From NCBI RefSeq assembly GCF_024281235.1, contig NZ_JAHWXY010000008.1, positions 62,001-126,000 on the forward strand: a stretch of 64,000 nucleotides of DNA. The letters run 5' to 3'. Numbering within the stretch: position 1 is the stretch's first letter; each line of letters begins with the position of its first letter. Below are positions 1 through 64,000 of the stretch, piece after piece. This stretch comes from Shinella daejeonensis. Lineage in GTDB: Bacteria > Pseudomonadota > Alphaproteobacteria > Rhizobiales > Rhizobiaceae. The notes below the pieces were generated by a model. It did no database searches, was not told the origin of the DNA, and was given only the letters and a program-made list of their open reading frames with translations. A program made the position numbers and the translations under genes.

Positions 1-650
<650 letters not shown>

Positions 651-671
651 CCGGCACCCAAGGAGAAAACC

Positions 672-3098
672 ATGAAATTCACGCTCTCCTGGCTGAAGGA
701 TCATCTCGACACCGACGCCACGCTCGACGAGATCTGCGAGCGCCTGACGGCGATCGGCCTCGAAGTGGAGGAGGTCGACGACAAGGCGGCCTTCAGGCCG
801 TTCGTGATCGCCAGGGTCGTCTCGGCCGAACAGCATCCGAATGCCGACAAGCTGCGCGTCCTGATGGTCGATACCGGCAAGGGCGATCCCGTCCAGGTCG
901 TCTGCGGCGCGCCCAACGCGCGTGCCGGCCTCGTCGGCGCGTTCGCGGCGCCCGGCACCTATGTGCCCGGCATCGACGTGACGCTTGCCATCGGCACCAT
1001 TCGCGGCGTCGAGAGCCGCGGCATGATGTGCTCGGAAAAGGAGCTGGAAATCTCCGACGACCACGACGGCATCATCGACCTGCCCGATGACGCGCCGGTC
1101 GGCGAAAGCTATGCCGCCTATGCCGGCCTCGATGATCCGGTCATCGAGATCAACCTGACGCCGAACCGTCCGGACTGCACCAGCATTTTCGGCATCGCCC
1201 GCGATCTTGCGGCCTCCGGCCTCGGCACGCTGAGGACCCCGAAGCCCCCGTCCTTCGAGGTGGAAGGCGAGACGCCGGTCAAGGTAAGGCTCGATCTCGG
1301 CGGCGACGGTCACCTGTGCCCCGGTTTCGCGCTCCGGATCGTGCGTGGCGTGAAGAATGGTCCAAGCCCGCGCTGGATGCAGCAGCGGCTGCTCGCTATT
1401 GGCCTTCGTCCGATCAATGCGCTCGTCGACATCACCAACTACATGACCTTCGACCAGGGCCGTCCGCTGCACGTCTTCGATGCGGCGAAGGTGAAGGGCA
1501 ATCTCACCGTGCGCCGGGCGAAGGATGGCGAGACGGTGCTGGCGCTCGATACCCGCGAATATACGCTCAACCCCTCCAATATCGTCATCGCCGACGACAA
1601 CGGTATCGAATCGATCGGCGGGGTCATGGGCGGCGAGAAGTCCGGCTGCGATGGGAACACCACCGACGTGCTGATCGAATCGGCGCTCTGGGACCCGATG
1701 AACATCGCCCGGACCGGCCGCTCGCACGGCATCATCACCGATGCGCGCTACCGCTTCGAACGCGGTGTCGATCCGGAATACATGGTGCCGGGACTGGAGC
1801 GGGCGACCGAACTGGTGCTGGAGCTTTGCGGCGGCACGCCGGCGGAGGCCGACGTGGTCGGTTACAGGGGATATTCCGCAAGGGCCGTCGATTTTCCCGT
1901 CTCCGAAGTGAAGCGCCTGACGGGTCTCGATGTCTCGTCAGACGAGAGCGTGGATGTCCTCACGCGCCTCGGCTTCACGGTGACGGGATCCGGCGAGCGC
2001 GTCTCCGTCGCCGTTCCCTCCTGGCGTCCGGATATCGACGGCAAGGCGGATCTGGTGGAAGAGGTCATGCGCATCCACGGCGTCGACAAGATCCGCCCGG
2101 CCCCGCTCGAAAGCCATGGCGCGGTGAACGGCCGCATCCTGACGACGCTTCAGATCCGGTCGCGCCTCGCCAGACGCGCGCTCGCCGCGCGCGGCATGCT
2201 GGAAGCTGTCACCTGGTCCTTCATCCCGAAGGCGCAGGCCGAGCTTTTCGGCGGCGGCGCGGCGTCGCTCTCGCTTGCAAACCCGATCGCCGCCGACATG
2301 TCCGACATGCGCCCCTCGCTGTTGCCCGGCCTTTTGTCCGCCGCCCGGCGCAATGCCGACAAGGGTTATGGCGATGTCGCGCTTTTCGAAGTGTCCGGGA
2401 CATATGAGAACGACCGTCCGGAGGGCCAGCGCCGCGTCGCCGGCGGTGTGCGCCGCGGCACCGCTTCGCTTGCCGGTTCCGGCCGCCTCTGGTCCAATGC
2501 GACGAGGGGGGGCGGCAAGCCGGTCGACGTCTATGACGCCAAGGCCGATGCGCTTGCGGTGATCGAGGCCTGCGGCCTGCCGATGGGCAATGTCCAGATC
2601 AAGCCCGGCGCGCCTGCATGGTATCATCCGGGCCGCTCCGGCACGATCCGTCTCGGTCCGAAGATCGTGCTCGGCACCTTCGGCGAGTTTCATCCGAAGG
2701 CGCTTGCCGCGCTCGATGTGTCCGGTGCGCTTTGCGGTTTCGAGATTTTCATCGACGCCATGCCGGAGCCGAAGAAAAAGGCGACCCGCACGAAGCCGGC
2801 GCTCGATCTTTCTCCGTTCCAGGCCGTCCGGCGCGACTTCGCCTTCGTCGTCGACAGCACGGTGGAGGCGGGAGCGATCGTGCGCGCCGCAACCGGTGCC
2901 GACCGCAAGCTGATCACCGCGGTCAACGTCTTCGACGTCTTCGAGGGGGCATCGCTCGGCGAGGGCCGGAAGTCGATCGCGATCGAAGTGGTCATCCAGC
3001 CGACCGACAAGACGCTGACCGACGAGGATTTCGAGGCTCTGACGGCCCGCATCGTGGGGAATGTCGTCAAGTCGACGGGCGGTGTCCTGAGAGCCTGA
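672..3098 (+). CDS. pheT: Phenylalanyl-tRNA synthetase beta chain
   Basis: An 808-residue beta subunit of PheRS, which supplies tRNA binding and editing of misacylated tRNA. The order of parts matches full-length bacterial PheT: an N-terminal EMAP/OB-type tRNA-binding domain (about 40-150, with a [12 protein letters not shown] stretch), the B3/B4 editing region (about 200-380), B5 (about 400-475), the catalytic-like core, and a C-terminal ferredoxin-fold anticodon-binding domain (about 710-808, [12 protein letters not shown]). The ATG at 672 follows AAGGAGAAAACC. It is the second gene of pheST, and a hairpin with a short T-run ends the operon about 45 bases downstream. Confidence 0.98.
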
Positions 3099-3142
3099 CC
3101 GCATCCGCTGAATGCCGGAAAGCGGCCGGCCATGACAGACGC

Positions 3143-3175
3143 GGGCGCGCGACATTGCGCGCCCTTTCTCGTTTC
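3143..3175 (+). terminator. Rho-independent terminator after pheST
   Basis: An 8-bp GC stem (GGGCGCGC / GCGCGCCC) with a 6-base loop is followed by TTTCTCGTTT. It lies between the end of pheT and the convergent aldo/keto reductase gene, the position expected for an operon terminator. The T-run is interrupted, so strength is uncertain. Confidence 0.7.
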
Positions 3176-3190
3176 GAAAAGTTTCCGGGC

Positions 3191-4141
3191 CTATGCCCCG
3201 GCCTCATCGAGCATGGCCATCTGTCCGGCGTCGAGCTTCAGCGTGGCTGCTTTCACGAGGCTGTCGAGCTGGGCGAGACTGGTGGCGCTGGCGATCGGCG
3301 CCGTCACCGCGGGCTTGGCCATCAGCCAGGCAAGGGCGATTTCCGCGGGCTTTGCGCCCGTCTGCGCGCTGACGGCGTCGAGCGCGGCGAGCACCCGCAG
3401 GCCCTTGTCGTCGAGATAGGCGGGGATATCGCCGCCGCGCGCCTTGCCTTCGGCGTCGGCGGCCGCGCGGTATTTTCCGGTGAGGAAACCCTTGGCGAGG
3501 CTGAAATAGGTGATGACGCCCAATCCCTCCTCAAGGCACAGTTCGGCCAGCGGGCCTTCGAAAGCGGCGCGGTCGTAGAGGTTGTATTCCGGCTGGAGCG
3601 CGCCGTAGCGCGGCAACCCCGCGCGGTCGGCGGCCTCGAAGGAGGCGCGAAGCTGGCCGGCGTCGAGATTGGACGCTCCGAAGGCGCGCACCTTGCCGGC
3701 CTTCACCAGATCCGCATGGGCCTCCAGCGTTTCCTCATAAGGGGTCTCAGCATCCGGCCAGTGCGAAAGATAGAGATCGATATGGTCGGTCTGGAGCCGC
3801 TTCAGCGAGTTCTCGACGGCCTCGACGATCCACTCCCGGCGCAGGTCGGTGCGGCCCTGCCCCATGTCCGATCCGACCTTGGTGACGATTACCACCTTGT
3901 CGCGGGATATACCGGACCGCTTCAGCCATTTGCCGATGATCGCCTCGGATTCGCCGCCCTCATGACCGGGCGCCCAGCGGGAATAGACGTCGGCGGTGTC
4001 GATGGCGTTGAAGCCCGCGCCGGCAAAGGCGTCGAGCAGATCGAAGGACGTCTTCTCGTCGGCGGTCCAGCCGAAGACGTTGCCGCCGAAGACGAGGGGG
4101 GCGATGGATAGGCCGGTCTTGCCGAGGGGACGAAGCTGCAT
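3191..4141 (-). CDS. Aldo/keto reductase
   Basis: A 316-residue NAD(P)H-dependent oxidoreductase of the aldo/keto reductase superfamily (TIM barrel, cytoplasm). The start at 4141 is chosen because GGAGG precedes it and the protein then opens with [20 protein letters not shown], the typical AKR N-terminus. Catalytic-tetrad regions are visible: the Asp/Tyr strand ([12 protein letters not shown]), the Lys strand ([10 protein letters not shown]) and the His strand ([11 protein letters not shown]). The C-terminal cofactor-binding part includes [18 protein letters not shown]. It most resembles the potassium-channel beta / YajO-like subgroup. The substrate cannot be read from sequence. It converges with pheT. 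Confidence 0.93.
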
Positions 4142-4306
4142 GGAATACCTCCAGGGTCGGGGATTGAACGGCGATGCGGGGAACATAGGTTGGCGCGGGC
4201 GGGATTGCACGCCGGAAGGGGTGATTTTTTAACCCCGCAGGGCGCGGGCTTGCGAGGAACGGGCCTCATGGCTAGTCTTCCTGCGCATTCGAATGAGGAG
4301 GGCGTC

Positions 4307-5293
4307 ATGCTGCGTTTCGGAATCCTGTCTACCGCCAGAATCGGCCGCGAACTGGTCGTGCCGGCCATTCAGGATGCGGAGAATTGTATCGTGACCGCCG
4401 TCGCGAGCCGGGACGGCGCCAGGGCCCGCGCCATGGCGGATCGGTTTTCCGTGCTGCACGCCTTCGGTTCCTATGAGGAAATGCTCGCGTCCGATACGAT
4501 CGACGCGGTCTATATTCCGCTGCCGACCTCGCAGCATGTCGAATGGTCGATCCGGGCCGCCGACGCCGGCAAGCATGTGCTCTGCGAGAAACCCATCGCC
4601 CTGAAGGCCGACGAGATTTCGCAACTGATCGCCGCGCGCGAGCGCAACGGCGTGTTGATCTCCGAAGCGTTTATGGTCACCTACAGCCCGGTCTGGCACA
4701 AGGTGCGCTCGCTGCTCGCCGAAGGTGCCATCGGCCGCCTGCGCCATGTGCAGGGAGCCTTCACCTATTTCAACCGCGATCCGTCCAACATGCGCAACGT
4801 GCCGGCGCTCGGCGGTGGCGGCCTGCCGGATATCGGCGTCTATCCGACGATCACCACGCGTTTCGCCACTGGTCAGGAGCCGCTGCGCGTGCAGGCGAAT
4901 ACCGATCGTGATGCGGATTTCGGCACGGATATCTATTCCAGCGTCCGCGCCGATTTCGGGAGCTTCGAGCTGTCCTTCTATATTTCCACCCAGCTTGCCC
5001 ACCGGCAGGTCATGGTGTTCCATGGCGACAAGGGTTTCATCGAGGTGAAGTCGCCCTTCAACGCCGACCGCTACGGGGCGGAGGAAATCGAACTTTCCAG
5101 CCAGAACCGCGGCGGATCCCGGGTTTTCCGTTTCCCGGACGCCCGCCAGTACCGGCTTCAGGTCGAAGCTTTCACCCGCGCGGCGCGTGGAGAAAACGCG
5201 GAAGTGGTGACGCTCGAGAACTCCCTCGGCAACCAGAAGCTCATCGATGCGATCTATCGCGCCAGCGAGAAGGACGGCTGGGAGCCGGTCTGA
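4307..5293 (+). CDS. Gfo/Idh/MocA family oxidoreductase
   Basis: A 328-residue NAD(P)-dependent dehydrogenase of the Gfo/Idh/MocA family, which usually acts on sugars, inositols or related polyols. The N-terminal Rossmann fold starts at once ([13 protein letters not shown]), the EKP motif is present (CEKPIAL), and the C-terminal sheet domain carries [12 protein letters not shown] near the substrate site. The ATG at 4307 follows GAGGAGGGCGTC, so the longer upstream frame is not needed. The gene is divergent from the aldo/keto reductase across about 165 bases and stops 5 bases before the convergent glycosyltransferase. No dedicated sugar pathway is nearby, so the substrate is unknown. Confidence 0.93.
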
Positions 5294-5298
5294 CGGGA

Positions 5299-6321
5299 TC
5301 AGGCCGCCTGCGTCGTGCCGGTCTGCTGGTCCGCGATAGCGGCCCTTGCGGCCGGCCGGCGGCCGGAAGCGGGCACGGGCAGGCTCATGTAATGGATGCG
5401 CAACTGCTCGATGCGCGCGCGGGCGAGTGAATCGAGGATCACCCCGGCGGAAAACATCAGGAAGGCGATCATCATCAGCGCCATCGAGAAGATCCAGGTT
5501 GGCAGCCGTTCTACGAATCCCGTCTGGAAATAAACGGCGACCACCGGCGCCATGAAGAAGAGACTTGCCAGCATGAAGCCGCTGGCGATCGCCGCAAAGG
5601 AGGCGAAGGGCCGCGTTTCCTTCATCAGCATGGCGAACATCCAGAGGATCCGCGCGCCGTCGCGGAAGGTGGAAAGCTTGGAATGCGATCCCTCGGGCCG
5701 TCGGCCGTAGTCGAGTTCCACCTCGGCCACCGGCAGGCGCAGCCGCAAGGCGTGCACCGACATTTCCGTCTCGATCTCGAAACCGCCGGAAATGGCCGGG
5801 AAACTCTTGGCGAAACGGCGGGAGAAAACGCGGTATCCGGAAAGGATATCGGTGAATTCGTCCCCGAACAGCTTGCGGAAAATGAGGTTGAACAGGCGGT
5901 TGCCGAAGGCGTGGCCGTGACGCCCGGCGTCGGCGTGCACGCCGCGGCGCGTGCCGACCACCATGTCGGCGCCCTCGGCGATCAGCGTATCGATGAGGCT
6001 CGGGGCGTCGCCGGGCGCATAGGTTCCGTCGCCGTCGGCCATCACGTAGATATCGGCCTCGATGTCGGAGAACATCCGGCGCACGACATGGCCCTTGCCC
6101 TGCCGTGGCTCTCTCAGGACCGTCGCGCCGGCAAGCGTCGCCCGCAGCGCCGTCGAATCGGTGGAATTGTTGTCGTAGACATAGATCCGGGCGGAAGGCA
6201 GGGCGGCGCGGAAAGCGCTCACCACGTCGCCGATCGTGCCGGCCTCGTTGTAGCAGGGCAGCAGGACGGCGATATCGGGATGTTCCGTCACGGCCTGGTT
6301 CTCCATTGCGCGAACCGCCAT
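5299..6321 (-). CDS. Family 2 glycosyltransferase with C-terminal membrane anchor
   Basis: A 340-residue inner-membrane glycosyltransferase. The GT2 fold opens with IAVLLPCYNEAGTIGDVV, followed by DNNSTDST and the nucleotide-metal motif ADGDGTY. Two hydrophobic segments (about residues 235-260 and 275-300) form a membrane anchor, as in DPM1/GtrB-type polyprenyl-phosphate sugar transferases. The start could also be the in-frame ATG at 6306 (MENQAV). Head to head with it lies a GT-C-like membrane protein. Since GT-C enzymes use polyprenyl-phosphate sugars, the pair may make and then use one lipid-linked sugar; that link is inference. Confidence 0.9.
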   Translation of the reverse strand: MAVRAMENQAVTEHPDIAVLLPCYNEAGTIGDVVSAFRAALPSARIYVYDNNSTDSTALRATLAGATVLREPRQGKGHVVRRMFSDIEADIYVMADGDGTYAPGDAPSLIDTLIAEGADMVVGTRRGVHADAGRHGHAFGNRLFNLIFRKLFGDEFTDILSGYRVFSRRFAKSFPAISGGFEIETEMSVHALRLRLPVAEVELDYGRRPEGSHSKLSTFRDGARILWMFAMLMKETRPFASFAAIASGFMLASLFFMAPVVAVYFQTGFVERLPTWIFSMALMMIAFLMFSAGVILDSLARARIEQLRIHYMSLPVPASGRRPAARAAIADQQTGTTQAA

Positions 6322-6403
6322 GCGCCGTCCGCGGTTTTACTATTTCTTGAGAAGGTTAAGGCTAGGTTTCGCGCAACTTCCAGGAGTAGAAAAAGGAACG
6401 GAT

Positions 6404-8230
6404 GTGCCGAACATCACGCCTGCCGTCCTGTCTTCGGCTCCCCCCGCTCTAACGGACGACAACGGGGTGGTGCTGCGGGTGACGGCGTTCTATGCGTTGG
6501 CCGCCATTGTGCTCGTGCTGGCGCTTTCGCTGCCCTTCGCCACCGATTATGTCGGGCCGGACAACGACGATGTGATGCGCCTCGTGATGGTGCGCGATCT
6601 GCTGGCGGGGCAGGGCTGGTTCGACACGACGCAATATCGCCTCGGCCTTGCGGGCGGCACGCTCATGCACTGGTCGCGCCTCATCGACCTGCCGATCGCC
6701 AATCTTGTCGGTGTCTTCTCGATCGTTCTCGATCAGCCGCGGGCGGAAGCGCTGGCGCTTGCCGTCTGGCCGGCGCTGCTCATCGTGCCGCTGCTTTACG
6801 GCATCGGGCTTGCGGCGTTCCGGCTGGGCGGCAGGGCGGCCATGCATGCAAGCCTGGTGCTGACGGTTCTGCTGGTTCTGGCGATCGGCCGCTTCGATCC
6901 GGGTGCCATCGATCATCATAACGTGCAGCTCGTGGTGATCGCGCTGCTTGTCGCCATGCTGCTCGATCCCGCCATGCGCGCGCGCGATCACGGGATCGCC
7001 GGTGTCCTTGCGGGGCTCGCAATCGCCATCGGCGCGGAGACGACGCCGCTGGTGGCCGTCGTCTGCCTCGCCCTGGCGCTGCGCTGGCTTGTCCGGGGGG
7101 CGGTCTTCCGCGCCGCAGCCGCCGCCTTCGGTCTCGCGCTGGCTTCAAGCGTCACGCTCGTCTTCTTCGCCACCGTCCCGCCTTCGCGCTATGGCGCGGT
7201 CACCTGCGACAGCCTTTCCTACGGGTTCTATGCGCTTGCGGTCTTCGGCGGCGGCGCCTTGTTCCTTCTGGCGGCGCTGGCAAGCCGTCGGCCGTTTGCC
7301 GGCCGGCTTCTGGCGCTCGCCGCGGCCGGCGGCGTCATGGCGGCGGCGGTGCTCGCCATCGCGCCGCAGTGCCTTGCCAACCCGCTCGATACGCTGGATC
7401 CGCTGCTGAAGACCTTCTGGCTTTCGGGGGTCGTGGAGGCGCAATCGGCCCTCGCCCAGTTCCGTATCGATCCGGGTTCCCTCGGCGGTTTCTACGCGCC
7501 GGGGCTTCTGGCCCTTGCCGTCTGCCTCTGGCGTATCCGGCGCAAGGATCGCCGCGAGGCGCATATCCTGCTCTTCGCCCTGATCCTCGTCGCCTTGGCG
7601 ATCGCGCTGATCCAGATCCGCGGCGCGATCTTCTCCAATCTCCTGTCGGTGCTGCCGCTCGGCCTGATGATCGCCGACCTGCGCCGCGCCGCCAATGCCG
7701 AGCCGGAAAACTCAAGACGGGGCCTTGCCTTCCTCGGGTTGACGCTTGCCTCCGTGCCGGCCGTCTGGGCGATTGCCGGAATGTTGCTGCCCGGTCCTTC
7801 GCGGGTGCGGCTGGAGACGGCCCTTTCCGGATCGGTCCGCTCGTCCTGCATCGACCCTGCGGCCGTCGGGGCGATCGCGGCGGAGCCTGCCGGCGTGGTG
7901 GCCGCGGCCTCCAATCTCGGTGCGCCGATCCTGCGTCACAGCGTCCATCGGGTGCTTTCCGCGCCCTATCACCGCAACCAGGGCGGCATGCTGACGGAAC
8001 TGCATATCGGCCTGTCGGAGCCCGGCCGGGCCGAGGCTTTCCTGCGTGGTGCGGGGGTGACGCTCGTCGCCCTCTGCACCGTCGATTCGCAGGTTCGCGA
8101 TATCGCCGACGCCGAGCCGGACGGCCTTTACGCCACGCTCCTCAAGGGCGTCGTGCCGGCCTATCTCGACCCCGTCGGGATGGCCGCCGGGTCCGCGCTG
8201 CGGCTCTACCGGGTGCGGCCTGACGATTGA
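6404..8230 (+). CDS. GT-C-fold polytopic membrane protein, putative lipid-linked sugar transferase
   Basis: A polytopic inner-membrane protein of about 608 residues. After the first membrane segment comes an acidic loop ([10 protein letters not shown]), and later a GAIDHHNVQ stretch; both recall the catalytic loops of STT3/AglB/PMT-type GT-C transferases. About ten hydrophobic segments are followed by a soluble, probably periplasmic, tail of about 150 residues. I chose the GTG at 6404, six bases after AAGGAAC, because the upstream ATG at 6320 lies almost on top of the divergent gene's start and has no ribosome site. I do not recognise a named family. xseA starts 65 bases downstream. Confidence 0.75.
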
Positions 8231-8295
8231 CATCGTCTGGGGATGCCCGCGCGACGCCGCTGTCTTCCGGCGGCAAAGCCGGTAAACTTCCCGCC

Positions 8296-9876
8296 ATGAG
8301 CTTCTTTGCCGACAATGATTCGTCTTCCAATCTCACCGAATATTCGGTGTCGGAACTCTCCGGCTCGATCAAGCGCACGGTGGAGCAGGCCTTCGATCAG
8401 GTGCGGCTGCGGGGCGAGGTTTCGGGCTATCGCGGCCCGCATTCCTCCGGACACGCCTATTTCTCGCTGAAGGACGAACGGGCCCGCATCGATGCGGTGA
8501 TCTGGAAAGGCAATTTCTCGAAACTGCGCTTCAAGCCGGAAGAGGGCATGGAGGTGATCGCCATCGGCCGCGTCACCACCTTCCCCGGCTCCTCCAAGTA
8601 TCAGATCGTCATCGATACGCTGGAGCCGGCGGGCGCCGGCGCGCTGATGGCGCTGCTTGAGGAGCGCCGCCGCAAGCTCGCCGCCGAGGGCCTGTTCGAC
8701 GCCGCGCGCAAGAAACCGCTTCCCTTCCTGCCGATGGTGGTCGGCGTTGTCACATCGCCGACCGGAGCGGTCATCCGCGATATCCTGCACCGTATCGCCG
8801 ACCGTTTTCCGCTGCATGTGATCGTCTGGCCGGTCAAGGTGCAGGGCGAGGGCTCGGGCGAGGCGGTAGCGGCGGCCATCGACGGCTTCAACGCCCTTTC
8901 GTCGGAGGGCCTGGTGCCGCGGCCGGATGTGCTGATCGTCGCGCGCGGCGGCGGCAGTCTCGAGGACCTCTGGAGCTTCAACGACGAGATCGTCGTGCGG
9001 GCGGCCTCGGCCTCGGCGATCCCGCTCATTTCGGCGGTCGGTCACGAGACGGACTGGACGCTGATCGATCATGCCGCCGACCGCCGTGCGCCGACGCCCA
9101 CCGGAGCCGCCGAGATGGCGGTGCCGGTCAAGGCGGAGCTTGAGGCCCGGATCGCTTCTCTCGCTGCGCGGCTTGCGGGCGCGGCCATGCGGCAGATGGA
9201 CAATCGCCGGCAGGGCCTGCGTGCGCTCGCCCGTGCGCTTCCCTCGATCGACCAGCTTCTCGCGCTGCCGCGCCGCCGTTTCGACGAGGCCGGCGCCGGC
9301 CTCGGGCGCGGCTTGCAGATGAACACGCTGAACAAGCGCCGCTCCTTCGAGCGTGTCGGCGCGCATCTGCGATCCGACATGCTGCTTGCCCGCCTTGCCG
9401 AGCGCGGCCGGAGGGTGGCGGAGCACATGCAGCGGGCCGAACGGCTGCTGGAGCGCCGCCTCGATCAGGCGCATGCCCGTCTTTCGGCCCTCGACGTCTC
9501 GCTGCGCGCCGCGCCGGCGCGGTTTTCCGGCGCGGCGGAGCGGCGGCGCGAGCGGCTGGATATGCTTGTCCGGCGGGGTGAGAGCGCGCTTTCCGGCGAC
9601 TTTGCCCGGCGGCGGGCGCTGGTGCTGGCGCAGGGCCGGATGCTCGAATCGCTTTCCTGGCGCAATGTCCTGAAGCGCGGCTATGCGGTGGTGCGCGATG
9701 AGACCGGCGCGCCGGTGAGCGGGGCGGCGGGCCTTGGCCCGGGCCGCGCTGTCGCCATCGAATTTTCCGATGGCCTCGTCGAGGCGGTGACCGGCTCGGG
9801 CGGCGGAACGCCCCGCCGTAAGGCAGAAAAGCCGGAGACGGGCAAACCCGCGCCGCGGCAGGGCTCGCTGTTTTGA
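8296..9876 (+). CDS. xseA: Exodeoxyribonuclease VII large subunit
   Basis: A 526-residue large subunit of exonuclease VII, which degrades single-stranded DNA in mismatch repair and recombination together with XseB (not in this window). The N-terminal OB fold begins [20 protein letters not shown] and the catalytic domain carries [25 protein letters not shown] and [11 protein letters not shown] long helical region (about 290-430, rich in Arg and Ala) matches the coiled-coil part of XseA. The C-terminal tail is low complexity and basic. An in-frame start exists at 8227, but the ATG at 8296 gives the family-like N-terminus. It converges with the ProC-like gene. Confidence 0.96.
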
Positions 9877-9889
9877 GCGTCGGCCGGCG

Positions 9890-10678
9890 CTATTCGCCGC
9901 CCTGGGCCGCCCGCTTGTAGGCGGCTTCCAGCCCGTGGAAGATGGCGCGGCCGATATTCGCCTCCATCATCGCGGAAAGCCCGGCGGCGGTGGTGCCGCG
10001 GTATTCCATGAAGAGATCGACGATATCGGCCGGTGTCTGGCGCAGCTGGGCCATCTGGGTCGCCGCCCCGAGAAAGAGCTGGCGCACGGCGATTTCCGCC
10101 GTTTCGGGATCGATGCCCTTTTCGACGGCATGATGGATCATCGTGTCGGCGAAGAGCGCGGGAAAAGCCGCGCCCGAACCGGTGAGCGCGGTGAAATAAT
10201 CGAGATGGCTCTCGTCGTACAGATAGTGGACGCGGCCGGAAGCCGAGAAAAAGGCCTCGATGAACTCCACCTCGTCATCGCGCACATCTTCCGTCGCGCA
10301 CCAGGGCGTGAAGGACAGGCGCTGTTCGGCGCAGGCGTTCGGCATGGCGCGCACGATGCGCACCGCGCCGAAACGATGGGCGATCTCGTCGGCGCTGACG
10401 CCGGCCATGACGGAAAGGACGAGCCTCCCGCGCAGGTCGATATCGAGATCCTCGAGATCGGCAGGCCGGATCGACAGCATCACCACGTCCGAGGCGTCGA
10501 CCAGCGCGCGGTTGTCGGTGGTCGTGTGAACGCCCGGCCAGTCCTCGAATCCGGAGATCGCCCCCGACCGGGAGGAGAGGACGAGGTCCGGCGGCGCGAT
10601 CAGGCCGTCGGCGAGCACCGGCCGGAGGAGCGCCCCGGCAAGCCAGCCGCCGCCGCCGATGACGCCGAGATGGGTCAT
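9890..10678 (-). CDS. Pyrroline-5-carboxylate reductase family protein (ProC paralogue)
   Basis: A 262-residue member of the pyrroline-5-carboxylate reductase family. The N-terminal Rossmann fold reads GVIGGGGWLAGALL, which departs from the usual GxGNM(A/G) pattern. The C-terminal dimerisation domain is well preserved (ALTGSGAAFPALFADTM and EYRGTTAAGLSAM). The ATG at 10678 overlaps the stop of the upstream aminopeptidase as ATGA and lies about 9 bases after GGAGG, implying translational coupling. Coupling to a peptidase suggests amino-acid recycling, but the altered glycine loop means that proline synthesis should not be assumed. Confidence 0.85.
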   Translation of the reverse strand: MTHLGVIGGGGWLAGALLRPVLADGLIAPPDLVLSSRSGAISGFEDWPGVHTTTDNRALVDASDVVMLSIRPADLEDLDIDLRGRLVLSVMAGVSADEIAHRFGAVRIVRAMPNACAEQRLSFTPWCATEDVRDDEVEFIEAFFSASGRVHYLYDESHLDYFTALTGSGAAFPALFADTMIHHAVEKGIDPETAEIAVRQLFLGAATQMAQLRQTPADIVDLFMEYRGTTAAGLSAMMEANIGRAIFHGLEAAYKRAAQGGE

Positions 10679-11928
10679 GCCCATTCGCCTCCGCGCATGA
10701 CCGCAACGCGGCTTCCGTCGGCGTATACGCCATCGACGTCCACCGTGCCGGAGCCGATCATCCAGTCGATGTGGATGAGGCTTTCATTGCCGCCCTGCGC
10801 GCGGATCTGTTCCGGCGAGAGGTTCGCGCCGTCGAGGAAGCACTTGGAATAGCATTGGCCGAGCGCGATGTGGCAGGAGGCGTTCTCATCGAACAGCGTG
10901 TTGTAGAAGAGGATGCCGCTTGCCGAGATCGGCGAGGAGTGCGGCACGAGCGCCACCTCGCCGAGCCGGCGTGCGCCCTCGTCGGTATCGAGAACCTTGG
11001 CGAGCACCGCTTCGCCCCGCGAGGCCTTCGCCTCGACGATGCGGCCGCCCTCGAAGCGCACCTGGATGTCGTCGATCAGCGTCCCCTGATGCGAGAGCGG
11101 CTTGGTGGAGGAGACATGGCCCTCGACGCGCAGGGCATGCGGCGTCGTGAAGACTTCCTCGGTGGGAATATTCGGATTGCAGGTGACGCCGTTCTTCGCC
11201 GTGGAGGCGCCGCCGTGCCATTCGTGGCCATCGGCGAGCCCGACCGTCAGGTCCGTGCCCGGCCCGGTGAAATGCAGAGCGGAAAACCGTCGATCGTTGA
11301 GCCATGCCGAGCGCTTCGCCAGGCCGGCGTTATGGGCGGCCCATGCCGCGACGGGATCCTCCACATCGACGCGCGAGGCGGCGAAGATCGCGTCGGCGAG
11401 CCTGCGGACCGCGACCGCCTCCGGTTCGTTCGGGAACACCTGTTTTGCCCAGGAGGGATTGGGATAGGAGACGATGTTCCAGTTGATGTCGAAATTGGCG
11501 ATCTTCTCCAGCGCCGGCTTGTAGGCGGTGGAATTGGCCTTGTTGGCGCGCGCGACCTTCCCCGGGTCCTCGCCGGAAAGAAGCATCGGATTGTCGCCGG
11601 CGATGGCCAGACGCGCCGCGCCGCCGGCGTAGGCTCTGGCCATGCCTTCGTAGAGCCAGTCCGCCGCCCGGTCGAAGCTCTCGTCCGGCGCATGAGCGTA
11701 GCGCGCCAGCGTCGTCTCCTCGTCAGAATAGAAGGTGCTGACAAGGCCCGCGCCGGCGATATAGGCGTGCCTGGTGATGAGCCGGGCAAGCGGCAGCGCG
11801 GCGACGGGCGCGGTCATCACGAGATCCTGCCCCTTTTGCAGTTGCAGGCCGACCCGTACGGCGACTTCGGCGAGCTTGTCGAGTTTGATGGGGTCGACGG
11901 CGGGAGCGGAGAAAGCGGTTTCGGTCAT
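10675..11928 (-). CDS. Aminopeptidase, M29 family
   Basis: A 417-residue cytoplasmic metallo-aminopeptidase of the M29 (AmpS/PepS/aminopeptidase T) family. Family hallmarks are TDLTVGL, the metal-site region with GVTCNPNIPTEEVFTTPH, and the C-terminal GNESLIHIDWMIGSGTVDVD. Length matches the family (about 410-420). The start at 11928 (MTETAFSAP) is preferred over 11961 because the extra residues look non-coding. The stop overlaps the start of the ProC-like gene by ATGA. Together with the deacylase and aminotransferase upstream it sits in a leftward run of amino-acid-related genes. Confidence 0.94.
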   Translation of the reverse strand: MTETAFSAPAVDPIKLDKLAEVAVRVGLQLQKGQDLVMTAPVAALPLARLITRHAYIAGAGLVSTFYSDEETTLARYAHAPDESFDRAADWLYEGMARAYAGGAARLAIAGDNPMLLSGEDPGKVARANKANSTAYKPALEKIANFDINWNIVSYPNPSWAKQVFPNEPEAVAVRRLADAIFAASRVDVEDPVAAWAAHNAGLAKRSAWLNDRRFSALHFTGPGTDLTVGLADGHEWHGGASTAKNGVTCNPNIPTEEVFTTPHALRVEGHVSSTKPLSHQGTLIDDIQVRFEGGRIVEAKASRGEAVLAKVLDTDEGARRLGEVALVPHSSPISASGILFYNTLFDENASCHIALGQCYSKCFLDGANLSPEQIRAQGGNESLIHIDWMIGSGTVDVDGVYADGSRVAVMRGGEWA

Positions 11929-12010
11929 GGCATGCCTGTCTGTTCGCAAATGGATGGGCAAGCTTAGTGCGCCGGACGGCGGATGAGAAGACGCAATGCG
12001 ATCAGGCGGA

Positions 12011-12484
12011 TCAGGCGACGAGCGAGGCGGCGATGGCCTTCAGCGCCGCCTGCGCGTCTTGCGGCGAAAGCCGGACCTGGAGCCCGCGCTGGCCGCCGTT
12101 GATGTAGACGGCGGCATGGCCAAGGGCTTCTTCCTCGATTGCCGTCGGCACCGGCTTCTTCTGCCCGAAAGGGCTGATGCCGCCGACATGATAGCCGGTG
12201 ATCCGCTCGGCATCGGCGGGTTTCATCATATGCGCGGCTTTTCCCCCGAAGGCGGCGGCGAGTTTCTTCATGCTCACCTCCCGGCTGGAAGGAACGATGA
12301 TGCAGACCGGTTTGCCGTCCACCTCCGCCATCAGCGTCTTCAGGACGCGCGACGCGTCCTCGCCGATCGCGTCGGCCGCCTGGAGACCGATGCGGTCGGC
12401 GCCCGGATCGTAGTCATAGGTGTGGACGGTGAAGGAAAGGCCGGCCTTCACGAGCGCCTGGGTCGCCCGGGTGGTTCTGGACAT
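12011..12484 (-). CDS. ybaK: Cys-tRNA(Pro)/Cys-tRNA(Cys) deacylase, YbaK family
   Basis: A 157-residue trans-editing protein that hydrolyses misacylated tRNA, mainly Cys-tRNA(Pro) in characterised homologues. The YbaK signature GYHVGGISPFGQKK (about residues 96-109) and the Lys-containing VLKTLMAEVDGKP region are intact. Its start lies 12 bases after the stop of the ArsC-like gene, so they are probably co-transcribed. A second, more distant YbaK-domain protein is encoded at 18955-19413. Confidence 0.93.
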   Translation of the reverse strand: MSRTTRATQALVKAGLSFTVHTYDYDPGADRIGLQAADAIGEDASRVLKTLMAEVDGKPVCIIVPSSREVSMKKLAAAFGGKAAHMMKPADAERITGYHVGGISPFGQKKPVPTAIEEEALGHAAVYINGGQRGLQVRLSPQDAQAALKAIAASLVA

Positions 12485-12496
12485 CGCGGTTTCCGC

Positions 12497-12841
12497 TCAG
12501 AAAAGGCTTTCATAGATTTCCGGCTTGAAGCCGGCGGTAAGCGCGCCGTCGCGGTCGAGGATGGGCCGCTTGATCATCGAGGGCTGCGCCTGCATCAGGG
12601 CGATCGCCCTGGCTGCGTCGAGATCCTGCCGTTCCGCCTCGGGCAGCTTGCGGAACGTGGTCCCGGCGCGGTTGAGAACGGTTTCCCAGCCGAGCGCCGC
12701 CACGAAGCGCTCCAGGCTCGTCGCGTCGATACCCTCGGTCTTGTAATCGTGGAACCGATAGGTGATGCCGCGGCCGTCGAGCCAGGCGCGCGCCTTCTTC
12801 ATCGTGTCGCAATTCTTTATGCCGTAGATCGTGACGGTCAT
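12497..12841 (-). CDS. ArsC/Spx-family thioredoxin-fold protein (YffB-like)
   Basis: A 114-residue small cytoplasmic protein of the ArsC/Spx superfamily. It begins MTVTIYGIKNCDTMKKARAW, with a single N-terminal Cys in the position of the ArsC nucleophile, and keeps the RPILD region. YffB-type members are distant from true arsenate reductases and their reaction is not firmly known. The start at 12841 follows GGAGATCTTA; an in-frame ATG 12 bases upstream is less well placed. It lies between the aminotransferase and the YbaK deacylase, 12 bases ahead of the latter. Confidence 0.9.
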   Translation of the reverse strand: MTVTIYGIKNCDTMKKARAWLDGRGITYRFHDYKTEGIDATSLERFVAALGWETVLNRAGTTFRKLPEAERQDLDAARAIALMQAQPSMIKRPILDRDGALTAGFKPEIYESLF

Positions 12842-12888
12842 TAAGATCTCCATGGTTGCAAGTGGGCCTGCCTGAGCCTTCCGAACGT

Positions 12889-14058
12889 TCAGAGGCTGCG
12901 GAACTTCTCCGCGACGGTCTCGACCTCAAGGCTTTTCAGCCCGGCGATATTGATACGGCCAGAGGCGGGCATATAGATCGCGTGTTCATCGCGCAGCCGT
13001 GACACGTCCGCCGCATCGAGCGGCAGCAGCGAGAACATGCCTTCCTGATCGGCGATGGCCTCGAGCGCCGGCCAGCGCTGCGCGAGGCTGGCGGAAAGCC
13101 GCGTGCGGATCGCCGTGATACGCTGCCGCATGCCTTCAAGCTCGGCCATCCAGTCGGCCTTCAGCGTCTCGTCGCCGAGAATGGCGCTGACGATGGCCGA
13201 GCCGTGATCGGGCGGCATGGAATAGTTCACGCGCGCGAAAGCCGCCAGGTTGGTGCGCACGGAAAGCGCTGCGGCGGGCGTCTCGCAGACGGCATAGACG
13301 GCGCCGGTGCGTTCGCGATAGAGCCCGAAGGACTTCGAGCAGGACACCGCCACCAGCGCTTCGGGGACGGATGACAGCAGCATGCGCAGCCCGGCCGCGT
13401 CCTCGTCAAGGCCGCGGCCGAAGCCCTGATAGGCGATGTCAATAAGCGGAATGAGGCCGCGCGCGGCGATGATGTCGCAGACCATGCGCCATTGCGCCGT
13501 CGAAAGGCCGGCTCCGCTCGGATTGTGGCAGCTTGCATGCAGCAGAACGGCCTCGCCGCGCGCAGCCTGCGACAGGGCGTCCGTCATACGCTCGAAAAGC
13601 ACGGTCTGCGAGGGAATGTCGAAGAAGGGATAAGGGGCGAGCGAAAGGCCTGCGGTCTCGAAGATCGCGGCGTGATTGGACCAGCCCGGCAGGCCGAGCC
13701 GCACGGTTCCGGCGCCGGTCTTGGCCAGCAGGTCCGCGGCGATCCGCAGCGCGCCGGAACCGCCGGGCGTCTGGAGCGTGGCAATCGCGCGGCCCCGGCC
13801 TTCGGCCCCCGCCGTCAGTTCCCAGAGACGCTCGAGGAAGACGGCGTCGCCTTCCGGTCCCACATAGGCCTTGGTCGCCTGTGTCTCGACAAGCCGCCGT
13901 TCGGCGGCCTTCACCGCGCGCAGGATCGGCGTCGCGCCCGTCTCGTCGCGATAGACGCCGACGCCGAGATCGACCTTGCCGGGACGCGTATCGGCGCGGA
14001 AGAGCCCGATCAGGGCGAGCAATGGATCATCGGGCTGGCGGGCAAGCGTCTCGAACAT
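12889..14058 (-). CDS. tyrB: Aromatic amino acid aminotransferase (class I, TyrB/AspC type)
   Basis: A 389-residue PLP enzyme that transfers amino groups between aromatic or dicarboxylic amino acids and 2-oxoglutarate. Subgroup I-alpha features are clear: the N-terminal FETLARQPDDPLLALIGLF, LHASCHNPSG, the SCSKSFGLYRERTG motif with the PLP lysine at residue 242, and the C-terminal SGRINIAGL with the carboxylate-binding Arg. Whether it prefers aromatic or aspartate substrates cannot be fixed from sequence. It heads a leftward run with the ArsC-like and YbaK genes. Confidence 0.93.
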   Translation of the reverse strand: MFETLARQPDDPLLALIGLFRADTRPGKVDLGVGVYRDETGATPILRAVKAAERRLVETQATKAYVGPEGDAVFLERLWELTAGAEGRGRAIATLQTPGGSGALRIAADLLAKTGAGTVRLGLPGWSNHAAIFETAGLSLAPYPFFDIPSQTVLFERMTDALSQAARGEAVLLHASCHNPSGAGLSTAQWRMVCDIIAARGLIPLIDIAYQGFGRGLDEDAAGLRMLLSSVPEALVAVSCSKSFGLYRERTGAVYAVCETPAAALSVRTNLAAFARVNYSMPPDHGSAIVSAILGDETLKADWMAELEGMRQRITAIRTRLSASLAQRWPALEAIADQEGMFSLLPLDAADVSRLRDEHAIYMPASGRINIAGLKSLEVETVAEKFRSL

Positions 14059-14232
14059 GGCGTCGTTTCTCGCAAAGGGTGAACGGAAGGGCGCTGGACC
14101 CTAGGCCAAAGGCGCGACAAAATCGACCGGCAACTTGCCCGAAAGCGGGCTTTCCGGCATTTTCCGCGCCGCTGCGGTTGCGGCGCGTGTCCGTGCCCCC
14201 ATATGATGGGACAAGGCCACGAGGAAAATTTG

Positions 14233-15087
14233 GTGGACAGGAACAACAACGCAAAGCTCGCGCCGGCGGCGCTGCTGACGGCCATCCGCAAACGGCGGGG
14301 CCATCGGTCGGCGGAAAACAATCGCCCCGGCGATACCGTCATTGCCTCCTATAATGTGCACAAATGCGTGGGCGTCGACCGCCGCTTCGATCCGCAGCGC
14401 ACGGCGGCCGTCATTGCCGAGATGGACGCCGACGTCATCGCCATCCAGGAAGCCGACAAGCGGTTCGGCAAACGCTCGGGCCTGCTCGACCTGGAGGCGC
14501 TGGAGCGCGATTGCGGCCTCGTTCCGGTGCCGATCACCGCGCTGTCGTCTTCCGGCCATGGCTGGCACGGCAATATGATCATGATCCGCAAGGGTGCGGT
14601 TTGCGCCGTCCGGCAGTTGAAGCTGCCGGGCGTCGAGCCGCGCGGCGCGCTGGTGGTGACGCTGGATTTCCCCACGGGCCGCCTGCGGCTGGTCGCCGCC
14701 CATTTCGGCCTGCTCAGGCGCTCGCGCGAGCAGCAGGCGATGGCGGTTCTTGCCTCGGTCGCCGAGGATGAGAACATGCCGACGCTGCTCGTCGGCGATC
14801 TCAACGAATGGCGTGTCGGCGACCGCTCCTCGCTCTCCCGCCTGAAGCCGGTCTTCGATCCGGTCGCTGGCGCGGTGCCGAGTTTTCCCTCGCGCTTTCC
14901 CGTTCTGGCGCTCGATCGGGCGCTCGGCCATCCGCACGACCTCGTCACCTCCCTTGACGCCCACGACACGCCGCTGGCCCGCATCGCCTCCGACCATCTG
15001 CCGATCAAGGCGCATATCGACCTCAAGGCGATATGGGAGCGCTCCTACGGCAACGAGCTTACAGATAGGGTGAGCCAAGCCATGTGA
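14233..15087 (+). CDS. Endonuclease/exonuclease/phosphatase family protein
   Basis: A protein of about 284 residues with the EEP fold (Mg-dependent phosphodiesterase or phosphatase). Visible motifs are TVIASYNVHKCVG, the catalytic Glu in DVIAIQEADKRF, LLVGDLNEW with the Asp/Asn pair, and the terminal IASDHLPIKA with Asp-His. I take the GTG at 14233, placed after GAGGAAAATTTG, over the ATG at 14203, which lacks a ribosome site. It resembles the small EEP proteins often beside cardiolipin synthase genes. Here its last 29 bases overlap the end of that convergent gene, so a shared lipid-related role is possible but unproven. Confidence 0.88.
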   Translation: MDRNNNAKLAPAALLTAIRKRRGHRSAENNRPGDTVIASYNVHKCVGVDRRFDPQRTAAVIAEMDADVIAIQEADKRFGKRSGLLDLEALERDCGLVPVPITALSSSGHGWHGNMIMIRKGAVCAVRQLKLPGVEPRGALVVTLDFPTGRLRLVAAHFGLLRRSREQQAMAVLASVAEDENMPTLLVGDLNEWRVGDRSSLSRLKPVFDPVAGAVPSFPSRFPVLALDRALGHPHDLVTSLDAHDTPLARIASDHLPIKAHIDLKAIWERSYGNELTDRVSQAM

Positions 15088-16516
15088 CGCGCTCGATAAG
15101 CCGACGCAGGAAAGGCCGCGCGCGCAAGGCGTCGAGCTTCACCTGCTCCGCCTGGGAAAGAGCAAGGGCGATGCGCCTGCCGATCAGGTCGGCGAAGGGG
15201 CCGTCGATCACCTCGATGTCCACCTCGAAGTTCAATCGCAGCGAGCGCTGGTCGATATTCGACGAGCCGATATAGCTCCAGACGCCGTCGATCACCGTGA
15301 GCTTGGAGTGGTTGAAGGTTCCGGCGGACCGCCAGATGCGGCACCCCGCCTTCAGGAGCTGGTCGAATTGGGCGGTCATGGCGAGATCCACCAGCTTGAG
15401 ATTGTTGACGGCGGGAACGACGATGTCGATCTCCACGCCACGCCGGGCGGCGGTGGCGATGGCGCTGATCAGTTCCCGGTCGGGCAGGAAATAGGGCGAC
15501 ATGATGTGGATGTGCCGCTTGGCAATGGAGACGGCTCCCATCAGCATGCGATGGTTGCTTTCGACGCTCTTGTCGGGGCCGGAAGAAACCACGCGCGCCA
15601 GCATGCCGTTTCCCGGCGCATCCGGCTGTGCGGGGATCTGCCAGGCAGGACCCGCCAGCACCCGCCCGCCGGAAAAGCGCCAGTCCTCATAGGCGGTGCG
15701 GAACAGATCGCGGACAATCGGCCCGGTCACGCGGAAATGCGTGTCGAGCGCGGCGGCCTCGCCGGCATGGACGGTGGAAAAGCCGGCGCGGATGTTGAGG
15801 CCGCCGGTGAAGCCGACGGCGCCGTCGACGACCAGGATCTTGCGGTGGGTGCGCAGGTTCGCATAGGGCAGCCGGAGGCCCATGACGATATTGCCGTTGA
15901 ACACCTCGACCGGCACGCCGGCGCGGCGCAGGTCCGCCACGATGGAGGGGATGGAATAGCGCGCGCCGACCGCGTCGATCACCACCCGGACCTCCACTCC
16001 CCGCCGCACGGCCGCCGCAAGGGTCTCGACGAAGCGTCTGCCGACCGCGTCCCGGTCGAAGATATAGGTTTCCAGCAGGACCGAGCGTTTCGCCTGCCCG
16101 ATCGCCTCCAGCATCGCGCCATAGGCCTCGTCGCCGTTGGAAAGCATGGCGATGCGGTTGCCGCTGGTGAGGCGGCCGCGGCTGACGTTGTCACCGAGCC
16201 GCTGCATGGCGGCGAGCGCCCCGCCAAAGGCGGATTGCACATGCTCGCCGGAGACCTCGTGACCGGTCTTCGGGTGGCCGTCGGCCAGCAGACCCTCGCG
16301 GCCGAGGTTGAGCGTCTTGCGGCGGATGCGGTTGACGCCGGCGATGGAATAGAGCAGCGCGCCGACAACGGGCGACAGCATGATGACGCCGACCCAGCCG
16401 ATTGCCGCCCGCACTTCCTCCTTCGTCATCGTCGCATGAATGGCCGCCGGAACGCCGAGGACGAGCGACAGGACGACGAGGATATGCGGCCAATAGGCAT
16501 AGAAGGTGTCGAGCAT
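15059..16516 (-). CDS. cls: Cardiolipin synthase (phospholipase D superfamily)
   Basis: A 485-residue inner-membrane protein with two N-terminal membrane segments (about residues 5-22 and 35-57) followed by two PLD domains. The first HKD motif is HRKILVVDG and the second NHSKLTVIDG, each followed by a Gly-rich stretch (FTGGLN, YIGSSN). This is the architecture of ClsA-type cardiolipin synthases, which join two phosphatidylglycerols or a related donor. The ATG at 16516 gives MLDTFYAYWPHI, the usual short N-terminus; an upstream TTG would add 24 non-family residues. It overlaps the convergent EEP gene by 29 bases. Confidence 0.93.
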   Translation of the reverse strand: MLDTFYAYWPHILVVLSLVLGVPAAIHATMTKEEVRAAIGWVGVIMLSPVVGALLYSIAGVNRIRRKTLNLGREGLLADGHPKTGHEVSGEHVQSAFGGALAAMQRLGDNVSRGRLTSGNRIAMLSNGDEAYGAMLEAIGQAKRSVLLETYIFDRDAVGRRFVETLAAAVRRGVEVRVVIDAVGARYSIPSIVADLRRAGVPVEVFNGNIVMGLRLPYANLRTHRKILVVDGAVGFTGGLNIRAGFSTVHAGEAAALDTHFRVTGPIVRDLFRTAYEDWRFSGGRVLAGPAWQIPAQPDAPGNGMLARVVSSGPDKSVESNHRMLMGAVSIAKRHIHIMSPYFLPDRELISAIATAARRGVEIDIVVPAVNNLKLVDLAMTAQFDQLLKAGCRIWRSAGTFNHSKLTVIDGVWSYIGSSNIDQRSLRLNFEVDIEVIDGPFADLIGRRIALALSQAEQVKLDALRARPFLRRLIERVTWLGSPYL

Positions 16517-16711
16517 GTGCGCGCGGATCGTCCTTTCTGATCGGCGGCGGAATGTGCCGTCGACTATATATCGTCTTCGCCGCGACAATTGCGAGAGGGG
16601 CTATTGCATGGAAACGGCTGCGGAAAAGATCGCCCGGCCAGTGAAAAACGGGTTGATCCCCGTCGGCCGGGGGAGGATCCTGCGGGAGAATGGATGGAAG
16701 GAGAGACGGCC

Positions 16712-17272
16712 ATGTCGAAAGCGGCCGGTCATCTGGTTTTCGAGACGGCGGGCGGGCCGTGCGGCGTCGCCTGGAGCGGTGCGGGCATTTTGCGTTTCCA
16801 GCTTCCCGCCGCCGATGCGGCGGCGGTGCGCCGTCTGCTCCTGCGCGACGGCGCGGTCGCCGGGACGGGGGCGCCGCCGGATTTCGTCCGTGCCGCCGTT
16901 ACCGCCGTCCAGCGCTATTTTTCCGGCGAGGCCGTGGATTTCACCGATGTGCCGCTGGACCTTTCGGCGGAAAGCGGGACCTTCCGGACGATCTACGCCG
17001 AGACGCGCCGCCTGCGCTGGGGCGAGACGACGACCTATGGCGCGCTTGCCCGGGCGGTCGATGCGGGGCCGGAAGGCGCGCGCCTCGTGGGCCAGGCCAT
17101 GGCGCGCAATCCGGTGGCGCTCATCATTCCCTGCCACCGGGTTCTGGCGGCCGGCGGCCGGGTCGGCGGTTTTTCCGCTCCGGGCGGCGCGCAGGCGAAG
17201 CTGAAGATGCTGGCGCTGGAGGGTATCGGTGTCGGACCGCCGCCCTCCGCCCAGCGCGCCTTCGGTTTCTGA
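16712..17272 (+). CDS. ogt: Methylated-DNA--protein-cysteine S-methyltransferase (Ogt-like)
   Basis: A 186-residue suicide DNA-repair protein that transfers alkyl groups from O6-alkylguanine to its own Cys. The acceptor motif is IIPCHRVLA, preceded by the helix-turn-helix TTYGALARAV and GQAMARNP (Arg finger region), and followed by GRVGGFSAPGG. The start at 16712 follows GGAAGGAGAGACGGCC. The gene is divergent from cardiolipin synthase and ends at a strong hairpin. A second methyltransferase fused to an AraC-type HTH is encoded at 49285-50157. Confidence 0.95.
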   Translation: MSKAAGHLVFETAGGPCGVAWSGAGILRFQLPAADAAAVRRLLLRDGAVAGTGAPPDFVRAAVTAVQRYFSGEAVDFTDVPLDLSAESGTFRTIYAETRRLRWGETTTYGALARAVDAGPEGARLVGQAMARNPVALIIPCHRVLAAGGRVGGFSAPGGAQAKLKMLALEGIGVGPPPSAQRAFGF

Positions 17273-17300
17273 CGCGGCCGGCCGGTGGCGGCCGTGTCCA

Positions 17301-17346
17301 CGAAAGCAAAGGGGGCCACGCTCGCCGCGCGGCCCCGTTGCTTTCG
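17301..17346. terminator. Hairpin between ogt and azgA (probable bidirectional terminator)
   Basis: A long, nearly perfect stem pairs CGAAAGCAA-GGGGGCC with GGCCCC-TTGCTTTCG around a 13-base GC-rich loop and is followed by TTTG. It lies 28 bases after the end of ogt and beyond the end of the convergent permease gene, so it could stop transcription from both sides. Confidence 0.65.
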
Positions 17347-17384
17347 TTTGCGGTCAGCCGTTCCGTAGCGGCACCTGTTTTCTT

Positions 17385-17435
17385 AGCCGCATTTCCGGGC
17401 GCAAAACCGTTTCACACTTTTGCTGGAAATGCTCT
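17385..17435 (-). repeat. Rhizobial-type palindromic intergenic repeat, copy A
   Basis: A 51-base element that matches the one at 24384-24434 in 47 of 51 positions on the opposite strand. It can fold with an outer TTTCC/GGAAA and an inner GCAAAA/TTTTGC stem. It abuts the end of the permease gene, overlapping its TAG stop codon by two bases. Confidence 0.85.
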
Positions 17436-18726
17436 ATTCGGCGAAGAAGGCGAAGCGGATCACGAAGAGGACCGCCACGATCAGCGTTGCCGGATGGATG
17501 GCGCGCCATTGGCCGGTGAAGGCTTTCAGCACGACATAGCTCACGAAGCCGAAGGCCAGTCCGTTGGCGATGGAATAGGTGAACGGCATGGCGAGCGCCG
17601 TCAGCGCCGCCGGCGCCGCTTCCGTCAGTTCCTCCCATTCGACGTCGACCAGTTCGCGGATCATCAGGCAGGCCACATAGAGCAGCGCCGGCGCTGTCGC
17701 ATAGGTCGGCACGGAGCCGGCCAGCGGCGCGATGAACAGGGCGGCGAGAAACAGCACGGCGACGACGAGGGCGGTAAGGCCGGTGCGGCCACCGGCCTGT
17801 ACGCCGGACGCGCTTTCGACATAGGCGGTGGTGCTGCTCGTGCCGAGCATCGAACCGGCGACGATGGCGGTGCTGTCGGCCAGCAGCGCGCGGCCGAGAC
17901 GGTTCGGCTTGCCTTCCTCGATGAGCTTCGCGCGCTTGGCGACGCCGATCAGCGTGCCGGTCGCGTCGAAGACCTCGACGAGCACGAAGACAAGGATGAC
18001 GTGCAGCAGGCCGCCGTGCAGCGCGCCGACGATGTCGAGCTGGAAGAAGGTGGGCAGGATCGAAGGCGGCGCCGAGACCAGGCCCTGAAATTCGCTGACG
18101 CCGAGGAACCAGGACAGCACGGTGACGGTGAGGATGCCGATCAGGATGGAGCCCTTGACCCGCAGCGCATCGAGCACGGCGATGATGAAGAAGCCGAGGA
18201 TCGCCAGGAGCGGCCCCGTCGCGGTGAGTTCACCGAGCCCGACGAGCGTTGCGGGATTGGCCACGACGATGCCGGAGCTTTTCAGCGCGATGATGCCGAG
18301 GAACAGGCCGATACCGGCGGCGATCGCGCTCCGGAGGGAATGCGGGATGCCGTCGATCAGCCAGCGCCGGATGCCGGTGACGGTCAGGATCACGAAGATC
18401 ATGCCCGAGATGAACACCGCGCCCAGCGCCTGCTGCCAGGTGAAGCCCAGTGCGGCGACCACGGTGAAGGCGAAGAAGGCATTGAGTCCCATGCCGGGAG
18501 CCATGGCGATCGGCCAGTTGGCGACGAGCGCCATGATGGCCGAGCCGAGGGCGGCGGCCAGACAGGTCGCGACGAAGACCGCGTCGCGATCCATCCCGGT
18601 CGATGACAGGATATCCGGGTTGACGAAGATGATATAGGACATCGTGAGGAACGTCGTCAGGCCGGCCACCAGTTCGGTGCGGACGGACGTGCGGTGCTCA
18701 CTGAGCTTGAAAAGCCGTTCAAACAT
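17434..18726 (-). CDS. Purine (guanine/hypoxanthine-type) permease, AzgA/NCS2 family
   Basis: A 430-residue inner-membrane permease of the AzgA-like branch of the NCS2 nucleobase transporters, expected to take up guanine, hypoxanthine or adenine by proton symport. It opens MFERLFKLSEHRTSVRTEL and carries the AzgA signatures TFLTMSYIIFVNP and GMGLNAFFAF, then about twelve to fourteen hydrophobic segments and the ESASGVQAGGRTGLTA region. The ATG at 18726 follows GGGGGGAGAAAAC. The 228-base leader upstream is GC-rich with a GGCCGC/GCGGCC hairpin at 18804-18817. I could not match that leader to a known purine riboswitch. Confidence 0.93.
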   Translation of the reverse strand: MFERLFKLSEHRTSVRTELVAGLTTFLTMSYIIFVNPDILSSTGMDRDAVFVATCLAAALGSAIMALVANWPIAMAPGMGLNAFFAFTVVAALGFTWQQALGAVFISGMIFVILTVTGIRRWLIDGIPHSLRSAIAAGIGLFLGIIALKSSGIVVANPATLVGLGELTATGPLLAILGFFIIAVLDALRVKGSILIGILTVTVLSWFLGVSEFQGLVSAPPSILPTFFQLDIVGALHGGLLHVILVFVLVEVFDATGTLIGVAKRAKLIEEGKPNRLGRALLADSTAIVAGSMLGTSSTTAYVESASGVQAGGRTGLTALVVAVLFLAALFIAPLAGSVPTYATAPALLYVACLMIRELVDVEWEELTEAAPAALTALAMPFTYSIANGLAFGFVSYVVLKAFTGQWRAIHPATLIVAVLFVIRFAFFAE

Positions 18727-18954
18727 GTTTTCTCCCCCCAATGGCGAACGCCAGGGGCGTCGCCTTGCATTGACAGCCGGCCGGGCATCTCCTCCGTCCG
18801 TCCGGCCGCAGGCGGCCGCTTCGCCGGGGAAGCCTGCCGTCCGCAAGTCCGGCATAGTGCTTTTTGTCACGCTTTTGCGCCAGACGGCAATTGCCGTGAA
18901 TTTCGACGAAAGTCTTTCAGGAAATGCGCGCCGTCGCGATCGCCGGCCCCGTGC

Positions 18955-19413
18955 CTATTCGCAGACGTCGACCCACTGCGCCGAAACGAGTTCGGCCATG
19001 CGAAGCGGGGCGATGCGCACCGCCGCATTGGTCGCGCCTGCCGCCGGCACCACCTCGGTGAAGGGCCGCAGCGATTCGTCGCAATAGACGGCAAGTGCGG
19101 ACGGCAGGCCGAAGGGGCAGACGCCGCCCGGCGGATGGCTGGTCGCGGCGATCACCGTATCGGCGTCCAGCATGCGCGGCTTGCCGCCGAAACGGTCCTT
19201 GAACTTGCGGTTGCTGAGCCTCGCGGTTCCGCTGGTCACGAGCAGCAGGACGTCTTCGCCGACCCTGAGGCAGATGGTCTTGGCGATCTGTTCGGGCGCA
19301 ACCGAATGGGCGGCAGCCGCCAGTGCGACGGTGGCGGAGCTTTCCTCCGTGACCAGAACGGGGATATCGGGAGCATGCTGCTGGAAAAAGGCGCGGACGG
19401 ATTCAAGGGACAT
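18955..19413 (-). CDS. YbaK/ProX-domain aminoacyl-tRNA deacylase-like protein
   Basis: A 152-residue YbaK-fold protein of the INS superfamily, whose members edit misacylated tRNA. The conserved Lys is in the QIAKTICLRVG strand, and the loop reads SHPPGGVCPFGLP, the pattern of the PrdX/YeaK-like branch rather than the GGISPFGQKK of true YbaK. The substrate amino acid is not known. It is the last ordinary gene before the short tRNA-bounded insert; its start lies 225 bases from the distal copy of the tRNA end. Confidence 0.88.
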   Translation of the reverse strand: MSLESVRAFFQQHAPDIPVLVTEESSATVALAAAAHSVAPEQIAKTICLRVGEDVLLLVTSGTARLSNRKFKDRFGGKPRMLDADTVIAATSHPPGGVCPFGLPSALAVYCDESLRPFTEVVPAAGATNAAVRIAPLRMAELVSAQWVDVCE

Positions 19414-19743
19414 GGATATCGAAAGCTTGCGAGGGTTCGGCGGCTGGAACGTCTGGTGGTCACGGATAAGGGCCGATTCGGCCGGCCGTCATGAAAGCAC
19501 AAAAACAGTGCCCGCGCCGCCATCATTTGCGCCCATGCGCCACCAGAACCCATCTCACAGGACGCACCATCCCGCCGGGGACTGTGATCGACTATGAAAA
19601 AGGGATGAAAAGCGAACGCAATCAATGCGTTCTGAATGGAATGGTGCCCAGGAGAGGACTCCTGATGGTTGCGTATCATATTGAATATATTGAACCATCT
19701 TAATGTCTGAATGTATATGGCCCGTGCCTTGACCCGTGCTGCG
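19414..19743. other. Intergenic stretch holding the distal tRNA-end copy
   Basis: About 330 bases without a convincing gene. It holds a small perfect hairpin (GAACGCA-5-TGCGTTC, 19614-19632), the duplicated tRNA-Leu end (19638-19661), an AT-rich patch (about 19675-19720), and an 18-mer (19722-19739) related to one at the other end of the insert. Short open frames here have no ribosome site or recognisable content. Confidence 0.7.
19638..19661. repeat. Distal attachment-site copy (duplicated tRNA-Leu 3' end)
   Basis: 24 bases that match 20826-20849 at 23 positions. The match covers the 3' end of tRNA-Leu (end of the T-loop, acceptor stem and CCA) plus five bases beyond CCA, and stops inside the T-arm. 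This is the footprint left by tyrosine-recombinase elements that insert into tRNA genes. Confidence 0.85.
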
Positions 19744-20487
19744 TCAAATCAACGATTGAGAGAAGTTGCCGATGCGTTGAACCTTATGTGATTTCGATAC
19801 CCATGCCGATCCTGATTTGACGATCTCGACCCTGATGCTGCCCGTCCGCGCCGACCCTGCTGCTTCGATGGCTTCCGAGGGGATTTGTAACAACTCGACA
19901 TGCAGAGGCTTCGTTTCGATGAGGCCCACCACCGTGCATTTCTCATGTGCGACCGGGGCAGAAAACACGTAGCTCCCGTCGTCTTCCTTGAGACCGTAGC
20001 TCACATGGAAGCGGTGCTGCTTCCCCTTGATGATCGAATAGAAATGAACGGCATCGCGGTTCGGGTCGTCTTCCTCGGGGAAGGCGCATTGCCAGCCTGC
20101 CATCTGGACGAAGCCCATGACCACGTTGACGCTCGCGTCAGCAGCCGCGTTGAAGTGCTTCTTCTCGGCAAAGTCGAGTTCGGGAATATCGCCGTTCGCC
20201 AGCCATGCGCTGTCCACGCCGAGCACCTTGGCCAGCATGAGCAGCTTCTGGTTCCGGGGGCGGCCCCGGCCGTGATACCAGCGGTATGCTGTCTGAAGAC
20301 TCACGTTGATGCCGTTCATCTTCATCTGCTGCATTATCCAGGTCGATCGACCCTTGTCAGCCGGCATGTCTCTGATCTTGTCGCATGCGATTTTCATTCG
20401 TCTGGCGAATGCGGGATCAACATCCGGCTCCCTCGCCAGATCGATATCTTCGTCCGTTAGGTCCTTTGCGTCTCGTGCGGCGATCAT
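19744..20487 (-). CDS. Phage-repressor-like HTH protein
   Basis: A 247-residue protein of unknown target. An N-terminal acidic segment (LTDEDIDLAREPDVDPAFA) leads to a CI/XRE-type helix-turn-helix at about residues 55-95 (NVSLQTAYRWYHGRGRPRNQ, then KVLGVDSAWLANGD). The C-terminal 140 residues are not recognisable; I see no LexA-type Ser/Lys protease motif. The ATG at 20487 follows AGGGAATTTGACT; a TTG two codons upstream is an alternative. It is the only gene of the tRNA-bounded insert, with lower-GC codon use than its neighbours, so horizontal origin is likely. Confidence 0.75.
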   Translation of the reverse strand: MIAARDAKDLTDEDIDLAREPDVDPAFARRMKIACDKIRDMPADKGRSTWIMQQMKMNGINVSLQTAYRWYHGRGRPRNQKLLMLAKVLGVDSAWLANGDIPELDFAEKKHFNAAADASVNVVMGFVQMAGWQCAFPEEDDPNRDAVHFYSIIKGKQHRFHVSYGLKEDDGSYVFSAPVAHEKCTVVGLIETKPLHVELLQIPSEAIEAAGSARTGSIRVEIVKSGSAWVSKSHKVQRIGNFSQSLI

Positions 20488-20829
20488 AGTCAAATTCCCT
20501 GAGCTGTCCTATTGTGCTGCAGGTAGGGCCGCGCGCGGAGGAAGTAAAATTAAAAGTTAGAAATAACTTTGAGAGTTACTTGTATCATTAACGAATAGCT
20601 AAGGGATTTCGCTGTGTTTTGCGTCAGATCGGGTACGGTTCACAAACGGTCGGGTATTTTGTGAGCCGTACCTTGGACCGTACATCGGCTATGACTGCAA
20701 GCCAAATGCACTGAAACAGATAGGCACGGACTAAAACAACGTCTTCGCGGAAATCCTTTTGTTTTGAATTCCCTATGTCCAATTTTCGGGACGCAGGGTG
20801 GTGTTTTAAACACCTTGAAACAAAAGGAA
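20488..20829. other. AT-rich intergenic region of the mini-element
   Basis: About 340 bases between the HTH gene and tRNA-Leu. It contains the likely promoter region of the HTH gene, a strong inverted repeat at 20632-20672, a small palindrome at 20800-20814 (GGTGTTT-T-AAACACC) just past the tRNA end, and no convincing open reading frame. Confidence 0.7.
20632..20672. repeat. Inverted repeat, possible regulator or recombinase site
   Basis: 15-base arms (GGTACGGTTCACAAA and TTTGTGAGCCGTACC) match at 14 of 15 positions around an 11-base spacer. A third GTACGGT-type half site follows at once (20677-20683, read on the minus strand). The HTH gene starts 145 bases away. It could be an operator or a recombinase arm site. 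Confidence 0.6.
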
Positions 20830-20849
20830 TGGTGCCCAGAAGAGGACTC
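20826..20849. repeat. Attachment-site copy inside tRNA-Leu
   Basis: 24 bases that overlap the 3' end of the intact tRNA-Leu gene and extend 4 bases past its CCA. They match 19638-19661 with one substitution. The tRNA remains complete on this side, as expected for the gene-proximal junction. Confidence 0.8.
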
Positions 20850-20914
20850 GAACCTCCACGCCTCGCGGCACAGGTACCTGAAACCTGCGCGTCTACCAAT
20901 TCCGCCATCTGGGC
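20830..20914 (-). tRNA. tRNA-Leu (anticodon CAG)
   Basis: An 85-base class II tRNA with encoded CCA. The acceptor stem pairs GCCCAGA with TCTGGGC, the D-arm contains GGTAGACGC, the anticodon stem CAGGT/ACCTG encloses the loop TTCAGGT (anticodon CAG, reading CTG leucine codons), a long variable arm follows, and the T-loop is TTCGAGT. Its 3' end is duplicated at 19638-19661, marking it as an integration target. Confidence 0.97.
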
Positions 20915-20924
20915 GACGGAGAGG

Positions 20925-20953
20925 CATGTACGAGGACGGCCGGCTGCTGTCAA
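20925..20953 (-). promoter_or_regulatory. Sigma-70-type promoter of tRNA-Leu
   Basis: A consensus TTGACA (-35) is followed after exactly 17 bases by TACATG (-10). The tRNA's first base lies 11 bases further on, so transcription would begin just ahead of it. Confidence 0.7.
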
Positions 20954-20992
20954 CAGGCATTTTGAAGTTTTCGCGACGGCCTGGCGGATTGG

Positions 20993-22420
20993 TCAGCGCG
21001 CCGCCGCCCACTCGCGGATGCGCCGGAGCCCGGCATTCAGAAGCGCTGCTGCGGACGCGTCGTTTTCGGCTTCCACGTAGCAGCGCATTTCCGGGGCGTT
21101 GCCGGAGGGGCGGAAGTGGATGATGCGGCCGTCTTCAAGCGTCACGCGCAGGCCGTCGATATCGCTCGTTTCAAGCGGTGCGCCGAGCGGTGCGAGAAAG
21201 GCCGACAGCGCCCCCGCGCCGGAGCGCAGCTCGGCCATCAGCGCAGCACTTGTCTCGACAGGAAAATTCTCCAGCCTGTCGCTTGCCGCGACCGGCAGGC
21301 CGAAGCCTGCGGCAATTTCCGAAAGCGGGCGCCTTTCCCCGGCAAGCAGGGAAAGGACCGCAAGAACGGGCAGCAGGCTGTCGCGCGTCGGCAGCGGCGC
21401 GAGCACGCCTCCGTTGACCGAAAAGGCGGTGGCGGTCAGCGTGCCGCCGTTCGCCTCGAAGCCGGCCACGGCGGTTTGGCCGGCCGCGACCGCCTCGTTC
21501 ATCGCGGCGATCACATAGGGCGAGCCGACCCGGGTGCGCAGAACCCGCGCGCCAAGCGCCGTTTCGAGGCCGGAATTGGAGGTGACGGGGGTGGCGACGG
21601 CGGTCGCGCCGAGGAAACGGCTTGCGATAAGGCCGAGAAGATCGCCGCGAAGCGGCATGCCGGCCTCGTCGGCGATGAGCGGCCTGTCGCCATCGCCGTC
21701 GGCCGAGACGATCGCGTCCAGCCGCTCGGCCTGCGCCCAGCCGGACAGCAGCGCCACGGTTTCGGCAGAGACGGCCTCCGTATCGACGGGAATGAAGGTT
21801 TCGGAATGCCCGAGCGGAATAATGTCCGCCCCATAGCGGGAGAGAATGGAGACAAAGAGGTCGCGCGCCACCGTGGAATGCCGGTAGACGCCGATCCTGA
21901 GGCCCTTGAGGCGGTCGGTGGGTAATAGCGCCAGATTGCGGGCTTCGTAGAGCGAGAGTGTCTCGGCGCTCAGGTCTTCCGGCGTGATGCGGGCAGGGGC
22001 GGCCATCCCCGCGCTGCGGATCGCCTCGGCGGCGCGGGTGATGGCGGCCTCGTCGTCCTTGTCGATTTCGCCGTCCGGCCGGTAGAATTTTATGCCGTTG
22101 CGGTCGGCCGGAATATGGGAGCCGGTCACCATCAGGCAGGCTGCCCGGCGGGCAAGCCCCATCAGCGCCAGCGCCGGCGTCGGCGGCGTCCCGCAATCGG
22201 CGGGATGCAGGCCCTCGGCATGGAGCGCATCCATCGCGATTGCCGCGATCGTCGGGCTGGACTCGCGAAAATCCCGCCCGACCAGCACCGTGTCGCCCGG
22301 CTTCGCCTGTCCACTCTCAAGCAGGTGCCGGGCGAAGGCGCGCACATAAAGGGCGCTTGCCGGCCCGGCGAGTTCGCTGGAGAGGCCTCGAAGGCCGCTG
22401 GTGCCGAATTTGAGGCTCAT
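20993..22420 (-). CDS. Phosphohexomutase (phosphomannomutase/phosphoglucomutase type)
   Basis: A 475-residue alpha-D-phosphohexomutase that interconverts hexose 1- and 6-phosphates for surface polysaccharides and nucleotide sugars. It opens MSLKFGTSGLRGL, the phosphoserine loop is VTGSHIPADRNGIKF (Ser101), the Mg loop is ADGDGDRPL, the sugar loop is EANGG, and the C-terminal phosphate-binding loop is RPSGNAPEMR. The ATG at 22420 follows ACAGGAAGCGCT; a longer frame upstream lies antisense to the BA14K gene. It is similar to rhizobial NoeK/ManB-type enzymes, but the sugar specificity cannot be read. Confidence 0.92.
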   Translation of the reverse strand: MSLKFGTSGLRGLSSELAGPASALYVRAFARHLLESGQAKPGDTVLVGRDFRESSPTIAAIAMDALHAEGLHPADCGTPPTPALALMGLARRAACLMVTGSHIPADRNGIKFYRPDGEIDKDDEAAITRAAEAIRSAGMAAPARITPEDLSAETLSLYEARNLALLPTDRLKGLRIGVYRHSTVARDLFVSILSRYGADIIPLGHSETFIPVDTEAVSAETVALLSGWAQAERLDAIVSADGDGDRPLIADEAGMPLRGDLLGLIASRFLGATAVATPVTSNSGLETALGARVLRTRVGSPYVIAAMNEAVAAGQTAVAGFEANGGTLTATAFSVNGGVLAPLPTRDSLLPVLAVLSLLAGERRPLSEIAAGFGLPVAASDRLENFPVETSAALMAELRSGAGALSAFLAPLGAPLETSDIDGLRVTLEDGRIIHFRPSGNAPEMRCYVEAENDASAAALLNAGLRRIREWAAAR

Positions 22421-22549
22421 AGCGCTTCCTGTTTTTCCCGGCGAACGCCGGTTCACCACCGATCCGACATCAATAAAACAAAAAGCCTGAACGTAATGCA
22501 AATCAGGGACGCAACGGGACAACGAGCCCGATATGTCTGAGGAACCGAC

Positions 22550-22936
22550 ATGTCCGCAATTCAAAATGTCATTTTCGGCTGCGCAATAACCGCCGCCTCG
22601 ACCTTCGCGCCGCTCGGCGCATCGCAGGCCGCTCCGTTCCCCATGCCCGACGTCCAGACGGAGGGCAACGGCGCGTTGACGAAGGTCCAGGCTTTCTGCT
22701 TCGGTTACCATTGCGGCTGGGAGCGCCGCCATTACCGGCCACGGTATTATTATCGCGACCACTACCGCCTGCGGCCCTACTATCGTCCGCGCTACGAGCG
22801 GCCGCGCTATTACTACGGCGGCGGCAGGGCGCATGTGCGCTGGTGCCTGAACCGCTACCGCACCTATAATCCCGCCACCGACCGCTATCATGCGGGGCGC
22901 GGGATCTATCGGGTCTGCTATTCGCCCTACCGCTGA
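22550..22936 (+). CDS. BA14K-family exported protein
   Basis: A 128-residue exported protein. A signal peptide (about residues 1-28, ending ASQAA) leads to a Tyr/Arg-rich low-complexity region (about 55-90, repeated RPRYYY-like units). The C-terminal BA14K motif has the family spacing of conserved residues (HVRWCLNRYRTYNPATDRY, then a final C-SPY). BA14K proteins are small surface lectin-like immunoreactive proteins found in Brucella and other Rhizobiales. It is divergent from the phosphohexomutase with about 130 bases between them. Confidence 0.88.
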   Translation: MSAIQNVIFGCAITAASTFAPLGASQAAPFPMPDVQTEGNGALTKVQAFCFGYHCGWERRHYRPRYYYRDHYRLRPYYRPRYERPRYYYGGGRAHVRWCLNRYRTYNPATDRYHAGRGIYRVCYSPYR

Positions 22937-22975
22937 GGCAGGCGACGCCGGCGGCGGGCTTTGTCCCGCTGTCGG

Positions 22976-23275
22976 TCAGGCGTCGGTTGTGCCGCTGCGG
23001 TCGACGTGACCGAGATCGCGCTGCGGATCGATAATGTCGCGGACACGCTGCTTGAGCTCTTTCGCGCCGGGAAAGCCGCCGTCGCGTTTGCGCTCCCATA
23101 TCAGGGTCTCGTCGACCCGGATTTCGAAACTGCCGCCGGTGCCGGGAATGAGCGCCACCTCCGCGAGGCTGTCGGAAAAGGTCGACAGCAGTTCCTGCGC
23201 CATCCAGCCGGCCCGCAGCAGCCAGTTGCACTGGGTGCAGTAGAGAATGGAAACACGAGGCCTTGCATCGGACAT
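22976..23275 (-). CDS. SelW-like Rdx family protein
   Basis: A 99-residue thioredoxin-like protein of the SelT/SelW/SelH (Rdx) family. The redox motif is CTQC (ILYCTQCNWLLRAGW), so it uses two cysteines and no selenocysteine. The family core GTGGSFEIRVDETLIWERKRDGGFP is present in order, ending in DIIDPQRDLGH. The ATG at 23275 follows GAGGAGACGTCC. The function in bacteria is unknown; redox signalling is assumed for the family. It lies between BA14K and a DoxX protein, in the opposite direction to both. Confidence 0.9.
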   Translation of the reverse strand: MSDARPRVSILYCTQCNWLLRAGWMAQELLSTFSDSLAEVALIPGTGGSFEIRVDETLIWERKRDGGFPGAKELKQRVRDIIDPQRDLGHVDRSGTTDA

Positions 23276-23440
23276 GGACGTCTCCTCTGTATCGCGGAGG
23301 CCCACGCGGGCCGTTCCCCGGGGAGACGCGTTCCTCACGGAAATGTCAATGCATTTTATCGCCGATTGATCGGCAGGCGCTTGTCCCGGGGCTCTATCCG
23401 GTCGAATGTGTGCGATGCAACATCACCAGCAGGAGCCCCG

Positions 23441-23890
23441 ATGACCGAGCCCGCCACCAATCGCCCCCGTCTGATCCTGCCGTCGCTTGGCGGCCTCTAT
23501 GCGGCGCTGGGGGAAAGCGCGGAAACCCTCCTGCGCCTTGCCGCCGGCCTGCTTCTCGTCAGCCACGGCTACGGCAAGATCCTCAATCCCTTCGGTGCAA
23601 GCGGCATGGTCGAAAGCCTGGGCTTTTATCCCGGCGCGCTCTGGTCGCTGCTTCTGGCGATAACCGAGTTCTTTGGCGGCATCCTGATTGCGATCGGCCT
23701 TTTCACCCGTCCCGCGGCCTTCGCCGCGACGATCGTTCTGGCGGTCACCGTCTATTTCCACGGCGTGGTTCAGGGTGAAGGCATCGGCGGTGCGGAGAAG
23801 TCGATTCTCTGGACGCTGATCCTGTTCTTCTTCGCCATCCGCGGATCCAACGCCCATTCGGTCGATGCCCGGATCGGCCGCCAGTTCTGA
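23441..23890 (+). CDS. DoxX family membrane protein
   Basis: A 149-residue inner-membrane protein of the DoxX family with four hydrophobic segments. Typical parts are LRLAAGLLLVSHGYGKIL, LAITEFFGGILIAIGLFTRP and the FHGVVQGEG-IGGAEKSILW loop. Related proteins take part in redox or stress processes, but no reaction is established for this branch. The ATG at 23441 follows AGGAGCCCCG. The gene ends 14 bases before the convergent receiver-domain gene. Confidence 0.9.
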   Translation: MTEPATNRPRLILPSLGGLYAALGESAETLLRLAAGLLLVSHGYGKILNPFGASGMVESLGFYPGALWSLLLAITEFFGGILIAIGLFTRPAAFAATIVLAVTVYFHGVVQGEGIGGAEKSILWTLILFFFAIRGSNAHSVDARIGRQF

Positions 23891-23904
23891 GGCAATTTCG
23901 GGTC

Positions 23905-24297
23905 TTACCGGAAGTTTTCGAGGCATCTGGCCGGTGGTCGCATCCACCGGCTGACCAGCGCAATCAACGCTTCGCCGTCATAGGGCTTCATGATCACCGG
24001 CAGGTCTTCGAGCGTGGCGAGACCCTGTCCCGCCCGGTCGTTGGCGGTGGTCAGGAGCAGCGGCACGCCGGCTTTTCGCAGGCGGTCGATGCGCGGGGCC
24101 GCCTCCGCCGCGTCGAACGGCAGGTCCAGCAGGCAAAGGTCGATTTTTGCCAGCGATGGCGCGTCCCACCGGTCGAACTGATCCGGCTGCAACAGCGTGG
24201 TGCGGCAGGCGATTGCCGAGGTGATGAGATATTCCGCATCGAGCGCGACCAGAAATTCCGGCTCGACGATCAGGATATGCGGTGATGACGTCTGCAT
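23905..24297 (-). CDS. Stand-alone receiver-domain (CheY-like) protein
   Basis: A 130-residue single-domain receiver with no output domain. The phospho-acceptor Asp is in LCLLDLPF, the Thr in LLLTTAN and the Lys in VIMKPYD. The acidic pocket normally reading D-D or E-D is changed: the strand ends ILIVEPEFL, so one metal-binding acid is Pro. Phosphorylation may therefore be weak or absent. The ATG at 24297 follows AAGGAAACGACGAC. No histidine kinase is nearby. Confidence 0.82.
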   Translation of the reverse strand: MQTSSPHILIVEPEFLVALDAEYLITSAIACRTTLLQPDQFDRWDAPSLAKIDLCLLDLPFDAAEAAPRIDRLRKAGVPLLLTTANDRAGQGLATLEDLPVIMKPYDGEALIALVSRWMRPPARCLENFR

Positions 24298-24383
24298 GTC
24301 GTCGTTTCCTTGCGTCGCCGCCCTTCCGGACGGGGGCATGCAATCTGCGTCGCCCCGACGCCGCCGTCATTTAAAAAAGACAT

Positions 24384-24434
24384 AGAGCCTTTCCAGCAAA
24401 AGCGTGAAACGGTTTTGCATCCGGAAATGCGGCT
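24384..24434 (+). repeat. Rhizobial-type palindromic intergenic repeat, copy B
   Basis: A 51-base element that is 47 of 51 identical to copy A at 17385-17435 (opposite strand). It is followed at 24450-24485 by a second inverted repeat (AGCGGTTC/GAACCGCT), giving a two-hairpin mosaic in the region before the Crp/Fnr gene. Confidence 0.85.
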
Positions 24435-24580
24435 GGAACAAAGAGATGGAGCGGTTCTACCGCTTCAGTGAAAACCGGAACCGCTAGAGGCCCGGCGGAA
24501 CAAGCCGTGGCATGCGACGTTTGCCATCGCGAGGGTCGGGGTCTTGCGAAGGCCGGCGGGCCGAATGGCAGGGGGCGGGA

Positions 24581-25345
24581 ATGGCGAATGGCACGGCGGA
24601 ACGGCACACGCGCTGGCGTACCCCCTGTTTCAAGTGTCCGTTGCGGAAGCTTGAGGTTTTCCGCGATTTCAGCGCCGAGGAACTGGAATTCGTCTCGCAT
24701 TTCAAGGCGGGAGAGCTTTCCGTCGCGCGCGGGGCGACCGTCCTTGTGGCGGAGACCCATAGTCCCCATCTCTTCACCCTGCTGTCCGGCTGGGCCTTCC
24801 GCTACAAGCTTCTGCCGGACGGGCGGCGGCAAATTCTCAACTATGCGCTGCCCGGCGATCTCATCGGCCTGCAAAGCGGCCTGATGGGGGAAATGGACCA
24901 TTCCGTCGAGGCGCTGACGCCGCTGACGCTCTGCGTCTTCGAGCGGTCGCGGCTGGAAAGGCTTTTCGAGAGGCATCCCTCCCTCGCTTACGACATCACC
25001 TGGATCGCCGCAAACGAGGAGCGCATCCTCGACGAGCATCTGCTGAGCATCGGGCGGCGCTCCGCGCTGGAGCGGGCGGCCTATCTGCTTTCCTTCCTGC
25101 ACCAGCGGGCGCGCGCCCTCGGGGAGGCCGCGGAAGACGACCGGCGTTTCATTCCCGTCACGCAGCAGCATGTCGCAGATACGCTCGGCCTTTCGCTTGT
25201 CCATACCAACAAGACCCTGCGCCGGCTGGCGCAGCGCAAGCTTGCAAGCTGGAAGGACCGGGGTTGCGAGATCGAGGACGCCGAGGGCCTGCTTGCCCTT
25301 TCCGGTTGGGACGGGCTGACGCGGCAGCCCCGGCCCTTCATCTGA
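24581..25345 (+). CDS. Crp/Fnr-family transcription regulator
   Basis: A 254-residue regulator with an N-terminal cyclic-nucleotide-binding-like beta barrel (about 20-145) and a C-terminal winged helix (about 170-245). The HTH reads TQQHVADTLGLSLVHTNKTL. Two cysteines lie near the N-terminus (PCFKCPLRKLEVF), a spacing that recalls Fnr-type proteins, but I see no complete four-cysteine iron-sulphur set, so oxygen sensing is uncertain. The ATG at 24581 sits after GGGGGCGGGA. Upstream are two palindromic repeats. Confidence 0.9.
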   Translation: MANGTAERHTRWRTPCFKCPLRKLEVFRDFSAEELEFVSHFKAGELSVARGATVLVAETHSPHLFTLLSGWAFRYKLLPDGRRQILNYALPGDLIGLQSGLMGEMDHSVEALTPLTLCVFERSRLERLFERHPSLAYDITWIAANEERILDEHLLSIGRRSALERAAYLLSFLHQRARALGEAAEDDRRFIPVTQQHVADTLGLSLVHTNKTLRRLAQRKLASWKDRGCEIEDAEGLLALSGWDGLTRQPRPFI

Positions 25346-25358
25346 CGCTGGCCGGATT

Positions 25359-26411
25359 TCAGGCGACGTCCCAATAAAGCGGGAACATCGGGTCGAAGAC
25401 AGTCACCGGTCCCGCCCCCGTATCGCGCCGGGCAGGAAAGACGACCGGCGTGTCCCGGCGCAGGAGCCGGATCCGCTCCTCGTTCGGCGGCAGGCCGTAC
25501 CAGGCCGGCCCGTGGAGCGAGGTGAAGGCTTCGAGGCGGTCGAGGGCGCCTTCCTCCTCGAAAACATGGGCCAGGCAGCTCATGGTGTTGATCGACGTAT
25601 AGATGCCGGCGCAGCCGCAGCCGCATTCCTTGAGCGGATCGGCATGGGGAGCGGAATCGGTTCCGAGGAAGAAATGTGCGTCGCCGGAGGTGGCGGCCTC
25701 GCGCAGCGCCAGCCGATGCTCCTCGCGCTTGGCGACCGGCAGGCAATAATAATGCGGACGGATGCCACCGACGAGGATGGCGTTGCGATTGATGATGAGA
25801 TGATGGGTGGTGATCGAGCCGGCAAGATTGGCCTTGGCCGTGCGGATATAGTCGACGCCGTCCTTCGTCGTGACATGCTCCATGGTGATGCGCAGCTCCG
25901 GCAGCCGTTCGCGCAATGGATCGAGCACCGTTTCGATGAAGACGGCCTCGCGGTCGAAGATGTCGATCTCGGGCGTCGTCACCTCGCCGTGCACGCAGAG
26001 CGTCAGGCCGATCTTCGCCATTCGTTCCAGTACGGGCATCACCTTCGCGAGATCGCGCACGCCGCTGTGCGAATTGGTCGTGGCGCCAGCGGGATAGAGC
26101 TTGACCGCCCGGATCAGCCCGCTGCGGTGGCCCGCCTCCACGTCGTCGGGATTCGTGTGCTCGGTGAGATAGAGCGTCATCAGCGGTTCGAAGCGGTCGC
26201 CTTGCGGAAGGGCGTCGAGAATGCGCTGGCGATAGCCGGCCGCATCGTCCGTGGTCACCACCGGCGGCACCAGGTTCGGCATGATGATGGCGCGGGCGAA
26301 ATGCCGGCTGGTGTCGCCGATCACGCCGGCCAGCATCGCGCCGTCGCGCAGGTGCAGGTGCCAGTCGTCGGGGCGGCGGATCGAAAGTTCGGTAAGGGTC
26401 GTATCGCGCAT
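25359..26411 (-). CDS. pyrC: Dihydroorotase
   Basis: A 350-residue zinc dihydroorotase, third step of pyrimidine synthesis. It is the class II (E. coli PyrC-like) form. The first metal pair is in [13 protein letters not shown], the carboxylated-Lys region is [13 protein letters not shown], further ligands are in [14 protein letters not shown] and GSITTHH, and the catalytic Asp is in FLGTDSAPH. The ATG at 26411 follows GGGAGACGACCAG and gives the family length (about 348); earlier in-frame starts are possible. It stands alone, not with pyrB. Confidence 0.96.
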
Positions 26412-26538
26412 CTGGTCGTCTCCCGCTTCTGCCGGCTGCGATAGCATCGTCAGGCCCGCGCGACAATCGCCGGATCGCTCTTGAACGGAACGGCCGCCCG
26501 TGATTGTCTCCGGCCGGTTCGAGCGGAAAGGATGCCTC

Positions 26539-27267
26539 ATGCGCGTGCTGGTGGTGGAAAACGACAGGGTGACGGAACTCGGCCGGATCGGCGCGGCGCT
26601 TTGCGAGGCGGGGGCGACGCTCGACATCTGCCGGCCGCATGCCGGTGAGCCGATCCCCGGCGACGATCGCGCCCATGACGCGATCATTGTCATGGGTGGC
26701 CCGCAGAATGCGCTCGACGACGAGCGCCACCCCTATCTTCCGGCGCTGAGCCGGCTGATGCGCCGGTTCGGCGAAGAGGACAAGTCGGTGCTCGGCGTCT
26801 GCCTCGGCAGCCAGCTTCTGGCCCGCGCCTATGGGGCGGAAAACCATATCGGCGTGGCGACCGAATTCGGCTGGTGCGACGTGTCGCTGACGGCCGAAGG
26901 CCGGGCCGATCCGGTCCTGTCGGCTGCCGCCGACCGCTTCGCGATCTTCCAGTGGCACAGCGATACGTTCGCGTTGCCGCAGGGCGCGGTGCGGCTTGCC
27001 GAAAGCGACGTGGCCGCAAACCAGGCCTTCCGTATCGGACGTGCGGTCTATGGCACGCAGTTCCATTTCGAGGCCGACCGCGCGGTGGTCGACCTGTGGG
27101 TCCGGAATTTCCCCGAAACGGTCGAGGCGCTGTCGCCCGGCTGGCTGGAGCGGCGCGCGGGGCTGGCGACCGAATATGGACCGGCCTCCGAGGCGACGGG
27201 CCTTGCGCTTGCCCGCGCCTGGGTGACGACCGTTCAGGCCCGTTCTGGAAACGGCGGGCGCAAGTGA
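26539..27267 (+). CDS. Class I glutamine amidotransferase-like protein
   Basis: A 242-residue stand-alone class I glutamine amidotransferase, similar to the GMP-synthase-type GATase proteins annotated as YfeJ-like. The nucleophile elbow is [11 protein letters not shown] (Cys), the oxyanion loop [11 protein letters not shown], and the His-Glu pair [15 protein letters not shown] is the usual strand before it. The ATG at 26539 follows GGAAAGGATGCCTC. The acceptor substrate is unknown. The gene is divergent from pyrC by about 130 bases and precedes the solitary atpB on the same strand by 243 bases. Confidence 0.92.
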
Positions 27268-27510
27268 TCGCCTTTTCACCGGCAGCGGTCTAGGCGCGCG
27301 CGTCTTTTTGGGTATATGCTGGCCGGCAGAGTGAAGATGAAGCCTTGAAACATCATCCCGCCAGTCCTGGAACGCCGTTTTCGGCCTTTGCGGCAGCGCC
27401 CGCAACGGCACGCTGCTCCTGCGGGACCCTTCGCTCCTCTCCCTTCTTCATCGGCCGGTCAGCCGCCCCGCGCTTGCGGTTGCATGGTGCCGCCAAGACG
27501 AGGATTTCCG

Positions 27511-28257
27511 ATGGCCGGACCGATTGAGCAATTCGAGATCAAGCCCATTGTCCCCCTGGAAATGGGGGGGATCGACCTCAGCTTCACCAATGCGTCCGCC
27601 TATATGGTGCTGACCGTCGGGGTGGCGGGGGCCTTCCTGCTGCTGGCGACGGGCCGGCGGGGACTGGTGCCCGGCCGCTGGCAATCCGCCGCCGAAATGG
27701 TCACGGAATTCGTGGCGACGACGCTGCGCTCGAATGCGGGCGAAAAGGGGATGCGCTTCTTCCCGCTCGTCTTCTCGCTGTTCATGTTCATCCTCACCGC
27801 CAATCTGGTCGGCATGTTTCCCTATGCCTTCACGGTGACGAGCCAGCTGATCGTCACCTTCGGACTGGCGATGCTGGTTTTCGCCACCGTGACCCTTTAC
27901 GGCCTCGCCCGGCATGGCTTCGGCTTCCTGAGGCTTTTCGTGCCCGAGGGCGTGCCACTCATCCTGACGCCGATCATCGTGCCGATCGAGACGATCTCCT
28001 ATCTGTCCCGGCCGGTCAGCCATTCCGTCCGTCTCTTCGCGGTCATGCTGGCGGGTCATATCACGATCAAGGTGTTTGCCGGCTTCGTCGTGTCGATGGG
28101 CGGCTTCGGCGCGCTCGGGATGCTGGGCGCGGTGCTGCCCTTCGCCATGACGGTGGCGCTGACGGCGCTGGAATTCCTGATGGCGGCCATTCAGGCCTAT
28201 GTCTTCACCATGCTGACTTGCATGTATCTCAACGACGCGCTGCATCCGCACCACTGA
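27511..28257 (+). CDS. atpB: Solitary ATP synthase F0 subunit a paralogue
   Basis: A 248-residue subunit-a protein of the F0 proton channel, with five to six membrane segments. Known essentials are present: Arg174 in [13 protein letters not shown] (E. coli Arg210), His183 in the Glu219 position, and Gln228 in [18 protein letters not shown]. Val178 stands where subunit a usually has Asn (RLFANM or RLFGNM). The normal partners atpI, atpE and atpF are absent: upstream is an amidotransferase and downstream the convergent lepA. It is therefore probably a second, diverged copy rather than the housekeeping atpB. The ATG at 27511 gives the family length. Confidence 0.88.
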
Positions 28258-28303
28258 GGCGCGTTGCTTCGAAACTGGCGCGCAAGGATGTGGCTTCGCC
28301 GGC

Positions 28304-30127
28304 CTATTCGTCGCCCATCTTGAGTGCTGCGATGAAGGCTTCCTGCGGGATTTCCACCTTGCCGAACTGGCGCATGCGCTTCTTGCCTTCCTTCTGCTTT
28401 TCCAGAAGCTTGCGCTTGCGGGTGGCGTCGCCGCCGTAGCATTTGGCAGTCACGTCCTTGCGCAGCGCCCGCACGGTCTCGCGGGCGATGACCTTGCCGC
28501 CGATGGCCGCCTGGATCGGGATCTGGAACATATGCGGCGGGATCAGTTCCTTCAGCTTCTCGCACATGGTGCGGCCGCGCCGGTCGGCTGCGGAACGGTG
28601 AACGAGCATGGAAAGCGCGTCGACCGGCTCGCCATTGACGAGGATCGACAGCTTGACGAGGTCGCTCTCGCGATAATCCGCCAGATTGTAGTCGAAGGAC
28701 GCATAGCCCTTGGAGATCGACTTCAGCCGGTCGTAGAAGTCGAAGACCACCTCGTTGAGCGGCAGTTCGTAGGTCAGCATCGCGCGGCTGCCGACATAGG
28801 TGAGTTCCGTCTGGATGCCGCGCCGGTCCTGGCAAAGCTTCAGGATGCCGCCGAGATATTCGTCCGGCGTCATGATCGTCGCCTTGATCCAGGGCTCGCG
28901 GAATTCGGAAATCTTCACGATGTCCGGCATGTCGGCCGGGTTGTGCAGTTCCTTCTCGGTGCCGTCGGTCATGGTGAGCTGGTAGACGACGGAAGGCGCC
29001 GTGGCGATCAGGTCGAGGTCGAATTCGCGCGAAAGGCGCTCCTGGATGATCTCGAGATGCAGAAGGCCGAGGAAGCCGCAGCGGAAGCCGAAGCCGAGGG
29101 CCGCCGAGCTTTCCATCTCGAAGGAGAAGGAAGCGTCGTTGAGGCGCAGCTTGCCCATGGCCGAGCGCAATTCCTCGAAGTCGGCGGCATCGACCGGGAA
29201 GAGACCGCAGAACACCACCGGCTGGGCCGGCTTGAAGCCCGGCAGGGCCTTGTCCGTCGGACGCCTGTCGTCGGTGATCGTATCGCCGACGCGCGTATCG
29301 GCGACCTCCTTGATGGACGCGGTGATGAAGCCGATCTCGCCGGGGCCGAGCGAATCCATGGCGACCATCTTCGGCGTCAGCACGCCGACGCGCTCGACGG
29401 AATATTTCGCACCCGTTCCCATCATGCGGATGGACTGGCCCTTGTTGAGCCGGCCCTCGATGACGCGCACGAGCACCATGACGCCGAGATAGGTGTCGTA
29501 CCAGCTGTCGACGAGCAGCGCCTTCAGCGGCGCTTTCTCGCCGCCTTCGCTCTTCGGTGCGGGCAGGCGCTCGACGATGGCTTCCAGCACGTCCGGGATG
29601 CCGAGGCCGGTCTTGGCCGAAATGAGCACGGCATCCGAGGCGTCGATGCCGATCACCTCTTCGATCTGTTCCTTGATGCGGTCGGGTTCGGCGGCCGGAA
29701 GGTCGATCTTGTTGAGCACGGTGACGAGTTCGTGGTCGTTGTCGATCGCCTGATAGACGTTGGCGAGCGTCTGGGCCTCCACGCCCTGGCTGGCGTCGAC
29801 GACGAGCAGCGAGCCCTCGCAGGCCGACAGCGACCGCGAGACTTCATAGGCGAAGTCGACGTGACCGGGCGTGTCGATGAGGTTCAGCACATAGGTCTCG
29901 CCGTTCTGCGCCTTGTAATGCAGGCGCACGGTCTGGGCCTTGATGGTGATGCCGCGCTCGCGCTCGATCTCCATATTGTCGAGGACCTGCGCGCTCATTT
30001 CGCGTTCGGCAAGGCCGCCGCAGGCCTGGATCAGCCGATCGGCAAGCGTCGACTTGCCGTGGTCGATATGCGCGACAATCGAGAAATTGCGGATGTGATC
30101 GAGGGGCGTCGAAGAATTGGTGCTCAT
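28304..30127 (-). CDS. lepA: Elongation factor 4 (LepA)
   Basis: A 607-residue translational GTPase that acts on ribosomes during initiation and elongation under stress. GTPase motifs are [17 protein letters not shown] (G1), DTPGHVDF (G3) and NKIDLP (G4). The EF-G-like domains III and V follow, and the LepA-specific C-terminal domain includes [20 protein letters not shown]. The start at 30127 gives [17 protein letters not shown]; an upstream extension does not look coding. It lies 67 bases downstream of the MFS gene on the same strand and converges with atpB. Confidence 0.98.
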
Positions 30128-30194
30128 GCGCGCCATATAGCAGCGGGCAACACGCAGGCAAAGCGGTAAATGAACGCTTCGTTCACCATCCCGC

Positions 30195-31448
30195 TCACGG
30201 TTCCCGGGGCGGTTCGCCTTCCACGAGCGCGCCGGCGTTCGGCACCTGGGCGCTCCTGAGCTCGAAGTTCTCGCGTTCTTCGGGCGGCACCGTCTCGCGG
30301 CGGCGCAGCCGCGTGGCGACGAACACTCCATAGGTGAGCGCGACGGCGATCACCGCATAGATGAAGGTGTGATCGCCGAGGACCGGCGTCAGCGCCGTCA
30401 CCCCGAGCGGCACCAGCGTCGCGGAGACCGACCAGGCCACGAGCATGGTGGAGGCGAGCGGCACGAAATCCTCCGGATCCGTCCGGTCGTTGGCGTGGGC
30501 GTTGGCGATGGAATAGACCGATTCCGTAGCGCCCGCCCAGATCGCATAGACGAAGATCAGCAGCAGGAAAGCCTGGAACGTGACGAAGAGGGCGGCGACC
30601 GCCGCGCCTGCGATGAGCAGGCAGGTGGCGATCAGGACGATGCGCCGGTCGATGCGGTCGGACAGCAGGCCGAGCGGGTACTGCACGAAGAGCAGGCCGA
30701 ACTGCATGGAAAACATCAGCAGCGCCACATCCGACTGGCTCACCTTCTGGCTTGTCGCGAAGATCGGCGTGAACCCCTGCACCACCATGGAAAGGCCTCC
30801 GGCGGCGAGGATGCCGGCAAGCGCCACCGGAGAATTGCGCCAGGCCATGGCGAAGTCGAGGCTGACGCGGGCGGGCGGCGGCGGCGTCGGCAGGCGGGTC
30901 AGGCCGATCGGCAGCAGCGCCAGCGTCGTCGACAGGATGGTGATGAGCGGCGCCAGATTGCCCTCCGCAGGCAATTGCCCGAACAGCCAGGCTCCGACGC
31001 CGAGCCCGAGCAGATAGGTCATGTAGAAGAACGACATGGCCTTGCCGCGCCAGCGGTTGTCGCTGGCGTGGTTGATCCAGCTCTGGGCGATGATGAAATT
31101 GGCGTTTCCGGCCGCGCCGTAGATGCCGCGCGCCAGCACCCAGACGAGCGGATTGAGACCGAGGGCGACCAGCACCGCGGCGAGGATCACCAGCGCGAGA
31201 GAGCAGGAGAAGGCGCGGGCGTGTCCGACCCGCCGGATGACCGGTCCGGCGATGATGCAGCCGATCAGCCCGCCGAAGGCAATCGCCGTCACCGCGGCGC
31301 CCGAGGACCAGTCCGGTGCGCCGGAAAGCGTCAGGACATAGGGCACATAGGCGAGCATGATGCCGTTGCCGATCGCCACGAAGGTCATGGAGACGACGAT
31401 GGCGGTAATGGAAAAGAGCGAAGAAGCCCGCACCGCCGGTCCCGTCAT
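30195..31448 (-). CDS. Major facilitator superfamily transporter
   Basis: A 417-residue inner-membrane MFS transporter with about twelve hydrophobic segments in two halves. The first cytoplasmic loop has the weak MFS signature [14 protein letters not shown], and the second-half equivalent is [14 protein letters not shown]. The C-terminal tail is hydrophilic and acidic. It resembles the YcaD-like branch. The substrate is unknown. It is divergent from aphA by about 200 bases and lies upstream of lepA. Confidence 0.88.
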
Positions 31449-31646
31449 CTATTTCTCCCCGTTTCGATTCGACGTCGCCACCATAGCGGGAGGGGGCGTG
31501 GCGCATTGTCGCCGCAGCGCCATGGTGAAAATAATTTTCCCTCCTTCATCTGGCCCCGGTGCGGCTGCGCCGACGCGCCCGGCGGTTGCCTTGCGGCAAA
31601 AATGCACTAACGTCGCGCCGGGAGAATTCGAGGAAGGGAGCCTTTC

Positions 31647-32672
31647 GTGCGCGTCATATTTTCCGAGGATCACAAGCTCAGGAATGCCCGGACCGAACTG
31701 TTCGGGGGCGAACTGGTGCCGCCCTTCGAAGCCCCGTTCCGGGCGGAGTGGATCCTGGCGGCGGTGAAGGAGGCGGGGTTCACCGACGTGTCCGCGCCGC
31801 ATGCGCACGGGCTTGAAACCGCGCTCAAGGTGCATGACGCCGGCTATCTCGCCTTTCTCGAAACGGCCTGGGAACGCTGGGTGGCCGCTGGCTACAAGGG
31901 CGAGGCCATCGCCACCTCGTTTCCCGTCCGCCGCACCTCGCCGCGCATCCCGACCGATATCGAGGGCGTGCTCGGCTACTATTGCAACGCTTCCGAAACG
32001 GCGATCTCGCCGGGCACCTGGGAGGCGGCCGTCTCGTCCATGCGCTCCGCCGTCACCGCCGCCGATATCGTAGCGGAAGGCGCGGCGTCCGTCTTCGCCC
32101 TTTGCCGCCCGCCGGGTCATCATGCCGGCATTGACAGTTTCGGCGGCTATTGCTTCATCAACAATGCCGCCGTCGCCGCCCAGCGCCTGCTCGACAAGGG
32201 AGCGGGCAGGGTGGCGATCCTCGATGTCGATTTCCATCACGGCAACGGCACCCAGGACATCTTCTACGACCGCGCGGACGTCTTCTTCGCCTCGCTGCAC
32301 GGCGATCCCGCCGATGCCTTCCCGCATTTCCTCGGCTATGCGGAGGAGACCGGCAAGGGGCCGGGCGAGGGCATGACGCGCAATTATCCGATGCCGCCCG
32401 GCACGCCCTATGCCGTCTGGGGCGAGGCGCTGGCCGATGCGTTGAAGCGGATCGCCGCCTTCGGCGCGGAGGCGATCGTCGTCTCGCTGGGGGTCGACAC
32501 GTTCGAGAAGGATCCGATCTCCTTCTTCAAGCTGGCCACGCCGGATTTCCTCGCCATGGGGCGGGCGATCGCCGGAAGCGGCGTTCCGGTGGTGGTCTGC
32601 ATGGAGGGCGGTTACGGCGTTGAGGAAATCGGCCTCAATGTCGCCAATGTGCTGCGGGGCATCGAGGGCTGA
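31647..32672 (+). CDS. aphA: Acetylpolyamine amidohydrolase (class II HDAC family)
   Basis: A 341-residue zinc deacetylase that removes acetyl groups from acetylated polyamines such as acetylputrescine. The length and residue numbering agree with what I recall of the Mycoplana ramosa enzyme: catalytic His158-His159 (CRPPGHHAGID), zinc ligands Asp195, His197 (DVDFHHGNG) and Asp284 (SLGVDTF), and catalytic Tyr323 (MEGGYGV). It starts with GTG at 31647 after GAGGAAGGGAGCC. An EamA-type exporter follows about 100 bases later on the same strand. Confidence 0.94.
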   Translation: MRVIFSEDHKLRNARTELFGGELVPPFEAPFRAEWILAAVKEAGFTDVSAPHAHGLETALKVHDAGYLAFLETAWERWVAAGYKGEAIATSFPVRRTSPRIPTDIEGVLGYYCNASETAISPGTWEAAVSSMRSAVTAADIVAEGAASVFALCRPPGHHAGIDSFGGYCFINNAAVAAQRLLDKGAGRVAILDVDFHHGNGTQDIFYDRADVFFASLHGDPADAFPHFLGYAEETGKGPGEGMTRNYPMPPGTPYAVWGEALADALKRIAAFGAEAIVVSLGVDTFEKDPISFFKLATPDFLAMGRAIAGSGVPVVVCMEGGYGVEEIGLNVANVLRGIEG

Positions 32673-32772
32673 CGCCGGTCGCCCCGACTATGGATTTTTC
32701 GCCATGTGCGCTCCTGCGGGACGCGCAGGCAGGATGGCGGGCCCGGTCGATCCCGGGCCGCAGGGAGACGGG

Positions 32773-33669
32773 ATGGCCGATCAGCAGGCGATAGTGGAAA
32801 AGGGCGGCAGATTGCCGGGTGCCGGCAATGCGGGGCTCATGTCCGGCGTCGCGCTCTGCCTTCTTTCCATGGCGAGCATCCAGTTCGGCGCGGCCTTTTC
32901 CGCGGTCGCGATCATGGATTACGGCGCTTTCGCCACCACCTTCCTCCGGCTGGCGCTGGCCGCCGCAATCCTGACGGCCATCGTGCGGCCGCCGCTGCGC
33001 CGGTACAATCGGGCGCAATGGCTGAGCGCGCTGGCGCTCGGCGTCACCATCGCCGGCATGACGCTCAGCTTTTTCACCGCCATCGAGCGTATTCCGCTGG
33101 GGCTTGCCGTCGCCATCGAATTTCTCGGCCCGCTGGCGGTGGCGACCGTGACGCTCGGCGGCGGATGGCGTCTTCTCTGGCCGGCCGCGGCGCTTGCCGG
33201 TGTCGGGCTCCTGTCGCGGGACGGCCAGGGCTGGATCGGCGATCCCGCCGGCATGTTCTTCGCCTTCGTCGCCGCCGTCGGCTGGGGCGCCTATATCGTG
33301 CTCGTGAAGCGTTCCGGCCGTCTTTTTACCGGGCTGGAAGGGTTGACGATGTCGCTGCTCGTGGCGACCGCCGCCGCTGCGCCCTTCGGGCTGTGGCAGG
33401 CGGGCGCGGCGATGAATCCGGAGGGGCTCACGCGTATGCTGGGCCTTGCCGTCATGGTGCCGCTCCTGCCCTATGCGCTGGAGATGACGGCGCTGCGCCG
33501 CATGCCGCTCGCTGCCTTCGGCATCCTGATGAGCCTGGAACCGGCGCTCGGCGCGATGGCGGGGTTCCTCGTCCTGGAGCAGTCGCTGACGGCGTTCCAG
33601 ATGCTGGGAACGGCGCTGGTGGTGGCCGCAAGCGTCGGCGTGACTTCCGCCGGGGCGCGTGAAAAATAG
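32773..33669 (+). CDS. EamA/RhtA-type drug/metabolite exporter
   Basis: A 298-residue inner-membrane protein with ten predicted membrane segments and two EamA repeats (about 20-145 and 155-290). Features like RIPLGLAVAIEFLGPLAVA and the second-half MSLEPALGAMAGFLVLEQ match the RhtA branch, which exports threonine/homoserine or related amines. The ATG at 32773 follows CAGGGAGACGGG. It follows aphA, so export of a polyamine-derived product is an attractive but untested idea. Confidence 0.9.
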   Translation: MADQQAIVEKGGRLPGAGNAGLMSGVALCLLSMASIQFGAAFSAVAIMDYGAFATTFLRLALAAAILTAIVRPPLRRYNRAQWLSALALGVTIAGMTLSFFTAIERIPLGLAVAIEFLGPLAVATVTLGGGWRLLWPAAALAGVGLLSRDGQGWIGDPAGMFFAFVAAVGWGAYIVLVKRSGRLFTGLEGLTMSLLVATAAAAPFGLWQAGAAMNPEGLTRMLGLAVMVPLLPYALEMTALRRMPLAAFGILMSLEPALGAMAGFLVLEQSLTAFQMLGTALVVAASVGVTSAGAREK

Positions 33670-33749
33670 GGTTTTTCCGGCTCTTTCCTGTTTCCGCCGC
33701 AATCGCTAGGTTGAAGCAGAATCATCCGGAACTGTTTGGGGACCCCTTG

Positions 33750-34412
33750 ATGTACAAGAAATGCGCGATTGTCGCGACGGCCGCGATCTTTCTCTCCGCC
33801 TGCACGACGACCGACCCGTATACGGGCGAACAGAAGATGTCGAACACCTCCGGCGGCGCGCTGATCGGCGCGGGCCTCGGGGCCGCATCCGGCCTTCTGA
33901 TCGGCAAGAACCCGGTCCAGCGGCGCAATGCCGCGCTGATCGGCGCGGGTATCGGCGCGCTGGCGGGCGGCGCCGTCGGCAACTATATGGACACCCAGGA
34001 AGCCGAACTGCGCGCCCAGCTCGAGGGTTCCGGCGTCTCGGTCACCCGCGCGGGAGACCGCATCATCCTCAACATGCCGTCGAACATCACCTTCGCGACC
34101 GATCAGGACCAGGTCATTCCGGCCTTCTATCGCACGCTCGATTCGGTGGCCATCGTGTTGCGCAAATTCGACAAGACGCTGATCGACGTCGACGGCCACA
34201 CCGACTCGACCGGCAGCGCCCAGTACAACCTCGCCCTGTCGGAACGCCGCGCCGTCTCCGTCGCCAATTATCTGGCCTCGGCCGGCATCGACACCCGCCG
34301 CATGTCGGCGATCGGCTACGGTCTGGATCGGCCGGTCGCCTCCAACGCCACGGAAGCCGGCCGGGCCGAAAACCGTCGCGTCGAGATTTCCATCTCGCCG
34401 CTCAAGGGCTGA
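33750..34412 (+). CDS. OmpA-family lipoprotein (YiaD-like)
   Basis: A 220-residue outer-membrane lipoprotein. The lipobox is LSAC with Cys at about residue 18. A Gly-rich segment with two glycine-zipper repeats (ALIGAGLGAASGLLIG and ALIGAGIGALAGGAVG) follows, and then an OmpA C-terminal peptidoglycan-binding domain (about 100-218) with DVDGHTDSTGSAQYNLALSE and AENRRVEI. The ATG at 33750 is chosen because it gives a proper signal peptide. It ends 29 bases before the convergent YiiX-like gene. Confidence 0.93.
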   Translation: MYKKCAIVATAAIFLSACTTTDPYTGEQKMSNTSGGALIGAGLGAASGLLIGKNPVQRRNAALIGAGIGALAGGAVGNYMDTQEAELRAQLEGSGVSVTRAGDRIILNMPSNITFATDQDQVIPAFYRTLDSVAIVLRKFDKTLIDVDGHTDSTGSAQYNLALSERRAVSVANYLASAGIDTRRMSAIGYGLDRPVASNATEAGRAENRRVEISISPLKG

Positions 34413-34441
34413 TCCGCTCTTTCGCAAAGACGTGAAGGGCT

Positions 34442-35263
34442 TTACGGCCCCTCACGGTCCGCCCATTCCAGCCGCTTGTAGTCGAAGCCGTATTTCAGTG
34501 TCGGCTTGACGATCTCGAAATAGGGCGAGAGGTCGAAATCGCGCGGCGTATAGAGCGAATGATGGCGGATATGCAGGATTTCCTCGCGGGAATAGGGCGA
34601 GGAGGCCGCCGTCTCGCCGGGCGCGCGCTCGACCTGCGGCAGGATCGGATAGCGGATCTGCTCGAAGGCTTCGGCGATCAGCGTCGAACATATCGCGCGG
34701 GTCGGATCGCCGGAACCGAAGGCGATCATCCGCCGCCGCCAGCGCACCGGGATCGGCGGCGTCGGCAGGAAATAGCGCAGCATGTCGAGGATGTTCTTCG
34801 TATCGTACTTCAGGCCGAGCCTTGAAACCATGAAGGCGATCACCGCATCGCGATCGTCCGGCGTCAATCCCAGGGGCCGGCAGATGCGGGTATTGTAGGT
34901 GCGGTATTTCGACAGCGGCACCGCAACGCACCCCTCTCCCAGATTGACCTCTATGAGCTGCGGCCGGTCGGTTGCCGGCCGTGTCGCCTGGTCGAGGGTC
35001 AGCGGTATCTCGTCGCCGACGAAGAGGGCCGCGTGCGACCATGTCGACTGGGTGAGATATTTGATCGCCGCCGATACCTTCTGATTGCCTTCGATAAGCA
35101 GGACGTCGCCGGGCCGGAGCGTGCGCGCCAGCGTTTCCGGATCGGAAGGCGTATAGGGCTCATAGCCGGATGTCTGCTGCTGCAACCGGGTGGCGACCAT
35201 CCGGCCGATCCGGTCGAGATAGGTGTCGGCGCTGGCGGGAAGCGGTCGGAGAGGGGATGTCAC
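34442..35263 (-). CDS. YiiX/YebB-like NlpC/P60-superfamily cysteine hydrolase
   Basis: A 273-residue permuted papain-fold protein of the YiiX/YebB type. The catalytic His is in STWSHAALFVGDE and the Cys in AICSTLIAEAFEQI; this His-before-Cys order is the family hallmark. GDVLLIEGNQKVSAAIKYLTQ is the usual opening of the domain. No signal peptide is visible, so it may act inside the cell. The start is a GTG at 35263 with no strong ribosome site. The substrate is unknown; lipid or peptide bonds have been proposed for relatives. Confidence 0.86.
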   Translation of the reverse strand: MTSPLRPLPASADTYLDRIGRMVATRLQQQTSGYEPYTPSDPETLARTLRPGDVLLIEGNQKVSAAIKYLTQSTWSHAALFVGDEIPLTLDQATRPATDRPQLIEVNLGEGCVAVPLSKYRTYNTRICRPLGLTPDDRDAVIAFMVSRLGLKYDTKNILDMLRYFLPTPPIPVRWRRRMIAFGSGDPTRAICSTLIAEAFEQIRYPILPQVERAPGETAASSPYSREEILHIRHHSLYTPRDFDLSPYFEIVKPTLKYGFDYKRLEWADREGP

Positions 35264-35362
35264 GAAGGGTATCCGTCAGGGCGCTGCATCGGCTTCATGC
35301 CCGCATCTTTGCCATGGCGGCGGGCCGGTGTCGAGCTTGACCGGGCGATACCAGTGCCTATA

Positions 35363-35379
35363 TTTAGAATTATTCTAAA
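35363..35379. promoter_or_regulatory. ICE box (Irr binding site) of mbfA
   Basis: The palindrome TTTAGAA-TTA-TTCTAAA lies 15 bases before the mbfA start. It is a perfect palindromic match to the rhizobial iron-control element bound by the haem-responsive regulator Irr. Its position over the transcription start region fits repression in low iron. Confidence 0.9.
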
Positions 35380-35394
35380 CTAGAAAGGCCGTCG

Positions 35395-36378
35395 ATGCTC
35401 TCCCGCTTCTTCCGTTCCGCCAAACGCAGCCTGGAGTCGCTCAGCGAACAGGAAATTCTGGCGCTCGCCATTTCCTCCGAGGAGGATGACGCGCGCATCT
35501 ATCTCGCCTATGCCGACATGCTGCGGGGGAGTTATCCCCATTCGGCGCGTGTCTTCGAGGAAATGGCGGAGGAGGAAAACCATCACCGCCGGCAGCTGAT
35601 CGACCGGCATATGGCCCGTTTCGGCAGCCGCATTCCGCTGATCCGCCGCGAGTTCGTGCGCGATTTCCCGGAGCGCAAGCCGGATTGGCTTGTCGCCAAC
35701 ATGCCGCTGGACAGGATCCGCGAGCAGACCGAGGCGATGGAGGCGTCGGCCCATCGTTTCTATCTGGAGGCGGCGGCGCGCACGCAGGATGCGGCGACGC
35801 GCAAGCTGCTCGGAGATCTGGCGCTGGCGGAAAAATCCCACGAATCGCTGGCGCGCCGTCTGGGCGAGACGCTGGTGCCGGCCGATGCGAAGGATGAGGA
35901 AGACATGACCGCGCGGCGGCAGTTCCTGCTCACCTATGTGCAGCCGGGGCTTGCCGGCCTGATGGACGGATCGGTCTCGACGCTCGCGCCGATCTTCGCG
36001 GCCGCCTTCGCCACGCAGGACACCTGGCAGACCTTTCTCGTCGGCCTGTCGGCGTCGGTCGGCGCCGGCATCTCCATGGGCTTCACCGAAGCCGCCCACG
36101 ATGACGGCAAGCTTTCCGGTCGCGGTTCGCCGCTGCGTCGCGGGCTTTCCTCCGGCATCATGACGACCATCGGCGGGCTCGGCCACACGCTGCCCTATCT
36201 CATTCCGGATTTCATGCTGGCGACGATCATCGCCATCGCCGTCGTTTTCGTCGAGCTCTGGGCGATCGCCTTCATCCAGAACCGCTACATGGACACGCCC
36301 TTCTTCCGGGCGGCGATGCAGGTCGTGCTCGGCGGCGGCCTGGTGCTGGCCGCCGGCATCGTGATCGGCAACGCCTGA
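35395..36378 (+). CDS. mbfA: Membrane-bound ferritin-like iron exporter MbfA
   Basis: A 327-residue inner-membrane iron exporter. The N-terminal half (about 1-165) is a rubrerythrin/ferritin-like four-helix domain with the di-iron acids spaced as EEDDARIY, FEEMAEEENHHRR, EASAHRF and EKSHESLA. The C-terminal half (about 180-325) is a VIT1-type transporter domain with GLMDGSVSTLAPIFAAAFAT. MbfA protects rhizobia and Bradyrhizobium from iron overload and peroxide. The ATG at 35395 lies just after a perfect ICE box. Confidence 0.95.
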   Translation: MLSRFFRSAKRSLESLSEQEILALAISSEEDDARIYLAYADMLRGSYPHSARVFEEMAEEENHHRRQLIDRHMARFGSRIPLIRREFVRDFPERKPDWLVANMPLDRIREQTEAMEASAHRFYLEAAARTQDAATRKLLGDLALAEKSHESLARRLGETLVPADAKDEEDMTARRQFLLTYVQPGLAGLMDGSVSTLAPIFAAAFATQDTWQTFLVGLSASVGAGISMGFTEAAHDDGKLSGRGSPLRRGLSSGIMTTIGGLGHTLPYLIPDFMLATIIAIAVVFVELWAIAFIQNRYMDTPFFRAAMQVVLGGGLVLAAGIVIGNA

Positions 36379-36402
36379 CGGGCGATCCGGCGCGGGCCGC
36401 GG

Positions 36403-37077
36403 TCAGGCGGCGGCGCGCAGCAGCGATAGCCGGCCATCGGCCTCCACATGGACCTCGACGTTCTCGTAGCCGTCGAGTGTCGGGTGGGTGGTTTCGATTG
36501 GGTGGGTATGGGTGGCGATGATGACCGCGACGCTTGCGCCGGCGCTTTCACCGGCGCGAACGCCCGCCGGCACGTCCTCGAAGACGACGCAGTCGGCCGC
36601 TTCCACGCCGAGCCGTCTTGCGCCCAGCAGGTAGCCGTCGGGGGCGGGCTTGCCGGCCTCGACGTCCTCTGCCGTCACGATGACGGCGGGCACCGGCAGG
36701 CCGGCGGCGGCCAACCGGCGGCGCGCCAGCGCGATGGGCGCCGAGGTGACGATGCCCCAGCGATCCGCCGGCAGCGATGCGAGGAAGCGGGCAGCGCCGG
36801 CAATCGGCACGATCCCGTCCACGTCCTCGATCTCGCGCCGCTCGATTTCCTTTGCCTCGGCCTCGGCATCGACGCCCGGCAGGGCCAGCCTGCGGATGGT
36901 GTCGATGCCGCGCACGCCGTGCATGGTCGGCAGGAAGGCGGCGACGTCGAGCCCGTGGCTGAGCGCCCAGGCGCTCCACACGCGCTCGGTGGCGGGGATC
37001 GAGTTGATGAGGGTGCCGTCCATGTCGAACAGGAAGGCGGAAAAACTCTTTTCGAAAAGGCGCGTGCGGGAGAGCAA
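36403..37077 (-). CDS. HAD-superfamily sugar phosphatase
   Basis: A 224-residue haloacid-dehalogenase phosphatase of the beta-phosphoglucomutase-like group. Motif I is FLFDMDGTLINS, motif II VTSA, motif III in AGKPAPDGYLLGA and motif IV CVVFEDVPAGVRAG. It resembles 2-deoxyglucose-6-phosphate/glycerol phosphatases, but the substrate is not certain. The start appears to be TTG at 37077, about seven bases after AGGA, because the next Met lies inside motif I. It converges with mbfA and is divergent from recF. Confidence 0.88.
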   Translation of the reverse strand: MLSRTRLFEKSFSAFLFDMDGTLINSIPATERVWSAWALSHGLDVAAFLPTMHGVRGIDTIRRLALPGVDAEAEAKEIERREIEDVDGIVPIAGAARFLASLPADRWGIVTSAPIALARRRLAAAGLPVPAVIVTAEDVEAGKPAPDGYLLGARRLGVEAADCVVFEDVPAGVRAGESAGASVAVIIATHTHPIETTHPTLDGYENVEVHVEADGRLSLLRAAA

Positions 37078-37248
37078 AACGAGGATCCTTGCAGTCTCGG
37101 GGAGGTTCGCCCTGACCTACAGCAAAACACCGTGAAAGGGAAATTGCGTGCGCCTCGCCATCATTGCCCTCTTTTGCTTTCCCGGCCGGCGGGCTTGCAA
37201 TCACGCCGCCTCCGGCATAGCTGTCTTGCCGAACGATCCGGACACGCG

Positions 37249-38373
37249 ATGCCCCAGAAGGTTTTTCTTTCCCGCCTCAAGCTTGCGGATTTCCGCAATT
37301 ACGCCAGCCTGTCGCTGGCGCTCGACGGGCGGCATGTGGTGCTGACCGGCCAGAACGGCGCGGGCAAGACCAATCTCATGGAGGCCGTCTCCTTCCTCTC
37401 GCCCGGCCGGGGGCTGCGCCGCGCCGCCTATGGCGACATACCGCGCGCCGGCAGCGGCAACGGCTTTTCCGTCTTCGCGACGGTGGAAGGCATGGCGGGC
37501 GAGGTCGATATCGGCACGGGAACCGAGGGCGGCGAGGAAGGGCAGGCGCGGCGGCTGCGCATCAACGGCACGCCGTCCCGCACCGTCGACGAACTGCTCG
37601 ATCATCTGCGCATTCTCTGGCTGACGCCCGCCATGGACGGGCTTTTCACCGGCCCCTCGGCCGATCGCCGCCGCTTTCTCGACCGGCTCGTCCTGTCGCT
37701 CGATCCCGAGCACGGACGCCGCGCCGTCGACTACGAGAAGGCCATGCGCGGCCGCAACCGGCTTCTGTCCGAACCGCGCCCCGATCCGGCCTGGCTGACG
37801 GCGCTGGAGCGGCAGATGGCCGAGCTGGGTATTGCGCTCGCCCATGCCCGCCACGAACTCGTGGGGCTTCTCGCCGGCCTCGTCGAGGCGGCGCGTGACG
37901 ACGGCCCTTTTCCATCGGCCGTCCTTGGTCTTTTCGGCTTTCTCGACGGCGAATGGCTGCGCCCGGCCTATGAGATCGAGGAGATCTATCTGGCGCTGCT
38001 GCGCGAGGGCCGCTATCGCGACGCGGCCGCCGGCCGCACGCTGGAAGGGCCGCATCGCGCCGATCTCGTCATCCGCCACCGGGAAAAGGACATGGAGGCC
38101 GGACGCTGCTCGACGGGCGAACAGAAGGCGTTGCTCATCGGCCTCATCCTCGCCCATGCCGGTCTTGTGGCGGGCATGACCGGGCATGCGCCGGTGCTGC
38201 TTCTCGACGAGATCGCCGCCCATCTCGATGCGGGCCGCCGCGCCGCGCTCTTCGACCGGGTCGATGCGCTCGGCGGCCAGGCCTTCATGACCGGGACGGA
38301 CCGTGCCATGTTCGGGGCGCTGGGCGAGCGCGCCCAGTTCCTGACCGTCGCCAACGGAGAGGTCTCGTCATGA
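37249..38373 (+). CDS. recF: DNA replication and repair protein RecF
   Basis: A 374-residue SMC-like ATPase that helps load RecA at single-stranded gaps. Walker A is GQNGAGKTNLME, the signature region is CSTGEQKALLIGL and Walker B is VLLLDEIAAHLDAGRR. The N-terminus VFLSRLKLADFRNYASLSL is typical. The start at 37249 gives family length; the long frame upstream is antisense to the phosphatase. Its stop overlaps the moeB start (ATGA). It is not next to dnaN or gyrB, which is normal in rhizobia. Confidence 0.96.
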   Translation: MPQKVFLSRLKLADFRNYASLSLALDGRHVVLTGQNGAGKTNLMEAVSFLSPGRGLRRAAYGDIPRAGSGNGFSVFATVEGMAGEVDIGTGTEGGEEGQARRLRINGTPSRTVDELLDHLRILWLTPAMDGLFTGPSADRRRFLDRLVLSLDPEHGRRAVDYEKAMRGRNRLLSEPRPDPAWLTALERQMAELGIALAHARHELVGLLAGLVEAARDDGPFPSAVLGLFGFLDGEWLRPAYEIEEIYLALLREGRYRDAAAGRTLEGPHRADLVIRHREKDMEAGRCSTGEQKALLIGLILAHAGLVAGMTGHAPVLLLDEIAAHLDAGRRAALFDRVDALGGQAFMTGTDRAMFGALGERAQFLTVANGEVSS

Positions 38374-39146
38374 CCGACGCCCTGACGCCCGACGAGATCG
38401 AGCGCTACCGCCGCCATATCGTGCTGGCCGAGATCGGCGGCGCGGGCCAGCAGCGGCTGAAGCGGGCGAGCGTGCTCATCATCGGGGCGGGCGGCCTCGG
38501 CGCGCCGGTCATCCAGTATCTCGCCGCCGCCGGCGTCGGCCGGCTCGCGGTGATCGATGACGATACGGTCTCGCTGTCCAATCTCCAGCGCCAGGTGATC
38601 CATGAGACGGGAACGCTCGGCGCGATGAAGATCGAAAGCGCCGCGGCAAGCGTCGGGCGGCTCAATCCCCATGTCCGCTTCGAGGGCATGGACACGCGCC
38701 TCACGCCGGAAAACGCCGCCGGACTTCTCGCCGGTTTCGATCTGCTGATCGACGGCTCCGACAATTTCGACACCCGCTATGCGGCTGCCGATGCTGCGGA
38801 AGCGGCGAAAATGCCGCTCGTCGCCGGTGCGGTCGGCCGTTTCGACGGTTCGCTCACGGTGCTGAAACCCTATGAGACCGGTGCGGACGGGCGGCGCAAT
38901 CCGGGCTATCGCGATCTCTTTCCCGCGCCGCCTCCGCCCGGAACGGTGCCCTCCTGCGCCCAGGCCGGCATCGTTGGCGCGCTTACGGGCGTCGTCGGCA
39001 CGCTGATGGCGATGGAGGCGATCAAGCTCCTGACGGGCGCCGGCGAGCCGCTCGTCGGCCGGCTCCTGCTTTACGACGGCCTGTCGGCGCGTTTCGAGAC
39101 GCTGCGCTACCGGCGGCGTCAGGCCGATCGGATCCGGGTTCCGTGA
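38370..39146 (+). CDS. moeB: MoeB/ThiF-family adenylyltransferase
   Basis: A 258-residue E1-like enzyme that adenylates a small sulphur-carrier protein (MoaD or ThiS). The nucleotide loop is GAGGLGAPVIQYLAAAGVG, the catalytic Arg is in LSNLQRQVIH, and GSDNFDTRY plus a Cys in GTVPSCAQAGIVG follow. The two CxxC pairs that bind zinc in E. coli MoeB are not visible, and the C-terminus stops at a basic tail without a rhodanese domain. Start and recF stop overlap as ATGA, so translation is coupled. The MoaD versus ThiS partner is undecided. Confidence 0.9.
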   Translation: MTDALTPDEIERYRRHIVLAEIGGAGQQRLKRASVLIIGAGGLGAPVIQYLAAAGVGRLAVIDDDTVSLSNLQRQVIHETGTLGAMKIESAAASVGRLNPHVRFEGMDTRLTPENAAGLLAGFDLLIDGSDNFDTRYAAADAAEAAKMPLVAGAVGRFDGSLTVLKPYETGADGRRNPGYRDLFPAPPPPGTVPSCAQAGIVGALTGVVGTLMAMEAIKLLTGAGEPLVGRLLLYDGLSARFETLRYRRRQADRIRVP

Positions 39147-39192
39147 ATGTCGGCGGGAAAGGGCCGGATGTTTTGCGGATGTTTCCGGAAAA

Positions 39193-40197
39193 CTAGACCC
39201 GGTTCGGCAACACGCGGTCCGGCGGGCGGTGGCCGTCGAAGAAGGTACGGATGTTGATGACCACCTTCTCGCCCATGTCGATGCGTCCTTCGATGGTGGC
39301 CGAACTCATATGCGGCAGGAGAACGACCTTGCCCTCCGTGGCGAGCCGGACGAGTTTCGGATCGATTGCCGGCTCCTTCTCGAAGACGTCGAGGCCGGCG
39401 CCGGCGATCCGGCCTTCGCGCAGGCATTTGATCAGCGCGCTCTCGTCGACGATGCCGCCGCGCGCCGTGTTGACGATGTAGCTCGTCGGCTGCATCAGCT
39501 CCAGCCGCCTTGCGGACAGGAGGTGGTAGGTCGCCGGCGTCGACGGGCAGTTGACGGAAACGATGTCGACGCGGGCCAGCATCTGGTCGAGACTGTCCCA
39601 ATAGGTCGCTTCCAGCCCGTCCTCGGTTTCCGGATGGGCGCGATTGCGGTTGTGGTAGTGGATGGAAAGCCCGAAGGCCTTGGCGCGCCGGGCCACCGCC
39701 GTGCCGATCCGCCCCATGCCGACGATGCCGAGCCGCTTGCCGTGGATGCGCCGTCCGAGCATCCAGGTCGGCGACCAGCCGGCCCAGTCGCCCTTGCGGT
39801 CGGCAAGGATGCGCGCGCCTTCGGCCAGCCGTCGCGGCACGGCGAGGATCAGCGCCATCGTCATGTCGGCGGTGTCTTCCGTCAGCACGTTCGGCGTATT
39901 GGTGACGGTGATGCCGCGGCGCGCGGCCGCCTCCACGTCGATATTGTCGACGCCGTTGGAGAAGCTGGCGATCAGTTTCAGCTGCGGCCCCGCCTGTTCG
40001 ATCAGCGCCGCGTCGATGCGGTCGGTCAGCGTCGGCACCAGCACGTCGAACGTCTTGACCGCGGCGACCAGCTCGGGCTGGGTGCGCGGCGCGTCGTCGA
40101 TGTTCAGCTCGGCGTCGAACAGCTCCCGCATCCGGGTCTCCACCACGTCGGGCAGGCGGCGGGTGATATAGACCTTCGGCTTTTTCTTCTGCGTCAT
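39193..40197 (-). CDS. D-2-hydroxyacid dehydrogenase, glyoxylate reductase type
   Basis: A 334-residue NAD(P)H-dependent D-isomer 2-hydroxyacid dehydrogenase, most like GyaR-type glyoxylate/hydroxypyruvate reductases. The nucleotide loop is GIVGMGRIGTAVARRA with HNRNR after it, suggesting NADPH. The catalytic Arg, Glu and His lie in NTARGGIVDE, VFEKEP and LLPHMSSAT. A second glyoxylate-type reductase of the GhrA branch is encoded at 62444-63403. It converges with moeB. Confidence 0.92.
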   Translation of the reverse strand: MTQKKKPKVYITRRLPDVVETRMRELFDAELNIDDAPRTQPELVAAVKTFDVLVPTLTDRIDAALIEQAGPQLKLIASFSNGVDNIDVEAAARRGITVTNTPNVLTEDTADMTMALILAVPRRLAEGARILADRKGDWAGWSPTWMLGRRIHGKRLGIVGMGRIGTAVARRAKAFGLSIHYHNRNRAHPETEDGLEATYWDSLDQMLARVDIVSVNCPSTPATYHLLSARRLELMQPTSYIVNTARGGIVDESALIKCLREGRIAGAGLDVFEKEPAIDPKLVRLATEGKVVLLPHMSSATIEGRIDMGEKVVINIRTFFDGHRPPDRVLPNRV

Positions 40198-40381
40198 GGC
40201 ATGATCCAGCGTGCTGTTGACGGGTCCTTAACTAAGTTGGGCAAGGATTGCTTCATCAGAGGCATTTTCTACCAGACCCGGTCGCGAAGACAATCCGCTC
40301 TCGTCGACGGTCCAGCGATTTGCGATGTCGCCCGCCGGTACGGCAGCCCGATGCCCGCTCTTCATTCGAACGGATCCCGTC

Positions 40382-40921
40382 ATGCCGAAATTCGTCGTTC
40401 GTCTCAGCATTGCCGCTCTCGCCGGGGTCCTTGCCGTCGGTGGGGGGTTGGAAATCGCCCATGCGCAGGTGGCCAAGGGCCCGAGTGGTCTGCCGTTGCC
40501 GCGCTTCGTCAGCCTCAAGGCCAAGAGCGTCAATCTCAGGGTCGGCCCGAGCATCGACTACGCCGTCGCCTGGCGCTATCTGAAATCGGGCGTGCCGGTC
40601 GAAATCGTCCAGGAATACGATAACTGGCGCCGCGTGCGTGACGCCGACGGCACCGAGGGCTGGGTCAATCAGGCGCTGCTTTCGGGCGACCGCACCGCCG
40701 TCACCGCGCCATGGATGCGCGGCAAGGGCGAGGATGTCTTCGTCAACATGCGCCGGGAGGCGCTGTCCGGCAGCGCCGTCGTCGCCCGGTTGCAGCCCGG
40801 CGTCGTCGTGCGGGTGGGCGAATGCAATGGCGACTGGTGCCGCGCAGAGGTCGAGGGCGCGAGCGGCTGGGTTTCCCAGAACGAGATCTGGGGCGCCTAT
40901 CCCGGCGAGGCCTTCAAATAG
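40382..40921 (+). CDS. Exported bacterial SH3-domain protein
   Basis: A 179-residue exported protein. A signal peptide (about 1-30, ending IAHAQ) is followed by two SH3b repeats: about 45-105 (KAKSVNLRVGPSIDYAV and GWVNQALLSG) and about 115-172 (DVFVNMRREALSGSAVVA and GWVSQNEIWG). SH3b domains usually bind cell-wall peptides. No enzymatic domain is attached. The ATG at 40382 follows GGATCCCGTC. It is divergent from the 2-hydroxyacid dehydrogenase and converges with the PfkB kinase. Confidence 0.88.
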   Translation: MPKFVVRLSIAALAGVLAVGGGLEIAHAQVAKGPSGLPLPRFVSLKAKSVNLRVGPSIDYAVAWRYLKSGVPVEIVQEYDNWRRVRDADGTEGWVNQALLSGDRTAVTAPWMRGKGEDVFVNMRREALSGSAVVARLQPGVVVRVGECNGDWCRAEVEGASGWVSQNEIWGAYPGEAFK

Positions 40922-40966
40922 GCCTCATCCGCCGCCAGCGCCGAGACGAGAAACGGGGAAGACGGA

Positions 40967-41959
40967 TCAGACAAGCCCCGCCTTCTTCGCCTCCGCGGAT
41001 AGCGACAGCATGGGCCGCGGCCCGACCTGCCCGATGACGAGGCCGGCGGCGAGACTGCCGAGCCGGCCGCAGTCGGCAAGCGACCGCCCTGCGGTATAGC
41101 CGTAGAGGAAGCCGGCGGCGTAGAGGTCGCCTGCGCCGGTGGTGTCGACCACATCGGCGACGGCGATCGCCTCCACCCTCGTGCGCTCCGCACCCCTGAC
41201 GATGATCGAACCCTCCTCGCTCATCGTCACGGCGGCAAGCCGGCAATCCTGCGAAAGGCGCGAAATCGCCTCCTCGAAGTCCCCGGTCTCGTAGAGGGCC
41301 AGAGCCTCCGCGCGGTTGGCGAAGACGATGTCGATCGTTCCGGAGCGCATGAGGTCGAGGAATTCGTCGCGGTAGCGCTGCACGCAGAAACTGTCGGAAA
41401 GCGTCATCGACATTTCCCGGCCGTTGGCATGCGCGATGCGGGCGCATTCGCGGATCGCGTCCTTGGCGCGGGGCGGATCCCAGAGATAGCCCTCGAAATA
41501 GGTGACCTTGGCCCCGGCCACCACCTCCGGCTCCACATCCTCCGGCCCGAGTTCCACGCAGGCGCCGAGATAGGTATTCATCGAACGTTCGCCGTCGGGC
41601 GTCACGAAGATCATGGAACGGGCGGTGGGCGGTGCGCCGGCCAGTGGCCGGGTTGCGAAATGTACGCCCTGGGCGCGGATGTCATGGGCGAAGATGCCGC
41701 CGAGCTGGTCGTCGGAAACCTTGCCGAAATAGGCGGCGCGTCCCCCGAAGCTGGCGATCCCCGCCGCCGTGTTGCCCGCACTGCCGCCCGAGGCCTCCAG
41801 CGCCGGCCCCATGCGCGAATAGAGCAGTTCCGCCCGCTCCGCGTCGATGAGGTTCATCGCGCCCTTGATGATGGCGTTGTCGGTGAGGAAGGCATCGTCG
41901 CAGCGCGCGATGATATCGACGATCGCATTGCCGACCGTCAGAACGTCGAATGTGGTCAT
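40967..41959 (-). CDS. PfkB-family sugar/adenosine kinase
   Basis: A 330-residue ribokinase-fold kinase. The N-terminal NAIVDIIARCDD, substrate motif EASGGSAGNTAAGIASFGG and the C-terminal anion hole with catalytic Asp, DTTGAGDLYAAGFLYG, are all present. The sequence is of the adenosine-kinase-like kind common in rhizobia. Substrate (adenosine or a sugar) is inferred only. The start at 41959 gives MTTFDVLTVGN; an upstream frame to 42028 runs into the efp terminator and is rejected. It lies downstream of efp but beyond that terminator. Confidence 0.9.
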   Translation of the reverse strand: MTTFDVLTVGNAIVDIIARCDDAFLTDNAIIKGAMNLIDAERAELLYSRMGPALEASGGSAGNTAAGIASFGGRAAYFGKVSDDQLGGIFAHDIRAQGVHFATRPLAGAPPTARSMIFVTPDGERSMNTYLGACVELGPEDVEPEVVAGAKVTYFEGYLWDPPRAKDAIRECARIAHANGREMSMTLSDSFCVQRYRDEFLDLMRSGTIDIVFANRAEALALYETGDFEEAISRLSQDCRLAAVTMSEEGSIIVRGAERTRVEAIAVADVVDTTGAGDLYAAGFLYGYTAGRSLADCGRLGSLAAGLVIGQVGPRPMLSLSAEAKKAGLV

Positions 41960-42025
41960 GCGGATATCCGTCTCCGTGGGTAAGAGCCGGGAACCGGTCA
42001 TAGCCGAAATTGCCGGACATGGAAG

Positions 42026-42060
42026 CAAAAAGGCCGCCGCGCCGTTTGCGGCGGGCGGCC
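42026..42060 (-). terminator. Rho-independent terminator of efp
   Basis: Read leftward, a GC-rich stem (GGCCGCC... / ...GGCGGCC with one offset) is followed by TTTTTGC. It begins 22 bases after the efp stop codon, so it should end efp transcription before the kinase gene. Confidence 0.85.
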
Positions 42061-42082
42061 CTGCGGGTTCGGGCGAAGCGGA

Positions 42083-42652
42083 TCAGTCCTTGGCGCGTTC
42101 GACGTAGGAGCCGTCTTCCGTTGCGATGACGACGCGCGTGCCGGCCGAGACATGCGGGGGGACCATGGTCCGCACGCCGTTCGACAGCATCGCCGGCTTG
42201 TAGGAAGACGATGCCGTCTGTCCCTTCACGACCGGTTCGGTTTCCATGATCTCCAGCGTCACATGACGGGGCAGGTCGAGGGCGATGGCGACGCCTTCGT
42301 GCACCGACAGCACCACCGTCATGCCTTCCTGAAGATAGGCCTTGAGATCGCCGACGTCTTCGGCGGACATGGTGAGCTGGTCGTAGGTTTCCGGATTCAT
42401 GAAGTGGTAGCCGTCGCCGTCCTCATAGAGGAAATTGTGCTCCCGGTCCTCGACGAAGGCGCGCTCGACCTGCTCGGTCGTGCGATAGCGTTCGGAAACC
42501 TTCACGCCGTCGGAAATGCGGCGCATGTCGACCTGCGTGACCGGCGTGCCCTTGCCGGGGTGGAAGTTTTGCGCCGTCAGCACGACATAGAGCTTGCCGT
42601 CGACATCGAGCACATTGCCCTTGCGGACGGAAGAAGCGATGACCTTTACCAT
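42083..42652 (-). CDS. efp: Elongation factor P
   Basis: A 189-residue translation factor that relieves ribosomes stalled at polyproline stretches. The three beta-barrel domains are intact. The modified lysine is Lys34 in NFHPGKGTP, at exactly the E. coli position, and the enzymes that beta-lysylate it are encoded divergently next door. The C-terminal signature ends in [16 protein letters not shown]. The start at 42652 gives [15 protein letters not shown]. Transcription ends at a hairpin 22 bases past the stop. Confidence 0.98.
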
Positions 42653-42816
42653 AAGACTTCCCTGTAACTGGTCTTGTAACTGGATTTGGCGCGTCGTAGA
42701 GGACAACCCTGACGGTTTTCTCCGGACGCGGAAAAATGCGCTTTCGGGGCGCAACTAACCTATATTCCGGCAAAACACCAGTCTGTCCGCCACAGCGGCC
42801 GAAGAAACCTTTTGAG

Positions 42817-43881
42817 ATGAGCGTGAAAAACCCTGCCCCTTCGCCCTGGTGGACCCCCCATGTCCATGCCGATCGCCGGCCGTTCCTGATGGCGCGAAAC
42901 CGGATCCAGGCAGCGCTCAGGGCCTGGCTCGCCGAACGCGATTTCATCGAGGTGGATACGGCGACCTTGCAGGTCTCGCCCGGCAACGAGGCGCATCTCC
43001 ACGCCTTTCGCACCGAGGCGATCGGCCATTCGGGCGTGCCGACGCCGCTCTATCTGCATACGTCGCCGGAATTCGCCTGCAAGAAGCTTCTGGCCGCCGG
43101 CGAGCGGCGTATCGCCTGTTTCGCCCATGTCTATCGCAACCGCGAGCGCGGCCCGCTCCATCATCCCGAGTTCACCATGCTCGAATGGTATCGGGCGGGG
43201 GAGAGCTACGAAACGCTGATGACGGATTGCGCCGTTTTCCTGCGTCTTGCGGCGGAGGCCGGAGGCGCTGGCAAGCTGACGTTCCGCGGGGCCGATTGCG
43301 ATCCGGCGCTTGAGCCGGAACGGCTGACGGTGGCGGAGGCCTTTTCCCGCTTCGCCGGCATCGACATGCTGGCCTCCGTGCGGGCCGATGGTTCGACCGA
43401 TCGTGACAGACTGGCCAGCGACATGCGCCAGGTGGGGTTGCGAGTGGCCGGCGACGACACCTGGGCCGATCTCTTCAGCCGCGTCCTGGTGGAGAAGGTG
43501 GAGCCGCAGCTCGGCTTCGGCCGGGCGACGATCCTTTGCGAATATCCGGCCGCGGAAGCCGCCCTTGCCCGTCCCGCGCCGCACGACCGGCGGGTTGCCG
43601 AGCGTTTCGAACTCTATGCCTGTGGCGTGGAACTCGCCAATGCGTTCGGCGAACTGACCGACCCTGCCGAGCAGCGGCGTCGCTTCGGTCTGGAAATGGC
43701 CGAAAAACAGCGTGTCTACGGCGAGGCCTATCCGCTTGACGAGGATTTTCTCGCCGCGCTTGCGATCATGCCGGACGCAAGCGGCATCGCGCTCGGCTTC
43801 GACCGGCTGGTGATGCTGGCGACCGGCGCGTCGCGTATCGATCAGGTGCTCTGGGCGCCGGTCGCGGAGACGGCCCCGTGA
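42817..43881 (+). CDS. epmA: EF-P--(R)-beta-lysine ligase EpmA
   Basis: A 354-residue class II lysyl-tRNA-synthetase-like enzyme (GenX/PoxA) that activates beta-lysine and attaches it to EF-P. It lacks the N-terminal anticodon domain of LysRS. Motif 2 is in YRNRERGPLHHPEF, followed by TMLEWYRAG, and motif 3 is GIALGFDRLVML. The VELANAFGEL stretch is the lysine site. The ATG at 42817 is 164 bases from the divergent efp start, so both may share a control region. epmB overlaps its stop as GTGA. Confidence 0.95.
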   Translation: MSVKNPAPSPWWTPHVHADRRPFLMARNRIQAALRAWLAERDFIEVDTATLQVSPGNEAHLHAFRTEAIGHSGVPTPLYLHTSPEFACKKLLAAGERRIACFAHVYRNRERGPLHHPEFTMLEWYRAGESYETLMTDCAVFLRLAAEAGGAGKLTFRGADCDPALEPERLTVAEAFSRFAGIDMLASVRADGSTDRDRLASDMRQVGLRVAGDDTWADLFSRVLVEKVEPQLGFGRATILCEYPAAEAALARPAPHDRRVAERFELYACGVELANAFGELTDPAEQRRRFGLEMAEKQRVYGEAYPLDEDFLAALAIMPDASGIALGFDRLVMLATGASRIDQVLWAPVAETAP

Positions 43882-44927
43882 CGGCGGCGCGCAGTCTGAA
43901 GACGGTCGGCGATCTTGCCGCCGCCGGCCTGCTGCCGGAGGACCGCCTGACGGCTGCGGCGGCGGTCGCCGGGCGCTATGCCATCGCCGTGACGCCCGCC
44001 GTCGCGGCGCTCGTCGATCCGGCCGATCCGGCCGATCCGATCGCACGCCAGTTCCTGCCCGATCCGGCCGAACTGGTGACGCTGCCGCAGGAGCGCGCCG
44101 ACCCGATCGGCGATCTGGCGCATAGTCCCGTCGAGGGCATCGTCCACCGCTATCCCGACCGGGTGCTGCTGAAGGCGGTGCATGTCTGCCCGGTCTATTG
44201 CCGTTTCTGCTTCCGCCGCGAGATGGTCGGGCCGGAAGGTCTCGGCACGCTTTCGCCGGACGCTCTCGATGTGGCGCTTTCCTATATCGCCGGAAGGCCG
44301 GAGATCTGGGAGGTGATCCTGACCGGCGGCGATCCGCTGGTGCTCTCGCCGCGCCGGCTGGAGGAGATCATGCTGCGGCTGGCGGCGATCCCCCATGTCC
44401 GCATCGTGCGTTTTCACACCCGCGTCCCGGCGGTCGATCCCGAGCGCGTCGATGCCGCGCTGATCGCCGCGCTGAAGGCGAGCGGCAAGACCGTCTACGT
44501 GGCGCTTCACGCCAATCATCCGCGCGAATTCACGGAGGCCGCCCGCGCCGCCGTGGCGCGCATCGCCGATGCCGGCATTGTCCTGCTCAGCCAGACGGTG
44601 CTCCTGAAGGGGGTGAACGACGATCCGGCCGTCCTTGCGGAACTGATGCGCACCTTCGTCGAGAACCGGGTGAAGCCCTACTATCTGCATCACCCCGATC
44701 TGGCGCCCGGAACCGCGCATTTCCGCCTGACGCTCGCCGAAGGCCGGGCGCTGGTCACCGCCCTGCGCGGCCGTATCTCCGGCCTTTGCCAGCCGGCCTA
44801 TATCCTCGATATTCCCGGCGGTCACGGCAAGGTGCGCGCCGACGCGCCGGAAGTGGAGGAGGCCGGCGACGGTTGCTTCCGCCTGCGTGATTTTCGCGGC
44901 GTCGCTCATTTCTATCCGCCCGAATAG
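43878..44927 (+). CDS. epmB: EF-P beta-lysylation protein EpmB (lysine 2,3-aminomutase)
   Basis: A 349-residue radical-SAM, PLP-dependent enzyme that turns (S)-alpha-lysine into (R)-beta-lysine for EpmA. The iron-sulphur cysteines are in HVCPVYCRFCFRREM (CxxxCxxC), the SAM motif is ILTGGDPLVLS, and the PLP lysine lies in the C-terminal DIPGGHGKV. It starts with GTG at 43878, overlapping the epmA stop by four bases (GTGA). The last seven codons are repeated as DNA directly downstream. Confidence 0.95.
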   Translation: MTAARSLKTVGDLAAAGLLPEDRLTAAAAVAGRYAIAVTPAVAALVDPADPADPIARQFLPDPAELVTLPQERADPIGDLAHSPVEGIVHRYPDRVLLKAVHVCPVYCRFCFRREMVGPEGLGTLSPDALDVALSYIAGRPEIWEVILTGGDPLVLSPRRLEEIMLRLAAIPHVRIVRFHTRVPAVDPERVDAALIAALKASGKTVYVALHANHPREFTEAARAAVARIADAGIVLLSQTVLLKGVNDDPAVLAELMRTFVENRVKPYYLHHPDLAPGTAHFRLTLAEGRALVTALRGRISGLCQPAYILDIPGGHGKVRADAPEVEEAGDGCFRLRDFRGVAHFYPPE

Positions 44928-44972
44928 GTATTTCTATCCGCCAGAATAGGCGCTGCTACCCGCCGGAACAGG
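44908..44972 (+). repeat. Three-copy 22-base tandem repeat at the end of epmB
   Basis: The unit ATTTCTATCCGCCCGAATAG recurs with a 22-base period at 44908-44928, 44930-44950 and, decayed, 44952-44972. The first copy is the coding end and stop of epmB, the other two are untranslated. The second copy has one change and the third five. Confidence 0.85.
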
Positions 44973-44990
44973 GGTTCCGGCGCGGGAAGG

Positions 44991-47021
44991 TCAGAATTCT
45001 TCCCACTCGCCTTTTTCCCCCGTGTCCTTCGTTGCGCCGAAGGCGCGGGCGATCTTGTCGCCGAGCGCCAGTGCCGGCGAGGCGACCGGGCGGGCGCCTG
45101 TCGCCGCCGGCTTGACGTTCCACTGGCCGGGCGAGCGGCGGACCGGCTCGCCGGTCGAGGGGAGCGGCGTGGGCACGATGTGGAGCTGTGGCGAGAGATG
45201 GGCCGGCGCCTGCGCGCTACGGCCTGCCGATATGCCGTCAGCGACCACGAAACGGTCGATCAATGCGTTGAGCGCCTGGACTTCCGTGGCCAGTTCATGG
45301 CTGGCGGCCGTCGTTTCCTGCACGATTTCGCGATTGCGCTGGCGGCCCTGGTCCATGGCGTTGACGGCTTGGCTGATCTCCTGCAACCCGGCCGATTGCT
45401 CGCGCGCCGCATCGACGATCGCCGTGACGTGGTCGTCGATCTCCCGCACTTCCTTCACGATGGCGCCAAGCGAGGTCCCGGTCTCGCCGACCAGCGCCAC
45501 GCCGTCGCGCACCTGATTGCCCGACGTGGTGATCAGCGTCTTGATCTCGCGTGCGGCCGTGGCCGAGCGCTGCGCCAGCTCGCGCACCTCCTGCGCGACG
45601 ACGGCGAAGCCCTTGCCGGCCTCGCCGGCGCGTGCCGCCTCGACGCCCGCGTTGAGCGCCAGCAGATTGGTCTGGAAGGCGATGTCGTCGATCACCCCGA
45701 TGATATTGCCGATTTCCCGCGATGAATTCTCGATGGCCTGCATGGCGGAAATGGCGCGATGGACCACCTTGCCCGATTCTTCCGCACCGTTGCGCGTGCG
45801 GTCGACGAGACGTCCGGCCTCCTCGGCGCGGTGGGCCGAGTTGCGCACCGTGGCGGTGATCTGCTCCAGCGCGGCGGCGGTTTTCTCGACGGAGGCCGCC
45901 TGTTCGTCCGTGCGGCCGGAGAGATCGTCGGCGGCGGCGCGGATACGGCCTGCGCCGGCGTCGATCGCGCGGGCATTGTCGCCGACGTCCCGGAGCGCGT
46001 CGCCGAGCCGGGCGACCGAGGCATTGAAGTCCTCCCGCAGCCGGTCGAGATCGCCGTCGAAGGGTTTCTCGATGCGGCAGGTCGTGTCGCCGGCGGCCAG
46101 CTTGCCGAGCGCCGCGCCGAGGTGCGCAACGGCCTGCTGCACGCGGCCGCTGTCGCGCGTGCGCTCGGCCTCGCGCGCCTGACGTTCGCCTTCGGCCTGT
46201 TGCCGGTCCTCCTCGCCCTGCCGTTCCAGGCGCTGCCGCTCGGCGGCATTCTCGCGGAAGACGGAGACGGTGGCGGCCATGTCGCCGATTTCGTCCTTGC
46301 GTCCGACATGGGGAACCGTGGTGGAAAGATCGCCCGCCGCAAGGCGTTTCATCGCGCCGGCAAGCGCCCCGAGCGGCCGGGTGACCCGGCGGTTGACGAC
46401 GAGGATCGCCAGAAGCGCCAGTCCGACGGAAACGGCGAGCGACGCCCAGGTGAGCGCGAAGGCGGTGCCTTCCTCGGCGCGGGCCGAAAGGATCGCCTCT
46501 TCGGTGAGCGCCCGGTTGCGGGCGACCAGCCCGTCGAGCGCGGCGGTGATCGCCTCGGCGTTCGTGCGCATCGATCCCTTGTAGATATCGAGCGCCGGCC
46601 CCTTGGCGGCGAGTGCGGAAAACTGCACGAGCTGTGCGGCGTCCTCCAGATAGGCGGACAGGGTGGCCCTGATGTCCTCGACGGCGCTGGCGGCCGCGGC
46701 GTCCCCGCCATTGGCGCCGGCATAGGCGTCGACCCGTTCCGAGAAGGCCTGCACCCGTTCCCCGATCAGGGCCTCGATACGGCCGATCTCGTCGGGGTCC
46801 ATCGACAGCATGTGTTCGGGATAGGTGGCGTTGAGCGCGGCGAAGGCGTGGCTCAGTTGCAGGATCGCGCTCATCTGCGGCACGCGCTCGGCCCCGATGT
46901 GCTCGACATGGCCGGTGATCGCGGAAAGCGAACGGATCGCGACGCCGCCCTGAAGCGCGCCGAGCGCGACCATCAGGACGAAAAGGGCTGGCAGCAATCG
47001 GCTGATCCGGAGGTGGCGCAT
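44991..47021 (-). CDS. Methyl-accepting chemotaxis protein
   Basis: A 676-residue inner-membrane chemoreceptor. A first membrane segment (about 10-28), a periplasmic helical sensor of 4HB type (about 30-185), a second segment (about 190-210), a HAMP domain ([15 protein letters not shown], then [10 protein letters not shown]) and a signalling domain with the hairpin core [19 protein letters not shown] and [12 protein letters not shown] are visible. It ends EWEEF, a CheR/CheB-tethering pentapeptide, so adaptation is likely. No chemotaxis operon is near. The ligand is unknown. Confidence 0.94.
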
Positions 47022-47186
47022 GGCGGTTTCCTGCTGTTCGTCTACGCTACGGGATGGCGGTTGGGCGTGGAGCTTAGAAGCGCGCGTTTAACGGCGGCTT
47101 AATGCGTGCAATACGGCATCGTCTTGCCGGACGATTTTCCACACCCCATATGCCGGCGGACCGGATTTCCGATACGGAGCCCCTTC

Positions 47187-47912
47187 ATGATCCTCCAGGC
47201 CACCCGCCTTTCCCTCGCCAATCTCTTCGATTCCCGCACGCGCGGCGTTTTCTGGAAGGTGCTCGGGCTCACGTTGCTTGCGCTTTCCGTCCTGTGGTTC
47301 GCGCTGCGCGAAAGCTTCGTCGCTTTCGTCTGGCCCTGGCTTCAGGCGGCGATGATGCCGCAACTGCCGGACTGGGCCGGCTGGCTGGCCGTGGTCTTCG
47401 GCATTCTGGCAAGCCTCGGCCTCGCCGTGGCGTTGAGCCTGCTGCTGGCGCCGGTGACGGCGCTTGTCGCGGGGCTCTTCCTCGATGACGTGGCGGAGGT
47501 GATCGAGCAACGCGACTATCCCCTCGATCCGCCGGGCGCGGCGCTGCCGCTTGGACAGGCGATCGCCGGTTCGGTGAAATTCCTCGGCGTGGTGGTCCTC
47601 GCCAATCTTCTCGCCCTCTTTCTCCTGTTCGTTCCGGGCGTGAACCTCGTCGCTTTCTTCCTCGTCAACGGTTACCTGCTCGGGCGGGAATTCTTCGAAT
47701 TCGCGGCGATGCGTCACCGCACGCCGCATGAGGCGCGGCAGTTTCGCGCCAAACATGCCCCGACGGTGCTGCTTGCCGGGCTCCTGATCGCCGGCTTCCT
47801 CGCCGTGCCCCTCGTCAATCTGCTGACGCCGCTCTTCGCCGCCGGCCTGATGGTGCATCTGCACAAGGCGCTGAGCCGCCGGGATCCGGCCTTCGGCACG
47901 ATCAGGGCGTAG
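47187..47912 (+). CDS. EI24/CysZ-like membrane protein
   Basis: A 241-residue inner-membrane protein of the EI24/CysZ family, with six hydrophobic segments. Typical stretches are LALLLFVPGVNLVAFFLV-like (here FLLFVPGVNLVAFFLVNGY) and LGREFFEFAAMRH. CysZ members move sulphate for cysteine synthesis, but the family is broad, so the substrate is open. The ATG at 47187 follows GGAGCCCCTTC. The last 11 bases overlap the convergent nth gene. Confidence 0.88.
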   Translation: MILQATRLSLANLFDSRTRGVFWKVLGLTLLALSVLWFALRESFVAFVWPWLQAAMMPQLPDWAGWLAVVFGILASLGLAVALSLLLAPVTALVAGLFLDDVAEVIEQRDYPLDPPGAALPLGQAIAGSVKFLGVVVLANLLALFLLFVPGVNLVAFFLVNGYLLGREFFEFAAMRHRTPHEARQFRAKHAPTVLLAGLLIAGFLAVPLVNLLTPLFAAGLMVHLHKALSRRDPAFGTIRA

Positions 47913-48669
47913 GGCCGAAAAGCTGCGGCGGCAGTTCGACGAGCGGCGCGGGAATGTCGCAGGTCTTTTCCGGCGACTTGCAGAGGTCGGCGATGACGCA
48001 GCGCTCGCACTCCGGCTTGCGCGCCTTGCAGCAATAGCGCCCGTGCAGGATCAGCCAGTGGTGGGCGTGATAGAGATATTCGTCCGGGATGAGGCGGAAG
48101 AGCCGCTCTTCCACCTCGTCCGGCGTCTTGCCGGGGGCGAGGCGCAGGCGGTTGGCGATGCGGAAGATATGGGTGTCGACGGCGAGCGTCGCCTGGCCGA
48201 AGGCCATGGAAAGAACGACATTGGCGGTTTTTCGCCCGACGCCCGGCAGCGTCATCAGTTCCTCGCGGGTCCGCGGCACCTCTCCGCCGAAATTCTCGAT
48301 GAGAATGCGGCTGAGCGCGATGACGTTCTTCGCCTTGTTGCGGTAGAGGCCGATCGTCCTGATATGGTCGCGCAGCCGTTCCTCGCCGAGCGCCAGCATC
48401 TTTTCCGGCGTGTCGGCGACGGCGAAAAGGGCGCGCGTCGCCCGGTTGACGCCGGCATCCGTCGCCTGTGCCGACAGAGCCACGGCGACGACGAGCGTGA
48501 ACGGATTGACATGCTCCAGTTCGCCCTTCGGTTCCGGCCGCTGCACCGAGAAGCGCCGGAAAATCTCCTTCAGTTCGGCCTGTGAATAGAGGCTGCGGGG
48601 ACGTCTGGCGGTACTCTTGCGGCGCGGCGGCGCGGCCGCGCCGTTCTTTTTCTGTTTCACGTTTTCCAT
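47902..48669 (-). CDS. nth: Endonuclease III
   Basis: A 255-residue base-excision DNA glycosylase/AP lyase for oxidised pyrimidines. The helix-hairpin-helix is LPGVGRKTANVV with the catalytic Lys, the catalytic Asp is in AVDTHIFRIAN, and the iron-sulphur cluster has the C-x6-C-x2-C-x5-C pattern near residues 210-230. The N-terminal 30 residues are basic and low complexity. The ATG at 48669 is preferred. It overlaps the convergent EI24 gene by 11 bases and is divergent from the DUF2244 gene. Confidence 0.97.
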   Translation of the reverse strand: MENVKQKKNGAAAPPRRKSTARRPRSLYSQAELKEIFRRFSVQRPEPKGELEHVNPFTLVVAVALSAQATDAGVNRATRALFAVADTPEKMLALGEERLRDHIRTIGLYRNKAKNVIALSRILIENFGGEVPRTREELMTLPGVGRKTANVVLSMAFGQATLAVDTHIFRIANRLRLAPGKTPDEVEERLFRLIPDEYLYHAHHWLILHGRYCCKARKPECERCVIADLCKSPEKTCDIPAPLVELPPQLFGPTP

Positions 48670-48691
48670 GATGCTTCTATAGTCTTGCCCC

Positions 48692-49192
48692 ATGACCCAA
48701 GGCAATCTCGACAATGGAATGAACGAACGGCCGGTGTTCTCGGCGGAGCTGCATCCCTATCGCTCGCTCGGTCGCAACGGTCATCGTATCTTCTTCCTGA
48801 TCGCCGGGGCGCTGAGTTTCGCCCATATGGCGGTTTTCCTGCTGTCCGGCGCCTGGCCGATCGTGTTTTTCTTCGGGCTGGATTTCGTGGCCCTGTTCGG
48901 CGCCTTCTGGCTGAACAACCGTGCGGCGCAGGCGCGCGAATTCGTGTCTCTGTCGCGCACCAATATCTCCATCCGCAAGGTCAGCCCCTCGGGGCGCGAA
49001 ACGGAACATGTTTTCAACCCGTTCTGGGCGCGCTTCCTGGTTTCGCGCAAGGCGAAGATCGGCATCACCGCCATGCATGTCCGCGGGCAGGGCCGGGAGA
49101 CGGACGTCGGCACCTTCCTGCCGCTCGATGACCGGGAGCGGTTCGCCACGGCTTTTTCCGGCGCGCTTGCCCGGATCAAGCGGGGATATTAA
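48692..49192 (+). CDS. DUF2244 membrane protein
   Basis: A 166-residue protein with two membrane segments (about 33-50 and 55-72, broken by SGAWPI) and a C-terminal soluble part. The layout FSAELHPYRSLGRNG, FFFGLDFVALFGAFWLN and the later NPFWARFLV fit the DUF2244 family of alphaproteobacteria, which has no known function. It starts 22 bases from the divergent nth gene. An in-frame ATG at 48719 is an alternative start. Confidence 0.85.
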   Translation: MTQGNLDNGMNERPVFSAELHPYRSLGRNGHRIFFLIAGALSFAHMAVFLLSGAWPIVFFFGLDFVALFGAFWLNNRAAQAREFVSLSRTNISIRKVSPSGRETEHVFNPFWARFLVSRKAKIGITAMHVRGQGRETDVGTFLPLDDRERFATAFSGALARIKRGY

Positions 49193-49284
49193 CGCGTTCA
49201 ATCGGCCCGCCCCGGACGCCGGCGCAGGAATCGGGTGGCGGTGACGCCGCCGGCGTGCTTTTCTCGCGGTACAGGAGAAGAACG

Positions 49285-50157
49285 ATGAATATTGCCGCGA
49301 CCCTGCAATCCGACATCACGCCCGGTGGCGACGACTACGAGACCGTGCGCCGGGTCATCGAGATGATCAGCGAGGACTATCGTGCGCAGCCGGGTCTGGA
49401 TGACATCGCGCGCCGTCTCGGCCAGTCGCCGACGCAGCTCCAGAAGACCTTCACCCGCTGGGCCGGCCTTTCGCCCAAGGCTTTCCTTCAGGCCGTCACC
49501 CTCGATCACGCCAAGCGCCTGTTGCGGCAGGAGGCCCTGCCTCTGCTCGAGACGAGCCTGGAGGTGGGCCTGTCCGGTCCGGGCCGCCTGCACGATCTCT
49601 TCGTCACCCATGAGGCCATGTCGCCCGGCGAGTGGAAGGCCCGGGGGGCGGGGCTGACGATGCGCTGGGGGCTGCATCCCTCGCCCTTCGGCCATGCGCT
49701 GGTGATGATCACCGAGCGCGGGCTTGCCGGGCTCGCCTTTGCGGATGCGCCGGACGGCGACGACGCCTTTGCGGATATGGCGCGCCGCTGGCCGAACGCC
49801 GCCTATGTGGAGGACCGCGAGGCCACTGCGGCCTATGCCCGCCGCATCTTCGATCCCGGCCGCTGGCGGGCGGAAGAACCCTTGCGGGTGGTTCTGATCG
49901 GTTCGGATTTCCAGGTCCGCGTCTGGCGGGCGCTGTTGCGCATCCCGCTCGGCCGCGCCGTCACCTATTCCTCCATCGCGGAGGATCTCGGGCAGCCGAC
50001 CGCGTCGCGCGCCGTCGGCGCCGCGGTCGGCCGCAACCCGATTTCCTTCGTCGTGCCCTGCCACCGCGCCCTCGGCAAGAGCGGAGCGCTCACCGGCTAT
50101 CACTGGGGCCTGACGCGCAAGCGCGCCATGCTCGGATGGGAAGCGGGAAGGGCCTGA
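49285..50157 (+). CDS. Ada-like fusion of AraC-type HTH and O6-alkylguanine methyltransferase
   Basis: A 290-residue protein that combines an N-terminal AraC-type HTH (about 18-115, LDDIARRLGQSPTQLQKTF) with an Ogt domain (about 125-285). The acceptor Cys is in FVVPCHRALG and the HTH of the Ogt part reads TYSSIAEDLGQPTASRAVG. The Cys-rich N-terminal methyl-phosphotriester domain of E. coli Ada is missing, so switching by backbone methylation is not expected. The ATG at 49285 follows CAGGAGAAGAACG. A separate ogt is encoded at 16712-17272. Confidence 0.93.
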   Translation: MNIAATLQSDITPGGDDYETVRRVIEMISEDYRAQPGLDDIARRLGQSPTQLQKTFTRWAGLSPKAFLQAVTLDHAKRLLRQEALPLLETSLEVGLSGPGRLHDLFVTHEAMSPGEWKARGAGLTMRWGLHPSPFGHALVMITERGLAGLAFADAPDGDDAFADMARRWPNAAYVEDREATAAYARRIFDPGRWRAEEPLRVVLIGSDFQVRVWRALLRIPLGRAVTYSSIAEDLGQPTASRAVGAAVGRNPISFVVPCHRALGKSGALTGYHWGLTRKRAMLGWEAGRA

Positions 50158-50280
50158 GCGGGAGCCGAACGGCACCGGTGGATAGCAAGGCCCTCCATCC
50201 GGCCGTTCGGGCCGTCTTCTGAATGCTGGCGGGAAGGCGGCGGCAGGACACCGCCCTCCGCCCTTTCCGAAGGGCGGCGC

Positions 50281-50916
50281 TCAGTGCGCGCCGGACATGT
50301 CGCCGAGCACGTCCTTGGATTTCACCGTCGAATCGGCGTTCAGCGTGTAGACCATCGGCACGCCGGTCGCCAGGTTGAGTTTCAGGATCTCTTCCCGCGT
50401 CAGCCGGTCGAGCACCATGACGAGCGAGCGCAGTGAATTGCCGTGGGCGGCGACGAGCACCTTCTCCCCGCGCAGCACGCGCGGCAGGATCTCCGTCAGG
50501 TAATAGGGCCAGACGCGTGCGCCCGTATCGCGCAGGCTTTCGCCGCCCGGCGGCGGAACGTCGTAGGAGCGGCGCCAGACATGCACCTGCTCCTCGCCCC
50601 ATTTGGCGCGGGCGTCATCCTTGTTGAGGCCGGAAAGGTCGCCGTAATCGCGCTCGTTCAGCGCCTCGTCGCGGATGGTCGCAAGGCCGGCCTGGCCGAT
50701 CTCGTCGAGGATGATGTCGAGCGTCTTCTGCGCGCGGGTGAGCACCGAGGTGAAGGCGACGTCGAACCGGATGCCGGTTTCGGCGAGCGCCTTGCCGCCG
50801 GTCTTCGCCTCTTCGACGCCGAGGTCCGTCAGGTCGGGATCGCGCCAGCCGGTGAAGAGATTCTTCAGGTTCCATTCGCTCTGGCCGTGGCGAACGAGCA
50901 CGAGGGTTCCGCTCAT
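50281..50916 (-). CDS. gpmA: 2,3-bisphosphoglycerate-dependent phosphoglycerate mutase
   Basis: A 211-residue glycolytic/gluconeogenic mutase that interconverts 3- and 2-phosphoglycerate through a phospho-His. The phospho-acceptor motif is [19 protein letters not shown], followed by [16 protein letters not shown] and [14 protein letters not shown] with the second His. It is shorter than the 250-residue E. coli form, as is usual in rhizobia. It lies 23 bases after dapB in a five-gene leftward run and ends at a small CCGCCCTT hairpin. Confidence 0.96.
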
Positions 50917-50938
50917 GGTTTGTCTCCGGATTGGGTTT

Positions 50939-51757
50939 TCAGTTGAGCCCGAGCACGTCGAGCATGGAGTAGAGGCCGGGTTTGCGGTCGCGCGCCCAGA
51001 GGGCCGCCCGAACGGCGCCGCGGGCGAAGATCGAGCGGTCCGTGGCGCTGTGCGACAGGGTCACCGTCTCGCCTTCGCCGGCGAGCAGCACCGAATGCTC
51101 GCCGATCACCGAGCCGCCGCGCAGCGTGGCGAAGCCGATCGTCCCCTGCGGCCGGGGGCCGGTATGGCCGTCGCGGACCCGCACGGAATTGTCACCAAGA
51201 GCGATGCCACGCCCCTTCGCCGCCGCCTCGCCCAGCAGCAGCGCCGTCCCCGAGGGGGCGTCGACCTTGTGGCGATGGTGCATTTCGAGCACCTCGATGT
51301 CCCAGTCGGCGGGGCCGAGCGCGCGCGCCGCCGTTTCGGCGAGCACGCCGAGCAGGTTGACGCCGAGGCTCATGTTGCCGGACTTGACGATGCGGGCGTG
51401 GCGCGCCGCTGCGGCGATCCGCGCGTCGTCCTCCGCCGCGCAGCCCGTCGTGCCGATCACATGGACGATGCGCGCCTGCGCGGCGAGGGCCGCGAATTCG
51501 ACGGTTGCCGCCGGTGCGGTGAAGTCGAGCACGCCTTCCGCCTCGACGAAGGCTTCGAGCGGCCGGTCGCTCACCGGGACGCCGATCGGTCCGAGGCCGG
51601 CGATCTCGCCCGCATCGCGGCCGACGAAGGGCGATTGCTCCCGCTCCACCGCGGCGAAAAGCTCCACGCCTTCCATGGCGTGGATGGCGCGGATCAGGGT
51701 CTGCCCCATGCGGCCGGCGGCCCCGACCACGACCAGTTTCATTGCGGTTGCGCTCAT
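50939..51757 (-). CDS. dapB: 4-hydroxy-tetrahydrodipicolinate reductase
   Basis: A 272-residue NAD(P)H-dependent reductase of the lysine/diaminopimelate pathway. The nucleotide loop is [15 protein letters not shown], the active site is [16 protein letters not shown], and IGTTG and SGNMSLGVN are intact. Start choice is open: ATG 51757 follows GAGGAAAGAC and gives the family-like [12 protein letters not shown], while ATG 51781 overlaps the stop of the upstream ABC gene (ATGA). In both cases translation is close-coupled to the exporter gene. Confidence 0.97.
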
Positions 51758-51777
51758 GTCTTTCCTCGCGGGATCGG

Positions 51778-53571
51778 TCATGGACCCGGTGTCGCGGCGG
51801 GGTCCTGGAGATTGTTCAGGCGAGCGTAAAGGCCGCCCGGCCGGCTCGCAAGCGCCTCGTGGGTGCCTTCCTCGGCGACGCGGCCCTGTTGCATCACGAT
51901 GATCTTGTCGGCGCGCACGATGGTGGAGAGCCGGTGGGCGATGACGACGACGGTGCGGCCGCTCATCGCCTCGTCGAGCGCCTTTTGCACCGCCTTTTCC
52001 GATTCGGTGTCGAGCGCCGAGGTCGCCTCGTCGAGCAGCAGGATCGGGGCGTTGCGCACCAGCGCGCGCGCGATGGAAAGCCGCTGGCGCTGGCCGCCGG
52101 AAAGCGTCACGCCGTTCTCGCCGACCAGCGTGTCGTAGCCCTGCGGCTGGGCGAGGATGAAGTCGTGCGCATAGGCATGGCGGGCGGCTGCCTCCACTTC
52201 GGCGTCGGTGGCGTCGGGCCGGCCATAGCGGATGTTGTCGCGGATCGTTCCCTCGAAGAGATAGGGCTGCTGCGAGACATAGGCGATGGCGTTGCGCAGC
52301 GACTGCTTGGTGACATGGGCGATATCCTGCCCGTCGATGAGGATTTCGCCCGCCACGGGATCGTAGAAGCGCGGGATCAGGCTGATGACGGTCGACTTGC
52401 CGGCCCCGGACGGGCCGACCAGCGCCGTCGTCCTGCCGCCATCGGCGGTGAAGGTGACATCCTTGAGGATGTCCTCGCCCTCCAGATAGCCGAAGCGCAC
52501 GTCGCGGAAGCTGATCGCCGCCTCCGTCACCTCCAGCGGCCGGGCGTCGGGCAGGTCGGCCTGCCGCGGCTTGAGATCGAGGATCTCGTAGATCATGCGG
52601 GCGTTGACGACGGCGCGTTCGAGCGAGACCTGAAGGCGCGCCAGCCGCTTTGCCGGATCATAGGCCATCAGCAACGCGGTGACGAAGGAGAAGAAGGCGC
52701 CCGGCAGCACGCCGCCGTAGATGGAGCGGAAGGCCGCATAAGCGAGAACGCCGGCGATGGCGAAGCCGGCGAAGGTCTCGGTCATCGGCGCGGTGCGTTC
52801 GGAAAGCCGGGCGATGCGGTTGGAGCGGCCCTCCGCCCGGCTGATGATATCCTCGACCTTCTCCTCGAGCTGGGCCTCCATGGTGAAGGCCTTGACGATG
52901 GAGATGCCCTGGATCGTTTCCTGCATCGCGCCGAGCACGTGGCTGTTGAGTTCGATCGATTCGCGGGTGGCGCTGCGCAGCCGCTTCGACACGTAGCGCA
53001 GGCCGAGAAGCAGCGGCGGCGCCAGCACGAAGACGATGAGGGTCAGCAGCCAGTCCTTCGAGATCATCACGCCGATCAGCGCGACGAGGGTGAGGAAATC
53101 GCGCGCGACCGAGGTGACGGTCATATTGAGGACGTCGCGGATGCCGGTGACGTTCTGGTTGATCTGGGCGGCAAGATAGGCCGAGCGCGATTCGCTGAAG
53201 AAGCCGACGCTGAGCGACATCAGGTGCGCATAGATGCGGCGCTGGTAGCGGGCCACGATATTGTTGCCGATGCGCGACAGGGTGACCGCCTGGCCGTAGG
53301 TCGCAAAGCCGCGCAGCAGGAAGGCCAGGAAGATCGCGCCGCAGATGAGCAGCACGAGGTCGGCGCGCTTGTTGGCGAAGGCCTCGTTGACCACGGATTC
53401 CATGATCCAGGCCGCAAAGGCGGTCGTCCCCGCCACGACGGCGAGGCAGAGCGTGGCGAAGGCGTAGCCGCGGATATGGTCGCGGCCGTTTTCCGCGATG
53501 ACGCGCCTGAGGACGGTGGTTACGGTGTCGGAGCTGACATGATAGCGCTCCGTTCGACTCTTGTCGGTCAA
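51778..53571 (-). CDS. ABC exporter (permease-ATPase fusion, MsbA-like)
   Basis: A 597-residue half-transporter that acts as a dimer. The N-terminal membrane domain (about 30-330) has six hydrophobic segments, followed by an ATPase with Walker [14 protein letters not shown], signature [15 protein letters not shown], Walker [13 protein letters not shown] and the H-loop AHRLST. The likely start is TTG at 53571 after GGGAAG. It resembles MsbA and multidrug exporters, but the substrate (lipid or drug) is not fixed. Its stop overlaps one possible dapB start. Confidence 0.93.
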
Positions 53572-53688
53572 TAAACTGACTTCCCTGCACGGATTCGTCG
53601 ATTGCCGGCGTACGCCGGCCCGGTGCGCTCTATAGGCCGTGCGCCGGTCTTTGGCGAGTCCGGGCTGCCTCGGGCGACGCCCGGCACG

Positions 53689-54714
53689 TCACCTTTTCCA
53701 ATGGCGTCCCTCGGTTGCAACACCGAACCGGTCGGGCATGCGGGCGAAGGCGGCAAGGCCGACGAGAGCGGCGACCGGGTGGGTCACCACATAGGTGGGG
53801 ATCGCGCCCAGAAGCGCCCGGTGCGGCGCCTTGTCCTCGAAGGCCGCGCGAAACTCCGGTCCGCGCAGCGCCGGCAGGATTTTCTGCGAGATGCCGCCGG
53901 CCAGATAGACGCCGCCTCGCGCCATGAAGATCATCGCCATATCGCCGGCGACGCGGCCGAGATAGGTGGAAAACAGCGAAAGCGTTTCGATTGCGGCGCG
54001 ATCGTCCTGCGCCAGCGCCTGGGCCGTCACCTCGGCCGGCGTGGACAAGGGCGCATCGGCGCCGTCGGCGGCCGAGACGGCGCGGTAGATGTTCATGATG
54101 CCGCGCCCGGACAGAAGCTCTTCGCCGGCGACGCGGCCTTCGATCCGTTCGAGGAAGGGCCAGATTTCGTAGTCGCGCTCGCTGCGCGGGCCGACGTCCA
54201 CATGCCCGCCTTCGCCGGGGACCGGTATCCAGCTGTGGCGCGCATAGACGAGGCCGGCGACCCCGAGGCCGGTGCCGGGGCCGAGCACGGCGCGCGAGGC
54301 CGCCGGACGCTCGACGCCGGGGCCGATCTGTTCGCGGTCGCCGTCGGGCAGCGAGGCGATCGCCAGCGCCTGCGCCTCGAAATCATTGACGAGCAGCACG
54401 TCCTGAAAGCCGAGATTGGCGATCATCTCCCGCGGGCGCACCACCCAGGGGCAATTGGTGAGCGGCACCTCGTCCCCCTCGATCGGCCCGGCGAGCGCCA
54501 GGATCGCCGAACGCGGCTGGACCGAGGTTGTGTCGAGGATGCAGCGTTGCAGCGCCTCGTCGATATTGGCGAAATCGGCTGTCTTGACGGGCGGAAACGG
54601 CCGCGGCTCGGCGAAGGCGTCGATCAAAAGCGCAAAGCGGGCGTTTGTCCCGCCGATGTCGCCGATCAGGATCGGAAAGGGAAGATTGATGTCGTGATTG
54701 CTTGCCTGTGTCAT
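53689..54714 (-). CDS. glk: Glucokinase
   Basis: A 341-residue ROK-independent (Glk type) glucokinase that phosphorylates glucose with ATP. The phosphate loop is [16 protein letters not shown], the glucose site [11 protein letters not shown] with the catalytic Asp, and [12 protein letters not shown]-like motif reads [14 protein letters not shown]. The second EGGHVDVGP stretch is also present. It lies 57 bases after mgsA and 117 bases before the exporter, in one leftward run. Confidence 0.96.
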
Positions 54715-54771
54715 CGCCGCCCCGCTGTCGTAGTCATGCCGCTTCCGGCCTACCGACCACAGCCGCCGCCG

Positions 54772-55152
54772 TCAATCGCCGGGAGCGGCCAGAAGCCGCT
54801 CGGCGGTCGCCCGGGTCAGCGCCATCGGGATGTCGTAGACGATAGCGAGCCGCATCAGCGCCTTCACGTCCACATCGTGCGGCATGGGGGTGAGCGGGTC
54901 GACGAAGAAGATCAGGAGATCGACCTCACCCGTGGCGATCAGCGCGCCGATCTGCTGGTCGCCGCCGAGCGGGCCGCTCTTCAGCCGCGTCACGTCGAGG
55001 CCGGGGCAGGCTTCCAGCACCCGGCTGCCCGTCGTGCCGGTGGCCACGATGCGCGCCCTGGAGAGTATAGCGTCGTTGCGCAAGGCGAAGGCCGCCATGT
55101 CGTCCTTCTTCTCGTCATGGGCGATGAGGGCGATGCATTTCCTGCGCGACAT
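54772..55152 (-). CDS. mgsA: Methylglyoxal synthase
   Basis: A 126-residue lyase that converts dihydroxyacetone phosphate to methylglyoxal and phosphate, draining triose phosphates when sugar phosphates build up. Catalytic and binding regions are [13 protein letters not shown], the GTTG phosphate loop, [12 protein letters not shown] with the catalytic Asp, and [18 protein letters not shown]. It heads the run mgsA-glk-exporter-dapB-gpmA. A perfect 48-base palindrome lies 28 bases upstream of its start. Confidence 0.97.
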
Positions 55153-55180
55153 GCGGGATTCCTTGCCGATGGTACTCTTT

Positions 55181-55228
55181 TAGAGCCCCTGACAAAACCT
55201 CCGCCCGGAGGTTTTGTCAGGGGCTCTA
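55181..55228. repeat. Perfect 48-base palindrome
   Basis: Two 23-base arms (starting TAGAGCCCCTGACAAAACC) are exact reverse complements around a CC spacer. It lies between mepA and mgsA, both leftward. No T-run follows, and a smaller inverted repeat (AAATCG-ATTTGAA-CGATTT) begins right after it. Confidence 0.9.
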
Positions 55229-55289
55229 AATCGATTTGAACGATTTATACAGAAATGCCGTCCGGTTGAGAAGGACCGCCGCTGCCGGC

Positions 55290-56390
55290 CTATTGAAGCG
55301 GCCGGGGGGTCGGCATGGGCGGGATCGCCGGCAGTGCCGGAAAGCCGGCGGACATCGCAGCCCCGACCGTGGCCGGCCGGCCGGCGCCGCCGGAAAAGGC
55401 CAGCACCCGCGAAGGGCCGCCGCGATAGGTCGCCTCCAGTTCGGAGGCCGGCGAGGGGCCGGCGAGCACGGCGGCGCAGGCGCCGGGCAGATCGGCGAGC
55501 GTCACGACGCGCGGCTTGGCCGGCTTGACCGGCTTGGTGTCCTTCTTCGGGGCGGGTTTCGCCCAGGGTTCCTTGGTGAACCACCAGGCGAGCGACTGGT
55601 CGCAGCCGTCGCCTGCCGGCACCGCGGCCTGCGGTTTGCAGCCGGCCGCGCCCTCGGGGCACTTGATGCGGATATGGAAATGTTCGTCATGGCCGTAGAT
55701 CGGCCGCACCTTGCCGAGGTGGGTGCGATCGCCGTTCCAGGTGTCGCAGAGCTTCTTCTTGATCGCCGGATTGACGAAGACGCGCTCGACCTGCGGATAG
55801 CTTGCGGCCGTCATGACGAGACGGGCGTGGGTCTCCGTCCAGCGTCGCGGATCGACCGTCAGGAACTTGCTCCTGTCGAGCATGGTGGTGAAGGGGAGCG
55901 TCTCGCGCTCCGCCACGGAAAGCCTGCGCTCCGGCATCGGCGTGAACCAGACGTCGGCGTCGAGGCCGACCTGATGCGAGGCGTGGCCGTTGAGCATCGG
56001 CCCGCCGCGCGGCTGCGAGATGTCGCCGAGCAGCAGCCCGGGCCAGCCGATGGCGCGGGCGTCCTGCGAAAAGCGTTCGAGCAGCGCGAGCATCTCGGGA
56101 TGGCCCCAGCGGCGGTTGCGCGACAGCCGCATGGCCTGCCACGCGGGGCCGTCTGCGGGAATGGCCATCGCCCCGGCGATGCAGCCTTTCGCATAGGAAC
56201 CGTAGGGTTGCGCGTCCATGCGGGCGGGTAGCCGCTTGGCGCCGAACAGCGCCTTGGCCGCCGTTTCATCGGCCAGGGCCGGATGGGGGAGCGCGGCAAG
56301 CGCGAGCCCGGCGGCGAAAAGGCGGAAGGCGAGACGGGAGAAGAGGGGTTGCAAGGGCGCTGTCCGGTCTGAAAACGAAATCGTTGCCAA
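55290..56390 (-). CDS. mepA: Penicillin-insensitive murein endopeptidase
   Basis: A periplasmic zinc endopeptidase of about 366 residues that cuts D-alanyl-diaminopimelate cross-links in peptidoglycan. The signal peptide ends near PHPALADE. Zinc ligands lie in NGHASHQVGLDADVWF and DEHFHIRIKCP, and six or more cysteines follow the family's disulphide pattern. The C-terminal 90 residues are Pro/Lys-rich and then a small domain not found in E. coli MepA. The start is uncertain: TTG at 56390 or TTG at 56354, as no ATG precedes the signal peptide. Confidence 0.93.
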   Translation of the reverse strand: MATISFSDRTAPLQPLFSRLAFRLFAAGLALAALPHPALADETAAKALFGAKRLPARMDAQPYGSYAKGCIAGAMAIPADGPAWQAMRLSRNRRWGHPEMLALLERFSQDARAIGWPGLLLGDISQPRGGPMLNGHASHQVGLDADVWFTPMPERRLSVAERETLPFTTMLDRSKFLTVDPRRWTETHARLVMTAASYPQVERVFVNPAIKKKLCDTWNGDRTHLGKVRPIYGHDEHFHIRIKCPEGAAGCKPQAAVPAGDGCDQSLAWWFTKEPWAKPAPKKDTKPVKPAKPRVVTLADLPGACAAVLAGPSPASELEATYRGGPSRVLAFSGGAGRPATVGAAMSAGFPALPAIPPMPTPRPLQ

Positions 56391-56540
56391 AGGCTAAACG
56401 ACCATCCTTTCGAGGAGGTGAATGGTAGCGCCGAAAAGAGCGGCAAAAAACGGCCGCTTTGAGGACGGACTGTCATTTGCCCGCATTTTGCCTATTCTCC
56501 CGGTAAGATTCGGGGACGCCCGCACGAAAGGAAATCCGGA

Positions 56541-58397
56541 ATGAAGATACCGCAGGCAGGACCGGCGACGAGGATCGCGATGATGGCGCTGGCTCTTTCG
56601 CTGGTTCTTTCCGGAGGGGCGGGAGCCGAGGACGCGCGCACGCCGCAATGGCGCAGCGGCGTTGCGACCGCCGGCGACCTGAAGCATCCGGACGGGTTCG
56701 CGCATTTCGACTACGTCAATCCCGATGCGCCGAAGGGAGGCGAACTGAGGCTTTCCGCCCTCGGCACCTTCGACACGTTCAATCCGCTTCTGGCGCGGGG
56801 CGAGGCGGCAAGCGGCCTCAGTCTCGTCTTCGACACGCTGATGCAGCCGGCGGAAGACGAGATCACGGCCTCCTATGGTCTGCTTGCCGAGGCGGTTTCC
56901 TATCCCGACGATATTTCACAGGCCACCTTCCGCCTGCGCGCCGAGGCGAAATGGGCCGATGGCGCGCCCGTGACGCCGGAGGACGTCGTCTACAGTTTCG
57001 AGAAGGCGAAGGAACTCAATCCGCTTTACACCAGCTATTATCAGCATGTGGTTTCGGCGGAGGCCTCCGGCGAGCGCGACGTCACCTTCCGCTTCGACGA
57101 GAAGAACAATCGGGAACTGCCGCAGATCCTCGGCCAGTTCCCGATCATGCCGAAGCACTGGTGGGAGGGCGAGGACGGGAAGGGCGTAAAGCGGGATATC
57201 GGCCGCACGACGCTGGAGCCCGTCATGGGCTCGGGTCCCTATCGCATCGCCAGCTTTCAGGCCGGCTCCACGGTGCGCTACGAATTGCGTGACGATTATT
57301 GGGGCAAGGACGTCAACGTCAACGTCGGCCGCAACAATTTCGGCGTGATCAGCTATGCGTTCTTCGGCGACCGCAACGTCGAATTCGAAGCCTTCCGGGC
57401 CGGCAACGTCGATTTCTTCCAGGACAACAGCGCCAGCCACTGGGCGACGGCCTACGACTTTCCGGCCATGAAGGACGGCCGCGTGCTGCGCGAGGAAATC
57501 GAGAATCCGCTGCGCGCCACCGGCATCATGCAGGCCTTCGTGCCCAATCTGCGGCGCGAGAAGTTCCAGGATCAGCGGGTGCGCGAGGCGCTGAACTACG
57601 CTTTCGATTTCGAGGATCTGAACCGTAACCTCGCCTATAACGCCTTCGAGCGCGTCGACAGCTATTTCTGGGGCACCGAGCTTGCCTCCTCCGGCCTGCC
57701 GGAAGGTCGCGAGAAGGAAATCCTGGAGGCCTTGAAGGACAAGGTCCCGCCAGCCGTCTTCACGACGCCCTATACCAATCCCGTGGCCGGCGATCCGCAG
57801 AAGGCGCGCGGGAACCTGCGGCAGGCGCTCACGCTCTTCCAGGAGGCCGGCTACGAACTGAAGGGCAACCGGCTGGTGAACGCCGAGACCGGCGACCCCT
57901 TCGGCATCGAGATCCTGCTGTCCAATCCGTCTTTCGAGCGAACGGTCACGCCCTTCGTCAACAGCCTGAAGAAGATCGGCGTCGACGCCCGCATCCGCAC
58001 CGTCGACGCCTCGCAATATACCAATCGCCTCAGAAGCTTCGATTACGACATGATCTACGGCATCTGGGCGCAGACGCTGGTTCCCGGCAACGAGCAGATC
58101 GATTACTGGGGCTCGGCCTCCGTCGATCGCGAAGGCTCCAAGAACTATGCCGGCATTTCGGATCCGGCGATCGACGAACTGATCCGGAAGATCATCTTCG
58201 CGCCGGACCGCGAGGAACTGGTGGCCGCCACCCGCGCGCTCGACCGGGTGTTGCTGGCGCATCATTATGTCGTGCCGCTGTTTTATTCCAGGGCGGTGCG
58301 GATCGCCTATTGGAAACGTCTCGTCCGTCCGCAGGAACTGCCCTATTACGGCCTCGGCTTCCCCGACCTGTGGTGGTCGGCAGATGCCGGCAAGTGA
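56541..58397 (+). CDS. yejA: Peptide ABC transporter, periplasmic binding protein YejA
   Basis: A 618-residue SBP_bac_5-type periplasmic binding protein. A signal peptide (about 1-30, ending AGAEDA) is followed by the mature fold with HFDYVNPDAPKGGELRLSALG, which is characteristic of YejA, and WADGAPVTPEDVVYS. The ATG at 56541 follows AAGGAAATCCGGA. In enterobacteria YejABEF imports microcin C and helps with antimicrobial-peptide resistance; the natural cargo is oligopeptides. It is divergent from mepA; 184 bases separate it from yejB. Confidence 0.95.
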   Translation: MKIPQAGPATRIAMMALALSLVLSGGAGAEDARTPQWRSGVATAGDLKHPDGFAHFDYVNPDAPKGGELRLSALGTFDTFNPLLARGEAASGLSLVFDTLMQPAEDEITASYGLLAEAVSYPDDISQATFRLRAEAKWADGAPVTPEDVVYSFEKAKELNPLYTSYYQHVVSAEASGERDVTFRFDEKNNRELPQILGQFPIMPKHWWEGEDGKGVKRDIGRTTLEPVMGSGPYRIASFQAGSTVRYELRDDYWGKDVNVNVGRNNFGVISYAFFGDRNVEFEAFRAGNVDFFQDNSASHWATAYDFPAMKDGRVLREEIENPLRATGIMQAFVPNLRREKFQDQRVREALNYAFDFEDLNRNLAYNAFERVDSYFWGTELASSGLPEGREKEILEALKDKVPPAVFTTPYTNPVAGDPQKARGNLRQALTLFQEAGYELKGNRLVNAETGDPFGIEILLSNPSFERTVTPFVNSLKKIGVDARIRTVDASQYTNRLRSFDYDMIYGIWAQTLVPGNEQIDYWGSASVDREGSKNYAGISDPAIDELIRKIIFAPDREELVAATRALDRVLLAHHYVVPLFYSRAVRIAYWKRLVRPQELPYYGLGFPDLWWSADAGK

Positions 58398-58581
58398 GCG
58401 GGGACTTGCGCGCAACCGCGTCCTCGGCTCCATATAGCAGAGACGAATCATCATCGCCGCCGCGCTGTCGCGCGGCCGGCAGAGCGGAAGGAAAAGGCTT
58501 GAGCGGCTGGATATCGAAGCGGAGCGCTCCAGGGCGGTCAACCGAAGCGAACCGGCATGTCTTGCGGGCGGGACGCCGCTG

Positions 58582-59658
58582 ATGGGCGCCTATATCCTGC
58601 GCCGCCTCCTGCTGATGATCCCGACCATTCTCGGGATCATGGCGATTTCCTTCACGATCGTCCAGTTCGCGCCGGGCGGGCCGGTGGAACAGGTGATCTC
58701 GGATCTCACCAATCAGGGGGCGGGCGACCGGCTGTCCGGCGGCGGCGATCTTCTGGCCGCCGGCGGCGACGAAGGGACCTATCGCGGCGCGCGCGGCCTC
58801 GATCCCGAATTCATCGCCAAGCTGGAAAAGCAGTTCGGTTTCGACAAGCCGCCGCTCGAACGCTTCGGCATCATGATGTGGGACTATCTCCGTTTCGACT
58901 TCGGCGAGAGCTTCTTCCGCAACATCTCGGTCGTGGACCTGATCGCCCAGAAGATGCCGGTCTCCATCTCGCTCGGCGTCTGGATCCTCGTCCTCTCCTA
59001 TGCGATCTCCATTCCGCTCGGCATCCGCAAGGCGGTGAAGGACGGCTCGTCCTTCGACATGTGGACCTCGGGTATCATCATCGTCGGCTACGCCGTGCCG
59101 AGCTTCCTCTTCGGCATCCTGCTGATCGTGCTTTTCGCCGGCGGCTCCTTTTTCGACTGGTTCCCGTTGCGCGGTATCGTTTCGGACAATTTCTCCAGCC
59201 TTGCCTGGTGGCAGAAGCCGCTCGACTATATGTGGCACATGACGCTGCCGCTGATCACCTTGCTGCTCTCGGCGTTTGCGACGACGACGCTGCTGACGAA
59301 GAATTCCTTCATCGACGAGATCAAGAAGCAATATGTGACGACGGCGCGCGCCAAGGGACTGACCGAGCGGCAGGTGCTCTACGGCCATGTCTTCCGCAAC
59401 GCCATGCTGATCATCATCGCCGGTTTTCCCGGCGCTTTCATTTCGGCCTTCTTCACCGGATCGCTGCTGATCGAATATATCTTCTCGCTCGACGGCCTCG
59501 GCCGCCTCGGTTACGATTCCATCGTGCGGCGCGACTATCCGATCGTCTTCGCGACGCTTTATATCTTCTCGCTGATGGGTCTCGTCGTCAGCCTCATTTC
59601 CGATCTCATCTATACCTGGGTCGATCCGCGCATCGATTTCGAGCGAAGGGACGTGTGA
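58582..59658 (+). CDS. yejB: Peptide ABC transporter permease YejB
   Basis: A 358-residue inner-membrane permease of the DppB/OppB type. The first segment ([20 protein letters not shown]) and the loop [18 protein letters not shown] are typical of YejB, and five further membrane segments follow. The ATPase-contacting EAA-like loop is [20 protein letters not shown]. Its TGA stop shares one base with the yejE ATG (TGATG), so translation is coupled. Confidence 0.95.
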
Positions 59659-60793
59659 TGAGCGCCGTCGCCCGCCTCGAACCCGCCGCCGCGCCCCGGA
59701 AGGGCCGGTTGTCGCCGACCAACCGGCGGCGCTGGGAGAATTTCAAGGCGAACCGGCGCGGCTACTGGTCGCTCTGGATCTTCCTTGTCCTGTTCGTGCT
59801 CAGCCTCTTCGCCGGATTTGTCGCCAACGACCGGCCGATCATCGCCTCCTACAAGGGCGAGCTGCTTTTCCCCGTCGTCATCGATTATCCGGAAGAAAAA
59901 TTCGGCGGCTTCCTGGCGGAGACGGATTATCGCTCCGATTTCATCCAGGACGAGATCGACGCCCACGGCTGGACGGTCTGGCCGCCGATCCGCTATTCCT
60001 ATCGCACCACCAATTCCAATATCCCCCATTCCGCACCCACCCGGCCCTTCTGGCTGATGTCCGGGGAGGAGCGCTGCGCCGGTTATCCGCAAGGGGCCAC
60101 CGATCCGGCCTGCAACTGGAGCAACCTCAACTGGCTGGGAACCGACGATCAGGCGCGCGATGTGCTGGCGCGCGGCATCTACGGCTTCCGCATCTCCGTA
60201 TTGTTCGGCCTCGCGCTCACCATCGCCTCGGCCGTCGTCGGGGTCACGGCGGGGGCGGTGCAGGGGTATTTCGGCGGCTGGACCGATCTTTTGATGCAGC
60301 GTTTCATCGAAATCTGGTCGTCGATGCCGGTGCTCTACATCCTCCTGATCATCGCCGCCATCCTGCCGCCCGGCTTCTGGATCCTGCTCGGCATCATGCT
60401 GCTCTTTTCCTGGGTCGGCTTCGTCGGCGTGGTGCGGGCGGAGTTCCTGCGCGCCCGTAATTTCGAATATGTGCGGGCGGCCCGCGCGCTTGGGGTCGGC
60501 AATGGCACGATCATGTACCGCCACCTGCTGCCCAACGCCATGGTGGCGACACTGACCTTCCTTCCCTTCATCCTCTCCGGCTCGATCACCACGCTCACCT
60601 CGCTCGACTTTCTCGGCTTCGGCATGCCGCCGGGCTCGCCCTCGCTCGGGGAACTGATCGCCCAGGGCAAGGAGAACCTTCAGGCCCCCTGGCTGGGGCT
60701 TACCGCCTTCGTCATCATGTCGCTGATGCTGTCGCTCCTGATCTTCGTCGGCGAGGCGACACGGGACGCCTTCGATCCGCGCAAGACCTTCCG

Positions 60794-60797
<4 letters not shown>
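59658..60797 (+). CDS. yejE: Peptide ABC transporter permease YejE
   Basis: A 379-residue second permease. A cytoplasmic N-terminal stretch (LSPTNRRRWENFKANRRGYWS) precedes the first membrane segment, a large periplasmic loop (about 60-160) separates it from the core, and the EAA loop is RAARALGVGNGTIMYRHLLP. The ATG at 59658 lies in TGATG; the gene ends by overlapping yejF as ATGA. It pairs with YejB to form the channel. Confidence 0.95.
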
Positions 60798-62434
<1,637 letters not shown>

Positions 62435-62443
62435 GAACAGGAC

Positions 62444-63403
62444 GTGCAGAGGAAAAGCCCGGTCATCATCGATCTGAAATTCGATCCGCAGCAGGTGGCG
62501 GCCGCCCTCAAGGGGGCATTCGCGGACCGTGAGGTCATCAACCTCCTTCATCCGGCCAACCGCAACCGCGATCTGTCGGATGTCGATTATGCGGTCGTCT
62601 GGAAGCCGGGCGCCGATCTCTTTTCCCGCGCGCGCAATCTCAAGGCGGTCTTCTCCGGCGGGGCCGGCGTCGATCATGTGCTGTCGCTGCCCGGACTTCC
62701 GGATGCGCCGCTGGTGCGCTTCGTCGACCGCTCGCTCGCCACGCGCATGAGCGAGTGGGTGGCGATGCAGTGCCTTCTGCACCTGCGCCAGCATCTGGCC
62801 TACGAGGCCCAGCGCCGCCAGCGTATCTGGCGGGAGCTGGTTCAGCCGGAGGCCCGGGAGATCACCGTCGGCGTGATGGGTTTCGGCGTGCTCGGCCAGG
62901 ATGCGGCCGTCAAGCTGAAGGCCCTCGGTTTCAACGTCATCGGCTGGTCGAGAAGCCGCAAGCACGTGGAGGGTTTCGAAACCTATGACGCCGGCGGGCT
63001 CGACGCCTTCCTTGCAAGGACCGACCTCCTCGTCGGCCTGCTGCCGCTGACCGCGGAGACCACGGGCATCTATAATACCGGCCTGTTCTCGCGGCTCTCC
63101 CGCAAGGGCCCCTTTGGCGCGCCGGTCTTCATCAACGCGGGTCGCGGCGGCAGCCAGATCGAGGCGGATATCGTCGCCAGCCTCGGCGACGGCACATTGC
63201 ACGGCGTGTCGCTCGACGTCTTCGAGCAGGAGCCCCTGCCGCTCGAAAGTCCGCTCTGGTCGATGGAAAAGGTGTTCATCACGCCGCACGCCTCCGCCGC
63301 CTCGGACGTGAAGGCGCTGGTGGCGCATGTCGAGCGGCAGATCGCGCGTTTCGAGCGGGGCGAGCCGTTCGAGTTCCTGGTGGACCGCGCGTCCGGCTAC
63401 TGA
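62444..63403 (+). CDS. ghrA: Glyoxylate/hydroxypyruvate reductase A (GhrA-like)
   Basis: A 319-residue NADPH-dependent D-2-hydroxyacid dehydrogenase of the GhrA branch. The nucleotide loop is GVMGFGVLGQDAAVKLKALG followed by WSRSRK, which suits NADPH; catalytic residues lie in INAGRGGSQ, VFEQEP and ITPHASAAS. It starts with GTG at 62444 behind AGGAACAGGAC, 9 bases after yejF, so it is probably in the same transcript. It is a distant relative of the enzyme at 39193-40197. Confidence 0.92.
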   Translation: MQRKSPVIIDLKFDPQQVAAALKGAFADREVINLLHPANRNRDLSDVDYAVVWKPGADLFSRARNLKAVFSGGAGVDHVLSLPGLPDAPLVRFVDRSLATRMSEWVAMQCLLHLRQHLAYEAQRRQRIWRELVQPEAREITVGVMGFGVLGQDAAVKLKALGFNVIGWSRSRKHVEGFETYDAGGLDAFLARTDLLVGLLPLTAETTGIYNTGLFSRLSRKGPFGAPVFINAGRGGSQIEADIVASLGDGTLHGVSLDVFEQEPLPLESPLWSMEKVFITPHASAASDVKALVAHVERQIARFERGEPFEFLVDRASGY

Positions 63404-63411
63404 GCGATCCG

Positions 63412-64000
63412 TCAGGGACGGCGCAAGCCGGTCGGCTGCTGGTAAAGCCAGCCGATGCGGCGGATCGCCTCCTCCAGACCTTCCCGCGCGACGTTCATCG
63501 TATGGCCGTTGGCGTGCAGGATCGTCCGCTCGTCCTCCATGATGGCGACATGGCCCCGCCAGAAGACGAGGTCGCCCCGCCGCAAGGCTTCCCGTTCGAT
63601 CGGGACGCCGAGTCCGGCCGCCTGCATGTCGGAATCGCGCGGCGCCTTGCGACCGGCCATCATCATCGAAAGCTGCACGAGACCGGAGCAATCGATGCCG
63701 AAACCGGAGCGGCCGCCCCACAGGTAGGGGGTTTCGAGAAACCGCGCTGCGGTGGCGACATAATCGTCGTCCGGCGGCTCGCCAATGGCGATGCAATGGG
63801 CGGCCACCACCGACTGGCCGCCGGAGAGTGTCAGGTAACGGGTGCCGCGCGTTTCGCTTTCTCCGGAAATCGTAAGCCGGCTACCCATCGAGAGCGTAAA
63901 GGCCGCCGGCGTCTTCAGGTCGTTTCCGGTATAGGCGAAGGTTCGCGGTGCGGCGACGATATGGGTGGCCGGCCCGCCGGTTTCGCGCAGCGCGGTTTCC
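63412..64000 (-). CDS. NlpC/P60 family cell-wall peptidase, 3' part (cut by window end)
   Basis: The C-terminal part (195 residues visible) of a C40-family peptidase that cuts gamma-D-glutamyl-meso-DAP bonds. The catalytic Cys is in GFGIDCSGLVQL and the His in GDLVFWRGHVAIM, with LHANGH as the third site. The reading frame stays open to the window edge and continues with an SH3-like stretch (for example TPAAFTLSMGSRL), so the ATG at 63888 is internal and the true start lies beyond the window. It converges with ghrA. Confidence 0.93.
   Translation of the reverse strand, partial: ETALRETGGPATHIVAAPRTFAYTGNDLKTPAAFTLSMGSRLTISGESETRGTRYLTLSGGQSVVAAHCIAIGEPPDDDYVATAARFLETPYLWGGRSGFGIDCSGLVQLSMMMAGRKAPRDSDMQAAGLGVPIEREALRRGDLVFWRGHVAIMEDERTILHANGHTMNVAREGLEEAIRRIGWLYQQPTGLRRP

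Follow-up and report, generated by a model that had tools for sequence, protein, structure and literature searches.

Decayed prophages and integrase-less elements bounded by attachment sites (CIMEs) are known kinds of element. In PMC5704250, CIMEs are defined as derivatives of ICEs or IMEs. Cryptic or grounded prophages, some of which confer immunity, are described in PMC6379469 and PMC6356513; the prophage of the latter measures 51.8 kb, and a lipoprotein gene together with a noncoding region is linked to the immunity investigated there. For phages of the RcD cluster, PMC8601537 reports that apparent lysogens are resistant to superinfection and lists an immunity repressor among the lysogeny genes.

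The element described here resembles a CIME in that both attachment sites (attL and attR) are kept and the recombination genes are lost. It differs from a CIME in that it would derive from a prophage instead of an ICE or IME and in that its sole recognised gene is a phage repressor. With cryptic and grounded prophages it would share the status of a defective prophage and a possible protective role, which unlike that of the 51.8-kb prophage would depend on a lone repressor. The repressor type is common to temperate prophages of the Casjensviridae (G094; RHph_X2_30, RcPescado). The G094 prophage additionally shares with the element the end position and orientation of the repressor and the duplication of the tRNA 3′ end, and arm-like sites are seen at either side of both. 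Compared with these prophages of 57–70 kb, the element has a size of 1.2 kb and lacks the integrase, terminase, structural, polymerase and helicase genes. Comparison of sequences makes it probable that it is the remnant of a Casjensviridae-type (Chi-like) temperate prophage, which has no integrase and retains its immunity gene alone between the attachment sites. This degree of confidence holds for the origin and is far lower for the present role. To our knowledge, a form consisting of attachment ends and an immunity repressor alone, found twice independently, is new, and a tRNA-bounded lone phage repressor was not described in the titles and abstract beginnings of the matches listed from open PubMed Central.

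The window, i.e. the whole 64-kb stretch of DNA analysed, contains one tRNA gene, tRNA-Leu(CAG), the end of which recurs at a distance of 1188 bp (Table 1). This repeat with one mismatch in 24 bases had been noticed in the first-pass annotation and was confirmed by alignment and by a genome-wide scan; when extended to 27 nt, 25 positions are identical. The earlier division into 19 tRNA bases and five downstream bases had to be corrected to 20 and four. Further remarks of the same annotation, that the DNA between the repeats is AT-richer and holds a lone HTH gene and no integrase, proved correct: the GC content is 52.4% in the element and 66.0% in the window, and the longest ORF of the element comprises 249 aa without an internal stop. 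The four other ORFs in or reaching into the element gave no Pfam match at an E value of 0.01, and no integrase was seen among them. The integrase gene that characterises a tyrosine-recombinase genomic island is missing from the inside of this element, and neither terminase nor portal, polymerase or helicase genes lie between the repeats. Starting from the tRNA gene, the element is composed of 336 bp, the repressor gene in the orientation of the tRNA, 82 bp and the repeat.

Table 1. Features of the element and its borders (positions in the window; a point marks a feature given without strand)
Feature	Position	Strand	Basis or remark
Hairpin resembling a terminator, immediately beyond the distal copy; possibly the former tRNA-Leu terminator	19614..19632	-	one in the region, against a chance expectation of 1.7; weak
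Distal attachment-site copy, 23/24 identical	19638..19661	-	the 20-mer has no other second copy genome-wide (≤2 mismatches)
Two direct arm-like sites, distal side, 12-bp period	19718..19739	-	putative role
Repressor ORF, TTG at 20493, in-frame ATG at 20487; CI-type HTH and PD-(D/E)XK-fold C-terminal domain	19744..20493	-	PHROG_2967, tblastn, AlphaFold model, fold matches
Stretch expected to hold the deletion junction (integrase through helicase lost)	20494..20632	-	suggested by comparison with G094
Palindrome ahead of the repressor gene (arms of 18 nt with 78% complementarity); candidate operator	20542..20581	.	putative role
Inverted arm-like site, tRNA side	20633..20642	+	matching inverted sites in G094 and G016
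Two direct integrase-arm-like sites, tRNA side, 12-bp period	20662..20683	-	arrangement as in the G094 prophage; putative role
Attachment-site copy on the tRNA side (the 20 3′-terminal nt of the tRNA and 4 nt)	20826..20849	-	repeat match
tRNA-Leu(CAG), target gene, intact	20830..20914	-	ARAGORN

The weak hairpin beyond the distal copy is located where a displaced tRNA terminator would be expected. Within the distal copy, the single mismatch and its adjoining bases form a perfect palindrome (CAGGAG-TCCT-CTCCTG), which lies in the likely crossover region. The idea that the element had imported a variant tRNA-Leu body was rejected; the identity of the two copies stops in the T-loop, and the part of the tRNA further towards its 5′ end is host DNA.

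Sequence similarity identifies the HTH gene as a homologue of the repressor of Casjensviridae (Chi-like) temperate siphophages and not as random cargo. Its product matches PHROG_2967 (E 5e-17), and tblastn revealed homologues in 43 phage records (Casjensviridae, Chi-like); among the 20 of them that were listed, the match extends over 79–97% of the query with 31–39% identity. Eight phage records were opened, in seven of which the homologue lies downstream of a helicase gene and in five of which it adjoins an annotated excisionase or integrase. The AlphaFold model of the 249-aa protein (pLDDT 91) predicts that a CI-type HTH is joined to a PD-(D/E)XK nuclease fold. In this repressor type the catalytic residues of the PD-(D/E)XK domain are apparently mostly lost; one member, the repressor of G218 (L108), keeps a D...EVK pattern. 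PHROG_2967 was too general to serve as a family query, since 157 of 385 genomes gave a match, as did 7 of 14 controls, and 29 of the 30 matches given loci (all except that of G000, the genome containing the window) end by profile position 121 of 225.

The position of the gene can be compared with an intact prophage of about 66 kb in G094, a genome of the same order. There, a stretch of 174 bp with arm-like sites separates tRNA-Phe(GAA), encoded on the minus strand, from the start codon of the integrase; the terminase, the portal and other structural genes come next and, further on, the polymerase, helicase and repressor genes, all of these on the same strand. Past the repressor there are arm-like sites again and, at 73 bp, an exact 24-nt repeat of the tRNA 3′ end. 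Polarity and end position of the repressor in the window element are the same as in this prophage. In the record of RHph_X2_30, repressor and integrase are neighbours separated by a gap of about 310 bp, which fits an attachment site in this gap, so that integration would part the two genes. Virus contigs from IMG/VR gave support that is not uniform. An integrase match was obtained for 12 of the 16 contigs tested: integrase and repressor are at opposite ends, like in an integrated prophage, in three (G821, G823, G831), close to each other in six (G825, G826, G827, G830, G832, G834) and about 25 kb apart in the other three (G829, G833, G836). Contigs of metagenomes can represent unintegrated phages or have arbitrary ends; the end position of the repressor is not universal. 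When the two ends of five IMG/VR contigs were compared, the longest common word did not exceed 13 nt; the G821 and G823 records end at genes and contain no attachment sites. In seven records of phages or phage-plasmids, the stretches that were fetched lack the tRNA-Leu(CAG) end (best match with 6 mismatches in 20), and no intact prophage with tRNA-Leu(CAG) specificity was found among the elements examined. A tblastn search of contig C36, on which the window lies, with the 140 ORFs of two Casjensviridae prophages gave, besides the repressor, matches at two further places (67 aa, E 1.5e-8; 203 aa, E 1e-15), which are at distances of about 26 and 85 kb from it.

Comparison of the arm-like sites supports, without proving, that both sets of integrase arm sites remain in the window element. 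The motif GYACGGNYCA, which was defined from the sites themselves after they had been seen, has five matches in 64 kb, all of them within the element, with 2.05 expected per window, and five matches were reached in 6 of 100 shuffles. For the window alone, the statistics of the sites are modest: the arms of the two sides match at 16 of 22 positions, a value reached by 8 of 300 shuffles; the distal tandem was reached by 7 of 300 and the tRNA-side tandem by 108 of 300. The corresponding numbers of 300 shuffles each (cross-side match, distal tandem, tRNA-side tandem) are 0, 0 and 11 for G094 and 10, 7 and 2 for G218. The arm-like sites of G094 have the layout and the 12-bp period of those in the window but a different motif, TGACGGTAYGG, and the inverted site overlaps the start codon of the integrase. 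In G016, a genome of the genus, two direct sites and an inverted one precede an integrase gene with yet another motif, the inverted one being located just before the start (by eye). An inverted repeat at 20632–20672 (fold z −3.25 for 20600–20700) was dropped as a separate feature, as it includes two of the arm-like sites.

According to the proposed origin, a Casjensviridae-type phage would have integrated into the 3′ end of tRNA-Leu(CAG) by means of its own tyrosine integrase. An internal deletion that began near the start of the integrase gene and took in the whole helicase gene would then have left the attachment sites and the repressor together with its upstream region. Because the inverted site overlaps the integrase start in G094, the deletion would be expected to extend from this site to the upstream region of the repressor. 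At present, the repressor may bind the operators of incoming related phages and thereby block their lytic genes. Such immunity is plausible by analogy and the most likely present role; RcPescado, which has this repressor type, belongs to the RcD cluster. Lacking an integrase, the element would stay in place unless a related integrase acted in trans, and movement of this kind is possible. The first-pass annotation had left the choice between the last trace of an island and a passive element. Site-specific recombination stands, and the last trace is the better supported of the two; what has changed is the parent, now a probable Casjensviridae-type prophage, and the nature of the gene, which would be the phage's own repressor and not acquired cargo.

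A search of 397 genomes of the order with the repressor and then with a 13-row profile yielded six genomes, including G000, that carry a homologue at the cut-offs used. Those of G094 and G167 are in prophages, and the contig of G167 stops about 100 bp past the repressor. In G218, which belongs to another family, tRNA-Gln(TTG) is followed by 176 bp, a lone repressor gene in the orientation of the tRNA, 126 bp and a repeat of the tRNA end (15/15), the copies being 1019 bp apart. Short repeated motifs flank the gene on both sides, and the repressor is 24% identical to that of the window (alignment A2). As judged from this layout, G218 is an independent occurrence of the same collapsed form at another tRNA and in another family. 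Two genus-mates of G218 (G395, G194) have kept tRNA-Gln and the neighbouring gene and contain one copy of the 15-mer in the fetched 5–6 kb; the repressor search gave no match in them, and other DNA intervenes, hence these are not clean empty sites.

The last two genomes, G175 and G066 from one genus, contain relics with only two prophage genes among the ORFs compared: that of the repressor and a divergent prim-pol gene, which shares 50% identity with its counterpart in the G167 prophage. They are located at 9923–13370 (L105, G175) and 910–4348 (L107, G066) and adjoin a panC-like gene (by eye). The 20-kb stretches around them contain no tRNA, and no repeat was recognised there as an attachment site. 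When alignment A2 was applied to 385 genomes drawn from the class, among them G000 and no fewer than four further members of the order, G000 alone was positive. The single repressor query found no relative in viral_contigs and genome_contigs, and a query with alignment A3 found 68 loci in the former and two in the latter.

Prophage relics are common. A serious possibility, if somewhat short of an even one, is that the element has the same origin but no role in immunity, being a neutral relic which is still being lost and in which the repressor happens to be left. The relics of G175 and G066 represent another remnant of the same phage group and agree with such ordinary decay. Against it, two independent reductions have arrived at the same minimal set with an intact ORF; this argument is weak, since both were found through the repressor. 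Indeed, all relic cases were found by searching with the repressor, and from cases ascertained in this way it is not to be inferred that the repressor may be retained in preference to other phage genes. A prophage remnant like the one proposed here would show prophage decay at a minimal end point, with only the immunity gene and both attachment sites left, at two tRNAs and in two families. If the repressor is functional, such elements would be tiny phage-defence loci, and gene-centred prophage finders are expected to miss them because one HTH gene is the whole cargo. The question whether bacteria keep the repressor while discarding the rest of a prophage becomes testable.

The genus was surveyed by scanning 21 genomes for the 20-mer with up to two mismatches; a reversed control pattern gave no match in any of the 21. 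In G000 the 20-mer occurs twice, exactly at the two repeat places. The first-pass annotation had proposed to look among relatives for a single copy of the tRNA end and for larger elements at the same site, and both exist: 19 of the 20 other genomes have one copy, the repressor homologue is absent from all 20, integrase-bearing elements use this tRNA end in G016 and G002, and a truncated integrase is found there in G018. The second copy in G002 has two mismatches and bounds a 15.1-kb island at tRNA-Leu(CAG) encoding a 623-aa DUF6538-type integrase (Pfam-confirmed). The sequence of G005 aligns with G002 on both sides of the island, meeting within the tRNA end, and thus represents a clean empty site. 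Together, island and empty site indicate that in this genus the tRNA-Leu(CAG) end functions as an attachment site. In G016, a 419-aa integrase encoded beside tRNA-Leu(CAG) is 41–43% identical to those of RHph_X2_30, G094 and G167, and G018 has a 290-aa truncated relative of it without the catalytic domain. The surroundings of the G016 integrase gene (L037, G016:C30), which is of the Casjensviridae type, comprise an iron-uptake-like cluster and are not prophage-like (by eye). In 14 of the 20 relatives the tRNA 3′ end is followed within 60 bp by a GCCCGG-type hairpin; a different flank containing a T-run is present in G019 and G008, and the flanks of G016, G018, G002 and G004 are of other kinds (all by eye).

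A broader proposal would place the window element and the G218 case in a recurring class of about 1 kb, composed of two attachment sites with arms and an immunity repressor, which would arise repeatedly from Casjensviridae prophages, be kept for immunity and be spread by the integrases of the phages it excludes; we consider this unlikely. A slightly lower probability is assigned to a related reading of the same origin, in which the window element is a non-autonomous mini-element under selection, its arms and repressor being moved in trans by helper Casjensviridae phages while it protects the cell. The two cores and the two sets of arm sites appear intact, and no stop interrupts the ORF; moreover, the independent G218 case has a similar size and layout at another tRNA, and the same tRNA-Leu(CAG) is accompanied by a Casjensviridae-type integrase in G016 and by a truncated relative in G018. 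Nevertheless, the element is present in a single copy in G000 and in none of 20 relatives, and no circular form or packaging is known for it. The arm motif of the G016 integrase is a different one (by eye). Of the 13 PF00589 matches of G000, seven are listed. A single one of these seven lies on the contig of the window, at a distance of about 77 kb (C36:159716), and only the region on C4 has a full-length relative of Casjensviridae-type integrases, a distant one (30–33%). The G016 integrase as mover of the window element was rejected, as its arm-like sites differ in sequence (by eye).

The left host flank of the window element is not collinear in the relatives and represents a rearrangement breakpoint, for which reason a matched empty site cannot be demonstrated for this element. 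About a dozen breakpoints in about 140 kb separate C36 from G005 and G002, which agree with each other. The block 17434–19415, with a gene for a tRNA-editing domain (YbaK-like, PF04073), and the tRNA block starting at 20830 are not neighbours in G005 and G002. That the repeats stem from a genome rearrangement or an assembly join, with the repressor brought in by chance, is very improbable: the junction between these blocks is indeed one of the breakpoints mentioned, but the repeat ends exactly at the tRNA 3′ end and encloses a prophage-end gene in the correct polarity, and the design recurs in G218.

Regarding the target gene itself, the body of tRNA-Leu(CAG) occurs as two alleles in the 21 genomes of the genus, which differ in the anticodon stem and the variable arm. 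In a post hoc comparison uncorrected for phylogeny (Fisher p 0.004), four of the five genomes whose site is occupied or altered carried the rarer allele (G000, G016, G018 and G004, not G002), as did one of the 16 others (G011).
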